Shown: piece by piece, positions 1 to 64,000 of the stretch | How positions within the stretch are numbered: position 1 is the first letter of the stretch | Layout of the letters: every line of letters starts with the position of its first letter | NCBI GenBank assembly: GCA_029554345.1 | Contig: JAKPJF010000142.1 | Location: forward strand, 1 to 64,000 | Reading direction: 5' to 3' | DNA length: 64,000 nucleotides | Source: Spirochaetota bacterium | GTDB lineage: Bacteria > Spirochaetota > UBA4802 > JAFGJZ01 | Notes under the pieces: generated by a model | Databases searched by the model: none | Told to the model about the DNA's origin: nothing | The model's input: only the letters and a program-made list of their open reading frames with translations | Program-made: the position numbers and the translations under genes

Positions 1-52
1 TGCGATAATAGCATACGCTTCTTGCAATGCCGGACTCTTTAGATAGATTCAT
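1..52 (-). CDS. IS3-family transposase OrfB, N-terminal fragment (runs off the window)
   Basis: The reading frame starts at an ATG that overlaps the stop of OrfA (ATGA) and continues out of the window. The 17 visible residues (MNLSKESGIARSVCYYR) resemble the start of IS3-type OrfB transposases, where a short helix with a SRSxYY-like motif precedes the DDE integrase domain. In the IS3 family OrfA and OrfB are normally joined by programmed frameshifting to give the active transposase; here the overlap would also allow coupled translation. The catalytic domain lies outside the window, so intactness cannot be judged. Confidence 0.6.
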   Translation of the reverse strand, partial: MNLSKESGIARSVCYYR

Positions 53-393
53 GATTCCGGCTCCATTTTCTTTTGATTTTTTGATAGCTTCGATTTTTCG
101 TCTTTTTTTTTACTTTCTGAAATATCTTGCTGAAGAAGCTCCGCATAATTTTTCCAATACATATTTGCATCACGCAAATACTTGAGTTCCTTTTTTAGTC
201 TTTTCAGTTCATCTTTTTCTTCTTTATTCAAAAGTATTTCCTGATATTGAGTATTTGGTTTTTTCAATATCCATAGACGAACAAGGTCTCTTCTTAATCC
301 ATACTTTTTTGCCAGTTTTTTATAGCCGTTTATTCCTGGCTTATATTCTTTCCGAACCTGTTCTTCAAGCTCAACTGGATACTTTCTTGTCAT
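49..393 (-). CDS. IS3-family transposase OrfA (helix-turn-helix protein)
   Basis: This is a 114-residue basic protein. Residues about 5-45 look like the helix-turn-helix of IS3 OrfA (YPVELEEQVRKEY, then GYKKLAKKYGLRRDLVRLWI), and residues about 55-95 form a charged, coiled-coil-like segment rich in Lys and Glu (ELKRLKKELKYLRDANMYWK), as in OrfA proteins where it serves for dimerisation. It binds the element's terminal repeats and supplies the N-terminus of the fused transposase. It is followed by OrfB with an ATGA overlap and bounded upstream by a terminal repeat at about 398-434. The element sits 23 bases beyond the stop codon of the oxidoreductase gene, so it entered just past the end of the metal/thiol operon. 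Confidence 0.75.
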   Translation of the reverse strand: MTRKYPVELEEQVRKEYKPGINGYKKLAKKYGLRRDLVRLWILKKPNTQYQEILLNKEEKDELKRLKKELKYLRDANMYWKNYAELLQQDISESKKKDEKSKLSKNQKKMEPES

Positions 394-397
394 TTTT

Positions 398-434
398 CTA
401 ACCCCTAAGTGTCTAACTTTAGGGGGTCAGTTCA
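398..434 (-). repeat. Terminal inverted repeat (left end) of the IS3-type element
   Basis: Read on the minus strand this begins TGAACTGACCCCCTAAAG and continues TTAGACACTTAGGGGTTAG, the pattern of IS3/IS150-type ends (TG at the tip, a run of C, then AGTTAGACA). It lies directly upstream of OrfA. The matching right end is outside the window, so no target duplication can be checked. Confidence 0.65.
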
Positions 435-457
435 AGGAGAGAGGTCGGGAGAGAGGA

Positions 458-2110
458 TTAATCTTTCTTCTTCGTCATACTGTAATTCTTGTGACCGCCT
501 GAAAGATTTCTCACATCTTTAAAGCCCTTATTTATTAAAATGTTTTGTGCGGCGTTTCCCGTGACTCCTTTGTTGCAATAAGTTACGGTGAGTTTATTTT
601 TGTCGAGTGAAGAACAGCAATCACGCAGTTTCTCGTGCGGAATATTATCAGCTCCATCAACATGTGCTTTTTCATACTGGCTTGAAACGCGCGCATCGAT
701 TATTTGAACCTTTTCACTTGATGCGGCTTCTTTCAGTTCAGCAGGCGTGATCAGTCTGCGTTTATTGTTCATTGCATTATCTAGAATCATTCCTGTATAC
801 ATCACGGGGTCTTTTGTCGTAGAATAGGGAGGCGCGTAAGCGAGATCGAGATGAAAAAGATCGGTCACCTTCGCTCCGAATGTGATAGCTGTCGCAAAAA
901 CATCGATACGTTTATCGACTCCTTCATGGCCGACAATCTGAACACCGATGAGTCTCTGGGTTTTTCTATCGGCAATTGCCTTAATCATCATTTCTTTTCC
1001 GCCGGAGTATTCCGGTTTGTCGGGTTTGATGTTGTGAACTATCTCGCAGTCGAAGCCTTCTGCACGCGCTTCTGCTTCAGTAAGTCCGGTTTGGGCAACG
1101 GTCATGTCAAAAAGCTTGAATATTCCTGTACCGAGAATTCCCCTGAACTCAAGCTGACCTCCGCTTGCCTGGTCTCCTGCGATGCGTCCTGTTTTGTTTG
1201 CCGTCGAACCGAGAGGATGATACGCGGGTTTTCCTGTTACTACGGAATAAGATTCTGCGCAGTCGCCGCATGCATAAATATCCGCGAAGTTCGTCTGCAT
1301 CTTCGTGTTTACTTTTAGAGCGCCGGTAATTCCACTTTCAATACCTGCGTTGGATGCGAGTGAAATATTAGGTTTAACTCCTGCGGCAATAATAAAAATA
1401 CCTGCATTTACTTTTTTACCGCTTTTAAGTTCGGCGTATTCGGCATTTTGCCCCCCGCAGAATTCAGTTACAGAATCATTCGTGTAAAACTTGATTCCTT
1501 TTTTTGAAATATAGTCTTCGATGTAAGCTGAAACGTCACTATCCATTTTAGGTGATAGATGATCCTTCATTTCGACGATTGTTGTTTCTATACCTTTTAA
1601 CGAAAAGTTTTCGGCTAGTTCCATTCCGATGAAACCCGATCCGACAATAAGAGCCGATTTGATATTATTCTCGTCAATATAGTTTTTGATTTTCTCCGCT
1701 GAAGAAATATTTCTGAGGCTGAACACATTGGTTTTGTCAATTCCGTCAATCGGCGGAATTATGCTCTCTGCACCTGTCGCGATTATCAGTTTATCAAAAT
1801 TTTCAATGAAGGTGTTTCCGCCGTTGAGATTTTTTACCGAAATTGTTTTCGTCTGCGGATTGATCTCTAAAACTTCATGCCTTATGAAAACATCGACATT
1901 GTACTTTGATTTGAAGAAAGCGGCATCTCTCGGAGTGAGAGAATCGATTGATCCAATGTTTCCGCCGATGTAGTAGGGCGTGCCGCATGCGGAATATGAT
2001 ATATGAGAATCTTTTTCGTAAATTTTAATTTCACTTGTCTCATCATTTCTTCTTGCTTTAGCTGCCGCGGATGTACCCGCGGCAACAGCGCCGATTATTA
2101 TTATTTTCAT
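458..2110 (-). CDS. CoA-disulfide reductase-like flavoprotein with C-terminal rhodanese domain
   Basis: The 550-residue protein begins with a dinucleotide-binding motif (GAVAAGTSAAAKARR, residues 7-21). It carries the single redox cysteine C42 in SYSACGTPYYIGG, the hallmark of CoA-disulfide reductases and related Nox/polysulfide reductases that use FAD and NAD(P)H. A second nucleotide-binding region (ALIVGSGFIGMELAE) lies near residue 155, and the pyridine nucleotide-disulfide dimerisation domain follows at about 320-440. Residues about 455-545 form a rhodanese domain whose loop CNKGVTG has the catalytic cysteine. Such fusions reduce CoA disulfide or persulfides and polysulfides and pass sulfane sulfur to the rhodanese. 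It is the last gene of the ArsR-led operon, so a role in keeping thiols reduced during metal stress, or in sulfur-species detoxification, is inferred. Confidence 0.9.
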   Translation of the reverse strand: MKIIIIGAVAAGTSAAAKARRNDETSEIKIYEKDSHISYSACGTPYYIGGNIGSIDSLTPRDAAFFKSKYNVDVFIRHEVLEINPQTKTISVKNLNGGNTFIENFDKLIIATGAESIIPPIDGIDKTNVFSLRNISSAEKIKNYIDENNIKSALIVGSGFIGMELAENFSLKGIETTIVEMKDHLSPKMDSDVSAYIEDYISKKGIKFYTNDSVTEFCGGQNAEYAELKSGKKVNAGIFIIAAGVKPNISLASNAGIESGITGALKVNTKMQTNFADIYACGDCAESYSVVTGKPAYHPLGSTANKTGRIAGDQASGGQLEFRGILGTGIFKLFDMTVAQTGLTEAEARAEGFDCEIVHNIKPDKPEYSGGKEMMIKAIADRKTQRLIGVQIVGHEGVDKRIDVFATAITFGAKVTDLFHLDLAYAPPYSTTKDPVMYTGMILDNAMNNKRRLITPAELKEAASSEKVQIIDARVSSQYEKAHVDGADNIPHEKLRDCCSSLDKNKLTVTYCNKGVTGNAAQNILINKGFKDVRNLSGGHKNYSMTKKKD

Positions 2111-2124
2111 AAAACCTCCATTCT

Positions 2125-3192
2125 TTAGCTGTCTATTCCGTCCATTTCAAGAACTTCACGGTTAAACCAGTGCCGGGTATTATTAGCGATTTTGACAAGA
2201 GTCAGCATAACCGGAACTTCAACCAGCACTCCGACGACTGTTGCAAGTGCAGCTCCTGAAGAAATTCCGAAGAGAGAAACTGCAACGGCGACAGCAAGTT
2301 CGAAAAAATTGCTCGCACCGATCATGCCTGCCGGTGCCGCGATCGAATGATCGAGTTTCCAAATGCGTGCCCATCCGTATGCAATGAAGAAAATCAAAAA
2401 CGTCTGAATGATGAGCGGAACTGCAATTAGAGCTATGTGAAGCGGATTTGAAAGAATGACATTGCCCTGAAAAGAAAATATAATGATAAGAGTCAAAAGA
2501 AGACCGGCAATTGTTACGTTTGAAAACTTGGAAACGAATTTATTATAATAATCGAGTCCGCGGTATTTTACTATCATGACACGTGTAATAACGCCGAGCG
2601 AAAGAGGTATCACCACAAAAAGAATAACCGAAAGAATAAGCGTGTTGTATGGGACGGTTATTCCGCTTATACCGAGAAGAAACGCGACAATCGGCGTGAA
2701 AGCGAAAAGAATTATGAGATCGTTGATTGCAACCTGCACGAGAGTGTAAGACGGATTGCCTTTAGTGAGGTGACTCCAGACAAAAACCATTGCAGTACAC
2801 GGTGCCGCACCAAGAAGAACTGCTCCGGCAATATAGCTTTGAGAAAGATCAACGGGTATAAGCGATTTGAAAATCACATTGAAAAAAAGATATGCGATTG
2901 CGTACATCGTAAACGGCTTAATCAGCCAGTTTGTTATGATTGTTACCGCGAGACCCTTGGGCTGTTTGACGCTTTTAATTACGGAAGAGAAGTCAACCTT
3001 AAGCATCATCGGATATATCATAAGCCAGATGAGAACCGCTACCGGAATCGAAACGTGAGAATATTCCATTTGCCCGAGAGTTTTCGGAATTGCCGGAAAA
3101 TATTTGCCGGTAAGAATTCCTAGTGCAATGCATAGTCCTACCCACACGCTAAGATATTTTTCAAAAAAAGAAATTCCTGAATTTTTTGCCAT
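2125..3192 (-). CDS. acr3: ACR3-family arsenite efflux permease
   Basis: This 355-residue membrane protein has about ten hydrophobic segments. It carries the ACR3 signature GAAPCTAMVFVWS, with the essential thiolate cysteine at C132, and the second conserved segment near residues 285-310 (GMIGASNFFELAVAVAVSLFG). ACR3 proteins export As(III), and sometimes Sb(III), across the inner membrane using the proton gradient. Its place in an operon led by an ArsR repressor, with thioredoxins that could supply reductant, supports arsenite resistance. No arsC arsenate reductase is recognisable nearby, although the two thioredoxin-like proteins could take part in reduction. The start ATG has a good ribosome site (aggagaatatt) and lies 11 bases after the upstream gene. 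Confidence 0.93.
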   Translation of the reverse strand: MAKNSGISFFEKYLSVWVGLCIALGILTGKYFPAIPKTLGQMEYSHVSIPVAVLIWLMIYPMMLKVDFSSVIKSVKQPKGLAVTIITNWLIKPFTMYAIAYLFFNVIFKSLIPVDLSQSYIAGAVLLGAAPCTAMVFVWSHLTKGNPSYTLVQVAINDLIILFAFTPIVAFLLGISGITVPYNTLILSVILFVVIPLSLGVITRVMIVKYRGLDYYNKFVSKFSNVTIAGLLLTLIIIFSFQGNVILSNPLHIALIAVPLIIQTFLIFFIAYGWARIWKLDHSIAAPAGMIGASNFFELAVAVAVSLFGISSGAALATVVGVLVEVPVMLTLVKIANNTRHWFNREVLEMDGIDS

Positions 3193-3203
3193 AATATTCT
3201 CCT

Positions 3204-3740
3204 TTAGTTGTTTTTGCCGTCATTCATCATAAAGTTTTTTCCGAATTTTTTCTGCATTATAAAAGCTATAATAATGAAAACAGGCATTGAAAGTAATGTG
3301 CGTAGAAGCGAAAACTTGAGTCCGAGAAAACCTATTTCAAATGAAAGCATCGGAATTTTCATCGTGGTGAATGCGCCGATATAGATGAAAATGTTTCTAA
3401 CGCTTGTACCTTTTTTCCAGAGCATGTAAGCAATCGGGAAAGCTCCGTAAAGCGGACCAGCCTGAAGCATTGCGAGAAGAATCATCCAGACGATGCTCAT
3501 CAAGCCTGAATTTTTACCAAGATGTTTTTCTATGATTCCTCTCGGAACCCAGACGTCGAAGAGCCCTATTAGAATAAAAATAAGCGGAAGAAAAGAAATC
3601 ATTTCAATGATCGAATCCGAAAAATTCCGCGCGCTTTCCGTTCCTATTCTGTAATCATAAACATATGAAAGCAGAACGAATAATCCCATGAAGATGGTTA
3701 TGATGATTTCGTATTTGTTTTTTTTGAGATAGGTTTTCAC
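3204..3740 (-). CDS. Half-size membrane permease B (ArsP/DUF318-like)
   Basis: The start is the GTG at 3740, chosen because GGAGG precedes it by five bases and it overlaps the upstream stop as GTGA; a longer frame up to 3827 would run through the neighbouring gene. The protein is 178 residues with four or five hydrophobic segments (for example near 10-28, 45-65 and 80-105). It resembles one half of the two-domain ArsP_1-type permeases. Together with its similar-size neighbour (3737-4216) it probably forms a two-subunit transporter. The substrate is not visible in the sequence; context suggests a metal(loid) or an organo-derivative. Confidence 0.75.
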   Translation of the reverse strand: MKTYLKKNKYEIIITIFMGLFVLLSYVYDYRIGTESARNFSDSIIEMISFLPLIFILIGLFDVWVPRGIIEKHLGKNSGLMSIVWMILLAMLQAGPLYGAFPIAYMLWKKGTSVRNIFIYIGAFTTMKIPMLSFEIGFLGLKFSLLRTLLSMPVFIIIAFIMQKKFGKNFMMNDGKNN

Positions 3741-4216
3741 AGAAACCTCCAGATTACAGCCATTGCAGATCCGATTGCAACAGCCGCGGTGAAGCTTAGA
3801 ATGTTTCGAGTGATTGAAACTTTCCAACCGAAGAATTTTTTTTCAATGGGAAGCGTGAGAATTCCTACCATCATGAGAGTTGTTATGAAAACTGAAATGA
3901 CGGGATAACTGACTCCGTTTTTTACAAGAACACCCGCCATTGGATATGCAACAAAACCCGGAATGAGAGCGATTGACCCCGCAGCTCCTGCGACGAGAAA
4001 GCCTGTGATGCCTGAATCCTGACCCATGTATTTTTCAATTGTTTCAGGCGGAAGAAGAGCGAGAATGAATGCGATAAGAAAAAGAACCGGTATCATCTGC
4101 GGAAGAAGATTCATGAACATTCTCAGCGCGATTTTAAGCGCGCTGATAGTTTTACTTGCGTTGCAAATAAAAGAAATAATAAGCAGAAGGGCTGTAATTA
4201 TTGCAAGTATCAACAT
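3737..4216 (-). CDS. Half-size membrane permease A (ArsP/DUF318-like)
   Basis: The start at 4216 has GAGG upstream and lies seven bases after the previous gene; the longer frame to 4276 would overlap that gene. The 159 residues are nearly all hydrophobic, with about five membrane segments and a conserved-looking loop GSIALIPGFVAYPMAGVLVKNG, typical of small permease-family proteins that occur as adjacent pairs. Its stop overlaps the GTG start of the second half-permease, so the two chains should be made in equal amounts. I infer a heteromeric transporter; function beyond 'permease' is unproven. Confidence 0.75.
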   Translation of the reverse strand: MLILAIITALLLIISFICNASKTISALKIALRMFMNLLPQMIPVLFLIAFILALLPPETIEKYMGQDSGITGFLVAGAAGSIALIPGFVAYPMAGVLVKNGVSYPVISVFITTLMMVGILTLPIEKKFFGWKVSITRNILSFTAAVAIGSAMAVIWRFL

Positions 4217-4223
4217 GCTATCC

Positions 4224-5408
4224 TCAAACGAATGTTCCGAATATCCAGCCGGCAATTGTCGACATGAAAACAACAAGAGCTACATAGACCGATGTTTTTT
4301 TCCAGCCGAGTTCACTGCCGATTACGATTATCGACGGCAGTGATAACGATGGACCCGCAAGCAGTAACGCGAGCGCAGGACCTTCTCCCATGCCTGAGCC
4401 GATAAGCCCCTGAAGAATCGGAATTTCTGTCAGTGTGGCGAAATACATCAGAGCTCCGGAAAACGACGCAAAGAAATTTGCGAAAAATGAATTTCCGCCT
4501 ACAAGAGATGAAATCCACTCCGAAGGAATTATTCCCTCATGACCGGGTCTTCCGAGAAGAAAACCTGATACCAGAACTCCTCCGAAAAGAAGAGGCAGAA
4601 TCTGAAGAGCGAAATCGCGTGTAGAAACAGTCCAGTCTTTAAGCTCATCTTTTTTAAACCATCTTATCAATGAAAAAATAAGAAGAAGAGCAAATGCTCC
4701 CGAGATATACCACTTGTACTGGTATATGAAATCCCATACTGCGAGAGAACCCTTTGCCGGCGCCCAGTTCGCGAAAACGAGAATGCCGATCATCGAAGCC
4801 ATGTATAAAGCATTCTGAAAAAGATTCCTCGGCATATCAGCATCGGTATTCTTAAACATCCTTTCATCAGTAAGTCTCTTTTCGTCTTCCTTTCTGAAAA
4901 TGAAATGCATGATTAAACCGATTACGAATGCGAAAGAAACCGCGCCTATAACTCGTGCCGCACCGAGTTTGAATCCCAGAACTTTTGCCGATAAAACAAT
5001 CGCAAGAATATTTATCGCAGGACCTGAATATAGAAATGAAACAGCCGGGCCTAGTCCGGCTCCTTTTTTATAAATGCCTTTAAAAAGCGGAAGCACGGTG
5101 CAAGAGCATACAGCTAAAATCGCGCCGGAGAAAGAGGCAACTGAATACGCGATAAACTTATTAGACTTAGGCCCAAGATATTTTATTACTGCCTGCTGAT
5201 TTAAAAAAACCGTTATCGCGCCCGCTATGAAAAATGCCGGCACAAGACATAAAAGAACATGCTCGCGTGCGTAGTCAGAAAGCATTATAAATGCTTCTGT
5301 GATTGCACCGGTGATAATTGCGTTATCAAAAGGGGTGAAGTATGCCAATGCGAAAATAACTGCAAAGAGTGCGAGTTTTTTATTGTTTGATAAAACTTTT
5401 GACATCAT
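4224..5408 (-). CDS. Full-length permease of the ArsP_1/DUF318 family
   Basis: This 394-residue polytopic protein has the family signature CSCTVLPLFKGIYKKGAGLG near residues 101-120 and a matching second-half motif (FSGALMYFATLTEIPILQGL). A charged cytoplasmic loop (FRKEDEKRLTDERMFK) separates the two membrane halves. The paired cysteines C101 and C103 are those expected in the family. Members include ArsP, which exports trivalent organoarsenicals, and uncharacterised transporters linked to thioredoxins. The start has AGGAGG upstream. It follows ccdA by eight bases in the same operon. Whether its cargo is a methylated arsenical, a metal or a thiol compound cannot be told from sequence. Confidence 0.88.
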   Translation of the reverse strand: MMSKVLSNNKKLALFAVIFALAYFTPFDNAIITGAITEAFIMLSDYAREHVLLCLVPAFFIAGAITVFLNQQAVIKYLGPKSNKFIAYSVASFSGAILAVCSCTVLPLFKGIYKKGAGLGPAVSFLYSGPAINILAIVLSAKVLGFKLGAARVIGAVSFAFVIGLIMHFIFRKEDEKRLTDERMFKNTDADMPRNLFQNALYMASMIGILVFANWAPAKGSLAVWDFIYQYKWYISGAFALLLIFSLIRWFKKDELKDWTVSTRDFALQILPLLFGGVLVSGFLLGRPGHEGIIPSEWISSLVGGNSFFANFFASFSGALMYFATLTEIPILQGLIGSGMGEGPALALLLAGPSLSLPSIIVIGSELGWKKTSVYVALVVFMSTIAGWIFGTFV

Positions 5409-5416
5409 GATTCCTC

Positions 5417-6133
5417 CTATAGTGTTTTAAGAGTGTTGAATAATAGATAAACACCTGCAAGAATCACGATTATTCCGCATACTTTTTTTACAACAGCAAG
5501 TCCTTTCGATTTATCACTCCAGTTTAGAAACGACTGAACTGCAGGAATGAAAGTCCCGCCTGCGATTATTACGAGGCAGTGACCTATCGCGTATATTGAA
5601 ACCAGTAAAACCGCAAAAAGAAGATCTGTCTTTGCAAGGCTGAATGAAATTCCGAGCACAGGCGCGAGATAGGCGAATGTGCAAGGACCTACTGCAAGAC
5701 CTATTATTAAACCTAGCGAGAATGCCGCAAATAGTCCGCGTTTTTTTAACGATGGAACTTTGCATGCATTATCAAGAAAATTCAGCCTGATAACTCCCGC
5801 GAGATAAAGTCCGATAGCAATTATTATGATGGATACAATTACATTCGGAATTACTCCGAGATCTCCCGCGATGCGTCCGAGAAGAATTGTTGCAAAACCG
5901 ATTATGACGAGACTTAAAAGTATTCCCGCTGAATATAAAGAAGAGATTAATGCGTTCTTGGATATTTTACCTATCCCCTGATTTCCTATGAATCCTACGA
6001 TTAAAGGAATGCTCGCAATATGACAAGGGGAAAGAATTACGCTGAGAATTCCCCATAGGAAAGCTGAAGCAAGTGCGAGATACATATTGCCGTAAAGCAT
6101 TTCAGAAAGCGAGTTGAAAAGTGTTTCAATCAT
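5417..6133 (-). CDS. ccdA: CcdA-type transmembrane thiol-disulfide transporter
   Basis: The 238-residue protein has six predicted membrane helices. Its two redox cysteines sit in the usual places at the starts of helices: C37 in ILSPCHIASIPL and C151 in GLAVGPCTFAYLAPVLG. CcdA passes electrons from cytoplasmic thioredoxin to extracytoplasmic thioredoxin-like proteins. Its start codon overlaps the stop of the membrane-anchored thioredoxin gene (TAATG), so the donor and acceptor are made together. In this operon it probably keeps the exported thioredoxin, or metal-binding thiols outside the membrane, reduced. Confidence 0.92.
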   Translation of the reverse strand: MIETLFNSLSEMLYGNMYLALASAFLWGILSVILSPCHIASIPLIVGFIGNQGIGKISKNALISSLYSAGILLSLVIIGFATILLGRIAGDLGVIPNVIVSIIIIAIGLYLAGVIRLNFLDNACKVPSLKKRGLFAAFSLGLIIGLAVGPCTFAYLAPVLGISFSLAKTDLLFAVLLVSIYAIGHCLVIIAGGTFIPAVQSFLNWSDKSKGLAVVKKVCGIIVILAGVYLLFNTLKTL

Positions 6134-6591
6134 TATTCGACTCCCTTCTCTTTCAGCATTTTTTGAATTTCTTCAAACGGATAGAATCCTTCGTGGCGGA
6201 AAAATTCTTTTCCGTTTTTATCAGTGAAAACCTGAGTAGGGATCACTCTTATTCCGAAAATCTGAGCGGCTTTTTTGCCGTCTTTTGTAGTTATATCGTG
6301 AAAAATCACTTCAACTTTTTCTTTGTATGTTTCTTCAACACGTTTCATTACAGGTTTCATCATTCTGCATGGAGCGCAATACTCGGCACCAAGTTCAATG
6401 AAATGTATTTTTGAAAAATCAAAATTATCCTTAGCTGTTGATGTCTCGGCTGCAGAGAGATCGCCGTTAGATTTGCTTTCATTATTTGAGAAAGAACAAC
6501 CGTTAAAAGATACGTTTGAGATGAAGAATACGAATGAGCCGGTTGCAGCAACTATTAGAATTCTTATTATTATTTTTCTTATATTATTCAT
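6133..6591 (-). CDS. Membrane-anchored thioredoxin-fold protein (CAPC)
   Basis: An N-terminal hydrophobic segment (residues about 7-27) is followed by a short polar linker and a thioredoxin domain with active site CAPC (C72 and C75) in ELGAEYCAPCRMMKP. The cis-proline region is also present (IRVIPTQVF). A cysteine at residue 32 could be a loosely defined lipoprotein site, but a plain signal anchor is equally possible. The fold would face the periplasm and receive electrons from the CcdA protein encoded next, with which it overlaps by one base. Confidence 0.9.
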   Translation of the reverse strand: MNNIRKIIIRILIVAATGSFVFFISNVSFNGCSFSNNESKSNGDLSAAETSTAKDNFDFSKIHFIELGAEYCAPCRMMKPVMKRVEETYKEKVEVIFHDITTKDGKKAAQIFGIRVIPTQVFTDKNGKEFFRHEGFYPFEEIQKMLKEKGVE

Positions 6592-6597
6592 AATTAT

Positions 6598-6966
6598 TTA
6601 CCCGCAAATATTAGTTTTAATTTTTGAAACTGCTTCACTGACCGTTTTTTCGTTTACGGCAGTATTTCCTTTTTCGTAGCCCATTTCCGTTAATACGAAT
6701 GACTTAGACGAAATACCTATGCTTTCAAGCTTCTTTTTCGCGCATGCTACGGCACAACCGTCAATTGTGATACATTTGTCAGCGGCTTTTGCCGACTCGA
6801 TGAATCCGCTCAGACCGGCTCCAACTGCGGCAAGACAGCTCATTGAACCAACCTTGTCGTCACGGAGTTTTCTCGCCGAAAGGTCGCTTAAAGAGCCTAG
6901 ATCGGCGGCACCCGAACACGAATAAATTATTGTTAAATTTGAATTTCCGCAATTGCACGAGCTCAT
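6598..6966 (-). CDS. DGC-domain putative zinc-binding protein
   Basis: This small protein of 122 residues has cysteines at 4, 6, 17, 44, 65, 71 and 75. It contains the motif IDGCAVACAKKKLE, with the D-G-C at 69-71 that names the DGC family (pfam08859, putative zinc-binding). These proteins usually sit beside ArsP-like permeases and small thioredoxins, as here. The role is unknown; binding and delivering a metal(loid) to a permease or sensing it is a fair inference. It has no signal peptide, so it is probably cytoplasmic. Confidence 0.85.
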   Translation of the reverse strand: MSSCNCGNSNLTIIYSCSGAADLGSLSDLSARKLRDDKVGSMSCLAAVGAGLSGFIESAKAADKCITIDGCAVACAKKKLESIGISSKSFVLTEMGYEKGNTAVNEKTVSEAVSKIKTNICG

Positions 6967-6975
6967 GATTTTCTC

Positions 6976-7209
6976 CTACTTTAGATATTTTTTAATTTCA
7001 TCCGGATCAAGGATCTTCCCTACGGATTTGACTTCATCATCTACTACAAGTGCAGGTGTCATCATTACACCATAATCCATGATTTTGTTGAGGTCTTTAA
7101 CCTTCTCAATAGTGAATTCTATTCCCATTTCCTCAGCTGCCTTGCGTGCACTCTGTTCAAGCTTTTCACATTTCATACATCCCGTTCCGAGAATTTTTAT
7201 CACTTTCAT
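6976..7209 (-). CDS. Small thioredoxin-family redox-active disulfide protein
   Basis: This 77-residue protein has the active site GTGCMKCEKL (C11 and C14), followed by the glutaredoxin-like fold with cis-Pro in MMTPALVVDDEVKSVGKI. It matches the short 'redox-active disulfide protein' family (TIGR00412), often found with DUF318 permeases and ArsR regulators. It is likely a cytoplasmic thiol carrier that could reduce the CcdA protein or a metal-binding partner. It lies 9 bases upstream of the DGC gene and has a strong ribosome site (aaggagga). Confidence 0.9.
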   Translation of the reverse strand: MKVIKILGTGCMKCEKLEQSARKAAEEMGIEFTIEKVKDLNKIMDYGVMMTPALVVDDEVKSVGKILDPDEIKKYLK

Positions 7210-7249
7210 AAGTCCTCCTTATATTTGAAATATTTATAGATTCAAAAAA

Positions 7250-7576
7250 TCATTTGCAGCACCTCGCCGCATTACTGCTTGTTTTTGCATTTGATTTCAT
7301 GACGTTGTCGATGCAGTTCATGAAGTCCATTATACATTCAACTCTGAGACGGTAAAAAACAGTGGTGCCTTCTTTTCTGTCTGTGACAATTCCGGCTTTT
7401 TTTAGAACAGAAAGATGTTTTGAAATTGTTGAAATATCCGCCCCGATCATATCGGTAAGTTCGCAGACGCATTTTTCGCCTTTAGAAATTTCTTCTATAA
7501 TAAAAAGCCTGCTGGGGTGAGACATGGCTTTTATTATCTCTGAACGTAGTTTGTAGTAATCCTCTTTATGTTTCAT
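7250..7576 (-). CDS. arsR: ArsR/SmtB-family metalloregulatory repressor of the operon
   Basis: Using the ATG at 7576 the protein has 108 residues with a winged helix-turn-helix (ADISTISKHLSVLKKAGIVTDRKEGTTVFYRL) and the metal-binding sequence EKCVCEL in the position of the ArsR alpha-3 site (ELCVCDL in classical ArsR). More cysteines lie near the end (AARCCK), which could add ligands. A longer frame to 7612 is rejected because it would begin inside the promoter -35 box. The gene heads the nine-gene operon that follows and an inverted repeat covers its promoter, so it should repress its own operon until As(III), Sb(III) or a similar thiophile binds. Confidence 0.92.
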   Translation of the reverse strand: MKHKEDYYKLRSEIIKAMSHPSRLFIIEEISKGEKCVCELTDMIGADISTISKHLSVLKKAGIVTDRKEGTTVFYRLRVECIMDFMNCIDNVMKSNAKTSSNAARCCK

Positions 7577-7612
7577 ATTTGGCAAAATAGCCAAATAGCA
7601 CTTAAAAGTCAA
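7577..7612 (-). promoter_or_regulatory. Promoter and ArsR operator of the metal/thiol operon
   Basis: On the minus strand TTGACT (7612-7607), a 17-base spacer and TATTTT (7589-7584) form a strong sigma-70-type promoter. The inverted repeat ATTTGGC-N6-GCCAAAT (7596-7577) covers the -10 box and the predicted start site. Seven bases past the -10 box falls on 7577, directly before the ATG at 7576, and no Shine-Dalgarno sequence fits in between. Confidence 0.8.
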
Positions 7613-7688
7613 GTTATTTGAGAAAATAAACGCAGTTTCTGCGAAAAAAGTAATTCGTGATCCGTATTTTATTTATACTGGAGTAAAT

Positions 7689-8162
7689 ATGGACATGCTA
7701 AGAACAACAGTTAATATTGATGAAACATCTGTAAACTTACTCAAAAAAGCGGCTTTATTGAAAAAGAAACGGGAATCAGAAATGATAAACATAATTGTTA
7801 AGAATGTGGTGAGAAGATGCTTGTTAAATAGGGGAAAATTTGTAGAAGGAACCGTAAAATATCAAGAGCAAAAGAATAATTATGCTGTATATCATTATTC
7901 GGTTAGTCGTGACATTTATGAATCTTGTCTGGATCTAAGGAAAATTTATAAAATGTCCGTGTCGAGGATTATTAATGAAGCAATTAAGGAAATGCTTGGG
8001 GCAATGTTAAGGGAGCTGGAATTTAATTCGCATGCTGTATCTTATCTTTCTGGCGATTTTTTTATTTTTGTGGATAACTATGAATTGAAATATACTTCTA
8101 TATTGCAATTTGATTTGAATCATTGTGAATTTTCAACAAAAATTTGGATGAGAATAACATAA
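7689..8162 (+). CDS. Unknown protein with two ribbon-helix-helix-like segments
   Basis: I do not recognise a family with certainty. The 157 residues contain two segments built like ribbon-helix-helix DNA-binding motifs: residues about 4-42 (RTTVNID, then helices to IIVKNVV) and about 69-104 (YHYSVSRDIYESC, then MSVSRIINEAIKEML). The final 45 residues are aromatic-rich and of unknown fold. GGAG precedes the ATG at a suitable distance. It is transcribed away from the arsR operon and is visibly more AT-rich than its neighbours, which may signal recent acquisition. A single-chain RHH regulator, perhaps a loose antitoxin-like protein without a visible toxin partner, is possible. Confidence 0.55.
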   Translation: MDMLRTTVNIDETSVNLLKKAALLKKKRESEMINIIVKNVVRRCLLNRGKFVEGTVKYQEQKNNYAVYHYSVSRDIYESCLDLRKIYKMSVSRIINEAIKEMLGAMLRELEFNSHAVSYLSGDFFIFVDNYELKYTSILQFDLNHCEFSTKIWMRIT

Positions 8163-8218
8163 GCTGAAGAAGAAGCGTAATTGCATCCTTAATCTACAAC
8201 TTCAGTCAAATAAAGCTG

Positions 8219-8247
8219 TTGACAAGAAAGTCCGGTATTGCTGAAAT
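8219..8247 (+). promoter_or_regulatory. Promoter of tRNA-Lys
   Basis: TTGACA (8219-8224), a 17-base spacer and TGAAAT (8242-8247) place the start near 8254, three bases before the tRNA. Confidence 0.6.
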
Positions 8248-8256
8248 ATCCATATC

Positions 8257-8329
<73 letters not shown>

Positions 8330-8471
8330 ATCCGTTTTATCGATAATAACTCTGCTCTTTTCAACATGTTCAAACGTTTCAGGTTTTAAAATTAATTGAC
8401 AGACTTAGCGCGTATTATGATTATAGATTTTCAATAATATATAAAAGTCATTGAGCGGTATAGCCGGGGGT

Positions 8472-9203
8472 ATGATGTTTAGTGCTTATTTTAATCAACT
8501 TCAGAAACAGCTGTTAAAGGCATATACTAAACCTTCCAAAAAGGAAGCTGTTTCTGCTCCTGTTCCTGCAAAAGCAAAAAAGCCGGCAAAAAAAGATTAT
8601 AAGCCCATTATGGATGCTGTTGCATCAATGTTTTCTCCGGAAATTTGTGTTATGTCCAAGAAAATTGCTGATCAGTCGGGTTATATTTCGGATTCGGCTG
8701 ATTTTATTGCCGTTAGAAAGAAATTTTCAGCAATCGATGATATTTTTCATGATGCAGTTCCGGCAGAACTTACCGCAGCATCATTTAATGTTATCGAGGA
8801 AGTAAATCATAAACAGCTTACTGATGTTTTGATAAAAGCTGCTCTAATAAAAAAAATAGATCATTATTCTGAGGACGCGGAAGATCCGGCGTTTATCCCG
8901 GGGTTTATTATTGCACTGCATACAACATATTCTTTGAGCGAGCTTAAAGAGGCCATCATAGATATTTATGACAAAGATTCTGTTGAGCCTATGTTTGAAT
9001 TTGATATTATGATGGTTCTCGGCAAGGGTCTGATAATAAAAAATTGGCGGGAAGGTGCTAGAAGTTTTATTGCGCTCGAAACCGGGGAAGATACTATGAA
9101 ATGGTTTTTTCTTCTTCTTAACGAATATGTTGAATCGAAAACCGCAAAGGATCTTGATTTGAGATCATATGTGAAAGAAGCAGTTCATTATAACGAATAT
9201 TGA
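8472..9203 (+). CDS. Unknown protein with a basic Ala/Lys/Pro-rich N-terminal linker
   Basis: I do not recognise this protein. From the ATG at 8472 it has 243 residues; an in-frame TTG at 8451 would add seven. Residues about 20-45 are a flexible-looking stretch rich in Lys, Ala and Pro (VPAKAKKPAKKDYKP). The rest alternates helices and has no cysteine pairs, membrane segments or known motifs. A GGGGG run lies just before the ATG pair at 8472 and 8475. A possible promoter, TTGACA (8396-8401) and GATTAT (8419-8424) with 17 bases between, lies upstream. It is probably a cytoplasmic protein; function unknown. Confidence 0.6.
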   Translation: MMFSAYFNQLQKQLLKAYTKPSKKEAVSAPVPAKAKKPAKKDYKPIMDAVASMFSPEICVMSKKIADQSGYISDSADFIAVRKKFSAIDDIFHDAVPAELTAASFNVIEEVNHKQLTDVLIKAALIKKIDHYSEDAEDPAFIPGFIIALHTTYSLSELKEAIIDIYDKDSVEPMFEFDIMMVLGKGLIIKNWREGARSFIALETGEDTMKWFFLLLNEYVESKTAKDLDLRSYVKEAVHYNEY

Positions 9204-9378
9204 TCCATTCCGCATTTTTATGATTCTTTTGTGAGATAATCCCCCGAATATGCCGATTTATAAAGGGCAGAATCAGCCTTTTATGGTGTCAGGATGCGAA
9301 TTAATCTTGACACTGTGACTGCGTGTATGTAAAAAAATATAATGCTTTTGCGATATTATTAATTCGGCGGGGTAACAG

Positions 9379-10518
9379 GTGAAAAACTTAAAATTATTGG
9401 CTCTCCTGTTGTTGGTTCTATCTTTTCTTCCATCCTGTTCAAAAGAGAAAAAGGATTCGGTTGATTCATCGGAAGGTTTTTCAGGTTCGGGAAAAGACAT
9501 GATTGTCGTACTCGATACTTCGATGAGTATGGTAGGCCAGGGCGGACAGAACATTCTTTCACAGGTAAAGGACAGCCTGAATTCTCAGGTGGATAAGTTG
9601 ATTGAGGGAGACTCGTTTACATTTGCGACATTTGATGAGACCACAAGGCTTTATCCGACTGTTCAAATCGACAGTGCGGCTAAGACTGATGTGATAAAGA
9701 AATACATATCGATGGTTGAAGCGAAAGGTTTTTGGACCTATACCATGGATATGCTTTCAGTAATAGTAAAAAAAGCTGAAGAAATTGATTCTCAGAACGG
9801 CGACCGTCAGGTTGTAATCGTAATTTTAACTGACGCATTGGATGATCCTCCTCCTGCGCTTAAATCAAAACAGCTTAACATTAAAGATATCGCAAAAGGC
9901 GATCCGAAGGACTGGTTTATATATTTTGTCAGTCTTGGTGAAGCGAAAGAAAATGCGAAATTATCAGGTATAACAAAGGATGTCGCTGATAATGTTGCAT
10001 CAAAAACAACAGTAATAGGCGGCAAGGACGATCCGAATGCGGCTATTTCTGAAGGACTTCAGTCGGAAATTGATCAAATTGATAACCAAAATAGTTTCGA
10101 AAGATGGAAAAAATTACTTTTTGTGCTAATTCCTATACTTCTTCTGGCTCTTTTGATATACCTAATAGTTATTATTGCTAAGAATGCGGCAAAGGTTCGC
10201 GGTACTGTTGAGTTTAAACAAGTCGGAACTTTCCGTCCTGAGATTAAGCAGGTGGATTTGGGACAGTTTAAAGTAGGAAAAGTTACTATTGGACGTAATG
10301 CCCTTGATAGTTACAGAATAATGGACTTTTCAGACAGGAAACCTTTGATTTTTATAGCCAAAAAGTTTTCAGGCGCTCTAAAAGTTATAATTGATGAAGA
10401 CAACAGTACTCCTGTAGAATATGCAGGAAACAAAAAGGAAGTTTTTCTTCGTGAAGGTGATACTTTCATAGCCGGAGGCTATCAGTTTACCTATTTCGAG
10501 AATGAACAAAAGAAGTAA
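9379..10518 (+). CDS. Lipoprotein with VWA domain, membrane segment and C-terminal beta-rich domain
   Basis: The GTG start at 9379 follows GGCGGGG. A lipobox (FLPSC, C20) ends the signal peptide. Residues about 38-225 form a von Willebrand A domain with the MIDAS start DTSMS (D46, S48, S50). A membrane helix lies at about 246-268. The last 110 residues (from VRGTVEFK) look beta-rich, with a GRN element (VTIGRNALDSYRIMDFSDRK) reminiscent of an FHA-like fold, but I cannot confirm it. The topology would put the VWA domain outside and the C-terminal domain in the cytoplasm, or the lipobox may be part of an uncleaved anchor. It is encoded just upstream of the CfpA-like filament gene. It may bridge envelope and cytoplasm; this is inference. 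Confidence 0.8.
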   Translation: MKNLKLLALLLLVLSFLPSCSKEKKDSVDSSEGFSGSGKDMIVVLDTSMSMVGQGGQNILSQVKDSLNSQVDKLIEGDSFTFATFDETTRLYPTVQIDSAAKTDVIKKYISMVEAKGFWTYTMDMLSVIVKKAEEIDSQNGDRQVVIVILTDALDDPPPALKSKQLNIKDIAKGDPKDWFIYFVSLGEAKENAKLSGITKDVADNVASKTTVIGGKDDPNAAISEGLQSEIDQIDNQNSFERWKKLLFVLIPILLLALLIYLIVIIAKNAAKVRGTVEFKQVGTFRPEIKQVDLGQFKVGKVTIGRNALDSYRIMDFSDRKPLIFIAKKFSGALKVIIDEDNSTPVEYAGNKKEVFLREGDTFIAGGYQFTYFENEQKK

Positions 10519-10532
10519 TTGACATAAAATAA

Positions 10533-10559
10533 AAGCGGATTACGATAATCCGCTTATTT
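10533..10559 (+). terminator. Hairpin between the VWA lipoprotein gene and the filament gene
   Basis: Left arm AAGCGGATTA (10533-10542), loop CGA and right arm TAATCCGCTT (10546-10555) make a perfect 10-bp stem followed by ATTT. It probably terminates or attenuates transcription into the next gene. Confidence 0.6.
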
Positions 10560-10591
10560 ACTTTAGCTTACCTATTTAAGGAGGAAAATAT

Positions 10592-12562
10592 ATGGCGATT
10601 TCCCAGTTTCCTAAAAGCCCTAACGCTGTCCATCCGGAACAGCCTAGTGCAGTCGGTTCCAGAAACTCGATTGTACAAGAGGGAAGAAACAAGATTTCGG
10701 AAGCGGGTTTGATTCTTGAAGAAACAACCCAGAAAGTGCTTAATGAAGTTGAGCAGAAGCTTCCTGAAGAAGTTTTAGCAAGACTGGATGTAATGGGCGG
10801 ATTGAAAGAAAAGCTCTATAATTACATCAACCAGACCTATGTTAACATGTTCAACCGTTACACTGTAACGATGGAAGACGAATTTATTAAAAAAGTTCGT
10901 GATTTCGTGGACAAAGAAGAAGCAAAAGGTCTTGCTCGCTACACTCCAAGAGAGCTTGTAGAGCTTCTTGATAAGATCGGCGGCGGTGACAAGTTTAATA
11001 CCGGCGAAATTGAAAAATCAATGGTAAACATGTTCGGTCACTTACAGGGTCATATCCAGAGAGGTATGAATGATCTTGAAAACGAAACAAATGCAATTCT
11101 TCGTCAGAAAACTGATGTCGGTGCGTTTATCCGCGGTGAGAATGCATATGCAATTCTTAAGTGCGTATTCAAAGACAATGAATTCCGTCCAAAATATGTT
11201 TATGACGTAAAACTTTCCATAAACATTCTCGACAGTGAACTTATAAGCCCAATTTATCATTATCAGGTTACAGTAGAATCTCTTCTTAAAGACGCGATCC
11301 AGAAGCATATTCAGGAACTAATCGACCGTCAGATTGAGGAGCTCAAAGAAGAACTTGTTGATCAGGGTGCTAAGGAACTTTCGGGTTCTGAAGTTATGTT
11401 TGAAAAAATCAAAAAAGTTGAAAACTTTACTGATGATATCAAAGATGACGAAAAATCCAAGAGATACACTATTCTTGCGAAGAAATTCCTTGATAAGATC
11501 GAAGGTCTTCGTGCGCAGATCGACCTTGAGGATTATGATCCTCTCAATATCCGTGAAAACATTAAGCATATCATTGATGAAGAAAATATCCGTAACAGAG
11601 GTTATAATACAGCTGTTAACGCGATTACTTCGATTCTTGATACGTCTAAGCTCGGGTATCAGGTTTGCGATAACATGAAGAATGCCCGCGTGTGTCTCAT
11701 CAGAGAATATGAAGAAATCGACAAACAGGTTCTTCCTGATGAAAGATATGACATCAAACTTGCATTCTACGATCAGAATCAGCTCAGAGAGATGGTTCGC
11801 GAGTATGACAGACAGATGGATGCTTTCACTAGAGAGATTCATATGCTTGCCGACGTTACTGAAGCTCATTATCAGTCAAGTAAGAGATTCCGTTCTCTTA
11901 AAGACTTTGATGATCTTTCAAAACGTCTCATGAGCAGAGATTGGCTCAGAAAGAAAGAAGCTGAAAAACTTGATGGAGCATATGTTGCTACTGAAGATAT
12001 CGGTGATTTCTACAACGAAAACTCTTTTGTTGAAAAGAACAACAGAACTTATGAAGACAGAATTAAGTATCTTAAGAATAAAATTAAGAGAAATAAAGAT
12101 CTTCTTCAGAAGATGCATGGATATCAGAATCCAATTGAAAGAGTTGTTCTTGATGAAAGAATCAATTTCGTTTCAAAACGTTTCCATGAATTCACATATC
12201 AGGTAAATCCGCATCACATTCAGCCGGGTCTGATTCTTGACATGAACGTAACTACCATTAAACGTAAGCTTTTTATGCTTAAAGGTATGGCGAACATGCT
12301 TAATGAATTCCTTTATGGAGTTTCAAGAGGATTCCAGGATGCTGCATTTGCTCAGTTTAAGAGAAGAAGATCTACTGTCAGATCTGACATCGATCAGTCA
12401 TTCTCTCTTCCTGATAACAAAGACAATATTTTCGAAATGGCTTATAAACAGCAGGCTGCGGATGCAAGCGCTGGTGCTGACATAGACATCAAGGGTATTG
12501 TTGATATGACTCCGGGAGCGAAAGCTGCCAAAAAGAAAAGCTCTGGTTTGAAAGAACTATAA
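10592..12562 (+). CDS. cfpA: Probable cytoplasmic filament protein A (CfpA-like), highly expressed
   Basis: The 656-residue protein (about 75 kDa) has no signal peptide, no membrane segment and very little cysteine. It is dominated by charged helices with heptad-like patterns, for example residues about 235-275, 380-450 and 490-525. Size, composition and architecture fit CfpA, the subunit of the ribbon-like cytoplasmic filaments that run under the flagellar axis of spirochaetes. The ribosome site AAGGAGG is optimal, codons are restricted and a strong terminator follows, all pointing to an abundant protein. I rely on recollection of the family and have not aligned it; another coiled-coil structural protein is the main alternative. 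It has a C-terminal basic tail (AKKKSSG). Confidence 0.65.
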   Translation: MAISQFPKSPNAVHPEQPSAVGSRNSIVQEGRNKISEAGLILEETTQKVLNEVEQKLPEEVLARLDVMGGLKEKLYNYINQTYVNMFNRYTVTMEDEFIKKVRDFVDKEEAKGLARYTPRELVELLDKIGGGDKFNTGEIEKSMVNMFGHLQGHIQRGMNDLENETNAILRQKTDVGAFIRGENAYAILKCVFKDNEFRPKYVYDVKLSINILDSELISPIYHYQVTVESLLKDAIQKHIQELIDRQIEELKEELVDQGAKELSGSEVMFEKIKKVENFTDDIKDDEKSKRYTILAKKFLDKIEGLRAQIDLEDYDPLNIRENIKHIIDEENIRNRGYNTAVNAITSILDTSKLGYQVCDNMKNARVCLIREYEEIDKQVLPDERYDIKLAFYDQNQLREMVREYDRQMDAFTREIHMLADVTEAHYQSSKRFRSLKDFDDLSKRLMSRDWLRKKEAEKLDGAYVATEDIGDFYNENSFVEKNNRTYEDRIKYLKNKIKRNKDLLQKMHGYQNPIERVVLDERINFVSKRFHEFTYQVNPHHIQPGLILDMNVTTIKRKLFMLKGMANMLNEFLYGVSRGFQDAAFAQFKRRRSTVRSDIDQSFSLPDNKDNIFEMAYKQQAADASAGADIDIKGIVDMTPGAKAAKKKSSGLKEL

Positions 12563-12570
12563 GTTTAATA

Positions 12571-12603
12571 AAAAAAAGACCGGCTCAATGCCGGTCTTTT
12601 TTT
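12571..12603 (+). terminator. Strong bidirectional terminator between cfpA-like gene and trpR
   Basis: A 14-bp stem (12571-12584 with 12590-12603) has core GACCGGC/GCCGGTC and loop TCAAT. It has A-runs on one side and T-runs on the other, so it serves both converging genes. It overlaps the trpR stop codon. Confidence 0.9.
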
Positions 12604-12877
12604 ATGTCTTCTGCTTGTTGTTTTGATCGAATATTTTTTTTACTACACCTTTATCGTCTTTTAATATTTTTGCGCCTCTTGTAATTTTGCAAAGACTTAC
12701 GCCGAGTTTCGCAGCTATTTCTCGTTGGCTGAGGCCTTCGCTTAGCATGCATAAAAGATTCCATCTTAAAGTCAGGTCGCTTATTTCGGATTTAGTAAGA
12801 AGCTCATTCATGAGTTTAATCATTTCGTTGCGGTTCGAAACTGAACAGAAGATGTCGTAAATATCTTGTTTCTGCAT
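12602..12877 (-). CDS. trpR: Trp repressor (TrpR) homologue
   Basis: The 91-residue all-helical protein contains the TrpR helix-turn-helix LSQREIAAKLGVSLCKITRGAKILK (residues about 50-74), corresponding to [25 protein letters not shown] in E. coli. The conserved TRG arginine and the arginine of the LRWNLL helix, which line the tryptophan pocket in TrpR, are in place. It should act as a dimeric DNA-binding protein; whether it senses L-tryptophan is not provable from sequence, since relatives of unknown ligand (YerC type) share the fold. No trp genes lie nearby. It is divergent from the phytoene synthase gene, and the 139-base gap may hold its operator. Confidence 0.85.
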   Translation of the reverse strand: MQKQDIYDIFCSVSNRNEMIKLMNELLTKSEISDLTLRWNLLCMLSEGLSQREIAAKLGVSLCKITRGAKILKDDKGVVKKIFDQNNKQKT

Positions 12878-13016
12878 TTTTTTATCCCTTAAAATAATTA
12901 TCTGAAGTCATCCGGCATAAAAGTCAAGCATAAGCATTTCTACTAAGAATTATAAATATAGTAAAAAAATTAAAAACTTTTTGACATAAGCTTCATATAA
13001 TTATTTTTCGAAATGT

Positions 13017-13853
13017 ATGTCTGATAACGTTAAAATATTTAGAAAAGGGAGCAAGACGTATTTTACGGCAAGCTTGTTTTTTCCTTCAGAAGTGCGTCGT
13101 GATGTATTTTCTTTATACGCATTTGTCCGTACTGCTGATGATTTCGTCGATTCTGTTCCACAAAGAAAAAATGAATTTTATGAGTTTAAAAAATTATACC
13201 TTGAATCACTGAAAAAAGGCAAGAAATCCGGCAATGATATCATTGATAATTTTATTGATCTCTTCTATAGAAAAAAATTTAAAGCAGAGTGGGTTTCAGC
13301 GTTTTTGGAATCGATGGAGCTTGATTTAACAAAAAAAAGGTATAAATCAATTGATGAAACTCTTCATTATATTTTTGGTTCAGCTGAGGTGATTGGTCTT
13401 TTTATGGCAAGAATTCTTGATTTGCCGAAAAAAGCCGATAAGCATGCTCAAATGCTCGGAAGAGCAATGCAGATGATTAATTTTATAAGAGATATTGCTG
13501 AAGATAATTCTTTCGGAAGATCATATCTGCCTTTAAATGGAAAAATGAAATCTCTTGATTATTCATTTTCTTTTTCTAATAAAGATATGTTTGATGCATT
13601 TATTCGCAGGAATTCTCTTCTTTATAAGAAATGGCAGAAATCGGCAGAAGAAGGTTATCAATATATTCCCAAACGCTATCTTGTTCCGATAAAAACCGCC
13701 GCAGACATGTATCTCTGGACGGCATCGCAAATTGAAAAAAATCCGATGATAGTTTATGAAAAAAAAGTTAAGCCGTCGCGTTTTAGAATATTGAAGACGC
13801 TGATCGCCAATGAGGTAAAATGTTTTCGTACATTAACGAAAGAAAAGCTTTAA
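13017..13853 (+). CDS. crtB: Squalene/phytoene synthase family prenyltransferase
   Basis: This 278-residue enzyme has both Asp-rich motifs of head-to-head prenyl synthases: D41-DFV-D45 in RTADDFVDS, and D159-IAE-D163 in NFIRDIAEDNSFGRSYLP. These motifs bind the diphosphates of two prenyl donors through Mg2+. With GGPP it would make phytoene (carotenoids), with FPP squalene. The adjacent overlapping prenyl diphosphate synthase gene is its likely substrate supplier. No desaturase, cyclase or hopanoid gene is in the window, so the product class stays open. It is divergent from trpR. Confidence 0.88.
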   Translation: MSDNVKIFRKGSKTYFTASLFFPSEVRRDVFSLYAFVRTADDFVDSVPQRKNEFYEFKKLYLESLKKGKKSGNDIIDNFIDLFYRKKFKAEWVSAFLESMELDLTKKRYKSIDETLHYIFGSAEVIGLFMARILDLPKKADKHAQMLGRAMQMINFIRDIAEDNSFGRSYLPLNGKMKSLDYSFSFSNKDMFDAFIRRNSLLYKKWQKSAEEGYQYIPKRYLVPIKTAADMYLWTASQIEKNPMIVYEKKVKPSRFRILKTLIANEVKCFRTLTKEKL

Positions 13854-14875
13854 TTTCGGAATTTATTGAGGATTATTTACTCAAAAAATCTAACGAATTC
13901 TCTGCGGTCAATACGTGGGGCAAAGATGTTTCTGAACGCGTAAATTATTTTACTAAAGACGGAAAAATGATACGGGGTGCGCTTATTCTTTTTTCCCATG
14001 ATATGTGCGGAAATCGTAATCAGCGGTATGCACTTCGTTCTGCTGCTGCAATAGAACTATTACAGTCATATCTGCTGATTCATGATGATATTATGGACAG
14101 GGATAAATTCAGAAGAGGTAATCCTTCCATTTTTCATCAATATTCTCTGATGATTCCGGATATGCCGGCTGATCAGGCTGAACATTTTGGCGCATCGATG
14201 GGAATTTGCGCGGGCGATGTTGCGATTTTTCTTGCATTAGGTCTTTTGCTTGATGACGCATCTGATAATGCCGTTAAAAATTCCGTTATGGAATTATTTT
14301 TCCGTGAAATGACACTTGTCGGATTTGGGCAGATGCAGGATATTTATTTCGGAATTTCTCGTAAGATCCCTGAGACAAAAGATGTTATGGATCTTTATAC
14401 CTATAAAACTTCACGATATACTTTTTCACTTCCTTTGAAGGTTGGTGCCCTTATTTCGGGTGACACTGTCAATGCTGATATTCTTTTCAATATCGGGATT
14501 AAGCTTGGAATAATTTTTCAAATCAGGGATGATGAACTTGGTCTTTTCGGCGAATCTGATAAAATAGGAAAAGTTGCCGGTTCTGATGTCCGTGAAGGTA
14601 AAATGACAATATTTATGACAGAACTCCTGCCGTCATTGCAGTCTGATGAAAAAGAAAAGATATATTCGTTTTTCGGGAAGGAGACCGCGAAGGTTGATGA
14701 CATTGTTTATCTAAGAAATATTATTGAGAATAAAGGCATTCGCAGTAAAGTTGAAGTGATCAAGAAAAAACTTTCAGATGAATGTTCGGATATGATTAAA
14801 TCCATTAATGTTGCTGAAAATTATAAAGATATGATTTATAAACTTCTGGAATATAATCTAACAAGAGATAAATGA
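13820..14875 (+). CDS. Polyprenyl (geranylgeranyl-type) diphosphate synthase
   Basis: The 351-residue protein has the first Asp-rich motif DDIMD (residues 89-93) followed by RDKFRRGNPS. The second motif is in the form RDDELGLFGESDKIGKVAGSDVREGKMT, the DDxLG variant seen in archaeal and actinobacterial GGPP synthases rather than the classical DDxxD. It condenses isopentenyl diphosphate onto allylic diphosphates. The start ATG follows GAGGTAAA and overlaps the phytoene synthase gene by 34 bases, so the pair is cotranslated and probably forms one pathway step series. The chain length (C15, C20 or longer) is not certain from sequence. Confidence 0.88.
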   Translation: MFSYINERKALISEFIEDYLLKKSNEFSAVNTWGKDVSERVNYFTKDGKMIRGALILFSHDMCGNRNQRYALRSAAAIELLQSYLLIHDDIMDRDKFRRGNPSIFHQYSLMIPDMPADQAEHFGASMGICAGDVAIFLALGLLLDDASDNAVKNSVMELFFREMTLVGFGQMQDIYFGISRKIPETKDVMDLYTYKTSRYTFSLPLKVGALISGDTVNADILFNIGIKLGIIFQIRDDELGLFGESDKIGKVAGSDVREGKMTIFMTELLPSLQSDEKEKIYSFFGKETAKVDDIVYLRNIIENKGIRSKVEVIKKKLSDECSDMIKSINVAENYKDMIYKLLEYNLTRDK

Positions 14876-14954
14876 TTTTTTTGTAACAATTTGCTTTTAA
14901 TTTGTCTAATCTGAGAGAGATAGCCGATATATTGCTTTTCTCCTTTTCTTTTAT

Positions 14955-14992
14955 CCCCCGTGTGTTTCATTCCGCACGGGGGAATATTTTTC
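14955..14992 (+). terminator. Terminator-like hairpin after the prenyl synthase gene
   Basis: CCCCCGTGTG (14955-14964) pairs with CGCACGGGGG (14973-14982), with one G-T wobble, and is followed by AATATTTTTC. It separates the prenyl genes from hisF and may also serve as a leader hairpin of hisF. Confidence 0.75.
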
Positions 14993-15036
14993 TTGCCCAA
15001 TTAATACTCAGCTTTATCAATGTCGAAGAGGTTCAT

Positions 15037-15795
15037 ATGCTTGCAAAGAGAATCATTCCGTGTCTTGACGTCAAGGACGGTCGAGTCGTAAAAGGGGTAA
15101 ATTTTTTAAATCTTTCTGATGCAGGTGATCCTGTAGAAAATGGTTATTTCTACGATAGAGAAGGTGCGGACGAACTTGTTTTTCTTGATATAACAGCATC
15201 TTCGGATAATCGAAACATCATATTGAATATGGTCAAGCAGGTTGCTGAAACAGTTCACATTCCTTTCTGTGTTGGTGGCGGAATACGCAGTGCGGATGAC
15301 GTGAGACTAATTCTTGAAAACGGAGCGGATAAAGCTTCGATGAATAGCGCAGCCGTGAAAAATCCTTCGATAATTTCGGATTCAGCTAAACTGTTCGGAG
15401 CTCAGTGTATTGTTGTTGCTATTGATGCTAAAAAAAATGATCGAGACGGATGGACTGTTTTTCTCAATGGGGGAAGGGTTCCGACCGAGCTTGATGCTGT
15501 TGATTGGGCTAAAAAGGCCGAAGATCTCGGAGCCGGTGAAATTCTTTTAACGAGTATGGACAGAGACGGAACAAAAATCGGATATGATCTGGATCTTACG
15601 AGAGCAGTATCAGAAGCGGTTAATATTCCGGTAATTGCTTCCGGCGGAGTCGGTAATATGGAAGATTTATATAATGGATTTGCAGAGGGGAAGGCAGATG
15701 CCGTGTTAGCCGCTTCAATATTTCATTACAGGGAATATTCTATTAAACAGGTTAAGGAATATCTTGCAGAACGCGGAATTCCTGTAAGGTTGTAA
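15037..15795 (+). CDS. hisF: Imidazole glycerol phosphate synthase cyclase subunit HisF
   Basis: The protein starts [20 protein letters not shown], the canonical HisF N-terminus, at the ATG at 15037, preceded by GAAGAGG. A longer in-frame extension to 14902 would cross the terminator hairpin and is rejected. The 252-residue TIM barrel shows the catalytic Asp in PCLDVKDG and the second one in [16 protein letters not shown]. It also shows the phosphate-binding glycines [10 protein letters not shown] and VIASGGVGN. It converts PRFAR and ammonia from HisH to IGP and AICAR in histidine synthesis. No hisH or other his gene is beside it, so the pathway genes are scattered. Confidence 0.95.
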
Positions 15796-15811
15796 AAGCA
15801 TTTTTCAGTTT

Positions 15812-16882
15812 TTATAGTACAATAAAAACTATAACGGCAATAAGGGCTAAAAGAACTGCAACCAAACTTATTATAGCAGGTAGACCTATTGCCTTGCCTT
15901 CACTCTTTTCTGTCTTTTCTCCAAGCGCAGCCGCATATACCGGATCAAGGGCTACCTTGATGTTTGTTTCTTCCTCTATTACGGCGGTATAAACGCCTTT
16001 CGCGATCAGTGCGAAAATTTTATAACCAACACCGTCAATGAATTTTATTGTTGTTATTCTTGCAGGAAGCGGCATTATTTTCTTTTTTTCAGTATCATAG
16101 GCTTTAAACGCCTGGGCGATCTGTATTGTCTGATTGTTTTCTTCAAGAAGGGTTATCATTACCTTATCGCCTTGAACGATTGACGATATGTGTTTGCCTT
16201 TGATCGGAGACAGATTGAGAGCTCCCTTAATTATAAGTTTAACTCCGTCTTTGCCAATCTGAGGTTCGTCCAGAGGGGTTTCCTGGCTGACTTTCTCAGA
16301 AATTTTATTTTCCTGAGCGGCAGCCTTTGAGTCCATTTTTCGCGAAGATTGAGAATCCAGTTCAATATCAAGAGAAGATGTCTCTTGAAACAGAAGCTTT
16401 AATTCGACACGTTTGAATCCGGTGGACTCGGTAAGAATTTTTTGAACTATATGCTGAGCCTGCACTTCATCGTTACGTTCAAGCAGTCTTCCGAGTTCAA
16501 CACATAATGAGCCGGTAAAGCTGCGTTCAACTTTATCCTTTATATCGGATGATGCGCGTGCATTTTCGCTTTTCTGACGGGCTGTGAGCATATCTTTTTC
16601 AAAAGTCCGCCAATCCTGATGATTGTTTAAGCTATTAATTGTATAATCCGGGGATATTACAAAAAGAGAGTCTATTATCCTGTTGTATGTCTTGTTGAAA
16701 AAAATAAGAAAAACGCCGTATAATGACGATGATGAAAATACACCCTTCATTGCCACGGCATCTTTATAAGATCCGGCTGCCATCTGTTTGGCTTTTACCA
16801 TGTCATTTCCGACATAATAAAGTGCTATATCTATCCTTTTAACCTGATCGGCTAAATTTGCTTTATCTTCTTTTTCGGACAT
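15812..16882 (-). CDS. Unknown tail-anchored membrane protein
   Basis: No family recognised. The 356 residues form a mostly helical N-terminal part (1-170) and a low-complexity Ser/Gln/Glu linker (about 172-208). A beta-rich domain follows at about 212-310 (VKLIIKGALNLSPIKGKHISSIVQGDKVMI). The C-terminal membrane helix at about 334-356 (IISLVAVLLALIAVIVFIVL) ends the chain. The bulk would be cytoplasmic. The start lies two bases past the stop of the receiver gene, with AGGT as ribosome site, so the two are translationally coupled. It may be an output or partner of that receiver. Its end overlaps an AT-rich hairpin (15807-15830) shared with hisF. Confidence 0.7.
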   Translation of the reverse strand: MSEKEDKANLADQVKRIDIALYYVGNDMVKAKQMAAGSYKDAVAMKGVFSSSSLYGVFLIFFNKTYNRIIDSLFVISPDYTINSLNNHQDWRTFEKDMLTARQKSENARASSDIKDKVERSFTGSLCVELGRLLERNDEVQAQHIVQKILTESTGFKRVELKLLFQETSSLDIELDSQSSRKMDSKAAAQENKISEKVSQETPLDEPQIGKDGVKLIIKGALNLSPIKGKHISSIVQGDKVMITLLEENNQTIQIAQAFKAYDTEKKKIMPLPARITTIKFIDGVGYKIFALIAKGVYTAVIEEETNIKVALDPVYAAALGEKTEKSEGKAIGLPAIISLVAVLLALIAVIVFIVL

Positions 16883-16883
16883 A

Positions 16884-17324
16884 CTACCTGTTTATCGCAA
16901 GTTTGATTCGTTCCAGCAGCCGTTGGCGCTGCAGGGGTTTGAGAATGAAATCCAGGGCACCCATTTTTACTAAATCCTCAACGACACCTTTGGTTGTTTC
17001 ATCGCTTATAAAAACTACTTTTATCGGATATTTGAGATTGTTTTTGAGTTCAAAAAGAAGAGCATATCCATCAAGAATAGGCATATCTAAATCAGTCGTT
17101 ATCAGATCAATTTTTCCGCCAAGCTTTTCAATGATTTTTAACGCATCGCGGCCGTTTGCGACATCGGCGATGATCTCATATTTTTCGGATTCGAGAATTT
17201 GTTTAATTTGTTTGCGTTGGAATTCCTGATCTTCAACAACAAGAACTTTGTAAGGTATTCCATTAGGTCTGATCCCGTCAGCCTGCTTTGAGTTCAGGGA
17301 CGGGAAATCATGCTTACTCTTCAT
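16884..17324 (-). CDS. Single-domain response regulator (CheY-like receiver)
   Basis: The start at 17324 has GGAG upstream and gives 146 residues; the longer frame to 17486 lacks a ribosome site. A 24-residue N-terminal extension precedes a complete receiver domain: acidic pair VVEDQE (about 30-33), phospho-acceptor D78 in TTDLDMPILDG, and the switch Ser in FISDETTKG. The conserved Lys is in FILKPLQRQRLLERI. No output domain is attached, so it acts through protein contacts. The next gene, coupled to it, encodes a tail-anchored membrane protein, and a GHKL-HDOD protein is divergently encoded. Confidence 0.9.
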   Translation of the reverse strand: MKSKHDFPSLNSKQADGIRPNGIPYKVLVVEDQEFQRKQIKQILESEKYEIIADVANGRDALKIIEKLGGKIDLITTDLDMPILDGYALLFELKNNLKYPIKVVFISDETTKGVVEDLVKMGALDFILKPLQRQRLLERIKLAINR

Positions 17325-17511
17325 AATTTCTCCGAATATAACAAATACCGGACTGCAATAAATATGCCCAGTGCAGTGAAATAAACAATCAATAGAGTTA
17401 TTTAATCCGATATTGAGACACTTTGTCAACTCAAATAATTGAACAGTTATGCTTATAAAATATTGCTTGAGATATTCTTGTTGCATATTTAGTGTTGTCT
17501 GGCGGTTAATT

Positions 17512-19005
17512 ATGAAAGCACTTATTTCTGCAGAAGATTATACTCTCGCAATAACCGAGGGAAAGTTGTTTTATCTGGAGTTTCAGGTTTTTGATGCTGA
17601 TGCTGAAGCCTGCTTTCTTCGAATTCTGCGCCGTTTTCTTTCTCATGCCGACCTTTTATATTCGCGTGATGTTCTGATAACCATTTTGAAAGAACTAATC
17701 AACAATGCAGTTAAAGCTAACGCCAAGCGTCTTTTTTTTCAAAGAATGAATCTTGATATCAGAAAGGATTATAGTGAAGGAATGACTTCCTTCAGTTCCT
17801 CTGTTCTCCGGCCTGACGGGGATCTTATGATTGCAATGCAGTCATCGGATTATAAAGTCAGAATTTATTTTGAAAACAGAAACTCTGATTATATAATTTC
17901 AGTCTGGAATAATACGCCTATTGTTCCGGAAGAAATTGAAAGAATTAATTCGAGGATAGAAAAGGCAAGGCATTATTCTAATATTTCCGAGGCTTTCGGA
18001 GACACTCTGGATGATTCAGAGGGGGCCGGTTTGGGTTTAATCATGGCCTCCATGGTTTTCCGTAACGCCGGGTTTGATGCAAGTAAATTTGTTGTACATC
18101 GAAAGGATAATTCGACTATCTTTTCACTTGCTTTAAGCAGAAGAACTGATTCGGCAGAAATACGCGGAAAAATAGCTCAGGAAATCAATAATGCAGTTGA
18201 AAATATTCCGGCGTTTCCTGAGAATTCAAGGCTTCTGATAGATATGTGCAAAAATCCTGATGTTACGATTAAACACATTTCAGACTTCGTTAAAAGAGAT
18301 CCTGGTTTGTCTGCTTCTATCTTAAAGCTTGCAAATTCCGCCGGATATATAACATCAAAAAAAATATCTTCTATCGAAGAGGCTTCTGTATTAATCGGAT
18401 TAAACGGAATACAGTCCATAGCAATGGCCAGCGGTGTTGATGAGATAGTTAATAATCATTTCAAAGAGTTTAAATATCTTTGGATGGAGTCCTATAAAAA
18501 AGCTTTCTATGCATATAAAATAGCAATTCAGCTGAAAAATGCTAAAATTGCAGAAAAAGCTTATCTTGCTGCTCTTCTTTCAAAAATCGGAAGAATACTT
18601 CTTCTTTCAATTAAAAAAGAAACTGCCCAAAAGCTTGCAGAAATTACCAGAAATAAATCGCAGACTGAAGTTGATATTCTTGAGGAAATTGCATTAGGTG
18701 TCAGCATTTCCACTCTCGGCAGTCTGATTGTCAAGCGCTGGCATTTTGATGACGACCTTTCGGAAGCAATTGAATATCACCGCAAGCCTCATATGGTGAG
18801 CGAAAAAAACAAGTCACTCAACTATACTGTTTATCTGGCTCATGTTTTTTGTGAAGCCGAAATAGGTAAATACCGTTTTGAGATAGTGGATGAAGATGTT
18901 CTTTCGTACTTTAATCTGGCAGATGCTAATAATTTTAAGAAACTTCATGATATTTTAATAGACGCATACAATACTCAGATGAAGAATATCGAAAATTTGA
19001 AATAA
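17512..19005 (+). CDS. GHKL ATPase-like domain fused to an HDOD domain
   Basis: The start at 17512 has GGCGG upstream. The first 205 residues of the 497 contain an N-box ([14 protein letters not shown], about 62-75) and a G-box ([16 protein letters not shown], about 167-182), so this looks like an ATP-binding GHKL domain without a His-phosphotransfer helix. Residues about 215-425 form an HDOD domain ([48 protein letters not shown]), a family of catalytically inactive HD relatives used in signalling. The architecture suggests a signalling protein whose HDOD output is gated by ATP binding. It is divergent from a CheY-like protein, a plausible partner. Confidence 0.82.
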
Positions 19006-19018
19006 TCAGGATTCAAAA

Positions 19019-19891
19019 ATGCATTTTCAAAATCTTATTGCAAAACTTAATGAATATTGGAGCTCAAAAGGATGCATAGTTATCCAGGGATACGATTTGG
19101 AAGTTGGAGCCGGAACATTTAATCCGGGCACATTCCTCCGTGCTCTCGGTCCTGAGCCGTGGAATGTGTGCTATGTTGAGCCTTCCCGCAGACCAACTGA
19201 CGGAAGATACGGCGAGAATCCAAACCGGCTTCAGCACTATTATCAGTATCAGGTAATAATGAAACCTTCGCCTTCAGATATACAGGATTTATATCTTGAT
19301 TCACTCCGTTATTTGGGGCTGAATTTGAATGAGCATGATGTGCGTTTTGTTGAAGACGATTGGGAGTCGCCGACACTTGGCGCTGCCGGCCTTGGCTGGG
19401 AAGTCTGGCTCGACGGAATGGAAATTACACAGTTTACTTATTTTCAACAGTGCGGAAGCATTGAGCTTAATCCAATTCCTGTAGAAATAACTTACGGTCT
19501 GGAAAGAATTTGCATGTATCTTCAGGGCGTTAACAGTGTTTTTGATATCAAGTGGAATGATCATATTTATTACAGAGATGTCCACTTTAGAAGTGAATAC
19601 GAATTTTCGCATTACAACTTCAGTATGAGTGATCCTAAGATGTATTTTCAGCTTTTTGATCTTTTCGAAAAGGAATGCAGTTCTATTTTAGAGAAAGAGC
19701 CGAAAGTTGTTCTTCCTGCTTATGATTTTGTACTGAAATGTTCGCATGCCTTTAATATGCTTGATGCTGCAGGAGCTATTTCTGTAACGGAAAGGGTCGG
19801 CTATATTACCAGAGTAAGAAACATGGCAAGAAAATGCGCAGAAAGATTTGTTCAAATACGTGAGGAGATGGGATATCCATTACTGAAATAG
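19019..19891 (+). CDS. glyQ: Glycyl-tRNA synthetase alpha subunit
   Basis: The 290 residues match GlyQ over its whole length, with the N-terminus [20 protein letters not shown], the class II motif region [27 protein letters not shown], and [17 protein letters not shown] near residue 160. GlyQ holds the glycine-activating site and works as an alpha2-beta2 tetramer with GlyS. No GlyS follows: the next gene is a phosphoesterase 15 bases downstream. GlyS must be elsewhere, since the alpha chain alone lacks the tRNA-binding parts. It follows the GHKL-HDOD gene by 13 bases and may be cotranscribed with it. Confidence 0.96.
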
Positions 19892-19905
19892 AATAACGGA
19901 GAATC

Positions 19906-20892
19906 ATGAACAGCGGTCTGGATAATGTAATTCAGTTTTTTGATAAAAACAAGAAGATAATAATTACGACACATGAATCTCCGGATGCCGACGGGATAGG
20001 TGCGGAAATCGCGCTTAAGGAGCTTTTGGATTCTCTCGGAACAAAATCTTTTGTGTTAAATGGTGATCCGACGCCTGATAAACTTTGTTTTCTTGATGTC
20101 GATTCAGTTATCAATATCGCATCGGAATTTTCTCTGCCGGATGATATTTCTGAATATTCGGTGGTAGTTCTTGATACAAATAATTTCGTAAATACAGGTG
20201 CAGCATATAGTCTTTTATCTCCGCATGTTAATGAAATATTTATCATAGATCATCATGAAGGCGGTGAAGACTATATTGATACTCATTTTGTCATGGTCGA
20301 AGCGTCGAGTGCCAGCGAAATTGTTTTTTTTATAATGGATCACTATCGCCATGATTTTACAAGAAAAGCCGCTCAGGCTTTGTATACGGGACTGCTTTTT
20401 GATACCGGTGGATTTAAATACAAAAAGACCACACCGCGGACACATCTTGCTGTAGCAAAGCTTCTTTCTACCGGAATAAAACCGTTTGAAATTCACGAAA
20501 GAATTTTTGATATTAATGAACTTTCGGCATTTTTATTAAAGTCAAAGATTCTTTCAACGGTTGAGGTGTATCTTGACGGAAAGATGATTCTGATGCATCT
20601 TACTCCGGAAATGCTTAGAGAGACAGGTGCGGATTTTTCACAGGGTGAGACCAGTATAAATCTTCCTCTTTCTGTTGCCGAAGTTCAAGTATCGGTTCTT
20701 CTGAAGCAGGATGTGGAAGGCCCTCTTAAAGTCAGCATGAGAACGAAGGGTGATCTTGATGTCTCCGGAATTGCTATTTCTAACGGCGGCGGAGGGCATA
20801 AAAACGCGGCCGGTTTTAAGTCTCAGCTTTCCCGTGAAGAAGCTAAAAAGTATGTAGTAAAGCAAATAGAAGAGCTTTATCGTAATAAGTAA
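19906..20892 (+). CDS. nrnA: DHH-DHHA1 phosphoesterase (NrnA-like nanoRNase / pAp phosphatase)
   Basis: The 328-residue protein has the DHH-family metal motifs in order: THESPDADGIGAEIAL (motif I), VVLDTNN (motif II) and IIDHHEGGE (motif III). A further Asp lies in LLFDTGGFKY, and the DHHA1 substrate-binding loop is SNGGGGHKNAAGF near residue 293. Such enzymes degrade 2-5 base RNA fragments, pGpG or pAp with Mn2+. GGAG precedes the ATG. A short GGTC/GACC hairpin with a T-run at 20923-20942 may end this transcript. Confidence 0.9.
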   Translation: MNSGLDNVIQFFDKNKKIIITTHESPDADGIGAEIALKELLDSLGTKSFVLNGDPTPDKLCFLDVDSVINIASEFSLPDDISEYSVVVLDTNNFVNTGAAYSLLSPHVNEIFIIDHHEGGEDYIDTHFVMVEASSASEIVFFIMDHYRHDFTRKAAQALYTGLLFDTGGFKYKKTTPRTHLAVAKLLSTGIKPFEIHERIFDINELSAFLLKSKILSTVEVYLDGKMILMHLTPEMLRETGADFSQGETSINLPLSVAEVQVSVLLKQDVEGPLKVSMRTKGDLDVSGIAISNGGGGHKNAAGFKSQLSREEAKKYVVKQIEELYRNK

Positions 20893-20979
20893 TAGTAATA
20901 TTTTCTATCGCTGGTCTTTAGACCGCCTTTTTCTAATTCGTTTATTTAATGAAAAAATCAAAAAAAAATAGCTCCGATG

Positions 20980-21008
20980 TTGACGATTTTGTGATCTTTA
21001 ATTATATT
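20980..21008 (+). promoter_or_regulatory. Promoter of the Hsp20 operon
   Basis: TTGACG (20980-20985), exactly 17 bases, then TATATT (21003-21008). The -10 box forms the outer end of the CIRCE palindrome, and the predicted start near 21015 lies inside it. Confidence 0.8.
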
Positions 21009-21049
21009 ACTGTTAGCACTCGATAAAAATGAGTGCTAACAGTAATATA
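21003..21049 (+). promoter_or_regulatory. Extended CIRCE element (HrcA operator)
   Basis: The core TTAGCACTC (21013-21021), nine spacer bases and GAGTGCTAA (21031-21039) are a perfect CIRCE, the binding site of the heat-shock repressor HrcA. The inverted repeat continues outward for another ten bases on each side without a mismatch, giving 19-base arms (21003-21021 and 21031-21049). Confidence 0.95.
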
Positions 21050-21066
21050 TAAATAAGGAGGTCATT

Positions 21067-21477
21067 ATGTGGAACATAACAAAACACGAAACTCCGATCG
21101 AAAAACTATTCGATGACTTCTGGGGTTTTCCTGATCATTTCAAGGCGGAAGAAAAACTTTTCAATGTTGATCTGATTGAAAACAAAGATTCCTATACTCT
21201 TAAAGCTGATCTTCCAGGCGTTAAGAAAGAGGACTTGGATGTGAGCATTGAGAATGGTTTTCTTACTGTAGCAGCTAAACGTTCAAGCGAGAAAGAGCAT
21301 GATGAAGGTGAATATCATGTTCACGAAAGGAGTTCAGGCGAATTTAGAAGAAGATTCCGTGTTCCGGAATCTGTTAAGGCTGAAGAGATAAAAGCTGAAT
21401 TTAAAAACGGGGTTTTGGAATTAGTTATTCCTAAAACTGAAAAAGAAGAAAATAAAACAAGAATAATGATAAATTGA
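21067..21477 (+). CDS. Small heat shock protein, Hsp20 family (first of three)
   Basis: This 136-residue alpha-crystallin-type chaperone has the core domain from about residue 34 to 125 (YTLKADLPGVKKEDLDVSIENGFLTVAAKR) and the A-x-x-x-n-GVL motif (EFKNGVLELVIPK). The C-terminal extension has an I-M-I element (TRIMIN) in the place of the IxI oligomerisation motif. It holds unfolding proteins in a refoldable state. It is the first gene behind the CIRCE-controlled promoter and has an AAGGAGG ribosome site, so HrcA should repress it at normal temperature. Confidence 0.95.
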   Translation: MWNITKHETPIEKLFDDFWGFPDHFKAEEKLFNVDLIENKDSYTLKADLPGVKKEDLDVSIENGFLTVAAKRSSEKEHDEGEYHVHERSSGEFRRRFRVPESVKAEEIKAEFKNGVLELVIPKTEKEENKTRIMIN

Positions 21478-21487
21478 GGAGGTAAGT

Positions 21488-21880
21488 ATGTATCCTGTTT
21501 ACAGTATGATTAATGATCTGGTTAAAGCTTTTGATTCGGCGGTGTCTGATGAATCGGTTTACCGCGATAGACCTTTGACCAATGTTTATGAAAAAGAAGA
21601 TGCCATAGTGGTCAGAGCTATTGTTCCTGGGATGACTAGTGAAGATATCTCACTGGAAGTTGTTGATAATTACCTTGTTATCAAAGCTGCGCCTAAGAGT
21701 GAAGAGATATCAGGCAGATATCTTCGCCGGGAACGTGCTTCCGGTGCATTCAAGAAAACCGTTAAGCTTCCTTATCAGCTTGATAGGGATAAAATGAGCG
21801 CGAAACTGAGCGACGGCATTTTGACTGTTGAGCTTTCAAAGAGTGAAGCAGCTAAACCTAAAAAGATTGAGATTCTTTAA
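21488..21880 (+). CDS. Small heat shock protein, Hsp20 family (second of three)
   Basis: This 130-residue protein has the alpha-crystallin core IVVRAIVPGMTSEDISLEVVDNYLVIKAAP and the motif SAKLSDGILTVELSKSE. Its C-terminus PKKIEIL contains the I-x-I motif that locks oligomers. It differs considerably from its neighbours, so the cluster is an old duplication or a set of specialised subunits that may co-assemble. It starts 11 bases after the first hsp20 gene, with GAGGAGG as ribosome site. Confidence 0.95.
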   Translation: MYPVYSMINDLVKAFDSAVSDESVYRDRPLTNVYEKEDAIVVRAIVPGMTSEDISLEVVDNYLVIKAAPKSEEISGRYLRRERASGAFKKTVKLPYQLDRDKMSAKLSDGILTVELSKSEAAKPKKIEIL

Positions 21881-21889
21881 GGAGGAAAT

Positions 21890-22240
21890 ATGAGTGAAAA
21901 ATTAGTTAATAGAAAAATATCTCCGGCTGCTGATATTGCTGAGAATGAAAATGAATATACCATAAAGCTTGATATGCCGGGAGTAAAGAGAGAAAATATT
22001 TCCATCACTCTGAGTGAGGGGAAGCTTGAAATTGAAGGAAAATTCTCTGAAGAAACAAATTCTAACGAGGCTATTAAATATAGAGAGTTTTCCGGCGGGG
22101 ATTATTACAGGGGGTTCACTTTAGGTGCGGATATTGAACCAAACGGTGTTACGGCGAAATATGAAAATGGTGTTCTCTCGGTGACTATGAAAAAAAGAGA
22201 AGAAGTTAAACCTAGAAAAATTGAGCTTCTTGCGGGTTAA
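21890..22240 (+). CDS. Small heat shock protein, Hsp20 family (third of three)
   Basis: This is the shortest of the set at 116 residues. Its core is YTIKLDMPGVKRENISITLSEGKLEIEGKF and AKYENGVLSVTMKKRE, with the tail PRKIELLAG holding an I-x-L version of the C-terminal anchoring motif. The N-terminal arm is very short (about 15 residues before the core), which in this family usually reduces oligomer size and substrate range. It follows the second gene by 10 bases (AGGAGG) and is closed by a terminator. Confidence 0.95.
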   Translation: MSEKLVNRKISPAADIAENENEYTIKLDMPGVKRENISITLSEGKLEIEGKFSEETNSNEAIKYREFSGGDYYRGFTLGADIEPNGVTAKYENGVLSVTMKKREEVKPRKIELLAG

Positions 22241-22266
22241 AAAAGCGGGGATTCCCCCGCTTTTTT
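22241..22266 (+). terminator. Terminator of the Hsp20 operon
   Basis: GCGGGG (22245-22250), loop ATTC and CCCCGC (22255-22260) are flanked by AAAA and followed by TTTTTT. Confidence 0.93.
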
Positions 22267-22313
22267 GTTTGCACCCATATCCGCTTTGTTTATAACTATT
22301 CCAAGAGTTTAAT

Positions 22314-22958
22314 GTGACAGCAAAAACAAAACATGAATTTATCGAAGAATGGAATTGGACTTCAGGAAAGCCTCTTGGAAAACCTGTAGAAAGATCTTTC
22401 GCTCATAGAGAGGGAATTCCTCACGAAGGTGTTCACCTTTGGATTTATAAAATCATAGACGGAGAAATATGGATACTCCTTCAAAAGCGTTCGAGAAATA
22501 AGGATCTTTATCCTTCTGTATTCGATATATCTGTCGGAGGACATGTGCCTTTTGGTCTGAATAACGGCAAGATTCAGAAAGAGGCATCAGAAGAATTGAG
22601 TATTGATGTTAAGGATGAAGAACTTACTGATTTGGGATATTTCCGTTATGAAGAAATAATACCTCAAATGGATTTATTTCACCGGGAATTTCAGCACATC
22701 TGGATAATGAATTCGGATATTGAAATTGATAGTTACTCTTTTTCGGACGGTGAGGTTGAAGCAGTTTGTTTTATCCGGCTTAATGATTTTATATCGGTAC
22801 TATCAGGAAAGCTGAAATCTGCAGAATCGTTTTACTTTGATGGAAAAAATGTTTTTATGAGGGATATTGAGCTTGAAGAGTTTCATCCTTTATTTTTTTC
22901 CCCTGGAATGAAAGATTATCTTGCCCTAGTAATAGATGCGATAAGTCATAATACTTGA
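22314..22958 (+). CDS. Nudix hydrolase
   Basis: The GTG at 22314 opens a 214-residue protein. The Nudix motif is GHVPFGLNNGKIQKEASEEL SID (residues about 79-101), with the metal-binding Glu pair in EASEEL. The N-terminal part (GVHLWIYKIIDGEIWILLQKRSRNKDLYP) resembles IPP-isomerase-like and YfcD-like Nudix proteins, which often have unclear substrates. The domain arrangement does not reveal the nucleotide. It stands alone between the Hsp20 terminator and the lipoprotein genes. The start is uncertain because no clear ribosome site precedes it. Confidence 0.85.
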   Translation: MTAKTKHEFIEEWNWTSGKPLGKPVERSFAHREGIPHEGVHLWIYKIIDGEIWILLQKRSRNKDLYPSVFDISVGGHVPFGLNNGKIQKEASEELSIDVKDEELTDLGYFRYEEIIPQMDLFHREFQHIWIMNSDIEIDSYSFSDGEVEAVCFIRLNDFISVLSGKLKSAESFYFDGKNVFMRDIELEEFHPLFFSPGMKDYLALVIDAISHNT

Positions 22959-23011
22959 TTCTGTTTAAAAATACGACTTTTTATCCTTCCAAATTGTTTG
23001 TTGACATTAAA

Positions 23012-23038
23012 AGTAACAAAGTTTAGCTTTCTGTTACT
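23012..23038. promoter_or_regulatory. Inverted repeat in the promoter region of the LpoB-like gene
   Basis: AGTAACA (23012-23018) and TGTTACT (23032-23038) are perfect reverse complements 13 bases apart, directly after a TTGACA at 23001-23006. This could be an operator or a leader hairpin. The -10 box is not obvious. Confidence 0.4.
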
Positions 23039-23102
23039 GATGAATTGCCTGATGATTTCGGGTTAATAATAAGTTCTTAATAATAATTGAAGAGGTTTTG
23101 AT

Positions 23103-23681
23103 ATGAAAAAGATTTTTGCATTCGCTTCGATTCTGTTTTTTTCTATGATTTTTTCAGCTTGCGGTTCAACGGTTGAATATGGAGACGCCAGCAAGGATAA
23201 AGGTTCGGCAGAATGGGGTCCTAAAGAGATTAAAATGACCACTTCAATGATGGTCGGTTCGATTTATTCTTATCTCAAAGACGAGTGGAAACAGCCTGCT
23301 TTTCTTCAGGTAAAGAAATTCCAGAATAAAACATCTGAACATATCGATACTAAAATGATTTCTGAAGAAATTGTTACTCAGCTTATCAAAAAAAGAATTT
23401 CTTTTGTTGATGATTCGTTGACGGCTGAAGCACTTGAAGAAATGGAAAAAGGAATGAGCGGTATGATTGATCCGGACAGTGCAGTTCCAATGGGTTATTT
23501 GAAATCCCCTAATATGTATTTAACCGGAGATGTTCGTGATAATGTAAGAACTGTTAAAGGAAAAAATATTCAGTATCTTGTTGTTACTCTGAAGCTTTAT
23601 AATCTCAAAACAGGAATTATCATGTGGCAGGAGCAGAAAGAATTTCTTAAAACCAGCAAAAATACTAAAATTTCCTTTTAG
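23103..23681 (+). CDS. LpoB-like lipoprotein (penicillin-binding protein activator family)
   Basis: The signal peptide ends in lipobox FSAC (C20). The 192-residue protein has the LpoB-type core: AFLQVKKFQNKTSEHIDTKMISEEIVTQLIKKRISFVDD, then the strand pair YLTGDVRDNVRTVKG and LVVTLKLYNLKTGIIMWQEQKEF. In enterobacteria LpoB activates PBP1B from the outer membrane; in other phyla the partner is not known. The next gene is a COG3014-type lipoprotein, the same pairing as in Vibrio-like genomes. GAAGAGG is the ribosome site. Confidence 0.8.
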   Translation: MKKIFAFASILFFSMIFSACGSTVEYGDASKDKGSAEWGPKEIKMTTSMMVGSIYSYLKDEWKQPAFLQVKKFQNKTSEHIDTKMISEEIVTQLIKKRISFVDDSLTAEALEEMEKGMSGMIDPDSAVPMGYLKSPNMYLTGDVRDNVRTVKGKNIQYLVVTLKLYNLKTGIIMWQEQKEFLKTSKNTKISF

Positions 23682-23708
23682 TACAAGAGTAATCCAAGGA
23701 GATTTATT

Positions 23709-25103
23709 ATGCTGAAGATATCAAGATTTGTCATGTTTGCCATGGTTATTGGTTTATTTTCCTGCAGCACGCAGTTTCATAAAGATATAGTCGAGGCGAA
23801 CAAGCTTTTTAATCAGATGAAGTTTAAGGATGCTGCAAGAAAGCTTCTCCCTGCGGCAAATTCATCCGGAAGGGATCAGCTGCTTGCCCAGATGGAATGC
23901 GGAACTATGCTTAATGTTGCGTTCGATTACGAGAACAGCAATAAGCTTTTTCTTTCAGCGGGCGAACTCGCGAAAAAAATACCAATAAGTATTTCGCAGG
24001 AATCTATTGCGTTGCTTACGAATGATACAAAGACGAATTACCGCGGTGAGGATTTTGAACGGGTACTGATTCACATGTACGCGGGTATGAATTTTCTGAT
24101 GCTTGATCAGAATGATTCTGCGAGAGTTGAATTTAAGCGTGTTAATGATCTTCTTACATCGTATAAGTCTGAGGGCTTAAACCAGTTCAAACAGAATATA
24201 ATGGCAAAATATCTAACCGCTGTGGCATTCGAGGCTGTCGCTGATGCTTCAAATGATACGGATGATCTTGAGTATGCCTATATCGAAATGAAGCAGATTT
24301 ACCAGCTTGACCCTTCAAATCCTCTGGTAAGAAGGGATCTTGTGCGTTTATCCGGAAAATTGAAATATGATGATGAATATCAGGCGTGGAAAGCCAAGTT
24401 CGGTAACCATGCGGATTCACCGTCTCAGGTCGTCGTTATTTTCCAGAACGGAATGTCTCCGATAAAGGTTTCCCGCGGTAAAATTCTGGATGATGAATCT
24501 ATGCGTATAGCTTTGCGTCTTGCGTTTGATTCCGCATCTCTTAAAACTAAAGAGGGTGTTACTTTTGCAGCAATTCTTGCTGTACTTGCAACAGTTGATA
24601 ATCCAATTCCTAGGTATCAGCGCCGGTCAGCTAAATCTGACTATCTGACTCTGGAAATTGACGGAGTAGAAAAAGCCCGTTCTTATATGCTTGAAAATAT
24701 TGCAGATACTTCTTTGAAAACTCTTGAAGAGAAATATACTACAATAAAAACAAAAGTAGCAGCAGGAATTGTAGTAAAAGCTATTACTGCGGTTATTGCC
24801 GGTAAAATTGCGAAAGAAATTGCTCAGTCAAGTAAAAAGACAAAGGGTGTTGCAGGCTTGATCGGTGCAATTACCGGAGGAATTGTCGGAGCAGGTTTAA
24901 TTATGCAGATTGAACCTGATCTTCGTTGCTGGAGTACTTTGCCGGCAAATTTTCAGCTTGCACTTGCCGGAATTAATCCAGGTAAACATAATGTTAAAGT
25001 TAAGTTTTATGCCAATTCCGCAGTTATTAGCGAAAAAGATCTCGGTGACTTTGATATTCCGGCAAAGAAGAAGTTTATAATAAACTGCAGAACAGTTAAC
25101 TAA
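23709..25103 (+). CDS. COG3014-family lipoprotein with TPR-like repeats
   Basis: The signal peptide ends in a lipobox (LFSC, C19). Residues about 25-230 form helical TPR-like repeats (for example DQNDSARVEFKRVNDLLTSYKS and DDLEYAYIEMKQIYQLDPSNPLV). A small hydrophobic glycine-rich segment follows (VAGLIGAITGGIVGAGLIM, about 380-398), and the end is beta-rich. The 464-residue architecture is that of COG3014 proteins, which are of unknown function but repeatedly encoded beside LpoB. The partnership suggests an envelope complex controlling peptidoglycan synthesis or an outer-membrane link; this is inference from context. Confidence 0.78.
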   Translation: MLKISRFVMFAMVIGLFSCSTQFHKDIVEANKLFNQMKFKDAARKLLPAANSSGRDQLLAQMECGTMLNVAFDYENSNKLFLSAGELAKKIPISISQESIALLTNDTKTNYRGEDFERVLIHMYAGMNFLMLDQNDSARVEFKRVNDLLTSYKSEGLNQFKQNIMAKYLTAVAFEAVADASNDTDDLEYAYIEMKQIYQLDPSNPLVRRDLVRLSGKLKYDDEYQAWKAKFGNHADSPSQVVVIFQNGMSPIKVSRGKILDDESMRIALRLAFDSASLKTKEGVTFAAILAVLATVDNPIPRYQRRSAKSDYLTLEIDGVEKARSYMLENIADTSLKTLEEKYTTIKTKVAAGIVVKAITAVIAGKIAKEIAQSSKKTKGVAGLIGAITGGIVGAGLIMQIEPDLRCWSTLPANFQLALAGINPGKHNVKVKFYANSAVISEKDLGDFDIPAKKKFIINCRTVN

Positions 25104-25116
25104 CGGCGGCATTATT

Positions 25117-26907
25117 GTGGGATACGAGATTTTTGATAAATTGAAATTTCCGGTATGCGTATTAAGCATTTCCGGAGATCTCATTTTTAAAAACACCGTA
25201 TTTTCTGAAATCTTTTCATCTGATTCAGATAATGAGAATTCAATAGCTCTCGATGTTTCGCATCCGTTATACAGCGAGTACCGCAGACAGATTGCGCTTT
25301 CATACCATAAAGCGCTTTCCGGTGTGGATACCCGTTGTTTTGCGGTATTAAAAGGAGCTGATAACACGCAGATTCCTGTTGAGATTTATCTATATCCGAT
25401 GAGTCTGGACAGTTGCCTCCCGGGCATTCTTGCCTTCTTCAAGCGGGTTGATGACAGAGCCGTATCTTTTGATCAGTCAGTTATGTCCGATCCTCTTTCC
25501 TCGGATAACCAGAATTTATTTGAATTTTCCCCTTTTCCTATTGTTAGGTTAAATTCAGAAGGTGAAATTACAATGGTAAGTTCTTCAGTCGAGAGGATTA
25601 CAGGATTTCCTAAGGATGAACTTTTTTCTGATTCTTCCAAATTCTATGAAATTTTTACTGCTTATGACGCCGAACGTATAAAAAACTCTGTTAAAGATGT
25701 TCTTGGCGGATTATCTGTTTTTAAACGGCTTAATGATATTAAGATAGTTACCCGTAAAAATGAAAAAAAATACGCTAATGCGGTGTTTTACAGCATAATG
25801 AGCGAGAGACGGATTGTCGCGGTTGAAATTCTTTTCGAGGATACCACTGCCATCAGTAATCTGGAAAAGCGGTTAACGAGTAAGAACCGTGAAAATATTC
25901 TCGGTGATATGTTTGAAGGGCTGTTGCATTTCTTCAGTAATATCATGAATATAGTTATGAACCGTTCTCAGATGATGATGCAGCAGACTGAAAAAGATGT
26001 TCTTTTGGACGGATTAAAATCAATTTATGATTCCGCAAATGACGGAGCCCGTCAGATTAAGCGTATTCAGGATTTTGTTGGAGAAACATCAGACGATGAA
26101 GATGAATCTTCTGAGGAAATTCTTTCGCTGATAGATGATGCCGTAGAATTTTCAAAAATGCAGTTTAAGGTTGAAGAGCGTGATAAGATCCGTGACGTAA
26201 AAATCTCTAAACATTTTTTTGTAAAGGGTGTAATAACCGGCAACATTAAGCTTTTGCGTGAGATATTCGTGTCGATGATTTTCCGAATAGCTAATTATAT
26301 AGAGCAGGACGGAGAAATTGAGGTCGATATTCGTCAGAGCACGGATTATATTTTTTCTGTATCTGCCAAAAAGAAAAGTCATGGTTACGAAAATGAATAT
26401 CTATCGGATATTGAAATACGCAGATTGGCAGAACTTGCGCATCTTCGTGTAATTGAAGAAGAATCTGCAGACAGCATATCGATCAAGGTTTCAATACCGG
26501 CTAAAATGATTTCTAAAGAGGCAATTTTGTCTTCGAAGGATGAAGTTCACCGACTTCGTGATCTGGATGTTCTTGTAGTTGAGGATGAAGCCGCTCTTCG
26601 CGAAGTTCTGCGAGAGCTTTTTGATAATACCGGAAACAGAGTTACTTTGTGTGTTGATAGTTTTTCTGCTGAAAAAGAGATGGGTCTGCAGAAGTTCGAT
26701 TTGGTGATATCGGATTATGGTATTCCTGGGAAAACGGGACTTGAATTACTTGCTGAAGTTAAAAAACTAATGCCTTCTGCAATTACTGTTCTTTTTTCAG
26801 GATGGAACTTAAGTATTAAATCGGGTGAAGATTTTGTTGACCTTTATATTCCGAAACCATTTCAACTTGATATTTTATTAAGAGAGATATCCAAAAAATT
26901 CAGCTGA
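25117..26907 (+). CDS. PAS-containing protein with degenerate histidine-kinase core and C-terminal receiver
   Basis: This 596-residue protein has two PAS-like domains (about 5-105 and 135-250) and a helical segment in the place of HisKA (EGLLHFFSNIMNIVMNRSQ, H271). A weakly ATPase-like region (about 330-470) and an intact receiver (about 483-595, phospho-acceptor D533 in ISDYGIPGKTG, Lys in YIPKPF) follow. The H-box has lost the acidic residue after His. No N-box or glycine-rich G-box is visible, so autophosphorylation is unlikely. It probably works as a receiver module regulated by another kinase, or as a scaffold. It starts (GTG) 13 bases after the COG3014 gene. Confidence 0.82.
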   Translation: MGYEIFDKLKFPVCVLSISGDLIFKNTVFSEIFSSDSDNENSIALDVSHPLYSEYRRQIALSYHKALSGVDTRCFAVLKGADNTQIPVEIYLYPMSLDSCLPGILAFFKRVDDRAVSFDQSVMSDPLSSDNQNLFEFSPFPIVRLNSEGEITMVSSSVERITGFPKDELFSDSSKFYEIFTAYDAERIKNSVKDVLGGLSVFKRLNDIKIVTRKNEKKYANAVFYSIMSERRIVAVEILFEDTTAISNLEKRLTSKNRENILGDMFEGLLHFFSNIMNIVMNRSQMMMQQTEKDVLLDGLKSIYDSANDGARQIKRIQDFVGETSDDEDESSEEILSLIDDAVEFSKMQFKVEERDKIRDVKISKHFFVKGVITGNIKLLREIFVSMIFRIANYIEQDGEIEVDIRQSTDYIFSVSAKKKSHGYENEYLSDIEIRRLAELAHLRVIEEESADSISIKVSIPAKMISKEAILSSKDEVHRLRDLDVLVVEDEAALREVLRELFDNTGNRVTLCVDSFSAEKEMGLQKFDLVISDYGIPGKTGLELLAEVKKLMPSAITVLFSGWNLSIKSGEDFVDLYIPKPFQLDILLREISKKFS

Positions 26908-27019
26908 ACTTAGTTTTTTTGTAAAAAAAACCTATTTTCGTAAATAGTTATTTACAAAAAGAAATATAGTCTTTCACGTTTTATAGGGATGAGATTCAAT
27001 CTTGTTCCGGAGGAATTGA

Positions 27020-28063
27020 ATGGCTGGATATCTTATTGAAAATGGTTTATATAGCGGGAAAAACGCGACAAAACTTTATTATTCAGCCTGGCGATCGGAT
27101 AAAACCAAGGCTCTTATTGTTCTGCTGCATGACTTAGGCGGTCATTCTGATCGTTTTTCTTCAATGGTATCATATTTCGAGAATAAAAACCTTTCATTTT
27201 ATGCTGTTGACTTTCGCGGTCATGGAAAATCAGAAGGCAAGCGCGGAGATTCTGATACTGTTTTAACGTTTGTTTATGATATTAAATGTCTTATGAATTC
27301 ATTTTCAACGAAATATCCCGGAGTACCTGTTTTTCTTATTGGAGAAGGCTTTGGAGCGATGGTTGCTCTCCGTTATTCGCTTGTTTATCAGAGAGATATT
27401 TCCGGTTTGGTTCTCTTATCACCTTCAGTAAAGCCTTCTATTAAAAATTCACCTCTTTTTCTTTTAGGTGCCAGAATTGCTTCGGTTTTTTCTGATTCAT
27501 TTACATTTTCGACTAATGTGGCACCTGAACATCTTACTAAGGATAAAGAAGAGATTGAAAAAATTAAGTCAGATAAATTGATTCACGATAGAATTTCGGT
27601 AAGGCTTTTTGACGAACTTTATAAAAATTCTCAATTCTGTCTTGACAGGGCATCGGATATACGTTTACCAATACTAATATTGACTGGAACTGCGGATGAT
27701 TTGTCTGAGATTTCCGGAGTTGAAGAGTTGTTTGCCGCTTTAGGATCTTCGGACAAGCGGTTTGAGAAATATGACGGTCTTTATCATGAAATAATGAATG
27801 AATTGGAGAGAGAAAGAATGAAAGTGTTAAACGATGTTAAAAAATGGGTACAGGACAAGGTATCAGGATCTGCTCAGCCTAAGGCTGCAGCTAAACCGGC
27901 TCCTGCCGCATCTTCTTCTGCAAAGCCTGCAGCAAAGAAAACAGTTAAAAAAGCCGCTCCTAAAAAAGTGGTAAAAAAAGCTGTCAAAAAAGTTGTTAAA
28001 AAGGCAGCGAAGAAAGTAGTTAAGAAAGCTGCCAAAAAAGCAGTAAAGAAAGGTTCTAAGTAA
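27020..28063 (+). CDS. Alpha/beta-hydrolase-fold protein lacking the nucleophile, with histone-H1-like tail
   Basis: Residues 1-280 follow the monoacylglycerol-lipase-like fold: LIVLLHDLGGHSDRF (oxyanion region), FYAVDFRGHGKSEGKRGD, then the nucleophile elbow. The elbow reads G108-E-G110-F-G, where the family has GHSMGG, so the catalytic Ser is Gly. The presumed Asp (TGTADD) and His (DGLYHEI) are still in place. Residues about 285-347 are a Lys/Ala/Pro/Val tail with repeated KKVVKKA/KKAAKK units, like histone H1 or bacterial nucleoid-associated tails, and are strongly basic. The ribosome site GGAGGAATTGA is identical to that of the symporter gene at 30470. It may bind DNA or another polyanion. 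Confidence 0.82.
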   Translation: MAGYLIENGLYSGKNATKLYYSAWRSDKTKALIVLLHDLGGHSDRFSSMVSYFENKNLSFYAVDFRGHGKSEGKRGDSDTVLTFVYDIKCLMNSFSTKYPGVPVFLIGEGFGAMVALRYSLVYQRDISGLVLLSPSVKPSIKNSPLFLLGARIASVFSDSFTFSTNVAPEHLTKDKEEIEKIKSDKLIHDRISVRLFDELYKNSQFCLDRASDIRLPILILTGTADDLSEISGVEELFAALGSSDKRFEKYDGLYHEIMNELERERMKVLNDVKKWVQDKVSGSAQPKAAAKPAPAASSSAKPAAKKTVKKAAPKKVVKKAVKKVVKKAAKKVVKKAAKKAVKKGSK

Positions 28064-28103
28064 TTTAATAAGAGGCAGGTTTAAAAATCTGCCTCTTATT
28101 AAA
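28064..28103 (+). terminator. Bidirectional terminator between the H1-tailed protein and the radical SAM gene
   Basis: TTTAATAAGAGGCAG (28064-28078) and its perfect complement CTGCCTCTTATTAAA (28089-28103) flank a 10-base loop. It overlaps the stop of the minus-strand gene. Confidence 0.85.
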
Positions 28104-29088
28104 TCCTCTTCAATTCTCCGCTGTGGAATTTACAGCAGATTTTAGTTTTGTATTTATCTTCAAGATACTTGATATTTGCTCTTTTTTGTCCAATATATTC
28201 CTCTTTATAATCACTTGGAATCAATATCGTACTTTTTTGATCTATTTCCTGAAAAAGAAAAAGTTGTTCCATATCATCACGCTTTAATCTTGATTTAACA
28301 ATCTGGCCGAATGATGGATGATACGCACCGCCGATAATTTTTGAAAGATTTCCGCTTTCTACCGGATTGATTCCTATTCTGATTACATTGATATTTTTTC
28401 TTTGAAAAATCTTCATGATTTCATATGTCCATTCAACAGCTTCCTCGACAGATAGAGGAGAGTATGCACCGCTTTTAAACATTTCTCCCAGGTTTGTTCC
28501 TTCTAATACAACTGCAGGGTAAATTCTAGCTGCAGAGGGATTTAATTCTGCAGCAATTTCAGCAGATCGTATGGATTTTTCAATACTATCAAGAGGCAAT
28601 CCGGGTAAAAGCTGGATAACTAAGTCAAACCCATGCTGTTTTATTAATTGTGCGGCTTCAATAGTTTGTTTGGCGGTGTGCCCTCTCCCGGAAGCTTTTA
28701 GAACATCGTCTGAAAATGACTGCGCTCCAATTTCTATTGTTTTTACAGAATATTTGTTCAGCAGTGATAATGTTTCCTTATTTATTGCATCAGGGCGTGT
28801 GGAAACGCGGATTCCGGAAACTAATCCCATTTCAAGTGCAGATTTGGCTTCTTTAAGAAGTTGTTTTTGGTAATTTACTTCTATCCCGGTAAAACTTCCG
28901 CCGAAAAAAGCCAGTTCAAAGTTAGTCACTGAATCCGGGGCTGATTTTCTATATTGTTTAATCAGGGGAATTATTTCTTCAGGCAAGGGTTCGCGGCCTG
29001 CCTGGGTTTTCTGATCACAGAATATGCATAAATTCGGGCATCCATTGTGAGGAACGAAAAATGGTACTGTTATTCTTTTTTTGCTCAT
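28099..29088 (-). CDS. Radical SAM protein (Elp3-like, COG1243 type, without acetyltransferase domain)
   Basis: The 329-residue protein has the iron-sulfur motif in VPHNGCPNLCIFCDQ (CxxxCxxC, C17, C21 and C24), followed by the SAM-binding glycine-rich strand LAFFGGSFTGIE and IRVSTRPDAIN. This is the Elp3-like radical SAM layout, but it is shorter than Elp3 and lacks the GNAT domain. The C-terminal part (HPSFGQIVKSRLKRDD) resembles uncharacterised Firmicutes-type radical SAM proteins. Related enzymes modify tRNA wobble uridines; this one's substrate is unknown. It reads convergently with the H1-tailed gene. Confidence 0.88.
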   Translation of the reverse strand: MSKKRITVPFFVPHNGCPNLCIFCDQKTQAGREPLPEEIIPLIKQYRKSAPDSVTNFELAFFGGSFTGIEVNYQKQLLKEAKSALEMGLVSGIRVSTRPDAINKETLSLLNKYSVKTIEIGAQSFSDDVLKASGRGHTAKQTIEAAQLIKQHGFDLVIQLLPGLPLDSIEKSIRSAEIAAELNPSAARIYPAVVLEGTNLGEMFKSGAYSPLSVEEAVEWTYEIMKIFQRKNINVIRIGINPVESGNLSKIIGGAYHPSFGQIVKSRLKRDDMEQLFLFQEIDQKSTILIPSDYKEEYIGQKRANIKYLEDKYKTKICCKFHSGELKRI

Positions 29089-29231
29089 TTAATAGATAAA
29101 TTCCTAACATCGGATTGATATTGGTTTCTCTTGTATAGAAGTTAATTAAGATAATATTTCTCAATCTTGTCGAATTATTTTTTTTATGTTATAACTAATT
29201 AAAATTGCAAATAATTCCGTTAGTATTTATG

Positions 29232-29254
29232 ATGAAGTTGATTATTGACTTCAT
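29232..29254. promoter_or_regulatory. Inverted repeat upstream of the beta-barrel gene
   Basis: ATGAAGT (29232-29238) and ACTTCAT (29248-29254) are perfect complements nine bases apart, 24 bases before the start codon. This is a candidate operator or leader hairpin. Confidence 0.35.
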
Positions 29255-29277
29255 ATTTATTTTGCAGACGGTGTTGT

Positions 29278-30339
29278 ATGAAAAAAATACTTTTGACTTT
29301 GCTGATTTTAATGCCTGTATGCATTGCTTCGAAAACTACCGTTACTTTTGATTTACCTGATTATTTCCCGAGTCTTGACTCTCAAGCAGGAATAGCTGAT
29401 TCTTTTCAGGATAAAATTGATGCAAACGGGGATTATATAGCAGAAGCCAATATGCTGTGTAATTTGTCAGGTTACCCGGTGGGTTCTGTTCTAATCGGTA
29501 TTTTCCCTCATTTCACTGCCGGTGCAGGTGTTGCACTCGGTTTTTCTAATTTAAAGTATTTTGATGATAAATCTATTGATGGTTCTTTTCCTGCAGTAGG
29601 ATTTGCTCCGGTTGTTTTTTTCGGAACAGGTATTTCGGATAGGGTAGATATTATCGGAAAAATCAGTTATTTTGATATTTTTTATTATAATCATGATTCA
29701 ATAAATAAAGTCTCTGAATATGTTAAGATAAAAAAATTGAAAATAGTCGGTATCGGCGGAAAAATACGTTATAAGATTTTTGATGAGGCTGTCGTTGTTC
29801 CTTTTTTGCTTAAACTCGAGGGAATAAATATATCAGCGGGAGCTGATATGCTTAGAGGAATAATTGAGATGAAACGCGAAATCGACGGTGAACTTGGTTC
29901 GTTTGATCTTGATCCTGACGGAATCGGACCTGAGCCTGAAGGGAACTATCCAGTTACTTATGACGGTGAACTTGACGGAAATCTGAAATGGTTTCAGATT
30001 GATGCTGCTTTTAACGTAAATGCGTATTTCAGTATAGCGAAGATATTTAATATTTATTCAGGCTTTGGATGTGCTTTCGGATTTGGTCATTTTACGCTTT
30101 CTGCCGATTCAAGTGTTGCCGTCAGCACTGATCCTATTCCGATTGTCAATCCTACCGGTCAGCTCGGAACAGCTTTAATGGACTCATCCTCAAAATATTA
30201 TCCATATCCCGTAATACCGACTTATCTTTTCGGTCTGGAGCTTAATTTATTTATGTTCAGACTTACCGCAGAGACGATGGTTAATCTTAAAAATAAAGAA
30301 GATGTTACGCTCACCATCGGTGCACGATTTCAATTTTAG
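29278..30339 (+). CDS. Predicted outer-membrane beta-barrel protein
   Basis: The ATG at 29278 begins a clean signal peptide (MKKILLTLLILMPVCIASK); the upstream extension to 29245 is not needed. The mature part of the 353 residues alternates hydrophobic and polar residues in short strands (for example SVLIGIFPHFTAGAGVALGFSNLKYF and YSGFGCAFGFGHFTLSADSS). It ends in an aromatic residue (GARFQF), the usual mark of Gram-negative outer-membrane barrels recognised by BamA. Family not recognised. A loop around 215-240 is rich in Asp, Gly, Pro and Glu and may face outside. Confidence 0.7.
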   Translation: MKKILLTLLILMPVCIASKTTVTFDLPDYFPSLDSQAGIADSFQDKIDANGDYIAEANMLCNLSGYPVGSVLIGIFPHFTAGAGVALGFSNLKYFDDKSIDGSFPAVGFAPVVFFGTGISDRVDIIGKISYFDIFYYNHDSINKVSEYVKIKKLKIVGIGGKIRYKIFDEAVVVPFLLKLEGINISAGADMLRGIIEMKREIDGELGSFDLDPDGIGPEPEGNYPVTYDGELDGNLKWFQIDAAFNVNAYFSIAKIFNIYSGFGCAFGFGHFTLSADSSVAVSTDPIPIVNPTGQLGTALMDSSSKYYPYPVIPTYLFGLELNLFMFRLTAETMVNLKNKEDVTLTIGARFQF

Positions 30340-30469
30340 TTAAAGCAGTTTAACTATATTTAAATTTATTCTGTTTTTTTTTCTGAGATGGGTTAATTCT
30401 TATTTTGCAATTGACTGCAGTTTTTTAAGTAATTAAACCATCCGGACGGAGTAAATTTGGAGGAATTGA

Positions 30470-31924
30470 ATGACTGCTATAATATTTGTCTGTTTGTTTA
30501 TGTTGCTGATGATTGGTATCGGTCTATGGGGCATGAGAAAAACTTCATCGCTTAATGATTTTTTTCTAGGCGGACGTTCGATAGGGCCATGGGTTTCTGC
30601 TGTTGCATATGGCACGACTTATTTTTCAGCTGTTCTTTTTATAGGCTTTGCCGGAAAACTGGGTTGGGGTTTCGGTCTTAGTTCGATTCTTGTAGCTGTG
30701 GGCAATGCCTTTTTGGGATCATTTGCGGCTTGGCTTATTCTCGGTAAACGCACCAGAGTTATGACTCAAAATCTGGATGTTATGACTATGCCTGAATTTC
30801 TTCAGGAGCGCTACGGAGCGAATTGGTTTAAACTTATAAGCGCAGCAATAATATTTATTTTCCTTCTTCCTTACTGCGCTTCAATTTTTAAGGGTCTTGG
30901 TCATCTTTTTGAATCAACATTTTCTATTTCATATGATACCGCTCTTTTAATAATGATAATTATAACAGCAATTTATCTGATTCTCGGCGGTTATTTTGCA
31001 ATAACTGTTACTGATTTTATTCAGGGAATTATCATGTTATTCGGATGTGCTGCCATGGTTGCTGTTTTGACTTCCGATGCCGGCGGCATTTCAAATGTTA
31101 TTTCCATGATTTCATCAAAATATGCGGAACACATTCCCGAAGCTAAGCGGCCTTCAATGCTCATACTGGGTTCACTGATTTTTATGACTAGTTTCGGAAC
31201 ATGGGGGCTCCCTCAGATGGTTCAGAAGTTCTATGCCATTAAAAATGAAAAAGTTATAATGAAAGCTGCAGTTGCAACAACTGTATTTGCTCTGATTATT
31301 TCACTGACTGCATATTTTGTCGGATCAATGTCTCATATTTTCTTTGATACACTTCCGATGAATGGAACCAAACCTGCTTTTGATAGGATAGTTCCGGATA
31401 TGCTTAATGCGCATTTACCGCAAACCCTGATGGCTCTCATTCTGCTTTTGGTTCTGTCTGCCTCTATGTCAACTCTGTCATCGCTGATTTTAGTTTCATC
31501 TTCGGCCGTTGCAATTGATATGTATAAAGGACATGTAAACCCGAATATAACCAAGGGAAAATCTCTTGCAATGATGCGTTTTCTTTGTCTTGTATTTATG
31601 GCATTTGCGTTCTTCATAGCACGGTATGAATTTGCTTTTATCGTAACGCTGATGAGTTTATCTTGGGGAGTAGTTGCCGGAAGTTTCCTTGCTCCGTATC
31701 TCTACGGATTATACTGGAAGCGTGCAACAAAAGCAGGGGTTCTTGCCGGTATGGTTACAGGATTTACCCTTGCAATTGTTTTATTTTATAAGATGGGTCA
31801 GGATTATTCCCCGCTTGCTTCGTCAATTGCTATGATTGTTCCTTTTGCAGTGGTGCCGGTTGTGAGTATATTTACGAAGCCGCCAAGAAAAGAAATTTTA
31901 GAAAAGGCTTTCAAAGGATTTTGA
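30470..31924 (+). CDS. Sodium:solute symporter (SSS family)
   Basis: This 484-residue protein has about 13 membrane helices and the SSS features: LNDFFLGGRSIGPWVSAVAYGTTYFSAVLFIGF in the first helices, the GYFAITVTDFIQGIIMLFG segment and the late MSTLSSLILVSSSAVAIDMYKG helix, whose Ser residues contribute to the sodium site. Relatives carry proline, pantothenate, sugars or acetate with Na+. The substrate cannot be assigned. It starts with GGAGGAATTGA and is followed by a terminator shared with the convergent kinase gene. Confidence 0.9.
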   Translation: MTAIIFVCLFMLLMIGIGLWGMRKTSSLNDFFLGGRSIGPWVSAVAYGTTYFSAVLFIGFAGKLGWGFGLSSILVAVGNAFLGSFAAWLILGKRTRVMTQNLDVMTMPEFLQERYGANWFKLISAAIIFIFLLPYCASIFKGLGHLFESTFSISYDTALLIMIIITAIYLILGGYFAITVTDFIQGIIMLFGCAAMVAVLTSDAGGISNVISMISSKYAEHIPEAKRPSMLILGSLIFMTSFGTWGLPQMVQKFYAIKNEKVIMKAAVATTVFALIISLTAYFVGSMSHIFFDTLPMNGTKPAFDRIVPDMLNAHLPQTLMALILLLVLSASMSTLSSLILVSSSAVAIDMYKGHVNPNITKGKSLAMMRFLCLVFMAFAFFIARYEFAFIVTLMSLSWGVVAGSFLAPYLYGLYWKRATKAGVLAGMVTGFTLAIVLFYKMGQDYSPLASSIAMIVPFAVVPVVSIFTKPPRKEILEKAFKGF

Positions 31925-31936
31925 AGTTTAAAATAA

Positions 31937-31965
31937 AAAAGCAGCAGATTTTATCTGCTGCTTTT
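31937..31965 (+). terminator. Terminator between the symporter and the hybrid kinase gene
   Basis: AAAAGCAGCAGAT (31937-31949), loop TTT and ATCTGCTGCTTTT (31953-31965) give a 13-bp stem with A and T runs. It can serve both directions and touches the stop codon of the minus-strand gene. Confidence 0.9.
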
Positions 31966-34900
31966 AGCATGAAACGACTTCTGTAATTGTTCTGATTAAA
32001 TCTTCTATGTTATAAGGTTTTATGATGCGGGCAGAAAATCCGTATTCTATAAAATTGCTCATTGCATCGTCGTTTGAATAACCGCTTGAAACTACTCCTT
32101 TTACCAAAGAGTTTATTTTTTTTAGATTTAAAAATGTTTCTTTGCCGCCCATTCCGCCCGGAATCGTCAAATCAAGAAGCACCACGTCAAAAGGTTTTCC
32201 GCCGCAAATTGATTTTTCATATTCCTTTATTGTGTTTTTTCCGTCTGATGTAAAAACATATTCATATCCGTAATGTTCAAAAATCCTTGCAAGAAGTGTC
32301 AGAATGTTTTCTTCATCTTCAAGAACTAGAATGCGTAGTTTCTGATTGTTCAAAACCGGTTCGGAAGGAGCTTTTTGTTTTATTTCTTTATCTATTGCCG
32401 GAAGATAAAGTGTAAAAACAGTTCCGGTACCGACTTCAGATTCAACATCAATATGTCCGCAATGATTTTTTACAATTGAGTATGAAATCGCAAGACCTAA
32501 ACCATGACCGGTCGGCTTTGTTGTGAAATACGGATCGAAGATATTCGGCAGAATATCTTTTGGTATTCCGGAGCCGCTGTCCTGTATGATAAAGCGTACG
32601 TAATTTCCTTTCTCAAGACAAGGATTCGATGAATCATTATTGCTGTAGTTTGAGCATTTGATCACAACTTTACCGACATCTTCCATGGCCTGACGTGCAT
32701 TAAGAAGAAGATTATGAAGAACCTGTGAAATCTGACTCTCGTCAATTTCAATATTCCAAAGATCATCCTGTATGTCGAATTCACAAATTATCGCAAATCC
32801 GTGAAAGGCGAGATCAACGCTGTCAATTATCAGCTCATAGGCCGAGGCGGTTGTTTTAACCGGCAGACCTCCTTTTGATAGGGTTAGAAGCTGATGGGTA
32901 AGATCCTTTGCTTTCATTGAGGCTTTTTCCGCATCAAGAACTGCCTTTAAAATGCGGGTTTCTGAATCGCCGATCCAGATTTTTGCAAGAGATATGTTTC
33001 CTAGTATGGTTGTAAGAATGTTGTTGAAGTCATGTGCTATTCCTCCTGCGAGTATGCCAAGGGACTCAAGCTTGAGGGATTTGAGCATGTTTTCTTCATG
33101 CTGTTTTTTTTCAGAAATGTCCTTTATCGTTAAAACTTTAGCTGATAGTTTTCCTGATTTGTCAAAAACAGATGATATAGAAATTTCTGCCGGAACGCTT
33201 GTTCCGTCTTTTGTTGATGCCAGATAGCGATTGGTTGTTCCGTCCGGAAGATCCCGAACTATTTCGCGTGTAATATTTTTGCCGTCTTCGTCATTAAGCT
33301 TTAAAACATTTTCGACTTCTTTACCTAAAGCCAGTTCCTGAGGAACTTTTGTCAGGTTTTCTGCGTTTTGATTCATTAGTATAATTTTATATCCATTGTC
33401 TATGGTTATTATTGCTTCAGTGATGGACTTCAGTGTGACAAAAAGTTTTTCTCTTTCATCCGCGATTTTTTCATTAGTTTGTTTTATTTCTGTTATATCC
33501 TGAAGAACAACAATTGCATAGGGCAGGTAACCTTTTCCGTTTTTTACAATACGTGCAGATATGTTAATGTCAATTTCTTCACCGTCACCCCGAACGGCTT
33601 TTGTTTCCGTAAGAATGAAAGGTGTTTTATCTGAAAATAGATCAGAGAGAAGGGTTTGCATTTCATTTTTTGTCTTATCGGGAAATATGTCAGAATATTT
33701 TTTACCTATAAGTTTACTTCTATCTGTTTTTAGATATTCAGAGAATTTCTGATTTGCATCCGTAATCAGGTAATTTTCTGATATTATTCCAAGCCCGATA
33801 AGGGGAAAATCGAAATAATTGCGGAGATGCTCTTCGAGTTTTTCTCTCATGTCGTTATCAGCTTTTTCAGCAGTAATGTCTTCTATGATAGCGACGATAC
33901 AGTCTATTCCGTTATCTGCATTCTTTATTGAAAAAACCGTAATATGCAAAAAACATTCTGTATCATTATACCCATAGCGGAAATTATTGATTTCAACAGT
34001 TTCTCCGCGTCTGAGTTTTTCGAGTTCATATGCATAATCTGAAAATATAGGATCGGAAAACAGTGTGTAGTTTTTATCAAAATCTGATCCGAATATTTTT
34101 GTAAAAGCTGTATTTGATTTTATGTGACGTCCGTCTTTTTCAAAAATCGCCATTGCGACCGGATTCTTCATTATCACTCTGTTTAGAATGCCGTGCTCTT
34201 TGGAAAGAAGTTCTTCCATGGCCTTTCGTTTTGTGACATCTGCAAAAACCGTCAGATTTAAAGTCTGGTTGTGGAGATGAATTTTAATACTGCGGCTTTC
34301 GGTTTTAATGTGATTTCCAGTCTTCGGAATAAAGACGATATTATATAAATCAGTGTTTGCCTTATCTTCCAGTGAATCATGAAGAAGATTGTTGAATTCG
34401 TCACAGCTTGCGGAGTCTATAATGTTAAAAAGAGATTTTCCGTAAACCTCTTGTGCGGAATAACCTGTTATTTTCTCAAGTGTATCATTTGCGTATACAA
34501 TCATGTCGTTATGATGTATAATGACTATTTCCGGGAGATTCGCCATGAGAGCGCGGTATCTTTCTTCGCTTTCTTTCAGTGAGTTCAATGTTTTAATTTT
34601 ATTTGTTATATCATGAGAAAATGCGCAGACAAAATCGCTTCCGGATATATTCATATAAACATAACGCATCTCTTTTATGTGTTTTGATCCGTTTTTAGCA
34701 ATATGAAAGATTTCACGCGAGATTGTTTTTTTGTCTTTTAATTCCGTGAACAGTTTGGAGAAATTATCGGAAACCATATCCGGATTGAGTACCGAAATAT
34801 GCTCTCCCTGTATTTCAATCTGGGAATATCCGATTGATTCGGATGCAGAATTGTTTACCAGCAGAATTCTGCCGTTGGATGAAAGAAGAAAAAATTCTTC

Positions 34901-35083
34901 GGATGTATTTTCGAGAATGAAGCGGTATTTGGAAATTTCATCATTGGATACAGTTGTTATTTCAGAAGAAAAATTGGCGGATTGCTTTTTCAGCTTAAGC
35001 AGGGCGGTTTCTTTTTTGATCAGTTCGGTTTTCAGTGCAGATATTTCTTCTTCAAGAGCTGCAGCTGTTTTTTCATAATTCAT
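31964..35083 (-). CDS. Multi-PAS hybrid histidine kinase with C-terminal receiver
   Basis: The 1039 residues begin with a coiled coil (about 1-40) and five PAS-like domains (about 45-165, 175-285, 295-410, 420-535 and 545-660). The HisKA helix GILAGGIAHDFNNILTTILGN has phospho-acceptor H684. The HATPase domain has N-box NLLLNARQAM and G-box FTTKPTGHGLGLAISYSIVK (about 785-895). A receiver domain follows with acceptor D971 in LLDLTIPGGMGG and Lys in RIIKPYN. There is no membrane segment, so sensing is cytoplasmic, perhaps of redox or small ligands through the PAS domains. All kinase motifs look intact. It lies 24 bases downstream of pyrD and may share its transcript. Confidence 0.93.
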   Translation of the reverse strand: MNYEKTAAALEEEISALKTELIKKETALLKLKKQSANFSSEITTVSNDEISKYRFILENTSEEFFLLSSNGRILLVNNSASESIGYSQIEIQGEHISVLNPDMVSDNFSKLFTELKDKKTISREIFHIAKNGSKHIKEMRYVYMNISGSDFVCAFSHDITNKIKTLNSLKESEERYRALMANLPEIVIIHHNDMIVYANDTLEKITGYSAQEVYGKSLFNIIDSASCDEFNNLLHDSLEDKANTDLYNIVFIPKTGNHIKTESRSIKIHLHNQTLNLTVFADVTKRKAMEELLSKEHGILNRVIMKNPVAMAIFEKDGRHIKSNTAFTKIFGSDFDKNYTLFSDPIFSDYAYELEKLRRGETVEINNFRYGYNDTECFLHITVFSIKNADNGIDCIVAIIEDITAEKADNDMREKLEEHLRNYFDFPLIGLGIISENYLITDANQKFSEYLKTDRSKLIGKKYSDIFPDKTKNEMQTLLSDLFSDKTPFILTETKAVRGDGEEIDINISARIVKNGKGYLPYAIVVLQDITEIKQTNEKIADEREKLFVTLKSITEAIITIDNGYKIILMNQNAENLTKVPQELALGKEVENVLKLNDEDGKNITREIVRDLPDGTTNRYLASTKDGTSVPAEISISSVFDKSGKLSAKVLTIKDISEKKQHEENMLKSLKLESLGILAGGIAHDFNNILTTILGNISLAKIWIGDSETRILKAVLDAEKASMKAKDLTHQLLTLSKGGLPVKTTASAYELIIDSVDLAFHGFAIICEFDIQDDLWNIEIDESQISQVLHNLLLNARQAMEDVGKVVIKCSNYSNNDSSNPCLEKGNYVRFIIQDSGSGIPKDILPNIFDPYFTTKPTGHGLGLAISYSIVKNHCGHIDVESEVGTGTVFTLYLPAIDKEIKQKAPSEPVLNNQKLRILVLEDEENILTLLARIFEHYGYEYVFTSDGKNTIKEYEKSICGGKPFDVVLLDLTIPGGMGGKETFLNLKKINSLVKGVVSSGYSNDDAMSNFIEYGFSARIIKPYNIEDLIRTITEVVSC

Positions 35084-35107
35084 TTTTTGTGTCCTGCATG
35101 ATGAAAA

Positions 35108-36034
35108 TTATTGCGGACTAATGCCTGAAGAGTGGGCATAGCCGACAAGATCATTTATATCATCAATTCCATTTTCTGTCATATAATCAGATAAACCTTC
35201 AGCTATTTCGGCTGCACGAACCGGATAAACAAGATTCATTGTTCCGATTGATATTGCCCGCGCCCCGGCAAGAATAAATTCGAGGGCATCTTCAACATTA
35301 GAAATTCCGCCAAGACCGAGTATCGGAATAGAAACTTTTTCAAAAATCTGATAAACCATTCTAACTGCAATCGGCCGGACGGCAGGTCCGCTTAATCCGG
35401 CTACTTTATTGTTGAAATGCGGAGTTTTGCGTTTGATATCAATTTTCATTCCGACAAGCGTATTGATCGCACTTACTGCGTCAGCTCCGCATTCTTCAGC
35501 GCAAAGAGCAAATTGTGTGATATCGGAAACGTTTGGAGAAAGTTTTACTATGAGCGGAAGAGTGCATACTTCTCTAACTTCTGTCAGCAGTTTGCGCATT
35601 AATTGAATGTCTGAACCGAAAGCAATGCCGCCTTCCTTGACATTAGGACATGAAACATTCAATTCTATCGCATGAATTTTTTTCTCTGCGGAAAGAATTC
35701 TGCAGAGTTCAACATTTTCTTCTATTGAATGCCCGGCAGCGTTTGCTATTATTGTTGCGTTTTGTTTTTCCAGAAAAGGAAGTTTTTGAGAAAGAAATTT
35801 TTCAATTCCGACATTTTCAAGTCCTATTGAATTTAGTATGCCTGAAGGTGTTTCTATTATGCGGTTTCCGCTGTTTCCGGGGCGCGGTTTCAGCGAAAGT
35901 CCTTTTGTTATTACCGCGCCGATTTCCGAAAGATTATAAAATGCGGAAAGTTCTTCTCCGTAGCCGGCAGTGCCTGAAGCAACTGTAACAGGATTTTTCA
36001 GTGTAAGGGATCCTATTTTTACGGAGAGATTCAT
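35108..36034 (-). CDS. pyrD: Dihydroorotate dehydrogenase, class 1B catalytic subunit
   Basis: The start at 36034 has GAGG upstream and gives the family start MNLSVKIGSLTLKNPV; a longer frame to 36112 has no support. The 308-residue barrel shows the class 1B catalytic Cys (C129 in LNVSCPNVKEGG), FMN-binding ITKGLSLKPRPGN and the phosphate-binding loop GLGGISNVEDALEF. It oxidises dihydroorotate to orotate in pyrimidine synthesis. Class 1B enzymes usually work with the iron-sulfur flavoprotein PyrK to pass electrons to NAD+, but no pyrK is adjacent, so the partner is elsewhere or another acceptor is used. Confidence 0.93.
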   Translation of the reverse strand: MNLSVKIGSLTLKNPVTVASGTAGYGEELSAFYNLSEIGAVITKGLSLKPRPGNSGNRIIETPSGILNSIGLENVGIEKFLSQKLPFLEKQNATIIANAAGHSIEENVELCRILSAEKKIHAIELNVSCPNVKEGGIAFGSDIQLMRKLLTEVREVCTLPLIVKLSPNVSDITQFALCAEECGADAVSAINTLVGMKIDIKRKTPHFNNKVAGLSGPAVRPIAVRMVYQIFEKVSIPILGLGGISNVEDALEFILAGARAISIGTMNLVYPVRAAEIAEGLSDYMTENGIDDINDLVGYAHSSGISPQ

Positions 36035-36294
36035 TTTTACCTCATAATTTAATAAGCTGTAATTATGTTTTTGAAATACCCTTTTGAGTGCAACAATTAA
36101 TTTTACTTGCATTTATATTAAGAATCCAAAAATATCTCACCAGTAACGCTCCTTAGAGAAATGACAGATGTTTCGATAACGTGTTTTGAAAATTTTAAAA
36201 GTTTCAGCTGCAGGAGCATACGGCTTTTAATGCGAAGTTTTCTAAACAATGATACGGGTGTTTTATTGCTATTATTTGACTATTTAGAGGCTGT

Positions 36295-37257
36295 ATGGAA
36301 ATAACTCAGAAAATACTTGATGAAATATATTCTGAAATTGCCGCAAGAAATAAAGAACTTGCTCCGGGTTCTGTTGTCCATTCAGATTCATTCATAAAAT
36401 ACATGGCATCATCTACTGGTCTTCCGAAGGAGTCTGTAAAAACGGCGATTGCGATTCTGATAGAATCCCATAAGGTTCTATCAATCGAAATTGTAACATC
36501 TGATGAAAAAAGACGTATTGAGCAGATTGACGGTTATGTTGCAGCTGATCTTGCGGTAGTAAGAAATCTCAATTCGTTTTTTAAAGATCATCTCGTTAAG
36601 GCATATGAGTTTCAGTTTCATAAACGCGCCGGATCTGCACAGATTGTCCGTGAACTTTTTCCTATGATAAAATCTTTGAATAATACGGAACTGGGTCAGG
36701 TTTTGAACAAGACAATAATGCTTCATGAATATGAACGTCTTCTTGAAAAAGAGTGGAGAGCTTATGCTCCGGAATGGCAGGAGCAGAGGCTTGCCGAATT
36801 GTCTTTGAAGTACGGTTTTCATTATAAACCCTCAGTTCCGGTTAATATTCCTCAGCAGGTTCTTGATGCCTCCGCAGCGGTAAATCTAGAAGAACCGTTT
36901 TCTAATTCACGCATTCCGGCTAAAAATGACATTAAAACCGAGCGTGCTGTTGATGCACCTCAATATAAGGAATTTGCTGATAAGGAATCACAATATTCTC
37001 TTCAAAGAATATTGAATATTTACGGAATTGATTTTTTTGTAAAAGTTCAGTTTAGAAAATATAAATTCTCTTATGTCCGTAAAATTATAGAAGATAAGCA
37101 GATTGTTAAAAAGAAAGACCTTCTTTTTATCCGGGAAATGATTTTCAAGGTTAAAGAAAGTGACAAATTAGGCAGAGATGCAAATCTTCAATCGTGCAGG
37201 GATGAAATTAACCGGCTGGAGAGAGCTGTAACACATGCGATATATTTTTCCGTCTGA
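36295..37257 (+). CDS. Unknown protein, helical, with wHTH-like N-terminal part
   Basis: No family recognised. The 320-residue protein has no signal peptide or membrane segment. Residues about 1-75 are helical with a pattern that could be a winged helix (SDSFIKYMASSTGLPKESVKTAIAILIESHKVLSIEIV). A second helical block follows, then a Pro-rich variable linker (about 178-225) and a last helical domain (SQYSLQRILNIYGIDFFVKVQFRKYKFSYVRKIIEDKQI). It is divergent from pyrD across 260 bases in which I see no convincing riboswitch or terminator. A regulatory or structural role is possible but unsupported. Confidence 0.65.
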   Translation: MEITQKILDEIYSEIAARNKELAPGSVVHSDSFIKYMASSTGLPKESVKTAIAILIESHKVLSIEIVTSDEKRRIEQIDGYVAADLAVVRNLNSFFKDHLVKAYEFQFHKRAGSAQIVRELFPMIKSLNNTELGQVLNKTIMLHEYERLLEKEWRAYAPEWQEQRLAELSLKYGFHYKPSVPVNIPQQVLDASAAVNLEEPFSNSRIPAKNDIKTERAVDAPQYKEFADKESQYSLQRILNIYGIDFFVKVQFRKYKFSYVRKIIEDKQIVKKKDLLFIREMIFKVKESDKLGRDANLQSCRDEINRLERAVTHAIYFSV

Positions 37258-37365
37258 TTTTTTATGAGATTGCCGTTTAGGTTTTGATTAACAGAATTTA
37301 GAAGAAAAGACTGCATATTATGGCGATTTTACGCCGGAAAAAGCCGGAAGACTTAAAATAATATC

Positions 37366-37394
37366 TTGACATACGGTTTCGCCGGACTTAGAGT
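37366..37394 (+). promoter_or_regulatory. Promoter of the STAS gene
   Basis: TTGACA (37366-37371), 17 bases, TAGAGT (37389-37394). The predicted start near 37401 gives a short leader containing GAGGT. Confidence 0.6.
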
Positions 37395-37433
37395 TGCAGG
37401 GACTGTTTTTTGAGTGAAATTTAGAGGTGAGTG

Positions 37434-37772
37434 ATGGAGATAAACAGAAGAGAGAGCGCTGATATAGTGGTGTTGGATATTTCCGGCGAAATTGACCTTT
37501 ATAATGCCCCAGAAATAAAAGATACAATCAATCAGCTGATTGAAGATCAGAAATATAATGTAATAATTAACCTTGAAAAAGTCTCTTATATTGATTCATC
37601 GGGTATCGGCGCTCTTATTTCGAGTCTTTCTTCTCTGAAAAAGTATCAGGGCGGTCTGAAGATAATAAATGTTTATGCTTCTGTGAGAAAAGTTTTCGAG
37701 CTTACAAAGCTTACGTATTTTTTTGAAATATTTGATTCTGAATCGGATGCAGTTTCGTCTTTTAATAAATAG
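37434..37772 (+). CDS. STAS-domain anti-sigma-factor antagonist
   Basis: The ATG at 37434 is placed five bases after GAGGT. The 112-residue single-domain protein has the SpoIIAA/RsbV layout: VVLDISGEIDLYNAPEIKDTI, the central strand NVIINLEKVSYIDSSGIGALI with the phosphorylatable Ser in DSSG (54-57), and the end VFELTKLTYFFEIF. Unphosphorylated, such proteins free a sigma factor or activate a regulator by binding an anti-sigma kinase (RsbW type). No kinase or phosphatase of that system lies next to it, so the partner is elsewhere. Confidence 0.93.
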   Translation: MEINRRESADIVVLDISGEIDLYNAPEIKDTINQLIEDQKYNVIINLEKVSYIDSSGIGALISSLSSLKKYQGGLKIINVYASVRKVFELTKLTYFFEIFDSESDAVSSFNK

Positions 37773-37817
37773 ATTTACATTAATTACCGTGTACGGTGAT
37801 TTCTCCGAGGGGTGAAT

Positions 37818-39020
37818 ATGAGAAATATTTTTGGTTTGAGTATTGTTCTGTCTGTTTTGTTTTTTGCAGCTTGCGGGGATCCTGTTCCTTTGGGTGAAAT
37901 GTCTTCTGCAAAGATGATGATTTCCAAGGCTCAGACTGCAAGAGCTGAAAAATATGCACCTGATGAATATAATGAAGCTGCCGCTCTTCTTCTAGAATCG
38001 CATAGTCTCGTTAAAGAAGAGAAGTATGATGATGCGGGAAAGAAAGCCCTTGCTTCCAAGGAAAAGGCTCAGGCGGCATATGATAAGGCTGCTCCTTTGA
38101 TGGCAAAGGATTCAATTGATGTTGCAGAACAGAGTATAAAAAGCGCTGACGAGGTTTTTGCCTCGGAACTTGCTAAAGACGAGTATGAATCTGCAGTTAA
38201 CAAGCAGAAGCAGGCTCAAGCTGATTTTGAATCTAAACAGTATGAAAGTGCTTATAAAAATGCAGTGGAAGCTGACGGTCTTGCTAAAAATGCCAGAAAT
38301 ACTGCTATATCCGGCAAGGGCATGATTGAAGATTCTATAAATGAAGTCAAAGCTACTTTGGCAGAAGCAAAGAAATATAATGCAGAGAAATTAGCTCCGG
38401 AAAAATACAATTCTGCAGTAGAAAGTCTCACTAATGCTCAAAAATCATATGACAGCCTTGCTTTGAAAGAAGCATTTGCTTATCTTGATGAAGCTAAGGC
38501 TTCGGCGGATGAAGCATATCAGATTGCTTTGAAAGAAACAGCTCTTGATAAAATTGAACAGTCAAAGCAGTCAATCGCTGATGCCGAATCATCGCGCGGA
38601 GCCAAAGAAGCTTCTGCTGATCTTCAGGCATCAAAAGAACTTTCTGAAACTGCCGAAATGCAGTACAATGAGGGTAATTATCTTGATTCAATAGATTCAG
38701 CAAATGAGTCTCTGCGACTTTCGGGTCTTGTTTCCCAGGCGGGAAGCAGTGCCGATAAGTATTCGAATGATTCTTCCTCGAAAGATTCTGTTTCGGATAA
38801 TGGTGATTCTTCAGATTCTGAAGCCTCGGGAGATTATGATATTTACAAGGTTAAGTATAATAAAACTCCGCCTAAGGACTGTTTGTGGATTATTTCGAAA
38901 AAGTTTTATAATAACGGGCGCAAATGGAAAAAGATTTTCAATGCTAACAAGGATATTATAAAGAATCCTGATTATATCTTTCCAGGATGGAAGTTGAAGA
39001 TTCCAAAAGAGAGTAAATAA
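37818..39020 (+). CDS. Lipoprotein with long helical repeat region and C-terminal LysM domain
   Basis: The ATG at 37818 follows CGAGGGG. The signal peptide ends in lipobox FAAC (C19). Residues about 25-300 are helical repeats of the type AEKYAPDEYNEAAALL, repeated with variation (EKLAPEKYNSAVESLTNAQ), like DUF4398-type antiparallel helical repeats. A Ser/Asp-rich linker (about 300-330) follows. The C-terminal 60 residues form a LysM domain (DCLWIISKKFYNNGRKWKKIFNANKDIIKNPDYIFPGWKLKIP) that binds peptidoglycan. It would tie the outer or inner membrane to the wall. It ends at a strong terminator. Confidence 0.88.
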   Translation: MRNIFGLSIVLSVLFFAACGDPVPLGEMSSAKMMISKAQTARAEKYAPDEYNEAAALLLESHSLVKEEKYDDAGKKALASKEKAQAAYDKAAPLMAKDSIDVAEQSIKSADEVFASELAKDEYESAVNKQKQAQADFESKQYESAYKNAVEADGLAKNARNTAISGKGMIEDSINEVKATLAEAKKYNAEKLAPEKYNSAVESLTNAQKSYDSLALKEAFAYLDEAKASADEAYQIALKETALDKIEQSKQSIADAESSRGAKEASADLQASKELSETAEMQYNEGNYLDSIDSANESLRLSGLVSQAGSSADKYSNDSSSKDSVSDNGDSSDSEASGDYDIYKVKYNKTPPKDCLWIISKKFYNNGRKWKKIFNANKDIIKNPDYIFPGWKLKIPKESK

Positions 39021-39022
39021 TC

Positions 39023-39048
39023 AAAAGCCGGCTAATGCCGGCTTTTTT
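39023..39048 (+). terminator. Terminator of the LysM lipoprotein gene
   Basis: AAAAGCCGGC (39023-39032), loop TAAT and GCCGGCTTTT (39037-39046) continue into a T-run. Confidence 0.93.
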
Positions 39049-39172
39049 TTTAATTTTTTCTTGCCGAAGTGTAACCTGTTTGTTTTCTTTTATACAGAAA
39101 GTTAAGTTTATTTAATACCGGCTGATTTTGAGTCGGATTTCTAATCACAAATATTATTATTCCGGAGCTGTT

Positions 39173-40153
39173 ATGGATTACATCGAGATTGAAAAAATTT
39201 CCGTACAGGTAAAAGCGGAACGTGCATTTGTTGATGCTGTTTTTTCAGAAATTTCCAAAAATGTCATAGGTCAGAAGAAGCTTGTTGAAAGAATGATGAG
39301 TGCACTTTTTTGCGGCGGTCATGTTCTTGTTGAGGGTCTGCCTGGACTCGCTAAAACACTAGCTGTAAGATCTTTTGCAGCATCAATTTCTTCTTCCTTT
39401 TCCCGTGTTCAGTTCACTCCGGATCTTCTTCCGGCGGATTTAACAGGGACTCAGATTTTTAATCCTAAAAATATGGAGTTTTTTACTCGGAAAGGACCTC
39501 TTTTCACTAACATATTGCTTGCAGATGAGATTAACCGTGCCCCGGCTAAAGTTCAGTCTGCACTTCTTCAAGCGATGGAAGAGCGTATGATCACCATCGG
39601 GGAAACGACATATAAACTTGATGATCCGTTTATGGTTCTTGCAACGGAAAATCCCATTGAACAGGAAGGAACATATCCTCTGCCGGAAGCTCAGCTTGAC
39701 CGTTTTATGATGAAAGTTCTTGTGGAGTATCCATCAAAAGAGGAAGAAGCTGAGATACTTAAAAAGATATATGATATAGATCCTAAAAAGATTAATCCTG
39801 TTATGACGGCTGAGAAGCTTTTTGAAATAAGAAAAATAATAGAATCTATTTATGTTGATGATAAGATTTTATCTTATATCGTATCATTGATTGACTTTAC
39901 GAGAAGACCGAATGATAAAATGAAAAAGTATATTGAATTCGGTGCAAGCCCTCGCGCAAGTATTGCTTTGATGAAACTTTCAAAGTGCGCGGCCTTTTTT
40001 GCAGGCAGGGGATTTGTAACGCCTGATGATGTCAAAGAAGTTGCCTATGATGTTTTACGGCATAGAATAATACTTTCTTATGATGCTGAAGCTGAAGAAA
40101 TTAAGACAGATACAGTTATCAAACTTATACTTGATCAGGTGGAAGTCCCATGA
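39173..40153 (+). CDS. moxR: MoxR-family AAA+ ATPase, first gene of the Bat operon
   Basis: The ATG at 39173 has CGGAG upstream; a longer frame to 39128 lacks this. The 326 residues show Walker A GLPGLAKT (55-62), Walker B ILLADEINRAP, sensor 1 in FMVLATENPIEQEGTYPLPEAQLDRF and a helical lid. MoxR ATPases act as chaperones that activate partners carrying VWA domains, usually encoded beside them. Here six genes follow with overlaps of 4-29 bases, including DUF58, BatA, BatB and BatD, so a single complex is likely. Confidence 0.95.
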   Translation: MDYIEIEKISVQVKAERAFVDAVFSEISKNVIGQKKLVERMMSALFCGGHVLVEGLPGLAKTLAVRSFAASISSSFSRVQFTPDLLPADLTGTQIFNPKNMEFFTRKGPLFTNILLADEINRAPAKVQSALLQAMEERMITIGETTYKLDDPFMVLATENPIEQEGTYPLPEAQLDRFMMKVLVEYPSKEEEAEILKKIYDIDPKKINPVMTAEKLFEIRKIIESIYVDDKILSYIVSLIDFTRRPNDKMKKYIEFGASPRASIALMKLSKCAAFFAGRGFVTPDDVKEVAYDVLRHRIILSYDAEAEEIKTDTVIKLILDQVEVP

Positions 40154-40980
40154 GTTCCTCTGCCGGCGGACTTCTTAAGAAAATAAATATCAAAGTTAAG
40201 CGAAAGCTTAATACCGTATATTCGGGGAAATACCGTTCTGCCTTTAAAGGAAACGGTATACTGTTTGAATCACTTCGGGAATATAATTTCGGAGATGAGA
40301 TTAAGTCGATCGATTGGAATGTTTCGGCTAGATCAGGGAAGCTGCATGTAAGAGAATATACTGAAGAACGCGAACTTAATTTTGTTATTGCCTGCGATGT
40401 TTCGGCTTCAATGAATTTTGGTTCTTCCGTTCAAAAAGCCGAAGCGGCTCTGGAGTTTGCAGCTGTTATATTGAAGCTCGCCGAGTATAATAACGATTCA
40501 GTCAGTGCGGCACTTTTTTCGGATTCTGTTGAATATTTTTTTAAACCTAAAAAGGGTTCCCGTTTTGCCCAGCGTATACTTGATAAAATGATGAATTTTT
40601 CGCCTAAAAGCAGTCATACCGATGTTAATGAACTTTGCAGATTTCTCAATAATACTTTGAAGAAACGCAGTATAGTTTTTATCATTTCGGATTTTCTTGA
40701 TGATTCGTTTGATAGAAATTTAAAAATTCTGGCAAGACGTCATCAGCTGATCCCGGTTAAGGTTAGCGATGTTTCTGAAAAACTAATCCCTTTTGGCGGA
40801 ATAATTGAGTTCAGAGACAGTGAATCAGGAGAGCAGTCAATAAGTGACGGCATAGTTCCTTTTGATTCTGATGAATTGAGATATTTCAGCGTGCTTGATC
40901 TTTCAACGGATGAAGATCCTCTATCTTCTACTGTAAAATATTTTGAAAAGAGAAATAAAGGAAAGGTTTCACGATGGTGA
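40150..40980 (+). CDS. DUF58 (VWA-like) protein of the Bat operon
   Basis: The protein has 276 residues and the DUF58 signature SLREYNFGDEIKSIDWNVSARSGKLHVREYTEERELNFVIACDVSASM (residues about 36-85). Its MIDAS-like DVSAS places a VWA-like fold in the second half (about 78-250). DUF58 proteins are constant partners of MoxR ATPases and are thought to be clients or adaptors. It is cytoplasmic (no signal, no membrane segment) and its ATG overlaps the moxR stop as ATGA. Confidence 0.93.
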   Translation: MSSSAGGLLKKINIKVKRKLNTVYSGKYRSAFKGNGILFESLREYNFGDEIKSIDWNVSARSGKLHVREYTEERELNFVIACDVSASMNFGSSVQKAEAALEFAAVILKLAEYNNDSVSAALFSDSVEYFFKPKKGSRFAQRILDKMMNFSPKSSHTDVNELCRFLNNTLKKRSIVFIISDFLDDSFDRNLKILARRHQLIPVKVSDVSEKLIPFGGIIEFRDSESGEQSISDGIVPFDSDELRYFSVLDLSTDEDPLSSTVKYFEKRNKGKVSRW

Positions 40981-41852
40981 GAATATTTTTCTTTTTAACC
41001 TCTTTTTTACTGTTTTCCTCGGTTTTGTCTGCTGAAATAATTTCTAATACAGATAAAACTTCTGTGCGTGTTGCCGATAAAATAATCTATACAGTTGATT
41101 ATTCCTCACTTCCAGAACTCTTTGTTACGCTTCCCGATTCGAAATATTATTATACTGATGATGATAAAGAGATTCCGTTTTATGAAATAATTACTTCTTA
41201 TAATGATGATACTAAAAAGATTGTAACTGTTGAACTATGTTTTTATAAGACTGGAGTATATGACTTATTTCTTGTTGAGTTGCGTGATAATGAAAAAAAT
41301 TTGATAGGATACAAGCCGCCTCAAATTGAAGTTATCGCAGTAAACAAGGAAGGCAAATTTGAGGAGGATGAGGACTTTATAAAAGCATCCGGATATCCAG
41401 TGAGATTGATTCTTTTAATAGCTGCTTCCATAATACTTTTGGTTATTTTGTTTTTTCTCATCAGATATATTTTGCGTCGCAGAAAACGGTCAAAATTGAA
41501 GAAGGAAATTCCATTAGTTGTTTTCCAAAAACGGATAAAGAAATTAAATGTTAAGAACATCACGCAGGAATCTTTTGCCGATACGTTATCTTTCGCGTTT
41601 AGGGAGTATATAACAGGTGAGATCGGATTCAATGCATCTGAAATGACATCATCCGAGATTATTGATGAGCTGACAGACAGAGAGAAAATATTCAAGAATG
41701 AAAAGCACCGTGATGAACTTATGAAAGTTATGAGAATGTGGGATATGATTAAGTTTGCCGAAGCGGAATTTTCTTCAGAACTGCTATCTGAGAATTTTGA
41801 AAAATGCCGTTCTTTTGCTGAAATGATTGCGAGGGAAAGAGAAAGTGCCTGA
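40974..41852 (+). CDS. Membrane protein of the Bat operon with DUF4381-like tail
   Basis: The 292-residue protein has a signal peptide (IFFFLTSFLLFSSVLSAE), an extracytoplasmic beta-rich domain (about 25-135) and one membrane helix (about 140-165, LILLIAASIILLVILFFLIRYIL). A basic, helical cytoplasmic tail follows (about 195-292, SFADTLSFAFREYITGEIGFNASEMTSSEIIDEL) and resembles DUF4381 proteins that accompany MoxR/Bat systems. It overlaps both neighbours (7 and 8 bases). It probably couples the VWA proteins to the membrane; exact role unknown. Confidence 0.75.
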   Translation: MVRIFFFLTSFLLFSSVLSAEIISNTDKTSVRVADKIIYTVDYSSLPELFVTLPDSKYYYTDDDKEIPFYEIITSYNDDTKKIVTVELCFYKTGVYDLFLVELRDNEKNLIGYKPPQIEVIAVNKEGKFEEDEDFIKASGYPVRLILLIAASIILLVILFFLIRYILRRRKRSKLKKEIPLVVFQKRIKKLNVKNITQESFADTLSFAFREYITGEIGFNASEMTSSEIIDELTDREKIFKNEKHRDELMKVMRMWDMIKFAEAEFSSELLSENFEKCRSFAEMIARERESA

Positions 41853-42825
41853 GTTTAAAAATGCTGTATTTCTTTTGCTTTTACTGCCGGTCGCGGCATA
41901 TTATGTTTATTTCCGATCTAAGATTTTATCGGAGAGTTCAGTTTTATTTCCGTCAGGGAAAATGATTAAAAAGAAGAAATCAATTTTCCGGAAAACTTAT
42001 CTCACTGTTCCCCTTATGCGTTTTCTAGCTCTTTTTTTCGCCGTAATCGCTCTTGCCCGTCCGGGAAAGGGAGTGAATTATACCGAAATCGAAAATTACG
42101 GTGTCGATATAGTTATTGCACTGGATCTTTCTCCATCAATGCAGGGCATGGATTTGCAGCCTAACCGATTGAGTGCGGCAAAGGAAATTGTTTCCCGTTT
42201 TATTGCAAATCGGGAAAATGATAGAGTCGGTCTTGTTATTTTTGCGGGAGAAGCCTATTTGCAGGCGCCGTTAACTTCAGATAAAGAAATTATCCGTGAA
42301 ATAGTTTCTGAAACCGATTTTGATTCAGTCGAAACTGACGGAACTGCAATAGGCGAGGCGATTGTGATGAGTGCCGCCAGACTTAAAGACAGTAAAGCGC
42401 AAAGCCGTGTAATATTGCTTTTGACTGACGGAGTAAATAATAGGGGAGTTGTTGATCCTGGTACTGCTGCTCTTGCGGCGAAAGAACTAGGAATTAAAAT
42501 ATATTCAGTTGGTATAGGAAAAGACGGAAAAGTTGCATATCCTACAGGTAACGCTATTTTTTCTAAACGTTATGTTCAAAATGAATTTGATGAGAAACTT
42601 CTTAAAAGCATTTCTGAGCAAACAGGCGGAAAATATTACCGTGCAGCAGATAAGGATTCTTTTGAAAAAAGTATTTCGGATATTAATATGCTTGAGAAGA
42701 GCCGTTATAAGGTCAAAAAATATTATGATTTCGAAGATAATTTTTTCCCGTTTCTTGCCGCGTCGGTAATTTTCTTTTTTGCTGAAATAATTCTTCGATC
42801 AGTTGTTTACAGGAAAATACCATGA
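41845..42825 (+). CDS. batA: BatA: membrane-anchored VWA protein
   Basis: The GTG at 41845 is preferred (GAGGGA upstream); a TTG at 41827 is a less likely start. The 326-residue protein has an N-terminal membrane segment (about 5-22), a second at about 55-72, a VWA domain (about 85-275) with MIDAS D94-L-S96-P-S98 and LLLTDGVNNRG, and a last membrane helix (about 300-322). BatA and BatB were named for aerotolerance in Bacteroides, and homologues exist in Leptospira; their clients are unknown. It overlaps the next gene by 4 bases. Confidence 0.93.
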   Translation: MPEFKNAVFLLLLLPVAAYYVYFRSKILSESSVLFPSGKMIKKKKSIFRKTYLTVPLMRFLALFFAVIALARPGKGVNYTEIENYGVDIVIALDLSPSMQGMDLQPNRLSAAKEIVSRFIANRENDRVGLVIFAGEAYLQAPLTSDKEIIREIVSETDFDSVETDGTAIGEAIVMSAARLKDSKAQSRVILLLTDGVNNRGVVDPGTAALAAKELGIKIYSVGIGKDGKVAYPTGNAIFSKRYVQNEFDEKLLKSISEQTGGKYYRAADKDSFEKSISDINMLEKSRYKVKKYYDFEDNFFPFLAASVIFFFAEIILRSVVYRKIP

Positions 42826-43793
42826 TATTTGCAAACAGCAGTTACCTTATTCATATAATTATTTTTTCTGCTGCGTTATGCGGTTTCATAGTTTATTATG
42901 CTTTTTTCAGGCGTAAAATGACTGAAAGACTGTTTGGAGATTTCCGGCGAGTCGGCGGAAGAAAAAGAATTCTTGCTTCAGAAATAATTTTTGGAATAGC
43001 CGTGATTCTTTCATCTGCGGCACTACTGCGCCCGCAGTACGGCGATGAACTTACAATGCGTCCTGTAAAAGGTAAGGACGTTGTTATGGTTATTGATGTA
43101 AGCAGAAGTATGCTTGCTGAAGATGTTTTCCCGTCCCGCCTTGAAAGAGCAAAGGAAGCTGTTAAACTTTTAAGACAAAATGCGTCTGGACGTTATGCAA
43201 TTATTATATTCGCAGGTGAAGCATTTATGCTTTGTCCCCTTACGGATGATTCGGAAGCATTTTCAGCTTTTATCGATTCAATTTCTACAAAATCTATTGG
43301 TATCCAGGGAACGGATATCGGAAAGGCCCTCGATAAGGCTTATAAGCTTATTGCTAAAAAGGAACTCGCTGATAAGTTTGTGTATCTCATTTCAGACGGT
43401 GAAGATCATGGAGGGAATGCGGCTGATGTAGCGGAAAAACTTAAGTCAGATGGAATCACCGTTTATACTTCTTCAGTCGGTAAAGATTCCGGTTCAGCTG
43501 TTTATCTTAATGAAGAAGATAAACAGGTACTGCGCGGTGATGATGGCGAGGTTATAGTCTCAAAGGCTGATTTCAAAACGCTTAAAAATATTGCTGCTAT
43601 TACAGGCGGGAAGTATTTTGATATTAACGATTCTTATTCGGCTGTTTTTGAGATTGCAGAAAAAATTAATGATTCAGGCAAACAAAAATCTTCGCGTCTT
43701 GTTAAGAAGAAGAAAGAGAAGTATCAATATTTTGTTTTTTGCTTTTTTCTATTATTGTTTTCTGAGAGCATTATGTGGAGATTTAAGAAATGA
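42822..43793 (+). CDS. batB: BatB: membrane-anchored VWA protein
   Basis: This 323-residue paralogue of BatA has two N-terminal membrane helices (about 8-28 and 52-70), a VWA domain with MIDAS D92-V-S94-R-S96 and YLISDGEDHGGNAADVAEKL, and a C-terminal membrane helix (about 300-318). The loop after the MIDAS strand and the late segment YLNEEDKQVLRGDDGEVIVSK are typical of BatB. It overlaps both neighbours by 4 bases, so the VWA pair and the TPR protein are made together. Confidence 0.92.
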   Translation: MIFANSSYLIHIIIFSAALCGFIVYYAFFRRKMTERLFGDFRRVGGRKRILASEIIFGIAVILSSAALLRPQYGDELTMRPVKGKDVVMVIDVSRSMLAEDVFPSRLERAKEAVKLLRQNASGRYAIIIFAGEAFMLCPLTDDSEAFSAFIDSISTKSIGIQGTDIGKALDKAYKLIAKKELADKFVYLISDGEDHGGNAADVAEKLKSDGITVYTSSVGKDSGSAVYLNEEDKQVLRGDDGEVIVSKADFKTLKNIAAITGGKYFDINDSYSAVFEIAEKINDSGKQKSSRLVKKKKEKYQYFVFCFFLLLFSESIMWRFKK

Positions 43794-44485
43794 AAAAAAT
43801 ACTAATTTGCTCCGTATTATTTTTAGCGTTTCTTGATCCGTTTAAGGACTTTAACGAAAAAGGAATTGAAGCATTCGGAAGGGGAGAATACGAGAAGGCA
43901 CTTGAGTTATTTGAAAAAGCTTCTTCATACTCTGCACCGGACACTTCAATGGCTGCGCTTGAGTTTAATAAAGCAAAAGTGTATGCTGCAATGAAAAAAG
44001 AAAATGAAGCAGTTGACTGTTATATGAAAGCTGTTTCGGCGGGTGATGATGAAATTAAAAAGAAATCTTTTTTCAATATGGGAAATATATACGCGAAAAG
44101 CGGAAGAAAAAAAGAAGCCGCAGAGAATTACATTGCCGCATTGAAAGTTGACCCTGAATACGACAAGGCGAGAAAGAATCTTGAATATCTTTCTATGAAT
44201 AATCAGAATAATGATGATAATCAAAATAATCAGGACAAGAAAGACAATCAGAATAATCAGAATAATCAGAATAGCAGTGGAAATGGTAGAGATAATAAAG
44301 ACAAAAACAATGGCGAAAATAAAAAAGATAAGGACGGAAATAATGGTTCAAAACCAGAAGGCGGGAATGCACAGCAAATAGACAAAAAACTTCTTGATTC
44401 AATTCTTGAAAGCATGAAGAAAAATCCAGTGAGGAAAAGCAAAGGTGAAGGTCTTGATGGTTTCAGTTCTGAAAAAAATTGGTAA
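43790..44485 (+). CDS. batC: BatC-like TPR protein with long Asn/Asp/Gln-rich linker
   Basis: A signal-like N-terminus is followed by three TPR units (about 25-125; GIEAFGRGEYEKALELFEKASSY, AALEFNKAKVYAAMKKENEAVDCYMKAV, SFFNMGNIYAKSGRKKEAAENYIAALKVDPEY). Residues about 136-190 are a low-complexity tract of Asn, Gln, Asp, Lys and Gly encoded partly by repeats of a nine-base unit. A short conserved end follows (KLLDSILESMKKNPVRKSKGEGLDG). BatC homologues bind other Bat proteins through their TPRs; the linker could reach across the periplasm. It overlaps batD by 29 bases. Confidence 0.85.
   Translation: MKKILICSVLFLAFLDPFKDFNEKGIEAFGRGEYEKALELFEKASSYSAPDTSMAALEFNKAKVYAAMKKENEAVDCYMKAVSAGDDEIKKKSFFNMGNIYAKSGRKKEAAENYIAALKVDPEYDKARKNLEYLSMNNQNNDDNQNNQDKKDNQNNQNNQNSSGNGRDNKDKNNGENKKDKDGNNGSKPEGGNAQQIDKKLLDSILESMKKNPVRKSKGEGLDGFSSEKNW
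44198..44276 (+). repeat. Nine-base unit low-complexity repeat within the TPR gene
   Basis: Units based on AATAATCAG recur, with three near-perfect tandem copies at about 44249-44275. The unit length is a multiple of three, so copy-number change would lengthen or shorten the Asn/Gln linker without shifting frame. Confidence 0.75.
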
Positions 44486-46040
44486 TTTGGCTTTTTTGTT
44501 ATTTCTCCTTCCGCAGTTTCTTGTGTCAGCGGAATTGGATGTTAAAGTTGAAAATGATTTTTTCGGCGGTTATACTCTTTCAGTAAGCTCAAAAAACTCT
44601 GAGCAAATGGAACCTGGCAGTGAACCGGTTTGTATCGGTGCGAAAGCTTTATATGCCGGAGTGTCCAGAAATTTCAGCTGGATAAATGGAAAAAGTTCAT
44701 CCAGTCTGTCTCTACAGTACAGAATAATTCCCGACAAGGACGGCAAAGTTGTAATTAAACCTTTTGATGTAATTGTTGACGGTGAGAATTATCGGACAAA
44801 GGAAGTCAGTTTTAATGCAAAAAGTCACGTTTCACGGCGTAGTATTTTTGATGAAGATGATGCGGCAGTTGAAACTGAAATCATTCCGCGTATCGAAATA
44901 GCGGACAGGAAATACTATGTTGGAGATGCAGTTTGTCTTAGGTATCTTATTCTTTCATCCGGTGATGGAGATATCTCAGTAAACGGACTGAATGAAGCTC
45001 CAAAGGCTGAAGGGTTTTACTCAAAAGAATTTATTCTGCCTGAAGCTTCGGAAGATGTCGTTGTTAATGGAAAAAAATACCGCGCATGGACGGCTGTAAA
45101 TTTTGTTTTTGTTCCGCTGAAACCGGGAGAATATGATATCGGCGGCGGAAGTGTTATTTTTTCATTTGATTCGGCAAACCTTTTCAGGTCTTTTCAAAAC
45201 CGTGAATTAAAATTTCCCATGAAGAAGATTAAAATATCATCTTTGCCTGACGGCGCCCCTGATGATTTTGCCGCCGCAGTCGGAACATTTTCTATTACGG
45301 GAGAAGCCGGAAAGACTGAAGCAAGAGTTCATTCCGAAATTCCGCTTACTCTTCAGTTGAAGGGTTCGGGAAATTTTTTTACAATAAAAGATCCTGTAGT
45401 AGAAAAAAATGATAATTATCAGATTGTTATAAAAGGTGATGAACCTCAGATTGATTTGAAAGATTATGTTTTTTCGGGAGTCAAAAAGTATAACATAAGC
45501 ATTATCCCGCTAAAAAAGGGCCGTCTTGATGATTTGAAAATACATATGTCTGTTTATGATCCCATGGTGTCAAGATATGTAAAACTGGAGTATGTACTTC
45601 CTGATTATGATATAGCTGATTCAAAATCTGAGAAACTGACTGAAGACAAATCGGATAAAGTAAGTGAATCTGATCCGAGAATGATTATATTTGTATTAAT
45701 CACGGTTTTGATTATTGTTTTTGCCGGAATGATATACTTTAGAAACAGAAAAATTGTCAGAACTGATTCTGTTAAAGTTAAAATTGAAAATAAATCAAAA
45801 GTATCAGTTGATAATGAAAAATCTGATTCAGTGATAAGCGATCTAAAAAAAATATCTTCTGGAAATGCAGACATTCAGGAGACATTAAAAATTCTTTATT
45901 ATGTTCTGAATAATTTAAGTATTAGGGGAATTGAGATAAAAACTGAAAAAGAATATCTCGACAGTGTGCGTTTCGGCGGTGTTAAACCTGAAACAGAAAT
46001 GCTGAAAACTATAGCTGAGAAGTTTCTCAAACTTGTTTAG
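44457..46040 (+). CDS. batD: BatD: membrane protein with extracytoplasmic beta-domains
   Basis: The ATG at 44457 is preceded by GAAGGT; a GTG 12 bases earlier is possible. The 527-residue protein has a signal peptide (to about VSA), a large beta-rich region of repeated Ig-like or BatD-type domains (about 25-390), one membrane helix (about 405-425, MIIFVLITVLIIVFAGMIYF) and a helical cytoplasmic tail. This is the BatD layout. It is the last gene of the operon and overlaps the TPR gene. In Leptospira and Bacteroides the family is tied to oxidative or envelope stress, but no biochemical function is firmly known. Confidence 0.88.
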   Translation: MVSVLKKIGNLAFLLFLLPQFLVSAELDVKVENDFFGGYTLSVSSKNSEQMEPGSEPVCIGAKALYAGVSRNFSWINGKSSSSLSLQYRIIPDKDGKVVIKPFDVIVDGENYRTKEVSFNAKSHVSRRSIFDEDDAAVETEIIPRIEIADRKYYVGDAVCLRYLILSSGDGDISVNGLNEAPKAEGFYSKEFILPEASEDVVVNGKKYRAWTAVNFVFVPLKPGEYDIGGGSVIFSFDSANLFRSFQNRELKFPMKKIKISSLPDGAPDDFAAAVGTFSITGEAGKTEARVHSEIPLTLQLKGSGNFFTIKDPVVEKNDNYQIVIKGDEPQIDLKDYVFSGVKKYNISIIPLKKGRLDDLKIHMSVYDPMVSRYVKLEYVLPDYDIADSKSEKLTEDKSDKVSESDPRMIIFVLITVLIIVFAGMIYFRNRKIVRTDSVKVKIENKSKVSVDNEKSDSVISDLKKISSGNADIQETLKILYYVLNNLSIRGIEIKTEKEYLDSVRFGGVKPETEMLKTIAEKFLKLV

Positions 46041-46066
46041 GGCAGTATTTCTGCAGGATTAATATT

Positions 46067-47437
46067 TTATTCTCCGATGAAATCTATTTGCGTTTTCATT
46101 CCTGAGAGGTATTCGGAATCGGGATAAAGTATTTCCATTGTTTTTAGGGATTTTTCGGCACCTTTTTTGTCGGGAATCAATGCATGGCATTGAAAAATAT
46201 AAAAGAGAATATTGTCGCCGGTTGTTCCTATTGAAGCAGATTCTTTTAGATTTATTTTTTTAAATGTTTCGTATGCTTCTTTGTAAAATTTTTTTGAATA
46301 GAGTTCAAGGCCTTTGTGGTAATTTTGAGCGGATTCGCCCTGAGAAGAAAATTTCTCTTCGATAGCTTTAAGTGAACTTGAAATAGTGATTTTATTTTTT
46401 TCACGTTCTTTTAAGTTTTCGGATGAAAGTCTGATGTAGGTTTTTACTGCCGTATAATAAACCGAAGACGGATATTTTTGAAGAAAGGCTTCTCCTTCAA
46501 GAATCACTTCGGAATATTTGTTGAGACCGTTCAGTGCTGCAATTATATAATAATTTATAAGTTCGGAGCTTTCCATTATGTAGCCTTCGGGAATTACCGG
46601 CGGATTATTCCTGTATTTTACGGAAATTTCATAAAGCATTGTATATTTCATTGAAGAAACATAGGTTGTTGTGAGCTTCATGAAATTATTCCATGTCATG
46701 GGCTGATTTGCATTTTTTGAAATTATTTCTTCTCTTGTTTTGTCATAATCTGACATGCGTTTTTCGAGATCTTTTAGCGCATTCTTGAACACTTGATAAT
46801 CCGGATTACTCTCAAGCAGTTTTTTAAAAAGTTCAGCGGCTTCTGAGTGTTTTCCGCGGTCTTTCATATCAAGAGCATTGCCGAAAAGTTTTGCTGAATT
46901 GATTGATATTTTGACAGGACTTGATGATTTCATTTGTGTAATATCAATTGAAGGATATATTTCTTTTAGAGAAGCGGCTGTTGAGAGTGTAAAGTTATTA
47001 ACAAGTTCACCGATATTATCGGTTGTTCCCGAAACGGCACCGGCTTTTAAAATTAAGCCCTTTTCGGTATCGATTATTTTATAAGTAACGGTACATTTGC
47101 TGTCTGAAACAAGATATGTGCCGTCTATAATAGTTTTTGCGCCTAACAGTTTTCCGATTTTAGGGGCTGTTGTTTCATCGACAATTCCCGTCATTGATAG
47201 TTCTGTTTCATTTAAAAGTTTTTCAAGTGAATTTCTTTCAATGAGAGAAATTCCTTTAATCCGGAAAAGTTCGGCATATGAAAATTCCGTAAGAGCTTTA
47301 CCTATGTAATTGTTGTCAGAAGATTTTCCGGAAGATTCTTCCAGATTTGAAAAGTATAATAATGATACAGTTATATTTTCATTTTGTGAAAAAAGTGATG
47401 AACAAATTATCAAAAACAGTACAGATAGTATTTTCAT
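46067..47437 (-). CDS. Secreted CsgG-like protein with TPR-type C-terminal region
   Basis: A signal peptide (MKILSVLFLIICSSLFSQ) precedes a CsgG-like domain of about 150 residues (LTEFSYAELFRIKGISLIERNSLEKLLNETELSMTGIVDETTAPKIGKLLGAKTIIDGTYLVS). Helical repeats follow, including a TPR-like unit at about 190-230 and several more near the end (QNYHKGLELYSKKFYKEAYETFKKINL). In other bacteria CsgG-like domains form outer-membrane channels or flagellar and lipoprotein accessory proteins (FlgO type). The 456-residue length and mixed architecture are found in spirochaetal envelope proteins. Role unknown; it lies convergent to batD. Confidence 0.75.
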   Translation of the reverse strand: MKILSVLFLIICSSLFSQNENITVSLLYFSNLEESSGKSSDNNYIGKALTEFSYAELFRIKGISLIERNSLEKLLNETELSMTGIVDETTAPKIGKLLGAKTIIDGTYLVSDSKCTVTYKIIDTEKGLILKAGAVSGTTDNIGELVNNFTLSTAASLKEIYPSIDITQMKSSSPVKISINSAKLFGNALDMKDRGKHSEAAELFKKLLESNPDYQVFKNALKDLEKRMSDYDKTREEIISKNANQPMTWNNFMKLTTTYVSSMKYTMLYEISVKYRNNPPVIPEGYIMESSELINYYIIAALNGLNKYSEVILEGEAFLQKYPSSVYYTAVKTYIRLSSENLKEREKNKITISSSLKAIEEKFSSQGESAQNYHKGLELYSKKFYKEAYETFKKINLKESASIGTTGDNILFYIFQCHALIPDKKGAEKSLKTMEILYPDSEYLSGMKTQIDFIGE

Positions 47438-47542
47438 GCTTGAAGCCTCTTTTCAGCAAATTAATCTTTGAGAAAAATGTCAAATATGAAAAGAAATGAT
47501 GCATTGATTTATAGTTTTTAACCCAAAAATAATAAAGTTTTA

Positions 47543-47576
47543 GATAAAGAGAGAGCTTATAAGCCCTCTCTTTATC
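47543..47576 (-). terminator. Terminator-like hairpin after the DUF6159-like gene
   Basis: GATAAAGAGAG (47543-47553) and CTCTCTTTATC (47566-47576) form a perfect 11-bp stem with a 12-base loop, just downstream of the minus-strand stop. The T-run is weak. Confidence 0.6.
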
Positions 47577-47580
47577 GGAT

Positions 47581-48390
47581 TTAGTCGGCAAGAACTGCGG
47601 CAAGCGGTTTCGGAGCAAGCGAAATCTCGGAAGAATTTGCTTCAGAGCAATTTTTTGCCCACACGTAAAAGCAGGTAAAATATGTAATTTTAAGATATCC
47701 TGAAAGACCCCAGAATATGTTCAGCATCAGGAAGAAAGAAATTCCGCCGAGAATAACACTGAATCCTGAGAGAAAATAAAAAGAACCGAAAGCCAGTGCA
47801 GTAAAAATGATGTTCATTACCCATGTCGCAAGTCCCATACCGATAACACCGATTCCAACCTGAGTCGGATCTTTTTTCATAAAGTTTTTAGAGCTTGAGA
47901 AAGCTTTAAAAAATCCAAGTTCTTCTATCACCATTGCAGGCATGACAAAATATGTGGCAGTTGTCCATATTGCGTGAACAATGTTCAATATTATTCTTCC
48001 GACGAAGTCATCACGTTCTTCCGCATAAGTTGCCAAAAGATCAATAAATGCTGAAATTGAAGCGAATATCAAAATTCCTGAAAAAGATTTAGATGTTTTG
48101 GAAACTGCTTTTTTGAAATCAGGTTTACCATTAGTTACAAGATCGTAAATAAGACAGGCTGTTATGCCGTTGTTGAAGTAATCATTGAAATAAAGGATGA
48201 TTAATCCGATTAGTAAAATAACATAAAGCAGTGTTGCATTTGAAACAAAATACATCCCGACTGTCAGAGCAATACTGAAAAAGACTCCGATAATAACATT
48301 TAAAAAAAGCGGTTTTAAAAGAATCTTGTTGTTTTTTATCATTCCTAAAACCTGAAACATGAACTTGAATACTCTTAAGTATTTTTCCAT
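47581..48390 (-). CDS. Polytopic membrane protein, DUF6159-like
   Basis: The 269-residue protein has five or six hydrophobic helices in three hairpin-like pairs (about 25-45, 52-72, 100-122, 137-158, 185-210 and 215-240). A charged cytoplasmic loop lies near residues 85-100 (TNGKPDFKKAVSKTSKSF), and the motif FFKAFSSSKNFMKKDP follows. I recall this layout from DUF6159 proteins, which have no known function. There is a Cys/Trp-containing end (YFTCFYVWAKNCSEA). It stands alone in its transcript, facing a 513-base gap before ilvB. Confidence 0.7.
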   Translation of the reverse strand: MEKYLRVFKFMFQVLGMIKNNKILLKPLFLNVIIGVFFSIALTVGMYFVSNATLLYVILLIGLIILYFNDYFNNGITACLIYDLVTNGKPDFKKAVSKTSKSFSGILIFASISAFIDLLATYAEERDDFVGRIILNIVHAIWTTATYFVMPAMVIEELGFFKAFSSSKNFMKKDPTQVGIGVIGMGLATWVMNIIFTALAFGSFYFLSGFSVILGGISFFLMLNIFWGLSGYLKITYFTCFYVWAKNCSEANSSEISLAPKPLAAVLAD

Positions 48391-48840
48391 AAGAACTCCT
48401 TAATAAATTGTTTGTAATTTTAATTCTGTTTTACTTTGTTTCATATAAATACAAAGATTTGCTCTATTATTAAATTATTTAGACTCCCCCCTCTCTCGGT
48501 AAAACCGAAATTTAATGATTAATCAATGTCATTTATTTCTGTAATCTGTAAGAACAATAATATGTATAGTTCTCTTGACTGTTACATTTTAAATAAAATC
48601 ATTTATAGCGCAAGAACTTTTTAAATTATGCTCTATCCCTTCAATTTTTTTTAATTTATAACCGGTTATAAATGGGCAATGTTTTTCGGCTAGCTTCTAT
48701 ATGTTTTAAACAATTATCTGACTGCAAAATGTTACCTTGGCAAAAAAATATTGAGTTGAAGTGTTTTGATTATATAATTATAATTTTCAGTAAAGATTAT
48801 TTATTCTTGACACAATAATTCCAGCGACATTTTTTTAAAT
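48391..48840. other. Long AT-rich non-coding region upstream of ilvB, with palindrome
   Basis: No ORF of useful length, tRNA or known riboswitch is seen. Notable parts are a short CGGTAAAACCG hairpin at about 48498-48508, TGATTAATCA at about 48516, and the 20-bp perfect palindrome ATTTATAACCGGTTATAAAT at 48654-48673. There is no leader peptide rich in Leu/Ile/Val and no T-box-like sequence that I can recognise, so control of ilvB by attenuation is not apparent. Confidence 0.6.
48654..48673. promoter_or_regulatory. Perfect 20-bp palindrome, candidate operator
   Basis: ATTTATAACC joined directly to its complement GGTTATAAAT, with no spacer, as expected for a homodimeric regulator site. It lies 250 bases before ilvB and 264 bases upstream of the minus-strand membrane protein gene. 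Confidence 0.45.
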
Positions 48841-48868
48841 TTGCCAAAATTACTTTTGTTGCTATAAT
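48841..48868 (+). promoter_or_regulatory. Promoter of the ilvBN operon
   Basis: TTGCCA (48841-48846), 16 bases, TATAAT (48863-48868). Predicted start near 48875 gives a leader of about 29 bases carrying GGAGAG. Confidence 0.7.
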
Positions 48869-48903
48869 CATTGTATTTAAAACTGAGTTGTGGAGAGTTA
48901 TTA

Positions 48904-50577
48904 ATGAAGGGTGCGAAAATTCTCATTGAATGTCTTGTTAAGGAAAACGTTGAGGTTATGTTCGGGTATCCCGGCGGGGTCGTAATACCTATTTTTCATG
49001 AGCTGTTCAATGCGCCTTTGAAATTCGTACTAACACGGCATGAGCAGGGTGCTGCGCACATGGCGGACGGATATGCCAGAGCCACAGGAAAACCGGGGGT
49101 ACTTCTTGTTACAAGCGGACCTGGAGCGACAAATATAATAACTGGGCTTGCAACTGCATATATGGATTCTGTTCCGATGGTAGCAATTACCGGGCAGGTT
49201 TCGACTGAAATGATCGGAAATGATGCTTTTCAGGAAGCCGATGTTACAGGTATAACTCGTCCTATTACCAAGCATAATTATCTTGTTCAGGATATTAAAG
49301 ATCTTCCTCGTATAGTTAAGGAAGCTTTCTATATTGCTACTACAGGAAGACCAGGGCCCGTTCTTATTGATATTCCTGTAAATATTTCAAATGCTGAAGG
49401 CGATTTCGTATATCCGGATTCCGTAGATATCCGTGGTTATAAGCCCAATTATAAAGGGCATCCTGTTCAGATAGAAAAAGCATGTCAGCTTATAGAACAT
49501 GCGAAGAAGCCTGTCGTTTATGCGGGCGGAGGAGTGATTTTATCAAATGCTTCTGATGAACTCCGTGAATTTGTTAATAAAACAGGTATTCCTGTAACAA
49601 CAACTCTTCTTGGTTTGGGGGCATACCCTGAAACGGATTCTCTTTCGCTTCAGATGCTCGGTATGCATGGTACTTATTATGCGAATAAGGCTGTTCATGA
49701 TTCGGATCTTCTGATTGCAATCGGTGCGCGCTTTGATGACCGTGTAACAGGAAAAATTTCAGAGTTCATTCCGCACGCCAAGGTAATACATATTGATATT
49801 GATCCGGCAAGCGTTTCGAAAAACATTATCGTTGATGTTCCGATTGTCGGTGACTGCAAAAATGTTTTGGCAGAGATAAACGCTAAGGTTAAAAAGCCTT
49901 CGATTCAGCCGTGGATAGATCATATAGAATCTTTCAAAAAGTCTCATCCGCTTCAATATTCCAACAGTTCGGATGTAATAAAGCCGCAATTTGTCATAGA
50001 GAAGCTTTATGAACTTACTGAAGGAAAGGCTGTAATTACGACAGAGGTAGGACAGAATCAGATGTGGGCTGCTCAGTTTTATAAATACACTGAACCCAGA
50101 ACATTTATTTCTTCAGGCGGATTGGGAACAATGGGATATGGTCTGCCTGCCGCTATCGGCGCTCAGTTCGGAATGCCTGAAAAAAGAGTAATTGATATCG
50201 CGGGAGACGGTTCAATTCAAATGAATATTCAGGAGCTTATTGTTGCAGTTCAGTACAGGCTTCCGGTTATTATTGCGATTTTAAATAATGGTTTTCTCGG
50301 AATGGTGCGCCAGTGGCAGCAGCATTTCTATGACAAGCGCTATTCGCATACATGTATAAAATGCGCACCTGATTTCGTCAAACTTGCCGAAGCATACGGC
50401 GCAGAAGGAATAAGAATTGATTCTCCTGATAAGGTTGAAGCTGCCATCAATAAGGCATTATCAATAACTGACAGACCGATCATTCTTGATTTTCTCGTTG
50501 ATCCTGAAGAAAATGTGTATCCTTTTATGCCTGCGGGCAAAACAATCAATGAAACAATCATGAGGGAATTAGCATGA
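48904..50577 (+). CDS. ilvB: Acetolactate synthase large subunit
   Basis: The ATG at 48904 follows GGAGAG; the frame from 48871 would start near the transcription start. The 557 residues have the ThDP-enzyme order: N-terminal domain with catalytic Glu (E47 in TRHEQGAAHMADGYARATG), FAD-binding middle domain (VIHIDIDPASVSKNI), and the C-terminal ThDP motif GDGSIQMNIQELIVAVQYRLPVIIAILNN. It makes acetolactate and acetohydroxybutyrate for valine, leucine and isoleucine synthesis. The regulatory subunit overlaps it by 4 bases, but the later ilv/leu genes are not here. Confidence 0.96.
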   Translation: MKGAKILIECLVKENVEVMFGYPGGVVIPIFHELFNAPLKFVLTRHEQGAAHMADGYARATGKPGVLLVTSGPGATNIITGLATAYMDSVPMVAITGQVSTEMIGNDAFQEADVTGITRPITKHNYLVQDIKDLPRIVKEAFYIATTGRPGPVLIDIPVNISNAEGDFVYPDSVDIRGYKPNYKGHPVQIEKACQLIEHAKKPVVYAGGGVILSNASDELREFVNKTGIPVTTTLLGLGAYPETDSLSLQMLGMHGTYYANKAVHDSDLLIAIGARFDDRVTGKISEFIPHAKVIHIDIDPASVSKNIIVDVPIVGDCKNVLAEINAKVKKPSIQPWIDHIESFKKSHPLQYSNSSDVIKPQFVIEKLYELTEGKAVITTEVGQNQMWAAQFYKYTEPRTFISSGGLGTMGYGLPAAIGAQFGMPEKRVIDIAGDGSIQMNIQELIVAVQYRLPVIIAILNNGFLGMVRQWQQHFYDKRYSHTCIKCAPDFVKLAEAYGAEGIRIDSPDKVEAAINKALSITDRPIILDFLVDPEENVYPFMPAGKTINETIMRELA

Positions 50578-51050
50578 GTCAGCACGTCCTATCGGTAAAA
50601 GTTGAAAATCAGTCGGGTGTTCTCGCGCGCGTGGTTAATCTTTTTTCTGCACGCGGATATAATATCGATTCGCTCTCTGTCAGCAAAACTGAGGATGACG
50701 ACATATCATGCATAACAGTTGTTGTTAACGGTGATGACCGGGTTATTGAGCAGGTAAAAAAACAGCTGAATAAACTGATTGATATAATAAAAGTTACAGA
50801 TCAGCCTAAGGAATATTCGTTTCAGCGTGAAATCGTAATGCTGAAGCTTCAGCTTTCATCATCAAAACGTATTGAAATATTTCAGATAGCCCAGACTTTC
50901 AAGGCATCGATACTTGATATTACCCAGAAGTCCATTACACTTGAATATCTCGGCTCACCTGAACAGCTTGATATTTTCATAGAAATTCTTAGACCTTATG
51001 GAATAAAAGAGCTGAACCGCAGCGGAAGAATTTCTTTTCCCAAAGACTGA
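50574..51050 (+). CDS. ilvN: Acetolactate synthase small (regulatory) subunit
   Basis: This 158-residue protein starts with an ACT domain (HVLSVKVENQSGVLARVVNLFSARGYNIDSLSVSKTEDDD, residues 4-43) that binds the feedback inhibitor valine, followed by the C-terminal ALS_ss_C domain (EIVMLKLQLSSSKRIEIFQIAQTFKASILDI). The length and layout are those of the bacterial IlvN/IlvH type. Its start overlaps the ilvB stop (ATGA) and its stop overlaps the O-methyltransferase start (TGATG). Confidence 0.96.
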   Translation: MSQHVLSVKVENQSGVLARVVNLFSARGYNIDSLSVSKTEDDDISCITVVVNGDDRVIEQVKKQLNKLIDIIKVTDQPKEYSFQREIVMLKLQLSSSKRIEIFQIAQTFKASILDITQKSITLEYLGSPEQLDIFIEILRPYGIKELNRSGRISFPKD

Positions 51051-51703
51051 TGGAAAAGACTCTCGGAATTGATAATGAACTGATTTTATATATCCGCGGA
51101 TTTTCAAAAGAAAGTCCGCATCTCAAAAAAATCCGTAACGATAATATTTCTCATCCGCAGACGAAAATGTTTATTACGCCTGAACAGGTGTCTTTTATTA
51201 CTTTTTTGATAAGGTCGAAAAAACCTTCATTGATAATTGAAATCGGAACATTTCTGGGTTACAGTGCGGTCGCAATGGCAGATGCGATGCCTGAAAACTG
51301 CCGTATCATCACTATTGAAAAAAATGAAACTAATGCGGAGACTGCAAAATCATATTTTGCGGATTATGGATATTCGGACAAAGTGAATCTTTTGTGCGGA
51401 AAAGCATCCGATGTTCTCAACGATTTGAGTAAAGATTATTTGTCAGAGGCCGGAATCATTTTTATTGATGCCGACAAAAAAGGTTATATAGATTATTACG
51501 AAAAATCCATCAAGCTTCTTGAAAAGGGCGGAATAATTATTGCTGATAATGTTTTATTCTACGGCAATGTCGCCGATGAATCTGACAAGTCTCAGACAAC
51601 CGAAGCGATACGGAACTTCAACAATCATGTATTTTCCGATGAACGCGTAAATGCATGTATTGTTCCGATCGGCGACGGACTTCTTCTTGCAGAAAAAAAA
51701 TAA
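51050..51703 (+). CDS. SAM-dependent O-methyltransferase (catechol/caffeoyl-CoA type)
   Basis: The 217 residues show the class I methyltransferase fold of family 3: SAM motif LIIEIGTFLGYSAVAMADAMPENCRIITIEKN (about 62-94), then FIDADKKGYIDYYEKSIKLLEKGGIIIADNVLFYGNVAD with the metal-binding Asp and Asn/Asp residues of COMT-like enzymes. The substrate is unknown; bacterial members methylate catechol-like or, in one subfamily, 5-hydroxyuridine of tRNA (TrmR), to which this size also fits. Its start codon overlaps the ilvN stop by one base, so it is cotranslated with branched-chain synthesis genes, with no evident link. Confidence 0.88.
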   Translation: MEKTLGIDNELILYIRGFSKESPHLKKIRNDNISHPQTKMFITPEQVSFITFLIRSKKPSLIIEIGTFLGYSAVAMADAMPENCRIITIEKNETNAETAKSYFADYGYSDKVNLLCGKASDVLNDLSKDYLSEAGIIFIDADKKGYIDYYEKSIKLLEKGGIIIADNVLFYGNVADESDKSQTTEAIRNFNNHVFSDERVNACIVPIGDGLLLAEKK

Positions 51704-51876
51704 GATTTACATTGTTTCTTTTTTTATGCTTGATCAATAGTACTTGGAATAATTTTTATCCGTTGCAGCTTCATAAATTGTTGATATGCTTATTTTAGAT
51801 TCTGGAAGTTATAAAAAATAATCCAGCCGAATAATAAACTATTTTAAGACCGTAGATTAAAATTATAGAGGAAAAC

Positions 51877-53376
51877 ATGATTAAATTTATTAATATTAAT
51901 AAAGCTTTTACCGGTCAGGTTCTTTTTGAGGACATGAGTTTGAGCGTTAATCAAGGAGAAAAGCTCGGGCTTGTCGGAAGGAACGGACATGGAAAATCCA
52001 CTTTATTTCAGATGATTCTCGGCAATGTTGAAGCCGACTCCGGAACGATTTCCATTCCAAAAGGATATAAAATCGGTCATCTCGAACAGCATTTAAAATT
52101 CACTAAACTTACTGTATTGGAAGAATGTTCGCTTGGACTTCCTGCCGGAGAAGAGTATGAGACTTGGCAGGTTGAAAGAGTTTTATCGGGGCTTGGTTTT
52201 TCAGAAGAAGACATGCAGAGATCTCCGCATGATTTTTCGGGCGGATATCAAATCAGAATGAATCTTGCAAAGCTTCTAGTTTCTAATCCTGATATGCTTC
52301 TTCTTGATGAGCCGACAAACTATCTCGACATTGTAGCGATCCGCTGGCTTGAAGAATTTCTCAATGAATGGCCGGGAGAGTTTATGCTCATTACGCATGA
52401 CAGAAGTTTTATGGACAGTGTTGTAACACATACAGCGGCGATCCACCGCAGAAAGGCCCGAAAAGTCGAGGGAGATACCGAAAAATTATATGCTCAGATT
52501 AATCAGGAAGAAGAGATATATGAAAAAACGCGTTTGAATGAAGAGAAAAAACGCCGTCAGGAAGAAGTTTTTATCGCGCGCTTTAAGGCAAAGGCTAGTT
52601 TCGCAAGCAGGACTCAGTCAAGAGTAAAGAAGCTTGAAAAGCAGGGCGAAATGAAAGCACTCGAGTCGATTGAAGATTTGGAGCTGTATTTCAACAGCGC
52701 GAAATTTGAAGCAAGCCAGATGATGACAATAGAGAATCTCTCTTTTTCTTACGGAGAGAACGAACCGCGTCTAATCGAAGATCTTTCTTTTTCAATCGGA
52801 AAACGCGACAGAGTATGCATCATCGGTAAAAACGGAAAAGGAAAATCAACGCTTCTTAAACTTCTGGCGGGTGAGCTTCGACCGGTTGATGGAAATGTTT
52901 CGAGACATCCATCGCTTCAGCAGGGATACTTCGGGCAGACGAACAAAATCGCGCTTAATGACAACAAAACCGTTACTGAAGAAATTAAAAGCGCCGACCG
53001 GCTTTGTACTGATGCGAAAGCCCGTGTAATTGCAGGCGGACTCATGTTTTCCGGTGATAATGCGCTCAAGAAAATCAAGGTGTTGTCAGGCGGAGAAAAA
53101 AGCCGTGTGCTTCTCGGTAAAATTCTGGTAATGCCTGCTCATATTCTTTTTCTTGATGAGCCGACAAATCATCTTGATATGCAGTCGTGCGATTCACTTA
53201 TTGAAGCGATTGATAATTTTGACGGATCTGTAGTAATGGTAACTCATAATGAAATGCATATCAGAAGTGTTGCAACGAAACTTATTGTTTTTGATAACGG
53301 CTCAGTAACGGTATATTCCGGAACGTACGATGAGTTTCTTTCCGATGTCGGCTGGTCAGACGAAGATTATCGGTAA
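51877..53376 (+). CDS. ABC-F family ATPase (two ABC domains, no membrane part)
   Basis: Two ABC modules occupy about 1-215 and 285-490. Walker A sequences are GRNGHGKST and GKNGKGKST, signatures FSGGYQIR and LSGGEKSR, and Walker B with catalytic Glu [11 protein letters not shown] and [11 protein letters not shown]. The linker between them (about 216-265) is a charged helical hairpin, as in translation-associated ABC-F proteins, where it reaches into the ribosomal peptidyl-transferase region. There is no C-terminal coiled coil. ABC-F proteins ease ribosome stalling or give antibiotic resistance; which of these applies is not visible. A 173-base AT-rich gap precedes it. Confidence 0.93.
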
Positions 53377-53383
53377 AAAAAGA

Positions 53384-53412
53384 TTGACAATATATGCACG
53401 ATAGCGCATATG
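53384..53412 (+). promoter_or_regulatory. Promoter of the second arsR-like gene
   Basis: TTGACA (53384-53389), 17 bases, CATATG (53407-53412). The -10 box is weak and lies within the operator. The predicted start, 53419, directly precedes the ATG at 53420. Confidence 0.6.
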
Positions 53413-53416
53413 TGCA
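53394..53416 (+). promoter_or_regulatory. Operator copy 1 of the second ArsR regulon
   Basis: ATGCAC-N4-GCGCAT, then ATGTGCA: three related half-sites in 23 bases. The spacing and half-sites recur at 53789-53811 before the next gene. Confidence 0.7.
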
Positions 53417-53419
53417 TGT

Positions 53420-53764
53420 ATGAAGCAATGTTATGAAAAGTTCAAGGCTCTCGGAGAAGAAACCCGTTTCCGTATAGTGGCTGTGCTGGCAAAGAGCGGA
53501 AGAGAGCTTTGCGCATGTGATATTATTAATTCGCTTGGGAAAGCTCAGTATACAATTTCCAAAGCCATGTCCGTTCTTGTCGGTTCGGGTGTTGTTATCG
53601 AACGGCGTGAGGGTAAAATGATGATGTATTCGATTAATAGCAAAGATATGCAGGTTAAGGCTTTGCTTCAGGCAGTTAAAATTGTATCAGATTCTCAATG
53701 CGGAGTAAAGGAAGATTATGATAGATTAGCAGGCTGTCTATCATCCGGGGTGAAAGTTAAATGA
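53420..53764 (+). CDS. ArsR/SmtB-family metalloregulator (second in the window)
   Basis: The 114-residue winged-helix protein has the sequence RELCACDIINSLGKAQYTISKAMSVLVGSGVVIERREGKMMMYSI. ELCACD fits the alpha-3 metal site of ArsR (ELCVCDL), and extra cysteines at C3 and near the end (SQCGVKEDY, LAGCLSS) may join the site. A thiophilic metal(loid) is the likely ligand. The gene's promoter and the next gene carry the same operator, so it probably represses both itself and the ProC-like gene. There is no Shine-Dalgarno sequence before the ATG. Confidence 0.88.
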   Translation: MKQCYEKFKALGEETRFRIVAVLAKSGRELCACDIINSLGKAQYTISKAMSVLVGSGVVIERREGKMMMYSINSKDMQVKALLQAVKIVSDSQCGVKEDYDRLAGCLSSGVKVK

Positions 53765-53788
53765 AAGGAATATTTTTTTAATTAAAAC

Positions 53789-53811
53789 ATGCACATGTGC
53801 GCATAAGTGCA
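53789..53811 (+). promoter_or_regulatory. Operator copy 2, upstream of the ProC-like gene
   Basis: ATGCAC-N4-GCGCAT, then AAGTGCA, the same arrangement as copy 1 with a different four-base spacer (ATGT in place of GATA). A TATAAA lies shortly after it, at about 53814-53819. Confidence 0.7.
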
Positions 53812-53842
53812 AATATAAAATGCAACAATAAAGGAGGTTGCC

Positions 53843-54616
53843 ATGAAAAAAGCAGCGATAATCGGAGCAGGAAGAATAAGCAGAATTATTCTTGAAGGTC
53901 TCAAAAGAAAGAATGAAATGTTTGAAGCGGTTAATGTATTCGATATTAATCAGCAAGCGGCGCAAAGTATTAAGGAAATAGTTCCTTCTGCAGAAGTATT
54001 TAAGTCTGCGAAGGAAGCTGTAAGCGGGGCAGATATTGTTTTTTTGGCGGTTCACCCGCCTGTTTTTGCTGAAACCGCAAATGAATTATCGGGTGTTCTG
54101 AAGTCAGATACAGTGTTATTGTCACTTGTTCCTAAAATACGGATTTCAAAAACTATTGAATCCTTCGGCGGATTACAAAATGTGGCGAGAATGAATCCTA
54201 ATGCTCCGTCAATAGTAAATGCCGGTTATAATCCGATATCTTTTTCTGAAGGATTTGACAGCGCTAAAAAGATAGAATTAATCAAGAAGCTGTCAGTACT
54301 GGGAAATATGCCTGAAGTTAAAGATGACCTGATTGAGGCATATGCTGTAATAACGGCTATGGGTTATACTTACTTGGATTATCAGTTAGCTGAACTTTTT
54401 GATCTTGCCAAAGAATTCGGGATTAGCGAGAATGAAGCCCGTGATGCAATTCAGAAGCTTGCCGAGGGAACTGCAAAGGGTGTAACGGCAGAGAATAGAG
54501 TTCAATATGATTTTCTGAATCTTGTTCCTGTTAGACCGCTTTCAGGTATTGAAGAAAATGTAAAGAATGAGTACCGTGAAAAACTTAGAGAAAGATTTAA
54601 GATGCTTACTAATTAA
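53843..54616 (+). CDS. ProC-like NAD(P)-dependent reductase
   Basis: The 257-residue protein has an N-terminal Rossmann fold (AAIIGAGRISRIILEGLKRK; VFLAVHPPVFAE), the middle segment VARMNPNAPSIVNAGYNPISF corresponding to the ProC signature region, and an all-helical C-terminal domain (ITAMGYTYLDYQLAELFDLAKEFGISENEARDAIQKLAEG) like pyrroline-5-carboxylate reductase dimerisation helices. It is divergent from true ProC (the usual proline-binding GSGPAY loop reads TAMGYTY here), so the substrate is probably different. AAGGAGG gives strong translation. It follows the ArsR-like gene and shares its operator, an unusual target for a metal sensor. Confidence 0.82.
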   Translation: MKKAAIIGAGRISRIILEGLKRKNEMFEAVNVFDINQQAAQSIKEIVPSAEVFKSAKEAVSGADIVFLAVHPPVFAETANELSGVLKSDTVLLSLVPKIRISKTIESFGGLQNVARMNPNAPSIVNAGYNPISFSEGFDSAKKIELIKKLSVLGNMPEVKDDLIEAYAVITAMGYTYLDYQLAELFDLAKEFGISENEARDAIQKLAEGTAKGVTAENRVQYDFLNLVPVRPLSGIEENVKNEYREKLRERFKMLTN

Positions 54617-54642
54617 TGATATGATCGATATCATTAATTAGT
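54608..54642. repeat. Perfect 15-bp-arm palindrome over the stop of the ProC-like gene
   Basis: ACTAATTAATGATAT (54608-54622), loop GATCG and ATATCATTAATTAGT (54628-54642) are exact complements. It includes the stop codon. No T-run follows, and a separate terminator comes 8 bases later. Confidence 0.7.
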
Positions 54643-54650
54643 GATGCGGT

Positions 54651-54684
54651 AATAAAAACTCTCCTAAAAAGGGGAGTTTTTATT
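54651..54684 (+). terminator. Terminator after the ProC-like gene
   Basis: AATAAAAACTCTCC (54651-54664), loop TAAAAA, GGGGAGTTTTTATT (54671-54684), with one T-G wobble and a T-run in the stem end. Confidence 0.85.
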
Positions 54685-54743
54685 ATAAGAGAATAAGCTT
54701 TAAACTCCGATAATGAAGAGACTGTTTTTTTCGGAAGGATTTT

Positions 54744-55502
54744 ATGATTAGAAAATATTTCTTGGTTTTTCTTGCTCTCTTTTCGTTTCCTATATTTGCT
54801 GAAGATGAAGAAATATCAGCCGGAATTTATACGATAAATTCACCGACTGCATTTACATTGCCGAGAGCTGGATTTGACGTGTCGATGCTGGCTTATGACC
54901 GCGGAGGAATGGAGTTTAAGACAATAGTCGGTGTTCATGACGCTATTTTTATAGGTGTTTCACTTGATGTTGATCATGCAGTCGGAAAGGAAAAAGCTGA
55001 CGCAAATACTCCGGGAGTAGTGGCTAAACTGAAACTCACCGACGGATGGGATTCCTTTCCTATATCGATTGCGCTCGGTTATGATTCATTTTATATCGGT
55101 GCATACGGTAAAGTTGAAAGCAGCGGAAGACGCAATGAATATGCATCATCGAAATACAATAGAAAGATTTGCGGTCCGTATTTTGCAATTACCAAACCGC
55201 TGTTTGCATTCGGTTCAGAGCAGTATCTGACTTTCGGCATGCGTCTTCCGGTTCAGCCTGATTACGTACCGAAAGATGCTACATATTTTGCATCGCTTGA
55301 TATTCCGCTTGGAACTATGTTTGCTTTTAAGGCAGAAGGCGAAAAGGTGTACTATAATTTTAAAAGGAAAGAAGAATGGCTTGGAAATCTGGGGTTAAAG
55401 ATGAATTTTACTCCGAATGCAGGAGTCATGCTTGCAGTAATTTTTCAGGACGATGAAACTCCGTGCCGGATTCTGAAGGTCGAATATGCTTCATCATTTT
55501 AA
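54744..55502 (+). CDS. Predicted outer-membrane protein of unknown family
   Basis: The signal peptide (IRKYFLVFLALFSFPIFAEDEE) is followed by 230 residues of alternating strands (INSPTAFTLPRAGFDVSMLAYDRGGMEFKTIVGVHDAIFIGVSLDVDHAVG; YLTFGMRLPVQPDYV; FFFKAEGEK-like segments). It ends in an aromatic residue (SSF). The INSPTAFTLPRGGF-like beginning is recurrent in spirochaetal and deltaproteobacterial putative envelope proteins. No function is known. It overlaps the DUF192 gene by 17 bases, a sign of cotranslation. Confidence 0.65.
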   Translation: MIRKYFLVFLALFSFPIFAEDEEISAGIYTINSPTAFTLPRAGFDVSMLAYDRGGMEFKTIVGVHDAIFIGVSLDVDHAVGKEKADANTPGVVAKLKLTDGWDSFPISIALGYDSFYIGAYGKVESSGRRNEYASSKYNRKICGPYFAITKPLFAFGSEQYLTFGMRLPVQPDYVPKDATYFASLDIPLGTMFAFKAEGEKVYYNFKRKEEWLGNLGLKMNFTPNAGVMLAVIFQDDETPCRILKVEYASSF

Positions 55503-55938
55503 TAAAACATTTTTGTGTCTGATAATTCTATCATGCGGAACTTTGTTCTCTATGGAGAAACGTATTATATCCGTCAGAAATTCATCTGGTGCAGTAATTA
55601 AAATTCAGGTTGAAATTGCACAGAACAATGCCGAGCGGACCAGAGGTTTGATGGGCAGATCGGGTTTAGATTCAGGTTCAGGAATGCTTTTCATTTTTCC
55701 GCGTGAACAGTATCTGAATTTCTGGATGAAGAATGTTTCTTTTCCTTTGAGTATTGCATATATTGATTCAAAAGGAAAAATTCTTCAGATAACTGACATG
55801 AAGGAAAATAATGATGTTCTGACATATCCTTCCAGAAATCCTGCCAGATACGCGCTTGAAGTAAATAAAGGTTTTTTTGAAAAGAATCAGATCGTCGAAG
55901 GTTGTTTTGTCGACATCAGATCATACGGAAATAAATGA
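55486..55938 (+). CDS. DUF192 family exported protein
   Basis: The N-terminus looks like a signal peptide with a possible lipobox (IILSCG, C17). The 150-residue protein has the DUF192 core: VEIAQNNAERTRGLMGRSGLDSGSGMLFIFPREQYLNFWMKNVSFPLSIAYIDSKGKILQITDM. Its function is unknown in bacteria. It starts inside the preceding gene's end and its own end overlaps hflX by four bases (ATGA). Confidence 0.88.
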   Translation: MLHHFNKTFLCLIILSCGTLFSMEKRIISVRNSSGAVIKIQVEIAQNNAERTRGLMGRSGLDSGSGMLFIFPREQYLNFWMKNVSFPLSIAYIDSKGKILQITDMKENNDVLTYPSRNPARYALEVNKGFFEKNQIVEGCFVDIRSYGNK

Positions 55939-57002
55939 AAAAAGAAAAGATCATTCTTGTCGGATTGATAGGAACTTCCAACGAAAAAACTGCTGCGGAG
56001 TATTCGATTTCAGAATTGTCCGAACTTGTAAAAACAACCGGGGGAGATGTTGTTTCCTCCTTCATTATTAAAAAAATGAGTATTGATCCGGCGCATATCA
56101 TCGGAAGCGGGTGGCTTGAGACGATTAAAAAAGAGGCTGAGGATAAATCCGCTGACGCCGTTGTATTTGATATTAATAACATAAAAGCCGTTCAGTATAA
56201 CAATATAGAGAAATATTTAGACATAAAGGTATTATCGCGCTGTGATGTAATTCTTGATATTTTTGCCTTACGCGCTTCGAGTGCGGAGGCCAAGATTCAG
56301 GTCGAACTAGCACAGTTGAATAACATGCTCCCGAGAATCCGCGGAAAAGGAATGGTTCTTTCAAGACTCGGGGGAGGAATAGGAACCCGCGGACCCGGCG
56401 AAACAAAACTTGAAACTGATAGACGCCACATTCAGCGCAAAATTCATAAACTGAATGAGAGCCTTAAAGCTATTGAGAAAACACGCTCATTGAAAAGAAA
56501 ATCGCGTGAAAATGCCGTTAAAGTTGCTGTTGCCGGTTATACTAATGCAGGCAAATCATCACTTGTTTCATTGCTTTCAAAGAAAAATCTTTTCATTGAA
56601 AACAGACTTTTCGCTACGCTGGATTCATTTACCAGGGAAGTGTATATTTCTGATGACCGTAAAGTTCTGCTTACTGATACGGTCGGATTCATCCGCAATC
56701 TTCCGGCAACTCTTGTTAAAGCTTTCCGTTCGACATTTGAGGAAATATTATTTTCCGACATGGTAATTCATTTGATTGATTCATCAAATCCTAATTATTC
56801 GGAATGCATCAAGACTGTTGATGATGAACTTGCAGAAATCGGTTATACCGGAAAAGTGATAAAAGTATTCAATAAAACTGATTTAGCGGATAGTGAACTT
56901 CTTCATAAAATCAGCCTGGAATTTCCAGATGCCGTTTTTTGTTCAGTTAAAGAAAAAACAGGAATAGACGCTGTTAAAACTATGATTTCGGCTTTGTTTT
57001 AA
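55935..57002 (+). CDS. hflX: HflX ribosome-associated GTPase
   Basis: The 355 residues follow HflX: an N-terminal HflX domain (SELVKTTGGDVVSSFIIKKMSIDPAHIIGSGWLETI), the helical linker with RLGGGIGTRGPGETKLETDRR, and the G domain with G1 GYTNAGKSS, G3 DTVGFIRNLP and G4 NKTD. HflX splits stalled 70S ribosomes, notably in heat or antibiotic stress. The ATG overlaps the DUF192 stop. The C-terminal extension seen in E. coli HflX is absent, as in many bacteria. Confidence 0.95.
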   Translation: MKKEKIILVGLIGTSNEKTAAEYSISELSELVKTTGGDVVSSFIIKKMSIDPAHIIGSGWLETIKKEAEDKSADAVVFDINNIKAVQYNNIEKYLDIKVLSRCDVILDIFALRASSAEAKIQVELAQLNNMLPRIRGKGMVLSRLGGGIGTRGPGETKLETDRRHIQRKIHKLNESLKAIEKTRSLKRKSRENAVKVAVAGYTNAGKSSLVSLLSKKNLFIENRLFATLDSFTREVYISDDRKVLLTDTVGFIRNLPATLVKAFRSTFEEILFSDMVIHLIDSSNPNYSECIKTVDDELAEIGYTGKVIKVFNKTDLADSELLHKISLEFPDAVFCSVKEKTGIDAVKTMISALF

Positions 57003-57136
57003 TTATTAATAAGGTACAACATTATTTTTCTTATAAGCATGGTTTAATAAAGAAATTTGTAACAAAAAAGACTTGAATTATACTTACTAATGCGGATAAT
57101 TCCGTATCCCAAAAGGATAATATTATGGAGGAAAGA

Positions 57137-57775
57137 ATGAGAAAAGTTTTTTTTGCGGCAGTTGCCGTACTATTGGTTTCAGGAAGCAGTGCTCTTTATT
57201 CACAGGGCCTTGAGGCAGGTTCGGTTAAATTCGGTCTCTATGGAGGAGGCGGGGTGAATTATGCAGCAGGTGAAGCTACAGGAAATGCTGAATCTGCTGC
57301 TGCGGGTTCATATTTTTTCGGTGTTAACGGTTTTTATAATATTTCTGATACAGGTTCGCTTTTTGCCGGTTTGGAATATTCTTACCGCCCTTACAAATTG
57401 GATTATGACAACGTTTTTGGAGAATATACTACGACATTAAAAGCAAAATTTATGGATGTTAATTTAGGATACCGTTTTACAAACTTTCAGGGTTTTTATT
57501 TTGATGCAGGTCTCTTTATCGGGACTCCTATGGGTAAATGGAAAACTAAAACCAGCGGTGATATTTCCGGGTCAGGTGAAGCTGAAAACAGTGACACTAA
57601 AACCGAAGTAGGACTTATGGTAGGTGCAGGATACCTTGTTCCTATAGCGGAGACAGCTGATTTAAATATTGGTGTTCTTCTTAAGAGATCATTTAAAAAT
57701 GGATATGATGATAGTTATACTAAACTTAAATCCCAGCTTTTTGCAGTAAAAGCCGGTGTAGAGATGAAATTCTAA
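57137..57775 (+). CDS. Small outer-membrane beta-barrel protein
   Basis: The ATG at 57137 has GGAGG eight bases upstream; an ATG at 57125 would start within the ribosome site. The signal peptide (RKVFFAAVAVLLVSGSSALYSQG) is followed by about 190 residues of eight or so amphipathic strands (SLFAGLEYSYRPYKL; AKFMDVNLGYRFTNFQGFYFDAGLFIG; EVGLMVGAGYLVP), and the protein ends GVEMKF with the terminal Phe expected for BamA substrates. It resembles small OmpX/OmpA-like porin-family barrels. Its function is unknown. It lies between hflX and coaD. Confidence 0.75.
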   Translation: MRKVFFAAVAVLLVSGSSALYSQGLEAGSVKFGLYGGGGVNYAAGEATGNAESAAAGSYFFGVNGFYNISDTGSLFAGLEYSYRPYKLDYDNVFGEYTTTLKAKFMDVNLGYRFTNFQGFYFDAGLFIGTPMGKWKTKTSGDISGSGEAENSDTKTEVGLMVGAGYLVPIAETADLNIGVLLKRSFKNGYDDSYTKLKSQLFAVKAGVEMKF

Positions 57776-57782
57776 TGAAATA

Positions 57783-57803
57783 CGGCGGAGTTTTACTCCG
57801 CCG
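57783..57803 (+). terminator. Hairpin after the barrel gene
   Basis: CGGCGGAG (57783-57790), loop TTTTA, CTCCGCCG (57796-57803); the following T content is poor, so termination may be partial. Confidence 0.6.
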
Positions 57804-57864
57804 GTATTAAACCTCTTTCAAGCTCATTTTTGTGCCATTATTACCCCTTAAAGCCGAATTTTCC

Positions 57865-57892
57865 TTGACAAGCTCAAATATATGATTATTTT
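57865..57892 (+). promoter_or_regulatory. Promoter of coaD
   Basis: TTGACA (57865-57870), 16 bases, TATTTT (57887-57892), giving a start about 20 bases before coaD. Confidence 0.6.
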
Positions 57893-57918
57893 AAAACAGT
57901 CTGACTGGTAGAGGACTG

Positions 57919-58401
57919 ATGATAATAGGAATATATCCCGGTACGTTTGATCCATTGACGAATGGCCATATGGATATAATAAGAAGAGGACTCAGGTTGT
58001 GTGACCGTTTAATTATTGCGGTTGCGGTAAACCTTTTAAAAAAGCCGCTTTTCTCTGTTGAGGAGAGGCTTGAAATGATTTCTGATTCGTGCAAAGATTT
58101 GGGTAATATCGAAGCAGTTTCTTTTAACGGGCTTCTTGTAGATTATTGCAAAGAAAATGGAGTGAATTTTATCATACGCGGAGTCAGAGATTCCGCCGAT
58201 TTCGGCTATGAGCGCTCTATGGCGCTGATGAACCGGAGACTTCCAGGTGCTCTTGAAACCGTATTTATGGTTTCGGACGGGGAAAGTCATTTTTTATCTT
58301 CAAGCATGATTAGAGAAATCGCTTTTCTTGGCGGTGATGTATCCGCTTTCCTTCCTTCAAATGTCCTTCCTTTCCTTAATCGGAAGACCTCTCAGGCTTA
58401 A
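57919..58401 (+). CDS. coaD: Phosphopantetheine adenylyltransferase
   Basis: The 160 residues match CoaD throughout: the nucleotidyltransferase motif GIYPGTFDPLTNGHMDII (residues 4-21, T/HxGH), the loop GLLVDYCKENGVNFIIRGVRDSADF, and the second ATP motif FLSSSMIREIA. It transfers AMP to 4'-phosphopantetheine, the penultimate step of CoA synthesis. The start ATG is preceded by GAGG. It is followed by a short TAACAGCT/AGCTGTTA hairpin (58399-58420) before rny. Confidence 0.97.
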   Translation: MIIGIYPGTFDPLTNGHMDIIRRGLRLCDRLIIAVAVNLLKKPLFSVEERLEMISDSCKDLGNIEAVSFNGLLVDYCKENGVNFIIRGVRDSADFGYERSMALMNRRLPGALETVFMVSDGESHFLSSSMIREIAFLGGDVSAFLPSNVLPFLNRKTSQA

Positions 58402-58420
58402 CAGCTTATATTAGCTGTTA
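58399..58420. repeat. Short perfect hairpin between coaD and rny
   Basis: TAACAGCT, loop TATATT, AGCTGTTA; no T-run follows, so it is more likely a stabilising or processing hairpin than a terminator. Confidence 0.5.
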
Positions 58421-58454
58421 GTTAACAAAGAAATTAATCGGTTGAGGGGGAACT

Positions 58455-59984
58455 ATGAATATCGGAATTATCCTCCTGGTTTCTGTTGCTACTGGTGTTG
58501 TAGGGTATATGGCAAGGTCGTATCTCGGCAAAATCAGGTTAAGATCTTCGGAGGCTCAGGCTCAAAGAATTATTCAGGATGCTAAAAGAGAGGCTGAGGC
58601 AAAACGTAAAGAATTGCTTCTCGAAGCCAAGGATCAGCTTCTTCAGGAAAAGAATCTTCTTGAAAAAGAAATGCGTGAGAGACGTCAGGAAATCGCAAAC
58701 ATAGAAAAACGATACATGCAGAAGGAAGAGAATCTTGACGCTAAAGTTAATCAGGTTGAGAAACGTGAAAAAGAAATTGAAACCAGAGAGTCGGATGTAT
58801 CTGAAAAAGAAGCCGAACTCACAAAGGAATTCGAACGTTATTTGAAAGAGCTTGAGCGCATCTCGGGTCTGACACAGGATCAGGCAAAAGCTCAGCTTAT
58901 GAAATCGCTTGAAGATAATGCCAGATTTGAAGCTTTAAAGATTGTAAACAAGATAGAAGAAGAAGCGAGAAGATCGGCAGATAAAAAAGCCAAAGATATC
59001 GTAATTCAGTCCATTCAGCGCAATGTGACAGAATTTACTTCAGAAAATACCGTTACAGCAGTGACATTGCCTTCTGATGACATGAAGGGAAGAATCATCG
59101 GACGTGAAGGACGTAATATCCGTACACTCGAGTCTCTCACCGGAGTGGATATGATCATCGATGACACTCCTGAGGTGGTTGTCATTTCGGGTTATGATCC
59201 AGTCAGAAGAGAAATCGCGCGGCTTGCACTTGAAAGACTTATTCAGAACGGGCGCATTCATCCTGCCCGTATCGAAGAGGTTGTTGAAAAAGTCAAACTT
59301 GAACTTGAAGAAAGCATGGTTGATGAAGGAGAAAAGTACGCGTTTGAACTCGGAATACCGGGTTTGAGCAGAGATGCTCTTCTTCACGTCGGAAAATTAA
59401 AGTATAGAACAAGTTATGGACAGAATGTTTTAAGTCACAGCATTGAAGTTGCGAATATCGCTGCAATCATGGCCGGTGAGCTTAAGCTTGATGTCCAGGT
59501 TGCTAAACGCGCCGGTCTTCTTCACGACATCGGAAAAGTAGCTGTTGTAGAAGGTGAAGGTTCGCATGCGCTTATCGGTGCCGACATGGCAAAGAAATAC
59601 GGCGAAAGCGAGAAGGTTGTCAATATAATTGCTTCTCACCATAATGATAAGGAACCGGAGTCTTTTGAAGCTCTTATCATTCAGGTCGCTGATGCGATTT
59701 CAGCATCACGTCCCGGAGCAAGAAGAGAATCTCTTGAAAATTATGTTAAACGTCTTGAAGATCTTGAAAACATTGCTACAAGCTTCAAAGGTGTTGAGAA
59801 ATGTTTTGCTATTCAGGCCGGACGTGAGATTAGGGTTCTTGTCTCTAATGATCTTGTAAGTGACGAGCGTGCACAGATTCTAGCTCGCGAAGTTGCCGGA
59901 AGAATTGAAAATGAACTCAAATATCCCGGTATAGTCAGAGTTACAGTTATCAGAGAAACAAGAGCTGTTGAGTTCGCGAAGTAA
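58455..59984 (+). CDS. rny: Ribonuclease Y
   Basis: The 509 residues have the RNase Y order: N-terminal membrane anchor (about 1-20), long coiled coil (about 25-150), KH domain with MKGRIIGREGRNIRTLESLTGVDMIIDDTPEVVVISGYDPVRREIARLALERLIQNGRIHP (about 210-270), and HD domain (SIEVANIAAIMAGEL, GLLHDIGKVAVVEGEGSHALIGADMAKK). It is an endoribonuclease that starts mRNA decay at the membrane in many bacteria lacking RNase E. AGGGGGAA precedes the ATG. Confidence 0.97.
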   Translation: MNIGIILLVSVATGVVGYMARSYLGKIRLRSSEAQAQRIIQDAKREAEAKRKELLLEAKDQLLQEKNLLEKEMRERRQEIANIEKRYMQKEENLDAKVNQVEKREKEIETRESDVSEKEAELTKEFERYLKELERISGLTQDQAKAQLMKSLEDNARFEALKIVNKIEEEARRSADKKAKDIVIQSIQRNVTEFTSENTVTAVTLPSDDMKGRIIGREGRNIRTLESLTGVDMIIDDTPEVVVISGYDPVRREIARLALERLIQNGRIHPARIEEVVEKVKLELEESMVDEGEKYAFELGIPGLSRDALLHVGKLKYRTSYGQNVLSHSIEVANIAAIMAGELKLDVQVAKRAGLLHDIGKVAVVEGEGSHALIGADMAKKYGESEKVVNIIASHHNDKEPESFEALIIQVADAISASRPGARRESLENYVKRLEDLENIATSFKGVEKCFAIQAGREIRVLVSNDLVSDERAQILAREVAGRIENELKYPGIVRVTVIRETRAVEFAK

Positions 59985-59988
59985 TTTC

Positions 59989-60022
59989 AAAGTTCACTCC
60001 GTCATTTGTCGGAGTGAACTTT
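59989..60022 (+). terminator. Terminator of rny
   Basis: AAAGTTCACTCCG (59989-60001) and CGGAGTGAACTTT (60010-60022) form a perfect 13-bp stem around an eight-base loop, ending in TTTT. Confidence 0.9.
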
Positions 60023-60047
60023 TAACTATATCAATGGGAGAATTCCA

Positions 60048-61919
60048 TTGCTGTTAGATTCATTAAATTCTGTTGAAGATCTTCGCAAGATAAAAGTCGA
60101 GGATCTTTCTTCTCTTGCCGATCAAGTCCGCAGATACATGATTGATGTTGTCTCGAAAAACGGCGGACATCTTGCGCCTTCTTTAGGAGTTGTTGATCTT
60201 ACAATAGCCCTTCATTACGTTTTTAACACTCCGTCTGACCGTTTGATCTGGGATGTCGGTCATCAGACCTACGCTCATAAAATATTAACCGGACGCAAAA
60301 ATGATTTTCTTTCACTGCGGCAATTCGAAGGTCTTAGCGGTTTTCCGAAAGTCGCAGAATCGAATTTTGATTTATATGACACGGGACATACTTCTACATC
60401 GCTTTCTCTTGCACTCGGTGAAGCTGTTGCCAGAGATCTTTCGAGAAAGAAACATCGGGTTATCGCTGTTATCGGCGACGGTGCTCTGACCGGCGGATTG
60501 GCTTTTGAAGCTCTGAATAATATCGGTCATTTGAAAAAAGATATGATTATCATTCTAAATGATAATGAGCATTCTATTTCAAAAAATGTCGGTGCGATGT
60601 CGAAATATCTTACCGAACTCATTTCAGGTTCGGCATATAACCGTCTTGTAAGAAAAGTCAGAAAACTGTGCAGAAAAGTTCCGGTTATTGGAAAATATTT
60701 CCCTTATCTTTATGACAGAATCAGAATGGGAATAAAGAATATATTTGTTCCTGCAAACTTTTTTGAAGATTTCGGAATACGCTATTTCGGACCCGTTGAC
60801 GGTCATGATATCGAACATATGATTCATATTTTTAAAAGAATCAAATCAATTAATTCCGGACCAAAAGTTATTCATGTTATAACAAAAAAAGGCTATGGAT
60901 ATAAATTTGCGGAGAAAGAGCCTGTTCGTTTCCACGGAACACAACCGTTTGATGTTGATACCGGAAAGGAATATGGGAAAAAGAAACTTTCTTTTTCGGC
61001 AGTTGCCGGGAAAACTCTCTGTTCACTTGCGGAGAAAGACAGCCGTATAGTTGCCGTTACTGCTGCAATGTCTACCGGTACCGGTCTTGACGAATTTTCA
61101 AAAAAATATCCTTCGAAATTTTTCGATGTCGGAATTGCCGAACAGCATGCGGTAACTTTCTGTGCGGCATTGGCAAAGAACGGATACAAACCTTATTTTG
61201 CAGTTTATTCTTCTTTTATGCAGAGGGCATTTGATCAGCTTATTCATGATGTCGCGGTGATGAATCTTCCTTCTGTCTTTCTTATAGACAGAGCAGGAAT
61301 TGTCGGAGACGACGGAGAGACTCATCATGGTTTGTTTGATGTATCAGTTTTTAAAACAATACCTAATTTTGAATTACTGATTCCTTCAGACGGAGAAGAC
61401 CTGCGGGATATGATATATTATGCAGCGAAAGCTGATCATCCGGTTGCAATACGTTATCCGCGCGGATTCTGCGGTATTGAGTCTGTTGACTGTACTAAAT
61501 TCCGTAAATCAGATTTTTCACTTCCCCTCAAGCTGTCGTCTTCGAGAGATTTGGTTATTATAGCTTCTGCAGACATGAAAATCTGCGCTATGGAAGTTTC
61601 AGAATTGCTGACGTCCGCAAAAATTAAATCGGGAGTGGTATTGATACACTCTATTAATGCTCTTGATTCATCTGAATTTAGAGCGATAATTAAGAACGCG
61701 GATTTGTTTGCCGTGATAGAAAGTGAATATTCGCGAGGCGGATTATCGGAATCAATTCTTTCTATTCTTCCTGAGCAGAAACGAAGTAAAATGACAGCAT
61801 CTTTCGGATTTCCACGAAAGTTTATCGAGCATGGTCCGGTAGATTTACTATATGATAAATACGGTCTTTCGCCCCAAAAAATAGCGTCAGACATAATTGA
61901 AAAGCTTAAGAAAAAATGA
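60048..61919 (+). CDS. dxs: 1-deoxy-D-xylulose-5-phosphate synthase
   Basis: The TTG start at 60048 is supported by GGGAG seven bases upstream. The 623 residues are DXS along the whole length: TYAHKILTGRKNDFLSLRQFEGLSGFPK, the ThDP motif GDGALTGGLAFEALNNIGHLKKDMIIILND, the catalytic His region GHDIEHM, and the C-terminal domain DGAS-type sequences (FFDVGIAEQHAVTFCAALAKNGYKPYFAVYSSFMQRAFDQLIHDVA). It condenses pyruvate and glyceraldehyde 3-phosphate, starting the MEP route that feeds the prenyl synthases encoded at 13017-14875. It overlaps tlyA by 4 bases. Confidence 0.97.
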   Translation: MLLDSLNSVEDLRKIKVEDLSSLADQVRRYMIDVVSKNGGHLAPSLGVVDLTIALHYVFNTPSDRLIWDVGHQTYAHKILTGRKNDFLSLRQFEGLSGFPKVAESNFDLYDTGHTSTSLSLALGEAVARDLSRKKHRVIAVIGDGALTGGLAFEALNNIGHLKKDMIIILNDNEHSISKNVGAMSKYLTELISGSAYNRLVRKVRKLCRKVPVIGKYFPYLYDRIRMGIKNIFVPANFFEDFGIRYFGPVDGHDIEHMIHIFKRIKSINSGPKVIHVITKKGYGYKFAEKEPVRFHGTQPFDVDTGKEYGKKKLSFSAVAGKTLCSLAEKDSRIVAVTAAMSTGTGLDEFSKKYPSKFFDVGIAEQHAVTFCAALAKNGYKPYFAVYSSFMQRAFDQLIHDVAVMNLPSVFLIDRAGIVGDDGETHHGLFDVSVFKTIPNFELLIPSDGEDLRDMIYYAAKADHPVAIRYPRGFCGIESVDCTKFRKSDFSLPLKLSSSRDLVIIASADMKICAMEVSELLTSAKIKSGVVLIHSINALDSSEFRAIIKNADLFAVIESEYSRGGLSESILSILPEQKRSKMTASFGFPRKFIEHGPVDLLYDKYGLSPQKIASDIIEKLKKK

Positions 61920-62710
61920 AAATCCGTCTTGATAAATATTTATTCGATGAAGGATTTTCTGACTCGCGAGAAAAAGCAAAAAATGAAATCATTGCGGGTT
62001 ATGTTAAGCTTAACGGTGAAACTGTCAGAGATCCTTCTTTTATTATAAAGGATAATACCGAGATAACTATAGCCCGTCCTGAAAATATTTTTGTTTCAAG
62101 GGGCGGAGAAAAAATCAATAAAGCTCTTAAATATTTTTCGATTGATGTCAATGAATCTGTTTGCGCTGATCTTGGAGCATCTACAGGAGGATTTACCGAT
62201 TGTCTGCTTCAGCGAGGTGCAAAAAAAGTTTACGCGGTTGATGTAGGTTACGGCCAACTTGATTACCGATTGCGTACGGATAAACGTGTTGTCGTAATGG
62301 AGAGAACAAATGCGAGAAATCTTTCTCGGGATCTTTTTGATGAAACAATAGATTTTTTTGTTTCAGATCTTTCTTTCATTTCCTTTACTAAAATATTTCC
62401 GGCTGTAAAACTTGTTTCGCCTTCTGCTCATGGAGTTTTTCTTTTGAAGCCGCAGTTCGAGTCTGAAGGGTTTGAGCTGAAAAAGGGTGTCGTCAGAAAC
62501 GATGATGACAGATTAGCCATAATAAGAAAAACTCTGAATGAACTTTGTTCAATGGGTATGCTTGTTAAAGGTTTTACCTATTCGCCGATAAAAGGTCCAA
62601 AGGGGAATATTGAATATCTGGTTCATTATTCCATGCAGAATCCTGATAAAGAATTTGATGATGATATGGTATTAAATGCTTATAACGAGTCTTTATTATT
62701 GAATGATTAA
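61916..62710 (+). CDS. tlyA: TlyA family 2'-O-methyltransferase (rRNA)
   Basis: The 264-residue protein has an N-terminal S4 RNA-binding domain (MKIRLDKYLFDEGFSDSREKAKNEIIAGYVKLNGETVRDPS, 1-60) and a Rossmann methyltransferase with SAM motif CADLGASTGGFTDCLLQRGAKKVYAVDVGYGQLDYRLRTDKRVVVMERTNAR, the TlyA signature. TlyA methylates C1409 in 16S and C1920 in 23S rRNA in mycobacteria and affects capreomycin sensitivity. It overlaps dxs by four bases, a common pairing. Confidence 0.95.
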   Translation: MKIRLDKYLFDEGFSDSREKAKNEIIAGYVKLNGETVRDPSFIIKDNTEITIARPENIFVSRGGEKINKALKYFSIDVNESVCADLGASTGGFTDCLLQRGAKKVYAVDVGYGQLDYRLRTDKRVVVMERTNARNLSRDLFDETIDFFVSDLSFISFTKIFPAVKLVSPSAHGVFLLKPQFESEGFELKKGVVRNDDDRLAIIRKTLNELCSMGMLVKGFTYSPIKGPKGNIEYLVHYSMQNPDKEFDDDMVLNAYNESLLLND

Positions 62711-62715
62711 AAATA

Positions 62716-62739
62716 TAAAGCCGCTGTTTAGCGGCTTTA
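62716..62739. terminator. Bidirectional terminator between tlyA and dapL
   Basis: AAAGCCGCT (62717-62725), loop GTTT, AGCGGCTTT (62730-62738), extended by one T-A pair; A and T flanks serve both convergent genes. Confidence 0.85.
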
Positions 62740-62744
62740 AGATA

Positions 62745-63971
62745 TTATTTCATGTCGGCTTTTAATATTCTGTCAACGGCCTTATTAACATTTTCTCTGC
62801 TGTTGAAGGCGCTTATTCTGATATATCCTTCTCCGCATTTTCCGAAACCTGATCCCGGTGTGCAGACGACATTCGCTTTGTTAAGAAGCTTGTCGAAGAA
62901 CTCCCATGAATCAGTTCCGGTTTCAACCCATATGTAAGGAGAATTGTCTCCGCCCGTACAGGTGTAGCCTGCTTTAGAAAGAGCTGTTTTAATTATTTTA
63001 GCATTTTCAAGATAGAAATCGATTATATCTTTGACCTGTTTTTTACCTTCTTCTGAATATACCGCTGCTGCGGCTTTCTGAACCGGATATGATACGCCGT
63101 TAAATTTTGTAGTGTGGCGTCTGTTCCAAAGCTGTAAGAGCTGTACAGGTTTTCCTTCTGATGTATATGCTACGCATTCTTCAGGTATTACCGTATAGGC
63201 GCATCTTGTTCCGGTAAAACCTGCAGTCTTTGAAAATGAACGGAATTCAATTGCGACTTCTTTTGCGCCTTCAATTTCGTAGATGGAATGAGGGATATTT
63301 TCGTCGCGGATAAAGGCTTCATAAGCTGCATCAAAAAGAATGAGAGATTTGTTTTCTTTAGCATAGTTTACCCATTCGGTAAGCTGCTTTTTTGTTGCGA
63401 CTTCACCTGTCGGGTTGTTCGGAAAGCATAGATAAATCAAATCGACCTTTTCTTTGGGAAGTTCCGGTACAAAGCTGTTGGATTTATTACATTCAAGATA
63501 AACCAGTTTTTCATAACGTCCGTCCATGCTGATTCCGGTTCTGCCTGCCATTACATTCGTATCGACATATACTGGATAAACCGGATCCGGAATTGCAATC
63601 TTAATGTCGTCAGCAAAAAGTTCCTGGATGTTTCCAGTATCGCATTTTGAACCGTCGCTCACGAATATTTCATTCGGCTTAATGTCAGCTCCGCGTTTCT
63701 GGAAATCATTTTCAGCTATCGCTTTTCTCAGAAACTCATAACCCTGTTCAGGACCGTAGCCTTTGAATGATTTTTCATCAGCCATCTCATCAACTCCCTG
63801 ATGAAAAGCTTTTACGACAGCTTCCGGAAGCGCTCGTGTAACATCACCGATTCCGAGACGGATGATTTCTTTGTCGGGATTTGCTGATTGAAAAGCGCTT
63901 ACACGTTTCGCGATATCGGAGAACAGGTAACTTGCCTTAAGTTTTGAATAATTTTCGTTTATTTTTATCAT
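62745..63971 (-). CDS. dapL: LL-diaminopimelate aminotransferase
   Basis: The 408 residues follow Dap[54 protein letters not shown] at the start, the [15 protein letters not shown] segment, [15 protein letters not shown], and the PLP-binding Lys (K248) in [18 protein letters not shown]. It converts tetrahydrodipicolinate to LL-diaminopimelate in one step, for lysine and peptidoglycan synthesis, as in plants, Chlamydiae and Leptospira. The ATG has AAGGTG upstream. It is in a separate, convergent transcript from tlyA. Confidence 0.96.
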
Positions 63972-64000
63972 GACGCACCTTTTAGAATATATGCGAATAA

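Follow-up and report, generated by a model that had tools for sequence, protein, structure and literature searches.

The 64,000 bp window analysed here, a single stretch of a Spirochaetota genome, encodes an MGL-type alpha/beta hydrolase that is a well-supported candidate pseudoenzyme, in which the nucleophile Ser110 is replaced by Gly and the C-terminus is extended by a Lys/Ala-rich tail. Judged by its residues, the protein is very probably dead as a serine hydrolase, and the case for a genus-specific loss of catalysis in this lineage is convincing. Taken as a whole, we favour with moderate confidence a non-catalytic module or scaffold for lipid or acyl ligands, i.e. a dead MGL on a polyanion-held tail.

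Gene and domain architecture

The hydrolase gene (27020..28063, + strand) starts with ATG, with GGAGG located about 7 bases upstream, encodes 347 amino acids, and has orthologues across the order. Its hydrolase domain (residues 1–280, 27020..27859, + strand, pI 6.6) matched Pfam Hydrolase_4 with an E-value of 7e-61 (206 bits), and the top PDB matches were all MGLs (best 2.8e-32). The AlphaFold model had a mean pLDDT of 90.5, its top Foldseek match was 6eic (E-value 3.5e-28, rmsd 2.0), and it lay about 2 Å rmsd from Mycobacterium tuberculosis Rv0183 and human MGL. The ORF of the first-pass annotation was thereby recovered at exactly the same coordinates and strand, and the hydrolase fold ascribed to it was borne out by Pfam, PDB matches and the model. 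By fold, homology and the catalytic Asp and His the protein belongs to the MGLs, while the nucleophile Ser in GxSxG and the HG oxyanion motif are absent.

Loss of active-site residues

The nucleophile elbow reads GEGFG (residues 108–112, 27341..27355, + strand) and aligns column for column with the GHSxG of the compared MGLs, with Ser110 replaced by Gly and His109 by Glu. Among the 44 compared rows, His109 was kept in all and Ser110 in 43. The oxyanion-hole segment H37-D38-L39-G40-G41 (27128..27142, + strand), which is HGLGE in the orthologues, carries Asp for Gly38 and Gly for Glu41; Gly38 was kept in 42/44 rows, the remaining two being Ser in locus L026 of genome G018 and an unread X. Ser110 and Gly38 were both missing in two dead lineages only among the compared order proteins (one row being X at position 38). 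The catalytic-acid position Asp226 (27695..27697, + strand) and the catalytic-base position His256 (27785..27787, + strand) were retained, both being invariant in the alignment. The first-pass annotation had read GEGFG against GHSMG, a lost nucleophile and kept Asp and His positions; the alignment with MGLs agrees throughout, and the loss is wider than first described, comprising HG to HD and four further changes (E41G, H109E, G113A and H222T).

In total, the window hydrolase differs at 16 of 58 positions of at least 90% conservation, 14 of them in addition to Ser110 and the oxyanion-hole Gly. With its own sister set aside, the next-highest departure was 7/54, i.e. the departures are more than twice those of any other orthologue.

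In the Bacillus MGL, the oxyanion hole is formed by the backbone NH of the residues after the HG-motif Gly and after the Ser, and the HG-motif Gly contacts glycerol via water (PMC3829422). The loss of both Ser110 and the oxyanion Gly argues against a mere swap of nucleophile. A nearby alternative catalytic Ser, considered in the first-pass annotation, was not found, no substitute nucleophile Ser being evident in the sequence: the serines new to the protein (Ser22, Ser48 and Ser120) are at positions that, as judged from the alignment rather than from coordinates, are not known as catalytic in MGLs.

Orthologues and a second loss of the nucleophile

A homologue at E-value ≤1e-8 was present in 71 of the 98 genomes searched, and named matches (e.g. 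L058, MVZN01000002.1) identify the orthologue group as uncultured Spirochaetota. Ser110 is kept in 39 of 42 order loci; it has been lost only in L026 and in both species of the window genus. The second genome of this genus matches in both the GEGFG elbow and the tail (L002, L042), so that neither is due to chance or assembly error. Of 41 order loci, 36 were scored as tail-bearing (≥20 residues, ≥25% Lys/Arg), a count that omits the partial locus L041; as L002 was scored tailless because its contig ends there, with the tail on L042, 37/41 is the fairer figure. In G024, which is split over two contigs and lies outside the 41-locus count, Ser is intact and the tail is present. None of the 77 closest relatives from outside the order has a comparable tail, and their elbow is xHSxG throughout and GHSxG in all except one (L119).

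Since tails occur beside an intact Ser within the order and in none of these 77 relatives, the tail was gained at the level of the order, and two lineages subsequently lost catalysis; that the tail is older than the catalytic loss is nearly certain. The link between Gly and tail implied in the first-pass annotation is consequently not supported: orthologues with Ser and the same type of tail, named there as refuting evidence, do exist, nearly all of the loci that keep Ser110 having a comparable tail. Tree position, gene neighbourhood and the Lys/Ala tail place the window hydrolase within the order-wide group of tail-bearing MGLs. A paralogue in its own genome (L052, Hydrolase_4), with an intact GHSMG, no tail and a location between sugar-nucleotide genes, is not the orthologue; it could be a source of some esterase activity.

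The second loss, in L026 (G018:C34; also L151), comprises a GHGVG elbow and HS for HG, with the tail retained, and the gene is located downstream of an ABC ATPase gene. In the maximum-likelihood tree L026 was placed in family f7, far from the window genus, with a branch of 0.73 against 0.29 for its neighbour, and on this tree its Ser-to-Gly loss is independent of that in the window genus. Both proteins have lost Ser110 and Gly38 and kept the tail, whereas L026 retains His109 and most of the other conserved residues and belongs to another family.

Rate of change and selection

The window genus grouped with its sister genus in the same tree (support 95/81), with a stem branch of 1.82 changes per site versus 0.55 in the sister genus, and with tip branches of only 0.027 and 0.040 within the genus. 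Between the two window-genus species, dN/dS was 0.115 for the hydrolase domain and 0.094 for the 3′ segment holding the tail, and the 24 neighbouring genes ranged from 0.015 to 0.166 with a median near 0.034. A dN/dS of 0.115 despite the long stem indicates purifying selection, and a value about three times the median of the neighbours indicates that some relaxation is continuing. A burst followed by restraint has the look of functional change, and relaxed selection could have been a part of the burst.

The long stem might alternatively reflect a change of chemistry, the protein still being an enzyme in which Asp226-His256 and the new acids Asp38 and Glu109 act on another substrate, or in which another nucleophile is used, with a lyase or a general-base reaction as examples. 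Residual or different chemistry is conceivable since the kept Asp226 and His256 would be superfluous for a wholly non-catalytic protein; both are kept, together with Asn260, in the two species, and the two newly acquired acids border the former active site. Such an enzyme is nevertheless improbable, with the nucleophile and the oxyanion glycine both gone, with the new serines positioned as described above, and with the independent loss in G018 having occurred without Glu109.

Frame and ribosome-binding site are intact in two species, dN/dS is far below 1, tail changes are in frame and leave the tail purely basic, the upstream stretch is identical in the second species, and the AlphaFold fold is of high confidence. 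These observations make it very unlikely that the gene is on its way out, with a dispensable activity, substitutions piling up and the tail left over, even though its dN/dS is the second highest of the 25 genes compared in the stretch and many conserved positions have been lost. We are confident that the gene is maintained and not decaying. With Ser lost, no substitute nucleophile visible and the gene maintained, a non-catalytic role is the best reading.

The Lys/Ala-rich tail

The tail (residues 281–347, 67 amino acids, 27860..28060, + strand) contains 24 Lys, 18 Ala and 10 Val and neither Asp nor Glu, has a computed charge of +23.7, and is kept in the second species (L042). The basic tail of 60 residues initially described is thus real and slightly longer, with a charge of about +24 and no acidic residue. 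Within it, the KKVVKKA/KKAAKK stretch (residues 315–345, 27962..28054, + strand) forms one long helix in the model according to DSSP. The composition is of the histone H1 type, i.e. that of a Lys/Ala(/Pro)-rich basic tail. From amino-acid composition alone we infer a polyanion as the target; DNA binding is plausible by analogy with AlgP, PhaF and histone H1, and polyphosphate, RNA and anionic membrane are equally open as candidate targets.

A KKxxKKxxKK pattern search of the DNA of the same genome gave one other match, a small 81-amino-acid, coiled-coil-like ORF ending in KKVVKKAVKKK (L169 2017–2262; G000:C5:95016–95261). Uniqueness of the tail in its own genome refers to this DNA pattern, since a protein-similarity search for tails across the order missed known ones, apparently through down-weighting of low-complexity matches; with a looser pattern, matches at chance sites were as frequent as in its control.

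A specific version of the first-pass reading would make the protein a ligand sensor that binds DNA via the tail and affects transcription or nucleoid structure. The pocket fold retained in the model and the tail composition, similar to that of histone H1, AlgP and PhaF, would suit such a sensor, but a sequence-specific DNA-binding domain is absent, a genetic link to a regulon was not found, and the tail first accompanied an apparently active enzyme, so that its original task would have been placing the enzyme and not sensing. We therefore consider the DNA-binding sensor rather unlikely. The broader ligand-sensor or scaffold idea is upheld as to a non-catalytic role, Ser being lost and the gene maintained, and not as to a special combination of Gly and tail, the tail being order-wide.

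Gene neighbourhood

Upstream of the hydrolase gene, in the window as well as in families f1, f4 and f6, are LpoB-like, lipoprotein-like and PAS-receiver genes, and this common neighbourhood confirms the orthologue position. In much of family f7 the hydrolase gene follows an ABC ATPase gene, for which MlaF was the best or second-best NCBIfam match, below the model cutoff; this context mildly favours a role connected with lipids. The neighbourhood contained no operon partner that would pinpoint the function of the hydrolase.

A near-perfect inverted repeat, TTCGTAAATAGTTATTTACAAA (26937..26958), lies in the interval from the PAS-receiver gene to the hydrolase start codon and is possibly an operator; its core is shared without change by the second species of the genus. 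A palindrome regulon around it was rejected, as no second copy with fewer than three mismatches was found in the genome. The PAS-receiver gene itself (25117–26907, + strand) is conserved across the order families and has the look of a hybrid histidine kinase; HisKA and HATPase_c were absent from six of the orthologues (window, L140, L146, L147, L155 and L156) at Pfam E-values up to 1, and the protein may represent a further degenerate enzyme shared across the order, in this case a signalling one.

Possible polyphosphate and granule links

PPK1 was found in five of 46 order genomes (G000, G001, G018, G010 and G024), all three dead-form genomes being among them (hypergeometric probability 7e-4 for genomes and 0.018 for genera, both uncorrected). 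Four families were tried for association with the dead form (PhaC, PPK1, WS/DGAT and PPK2), and as the values are uncorrected and the window pair counts as one event, the PPK1 link is a lead and not a finding. Among the five ppk-bearing genomes, pairing of ppk with a phosphofructokinase gene occurs only in the dead-hydrolase lineages: the two are adjacent in G018 (G018:C68, L184) and separated in the window genus by one ORF (G000:C34, L182), which, going by its sequence, looks histidine-phosphatase-like. In G010 and G024, with an intact hydrolase, ppk adjoins PPK2. The ppk proteins of the two dead lineages share only 47% identity and are no more similar to each other than to the remaining ones.

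The rarity of PPK1, its presence in all dead-form genomes, and the phosphofructokinase versus PPK2 neighbours would fit a polyphosphate-linked tether or lipid sensor, with catalysis lost in parallel at least twice. In polyphosphate-making lineages the lysine tail would then engage polyphosphate or the granule-nucleoid boundary, as in AlgP. We hold this to be quite unlikely. A link to PHA granules was rejected, PHA synthase (PhaC) being found in 0/46 genomes with a positive Caulobacter control. A search for wax-ester/triacylglycerol synthase gave no match in the order genomes, nor in any control genome, so that this negative carries no weight.

Proposed function and comparison with known systems

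By its sequence, the window hydrolase is the form taken in its genus by an order-wide MGL with a C-terminal Lys/Ala-rich tail; in this genus Ser110 was replaced by Gly and Gly38 by Asp once the tail had been acquired, and purifying selection followed. The product would adopt the MGL fold, including the cap and an acyl pocket that may still bind a lipid or acyl ligand, and the +24 tail would hold it on an intracellular polyanion, be it nucleoid DNA, RNA, polyphosphate or anionic membrane. Formation of an acyl-enzyme would be impossible, hence the proposed role in binding lipids or acyl ligands without catalysis; a binding or scaffold function exerted via the polyanion-held tail has, in our judgement, an even chance of being correct.

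Among alpha/beta hydrolases without enzymatic activity, those of animals are the best characterized, and the NDRGs, like the window hydrolase, have a C-terminal tail. In the NDRG family and the neuroligins the alpha/beta hydrolase fold has been turned to non-catalytic use (PMC7022630, PMC3017765), which is the likeness to the window hydrolase; in NDRG3, however, the whole triad is substituted (PMC7022630, PMC3017765), whereas the window hydrolase keeps Asp and His and is of the MGL family. Its assignment to the NDRGs was rejected (Pfam Ndr 24.7 bits versus 206 for Hydrolase_4; Asp226 and His256 kept). With the bacterial MGLs (Rv0183, 6eic; Bacillus bMGL, PMC3829422) it shares the fold, the cap and the Asp and His positions; these enzymes are without a basic tail, and the window hydrolase is without the nucleophile Ser and the oxyanion Gly.

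The Lys/Ala-rich C-terminal tail is also found in AlgP and PhaF of Pseudomonas (PMC9239181), the N-terminal domains of which are helical or phasin instead of hydrolase. Tails of the KPAA type bind DNA in vitro, and in AlgP position polyphosphate granules (PMC9239181). A PhaF-type phasin was rejected as an identity for the window hydrolase, there being no Pfam phasin match and no PhaC in the 46 order genomes. MLDS, which binds bacterial lipid droplets to DNA (PMC5504291), is a precedent for links between lipid and nucleoid. The literature searched for MGLs with a lysine-rich tail or pseudoenzymes of the alpha/beta hydrolase fold gave nothing closer and did not mention a lipase fused to a histone-like tail throughout an order.

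The closest counterparts are the tail-bearing MGLs of the order (L003, L005, L025, L058–L060), which are orthologous, have the same type of Lys/Ala tail and, in families f1, f4 and f6, share synteny with the window; in contrast to the window hydrolase, GHS(M/L)G and the HG oxyanion motif are intact in them, so that they are presumably active. Dead alpha/beta hydrolases and Lys/Ala tails are both known kinds, and the window hydrolase is not a new category. The lipase with a histone-like tail across an order raises the question of why a lipase should be anchored to DNA, RNA, polyphosphate or membrane. Within this one order, an apparently active lipase with a tail seems to have given rise to a bacterial dead alpha/beta hydrolase on two occasions, and the intact sister enzymes are ready controls for the dead forms.
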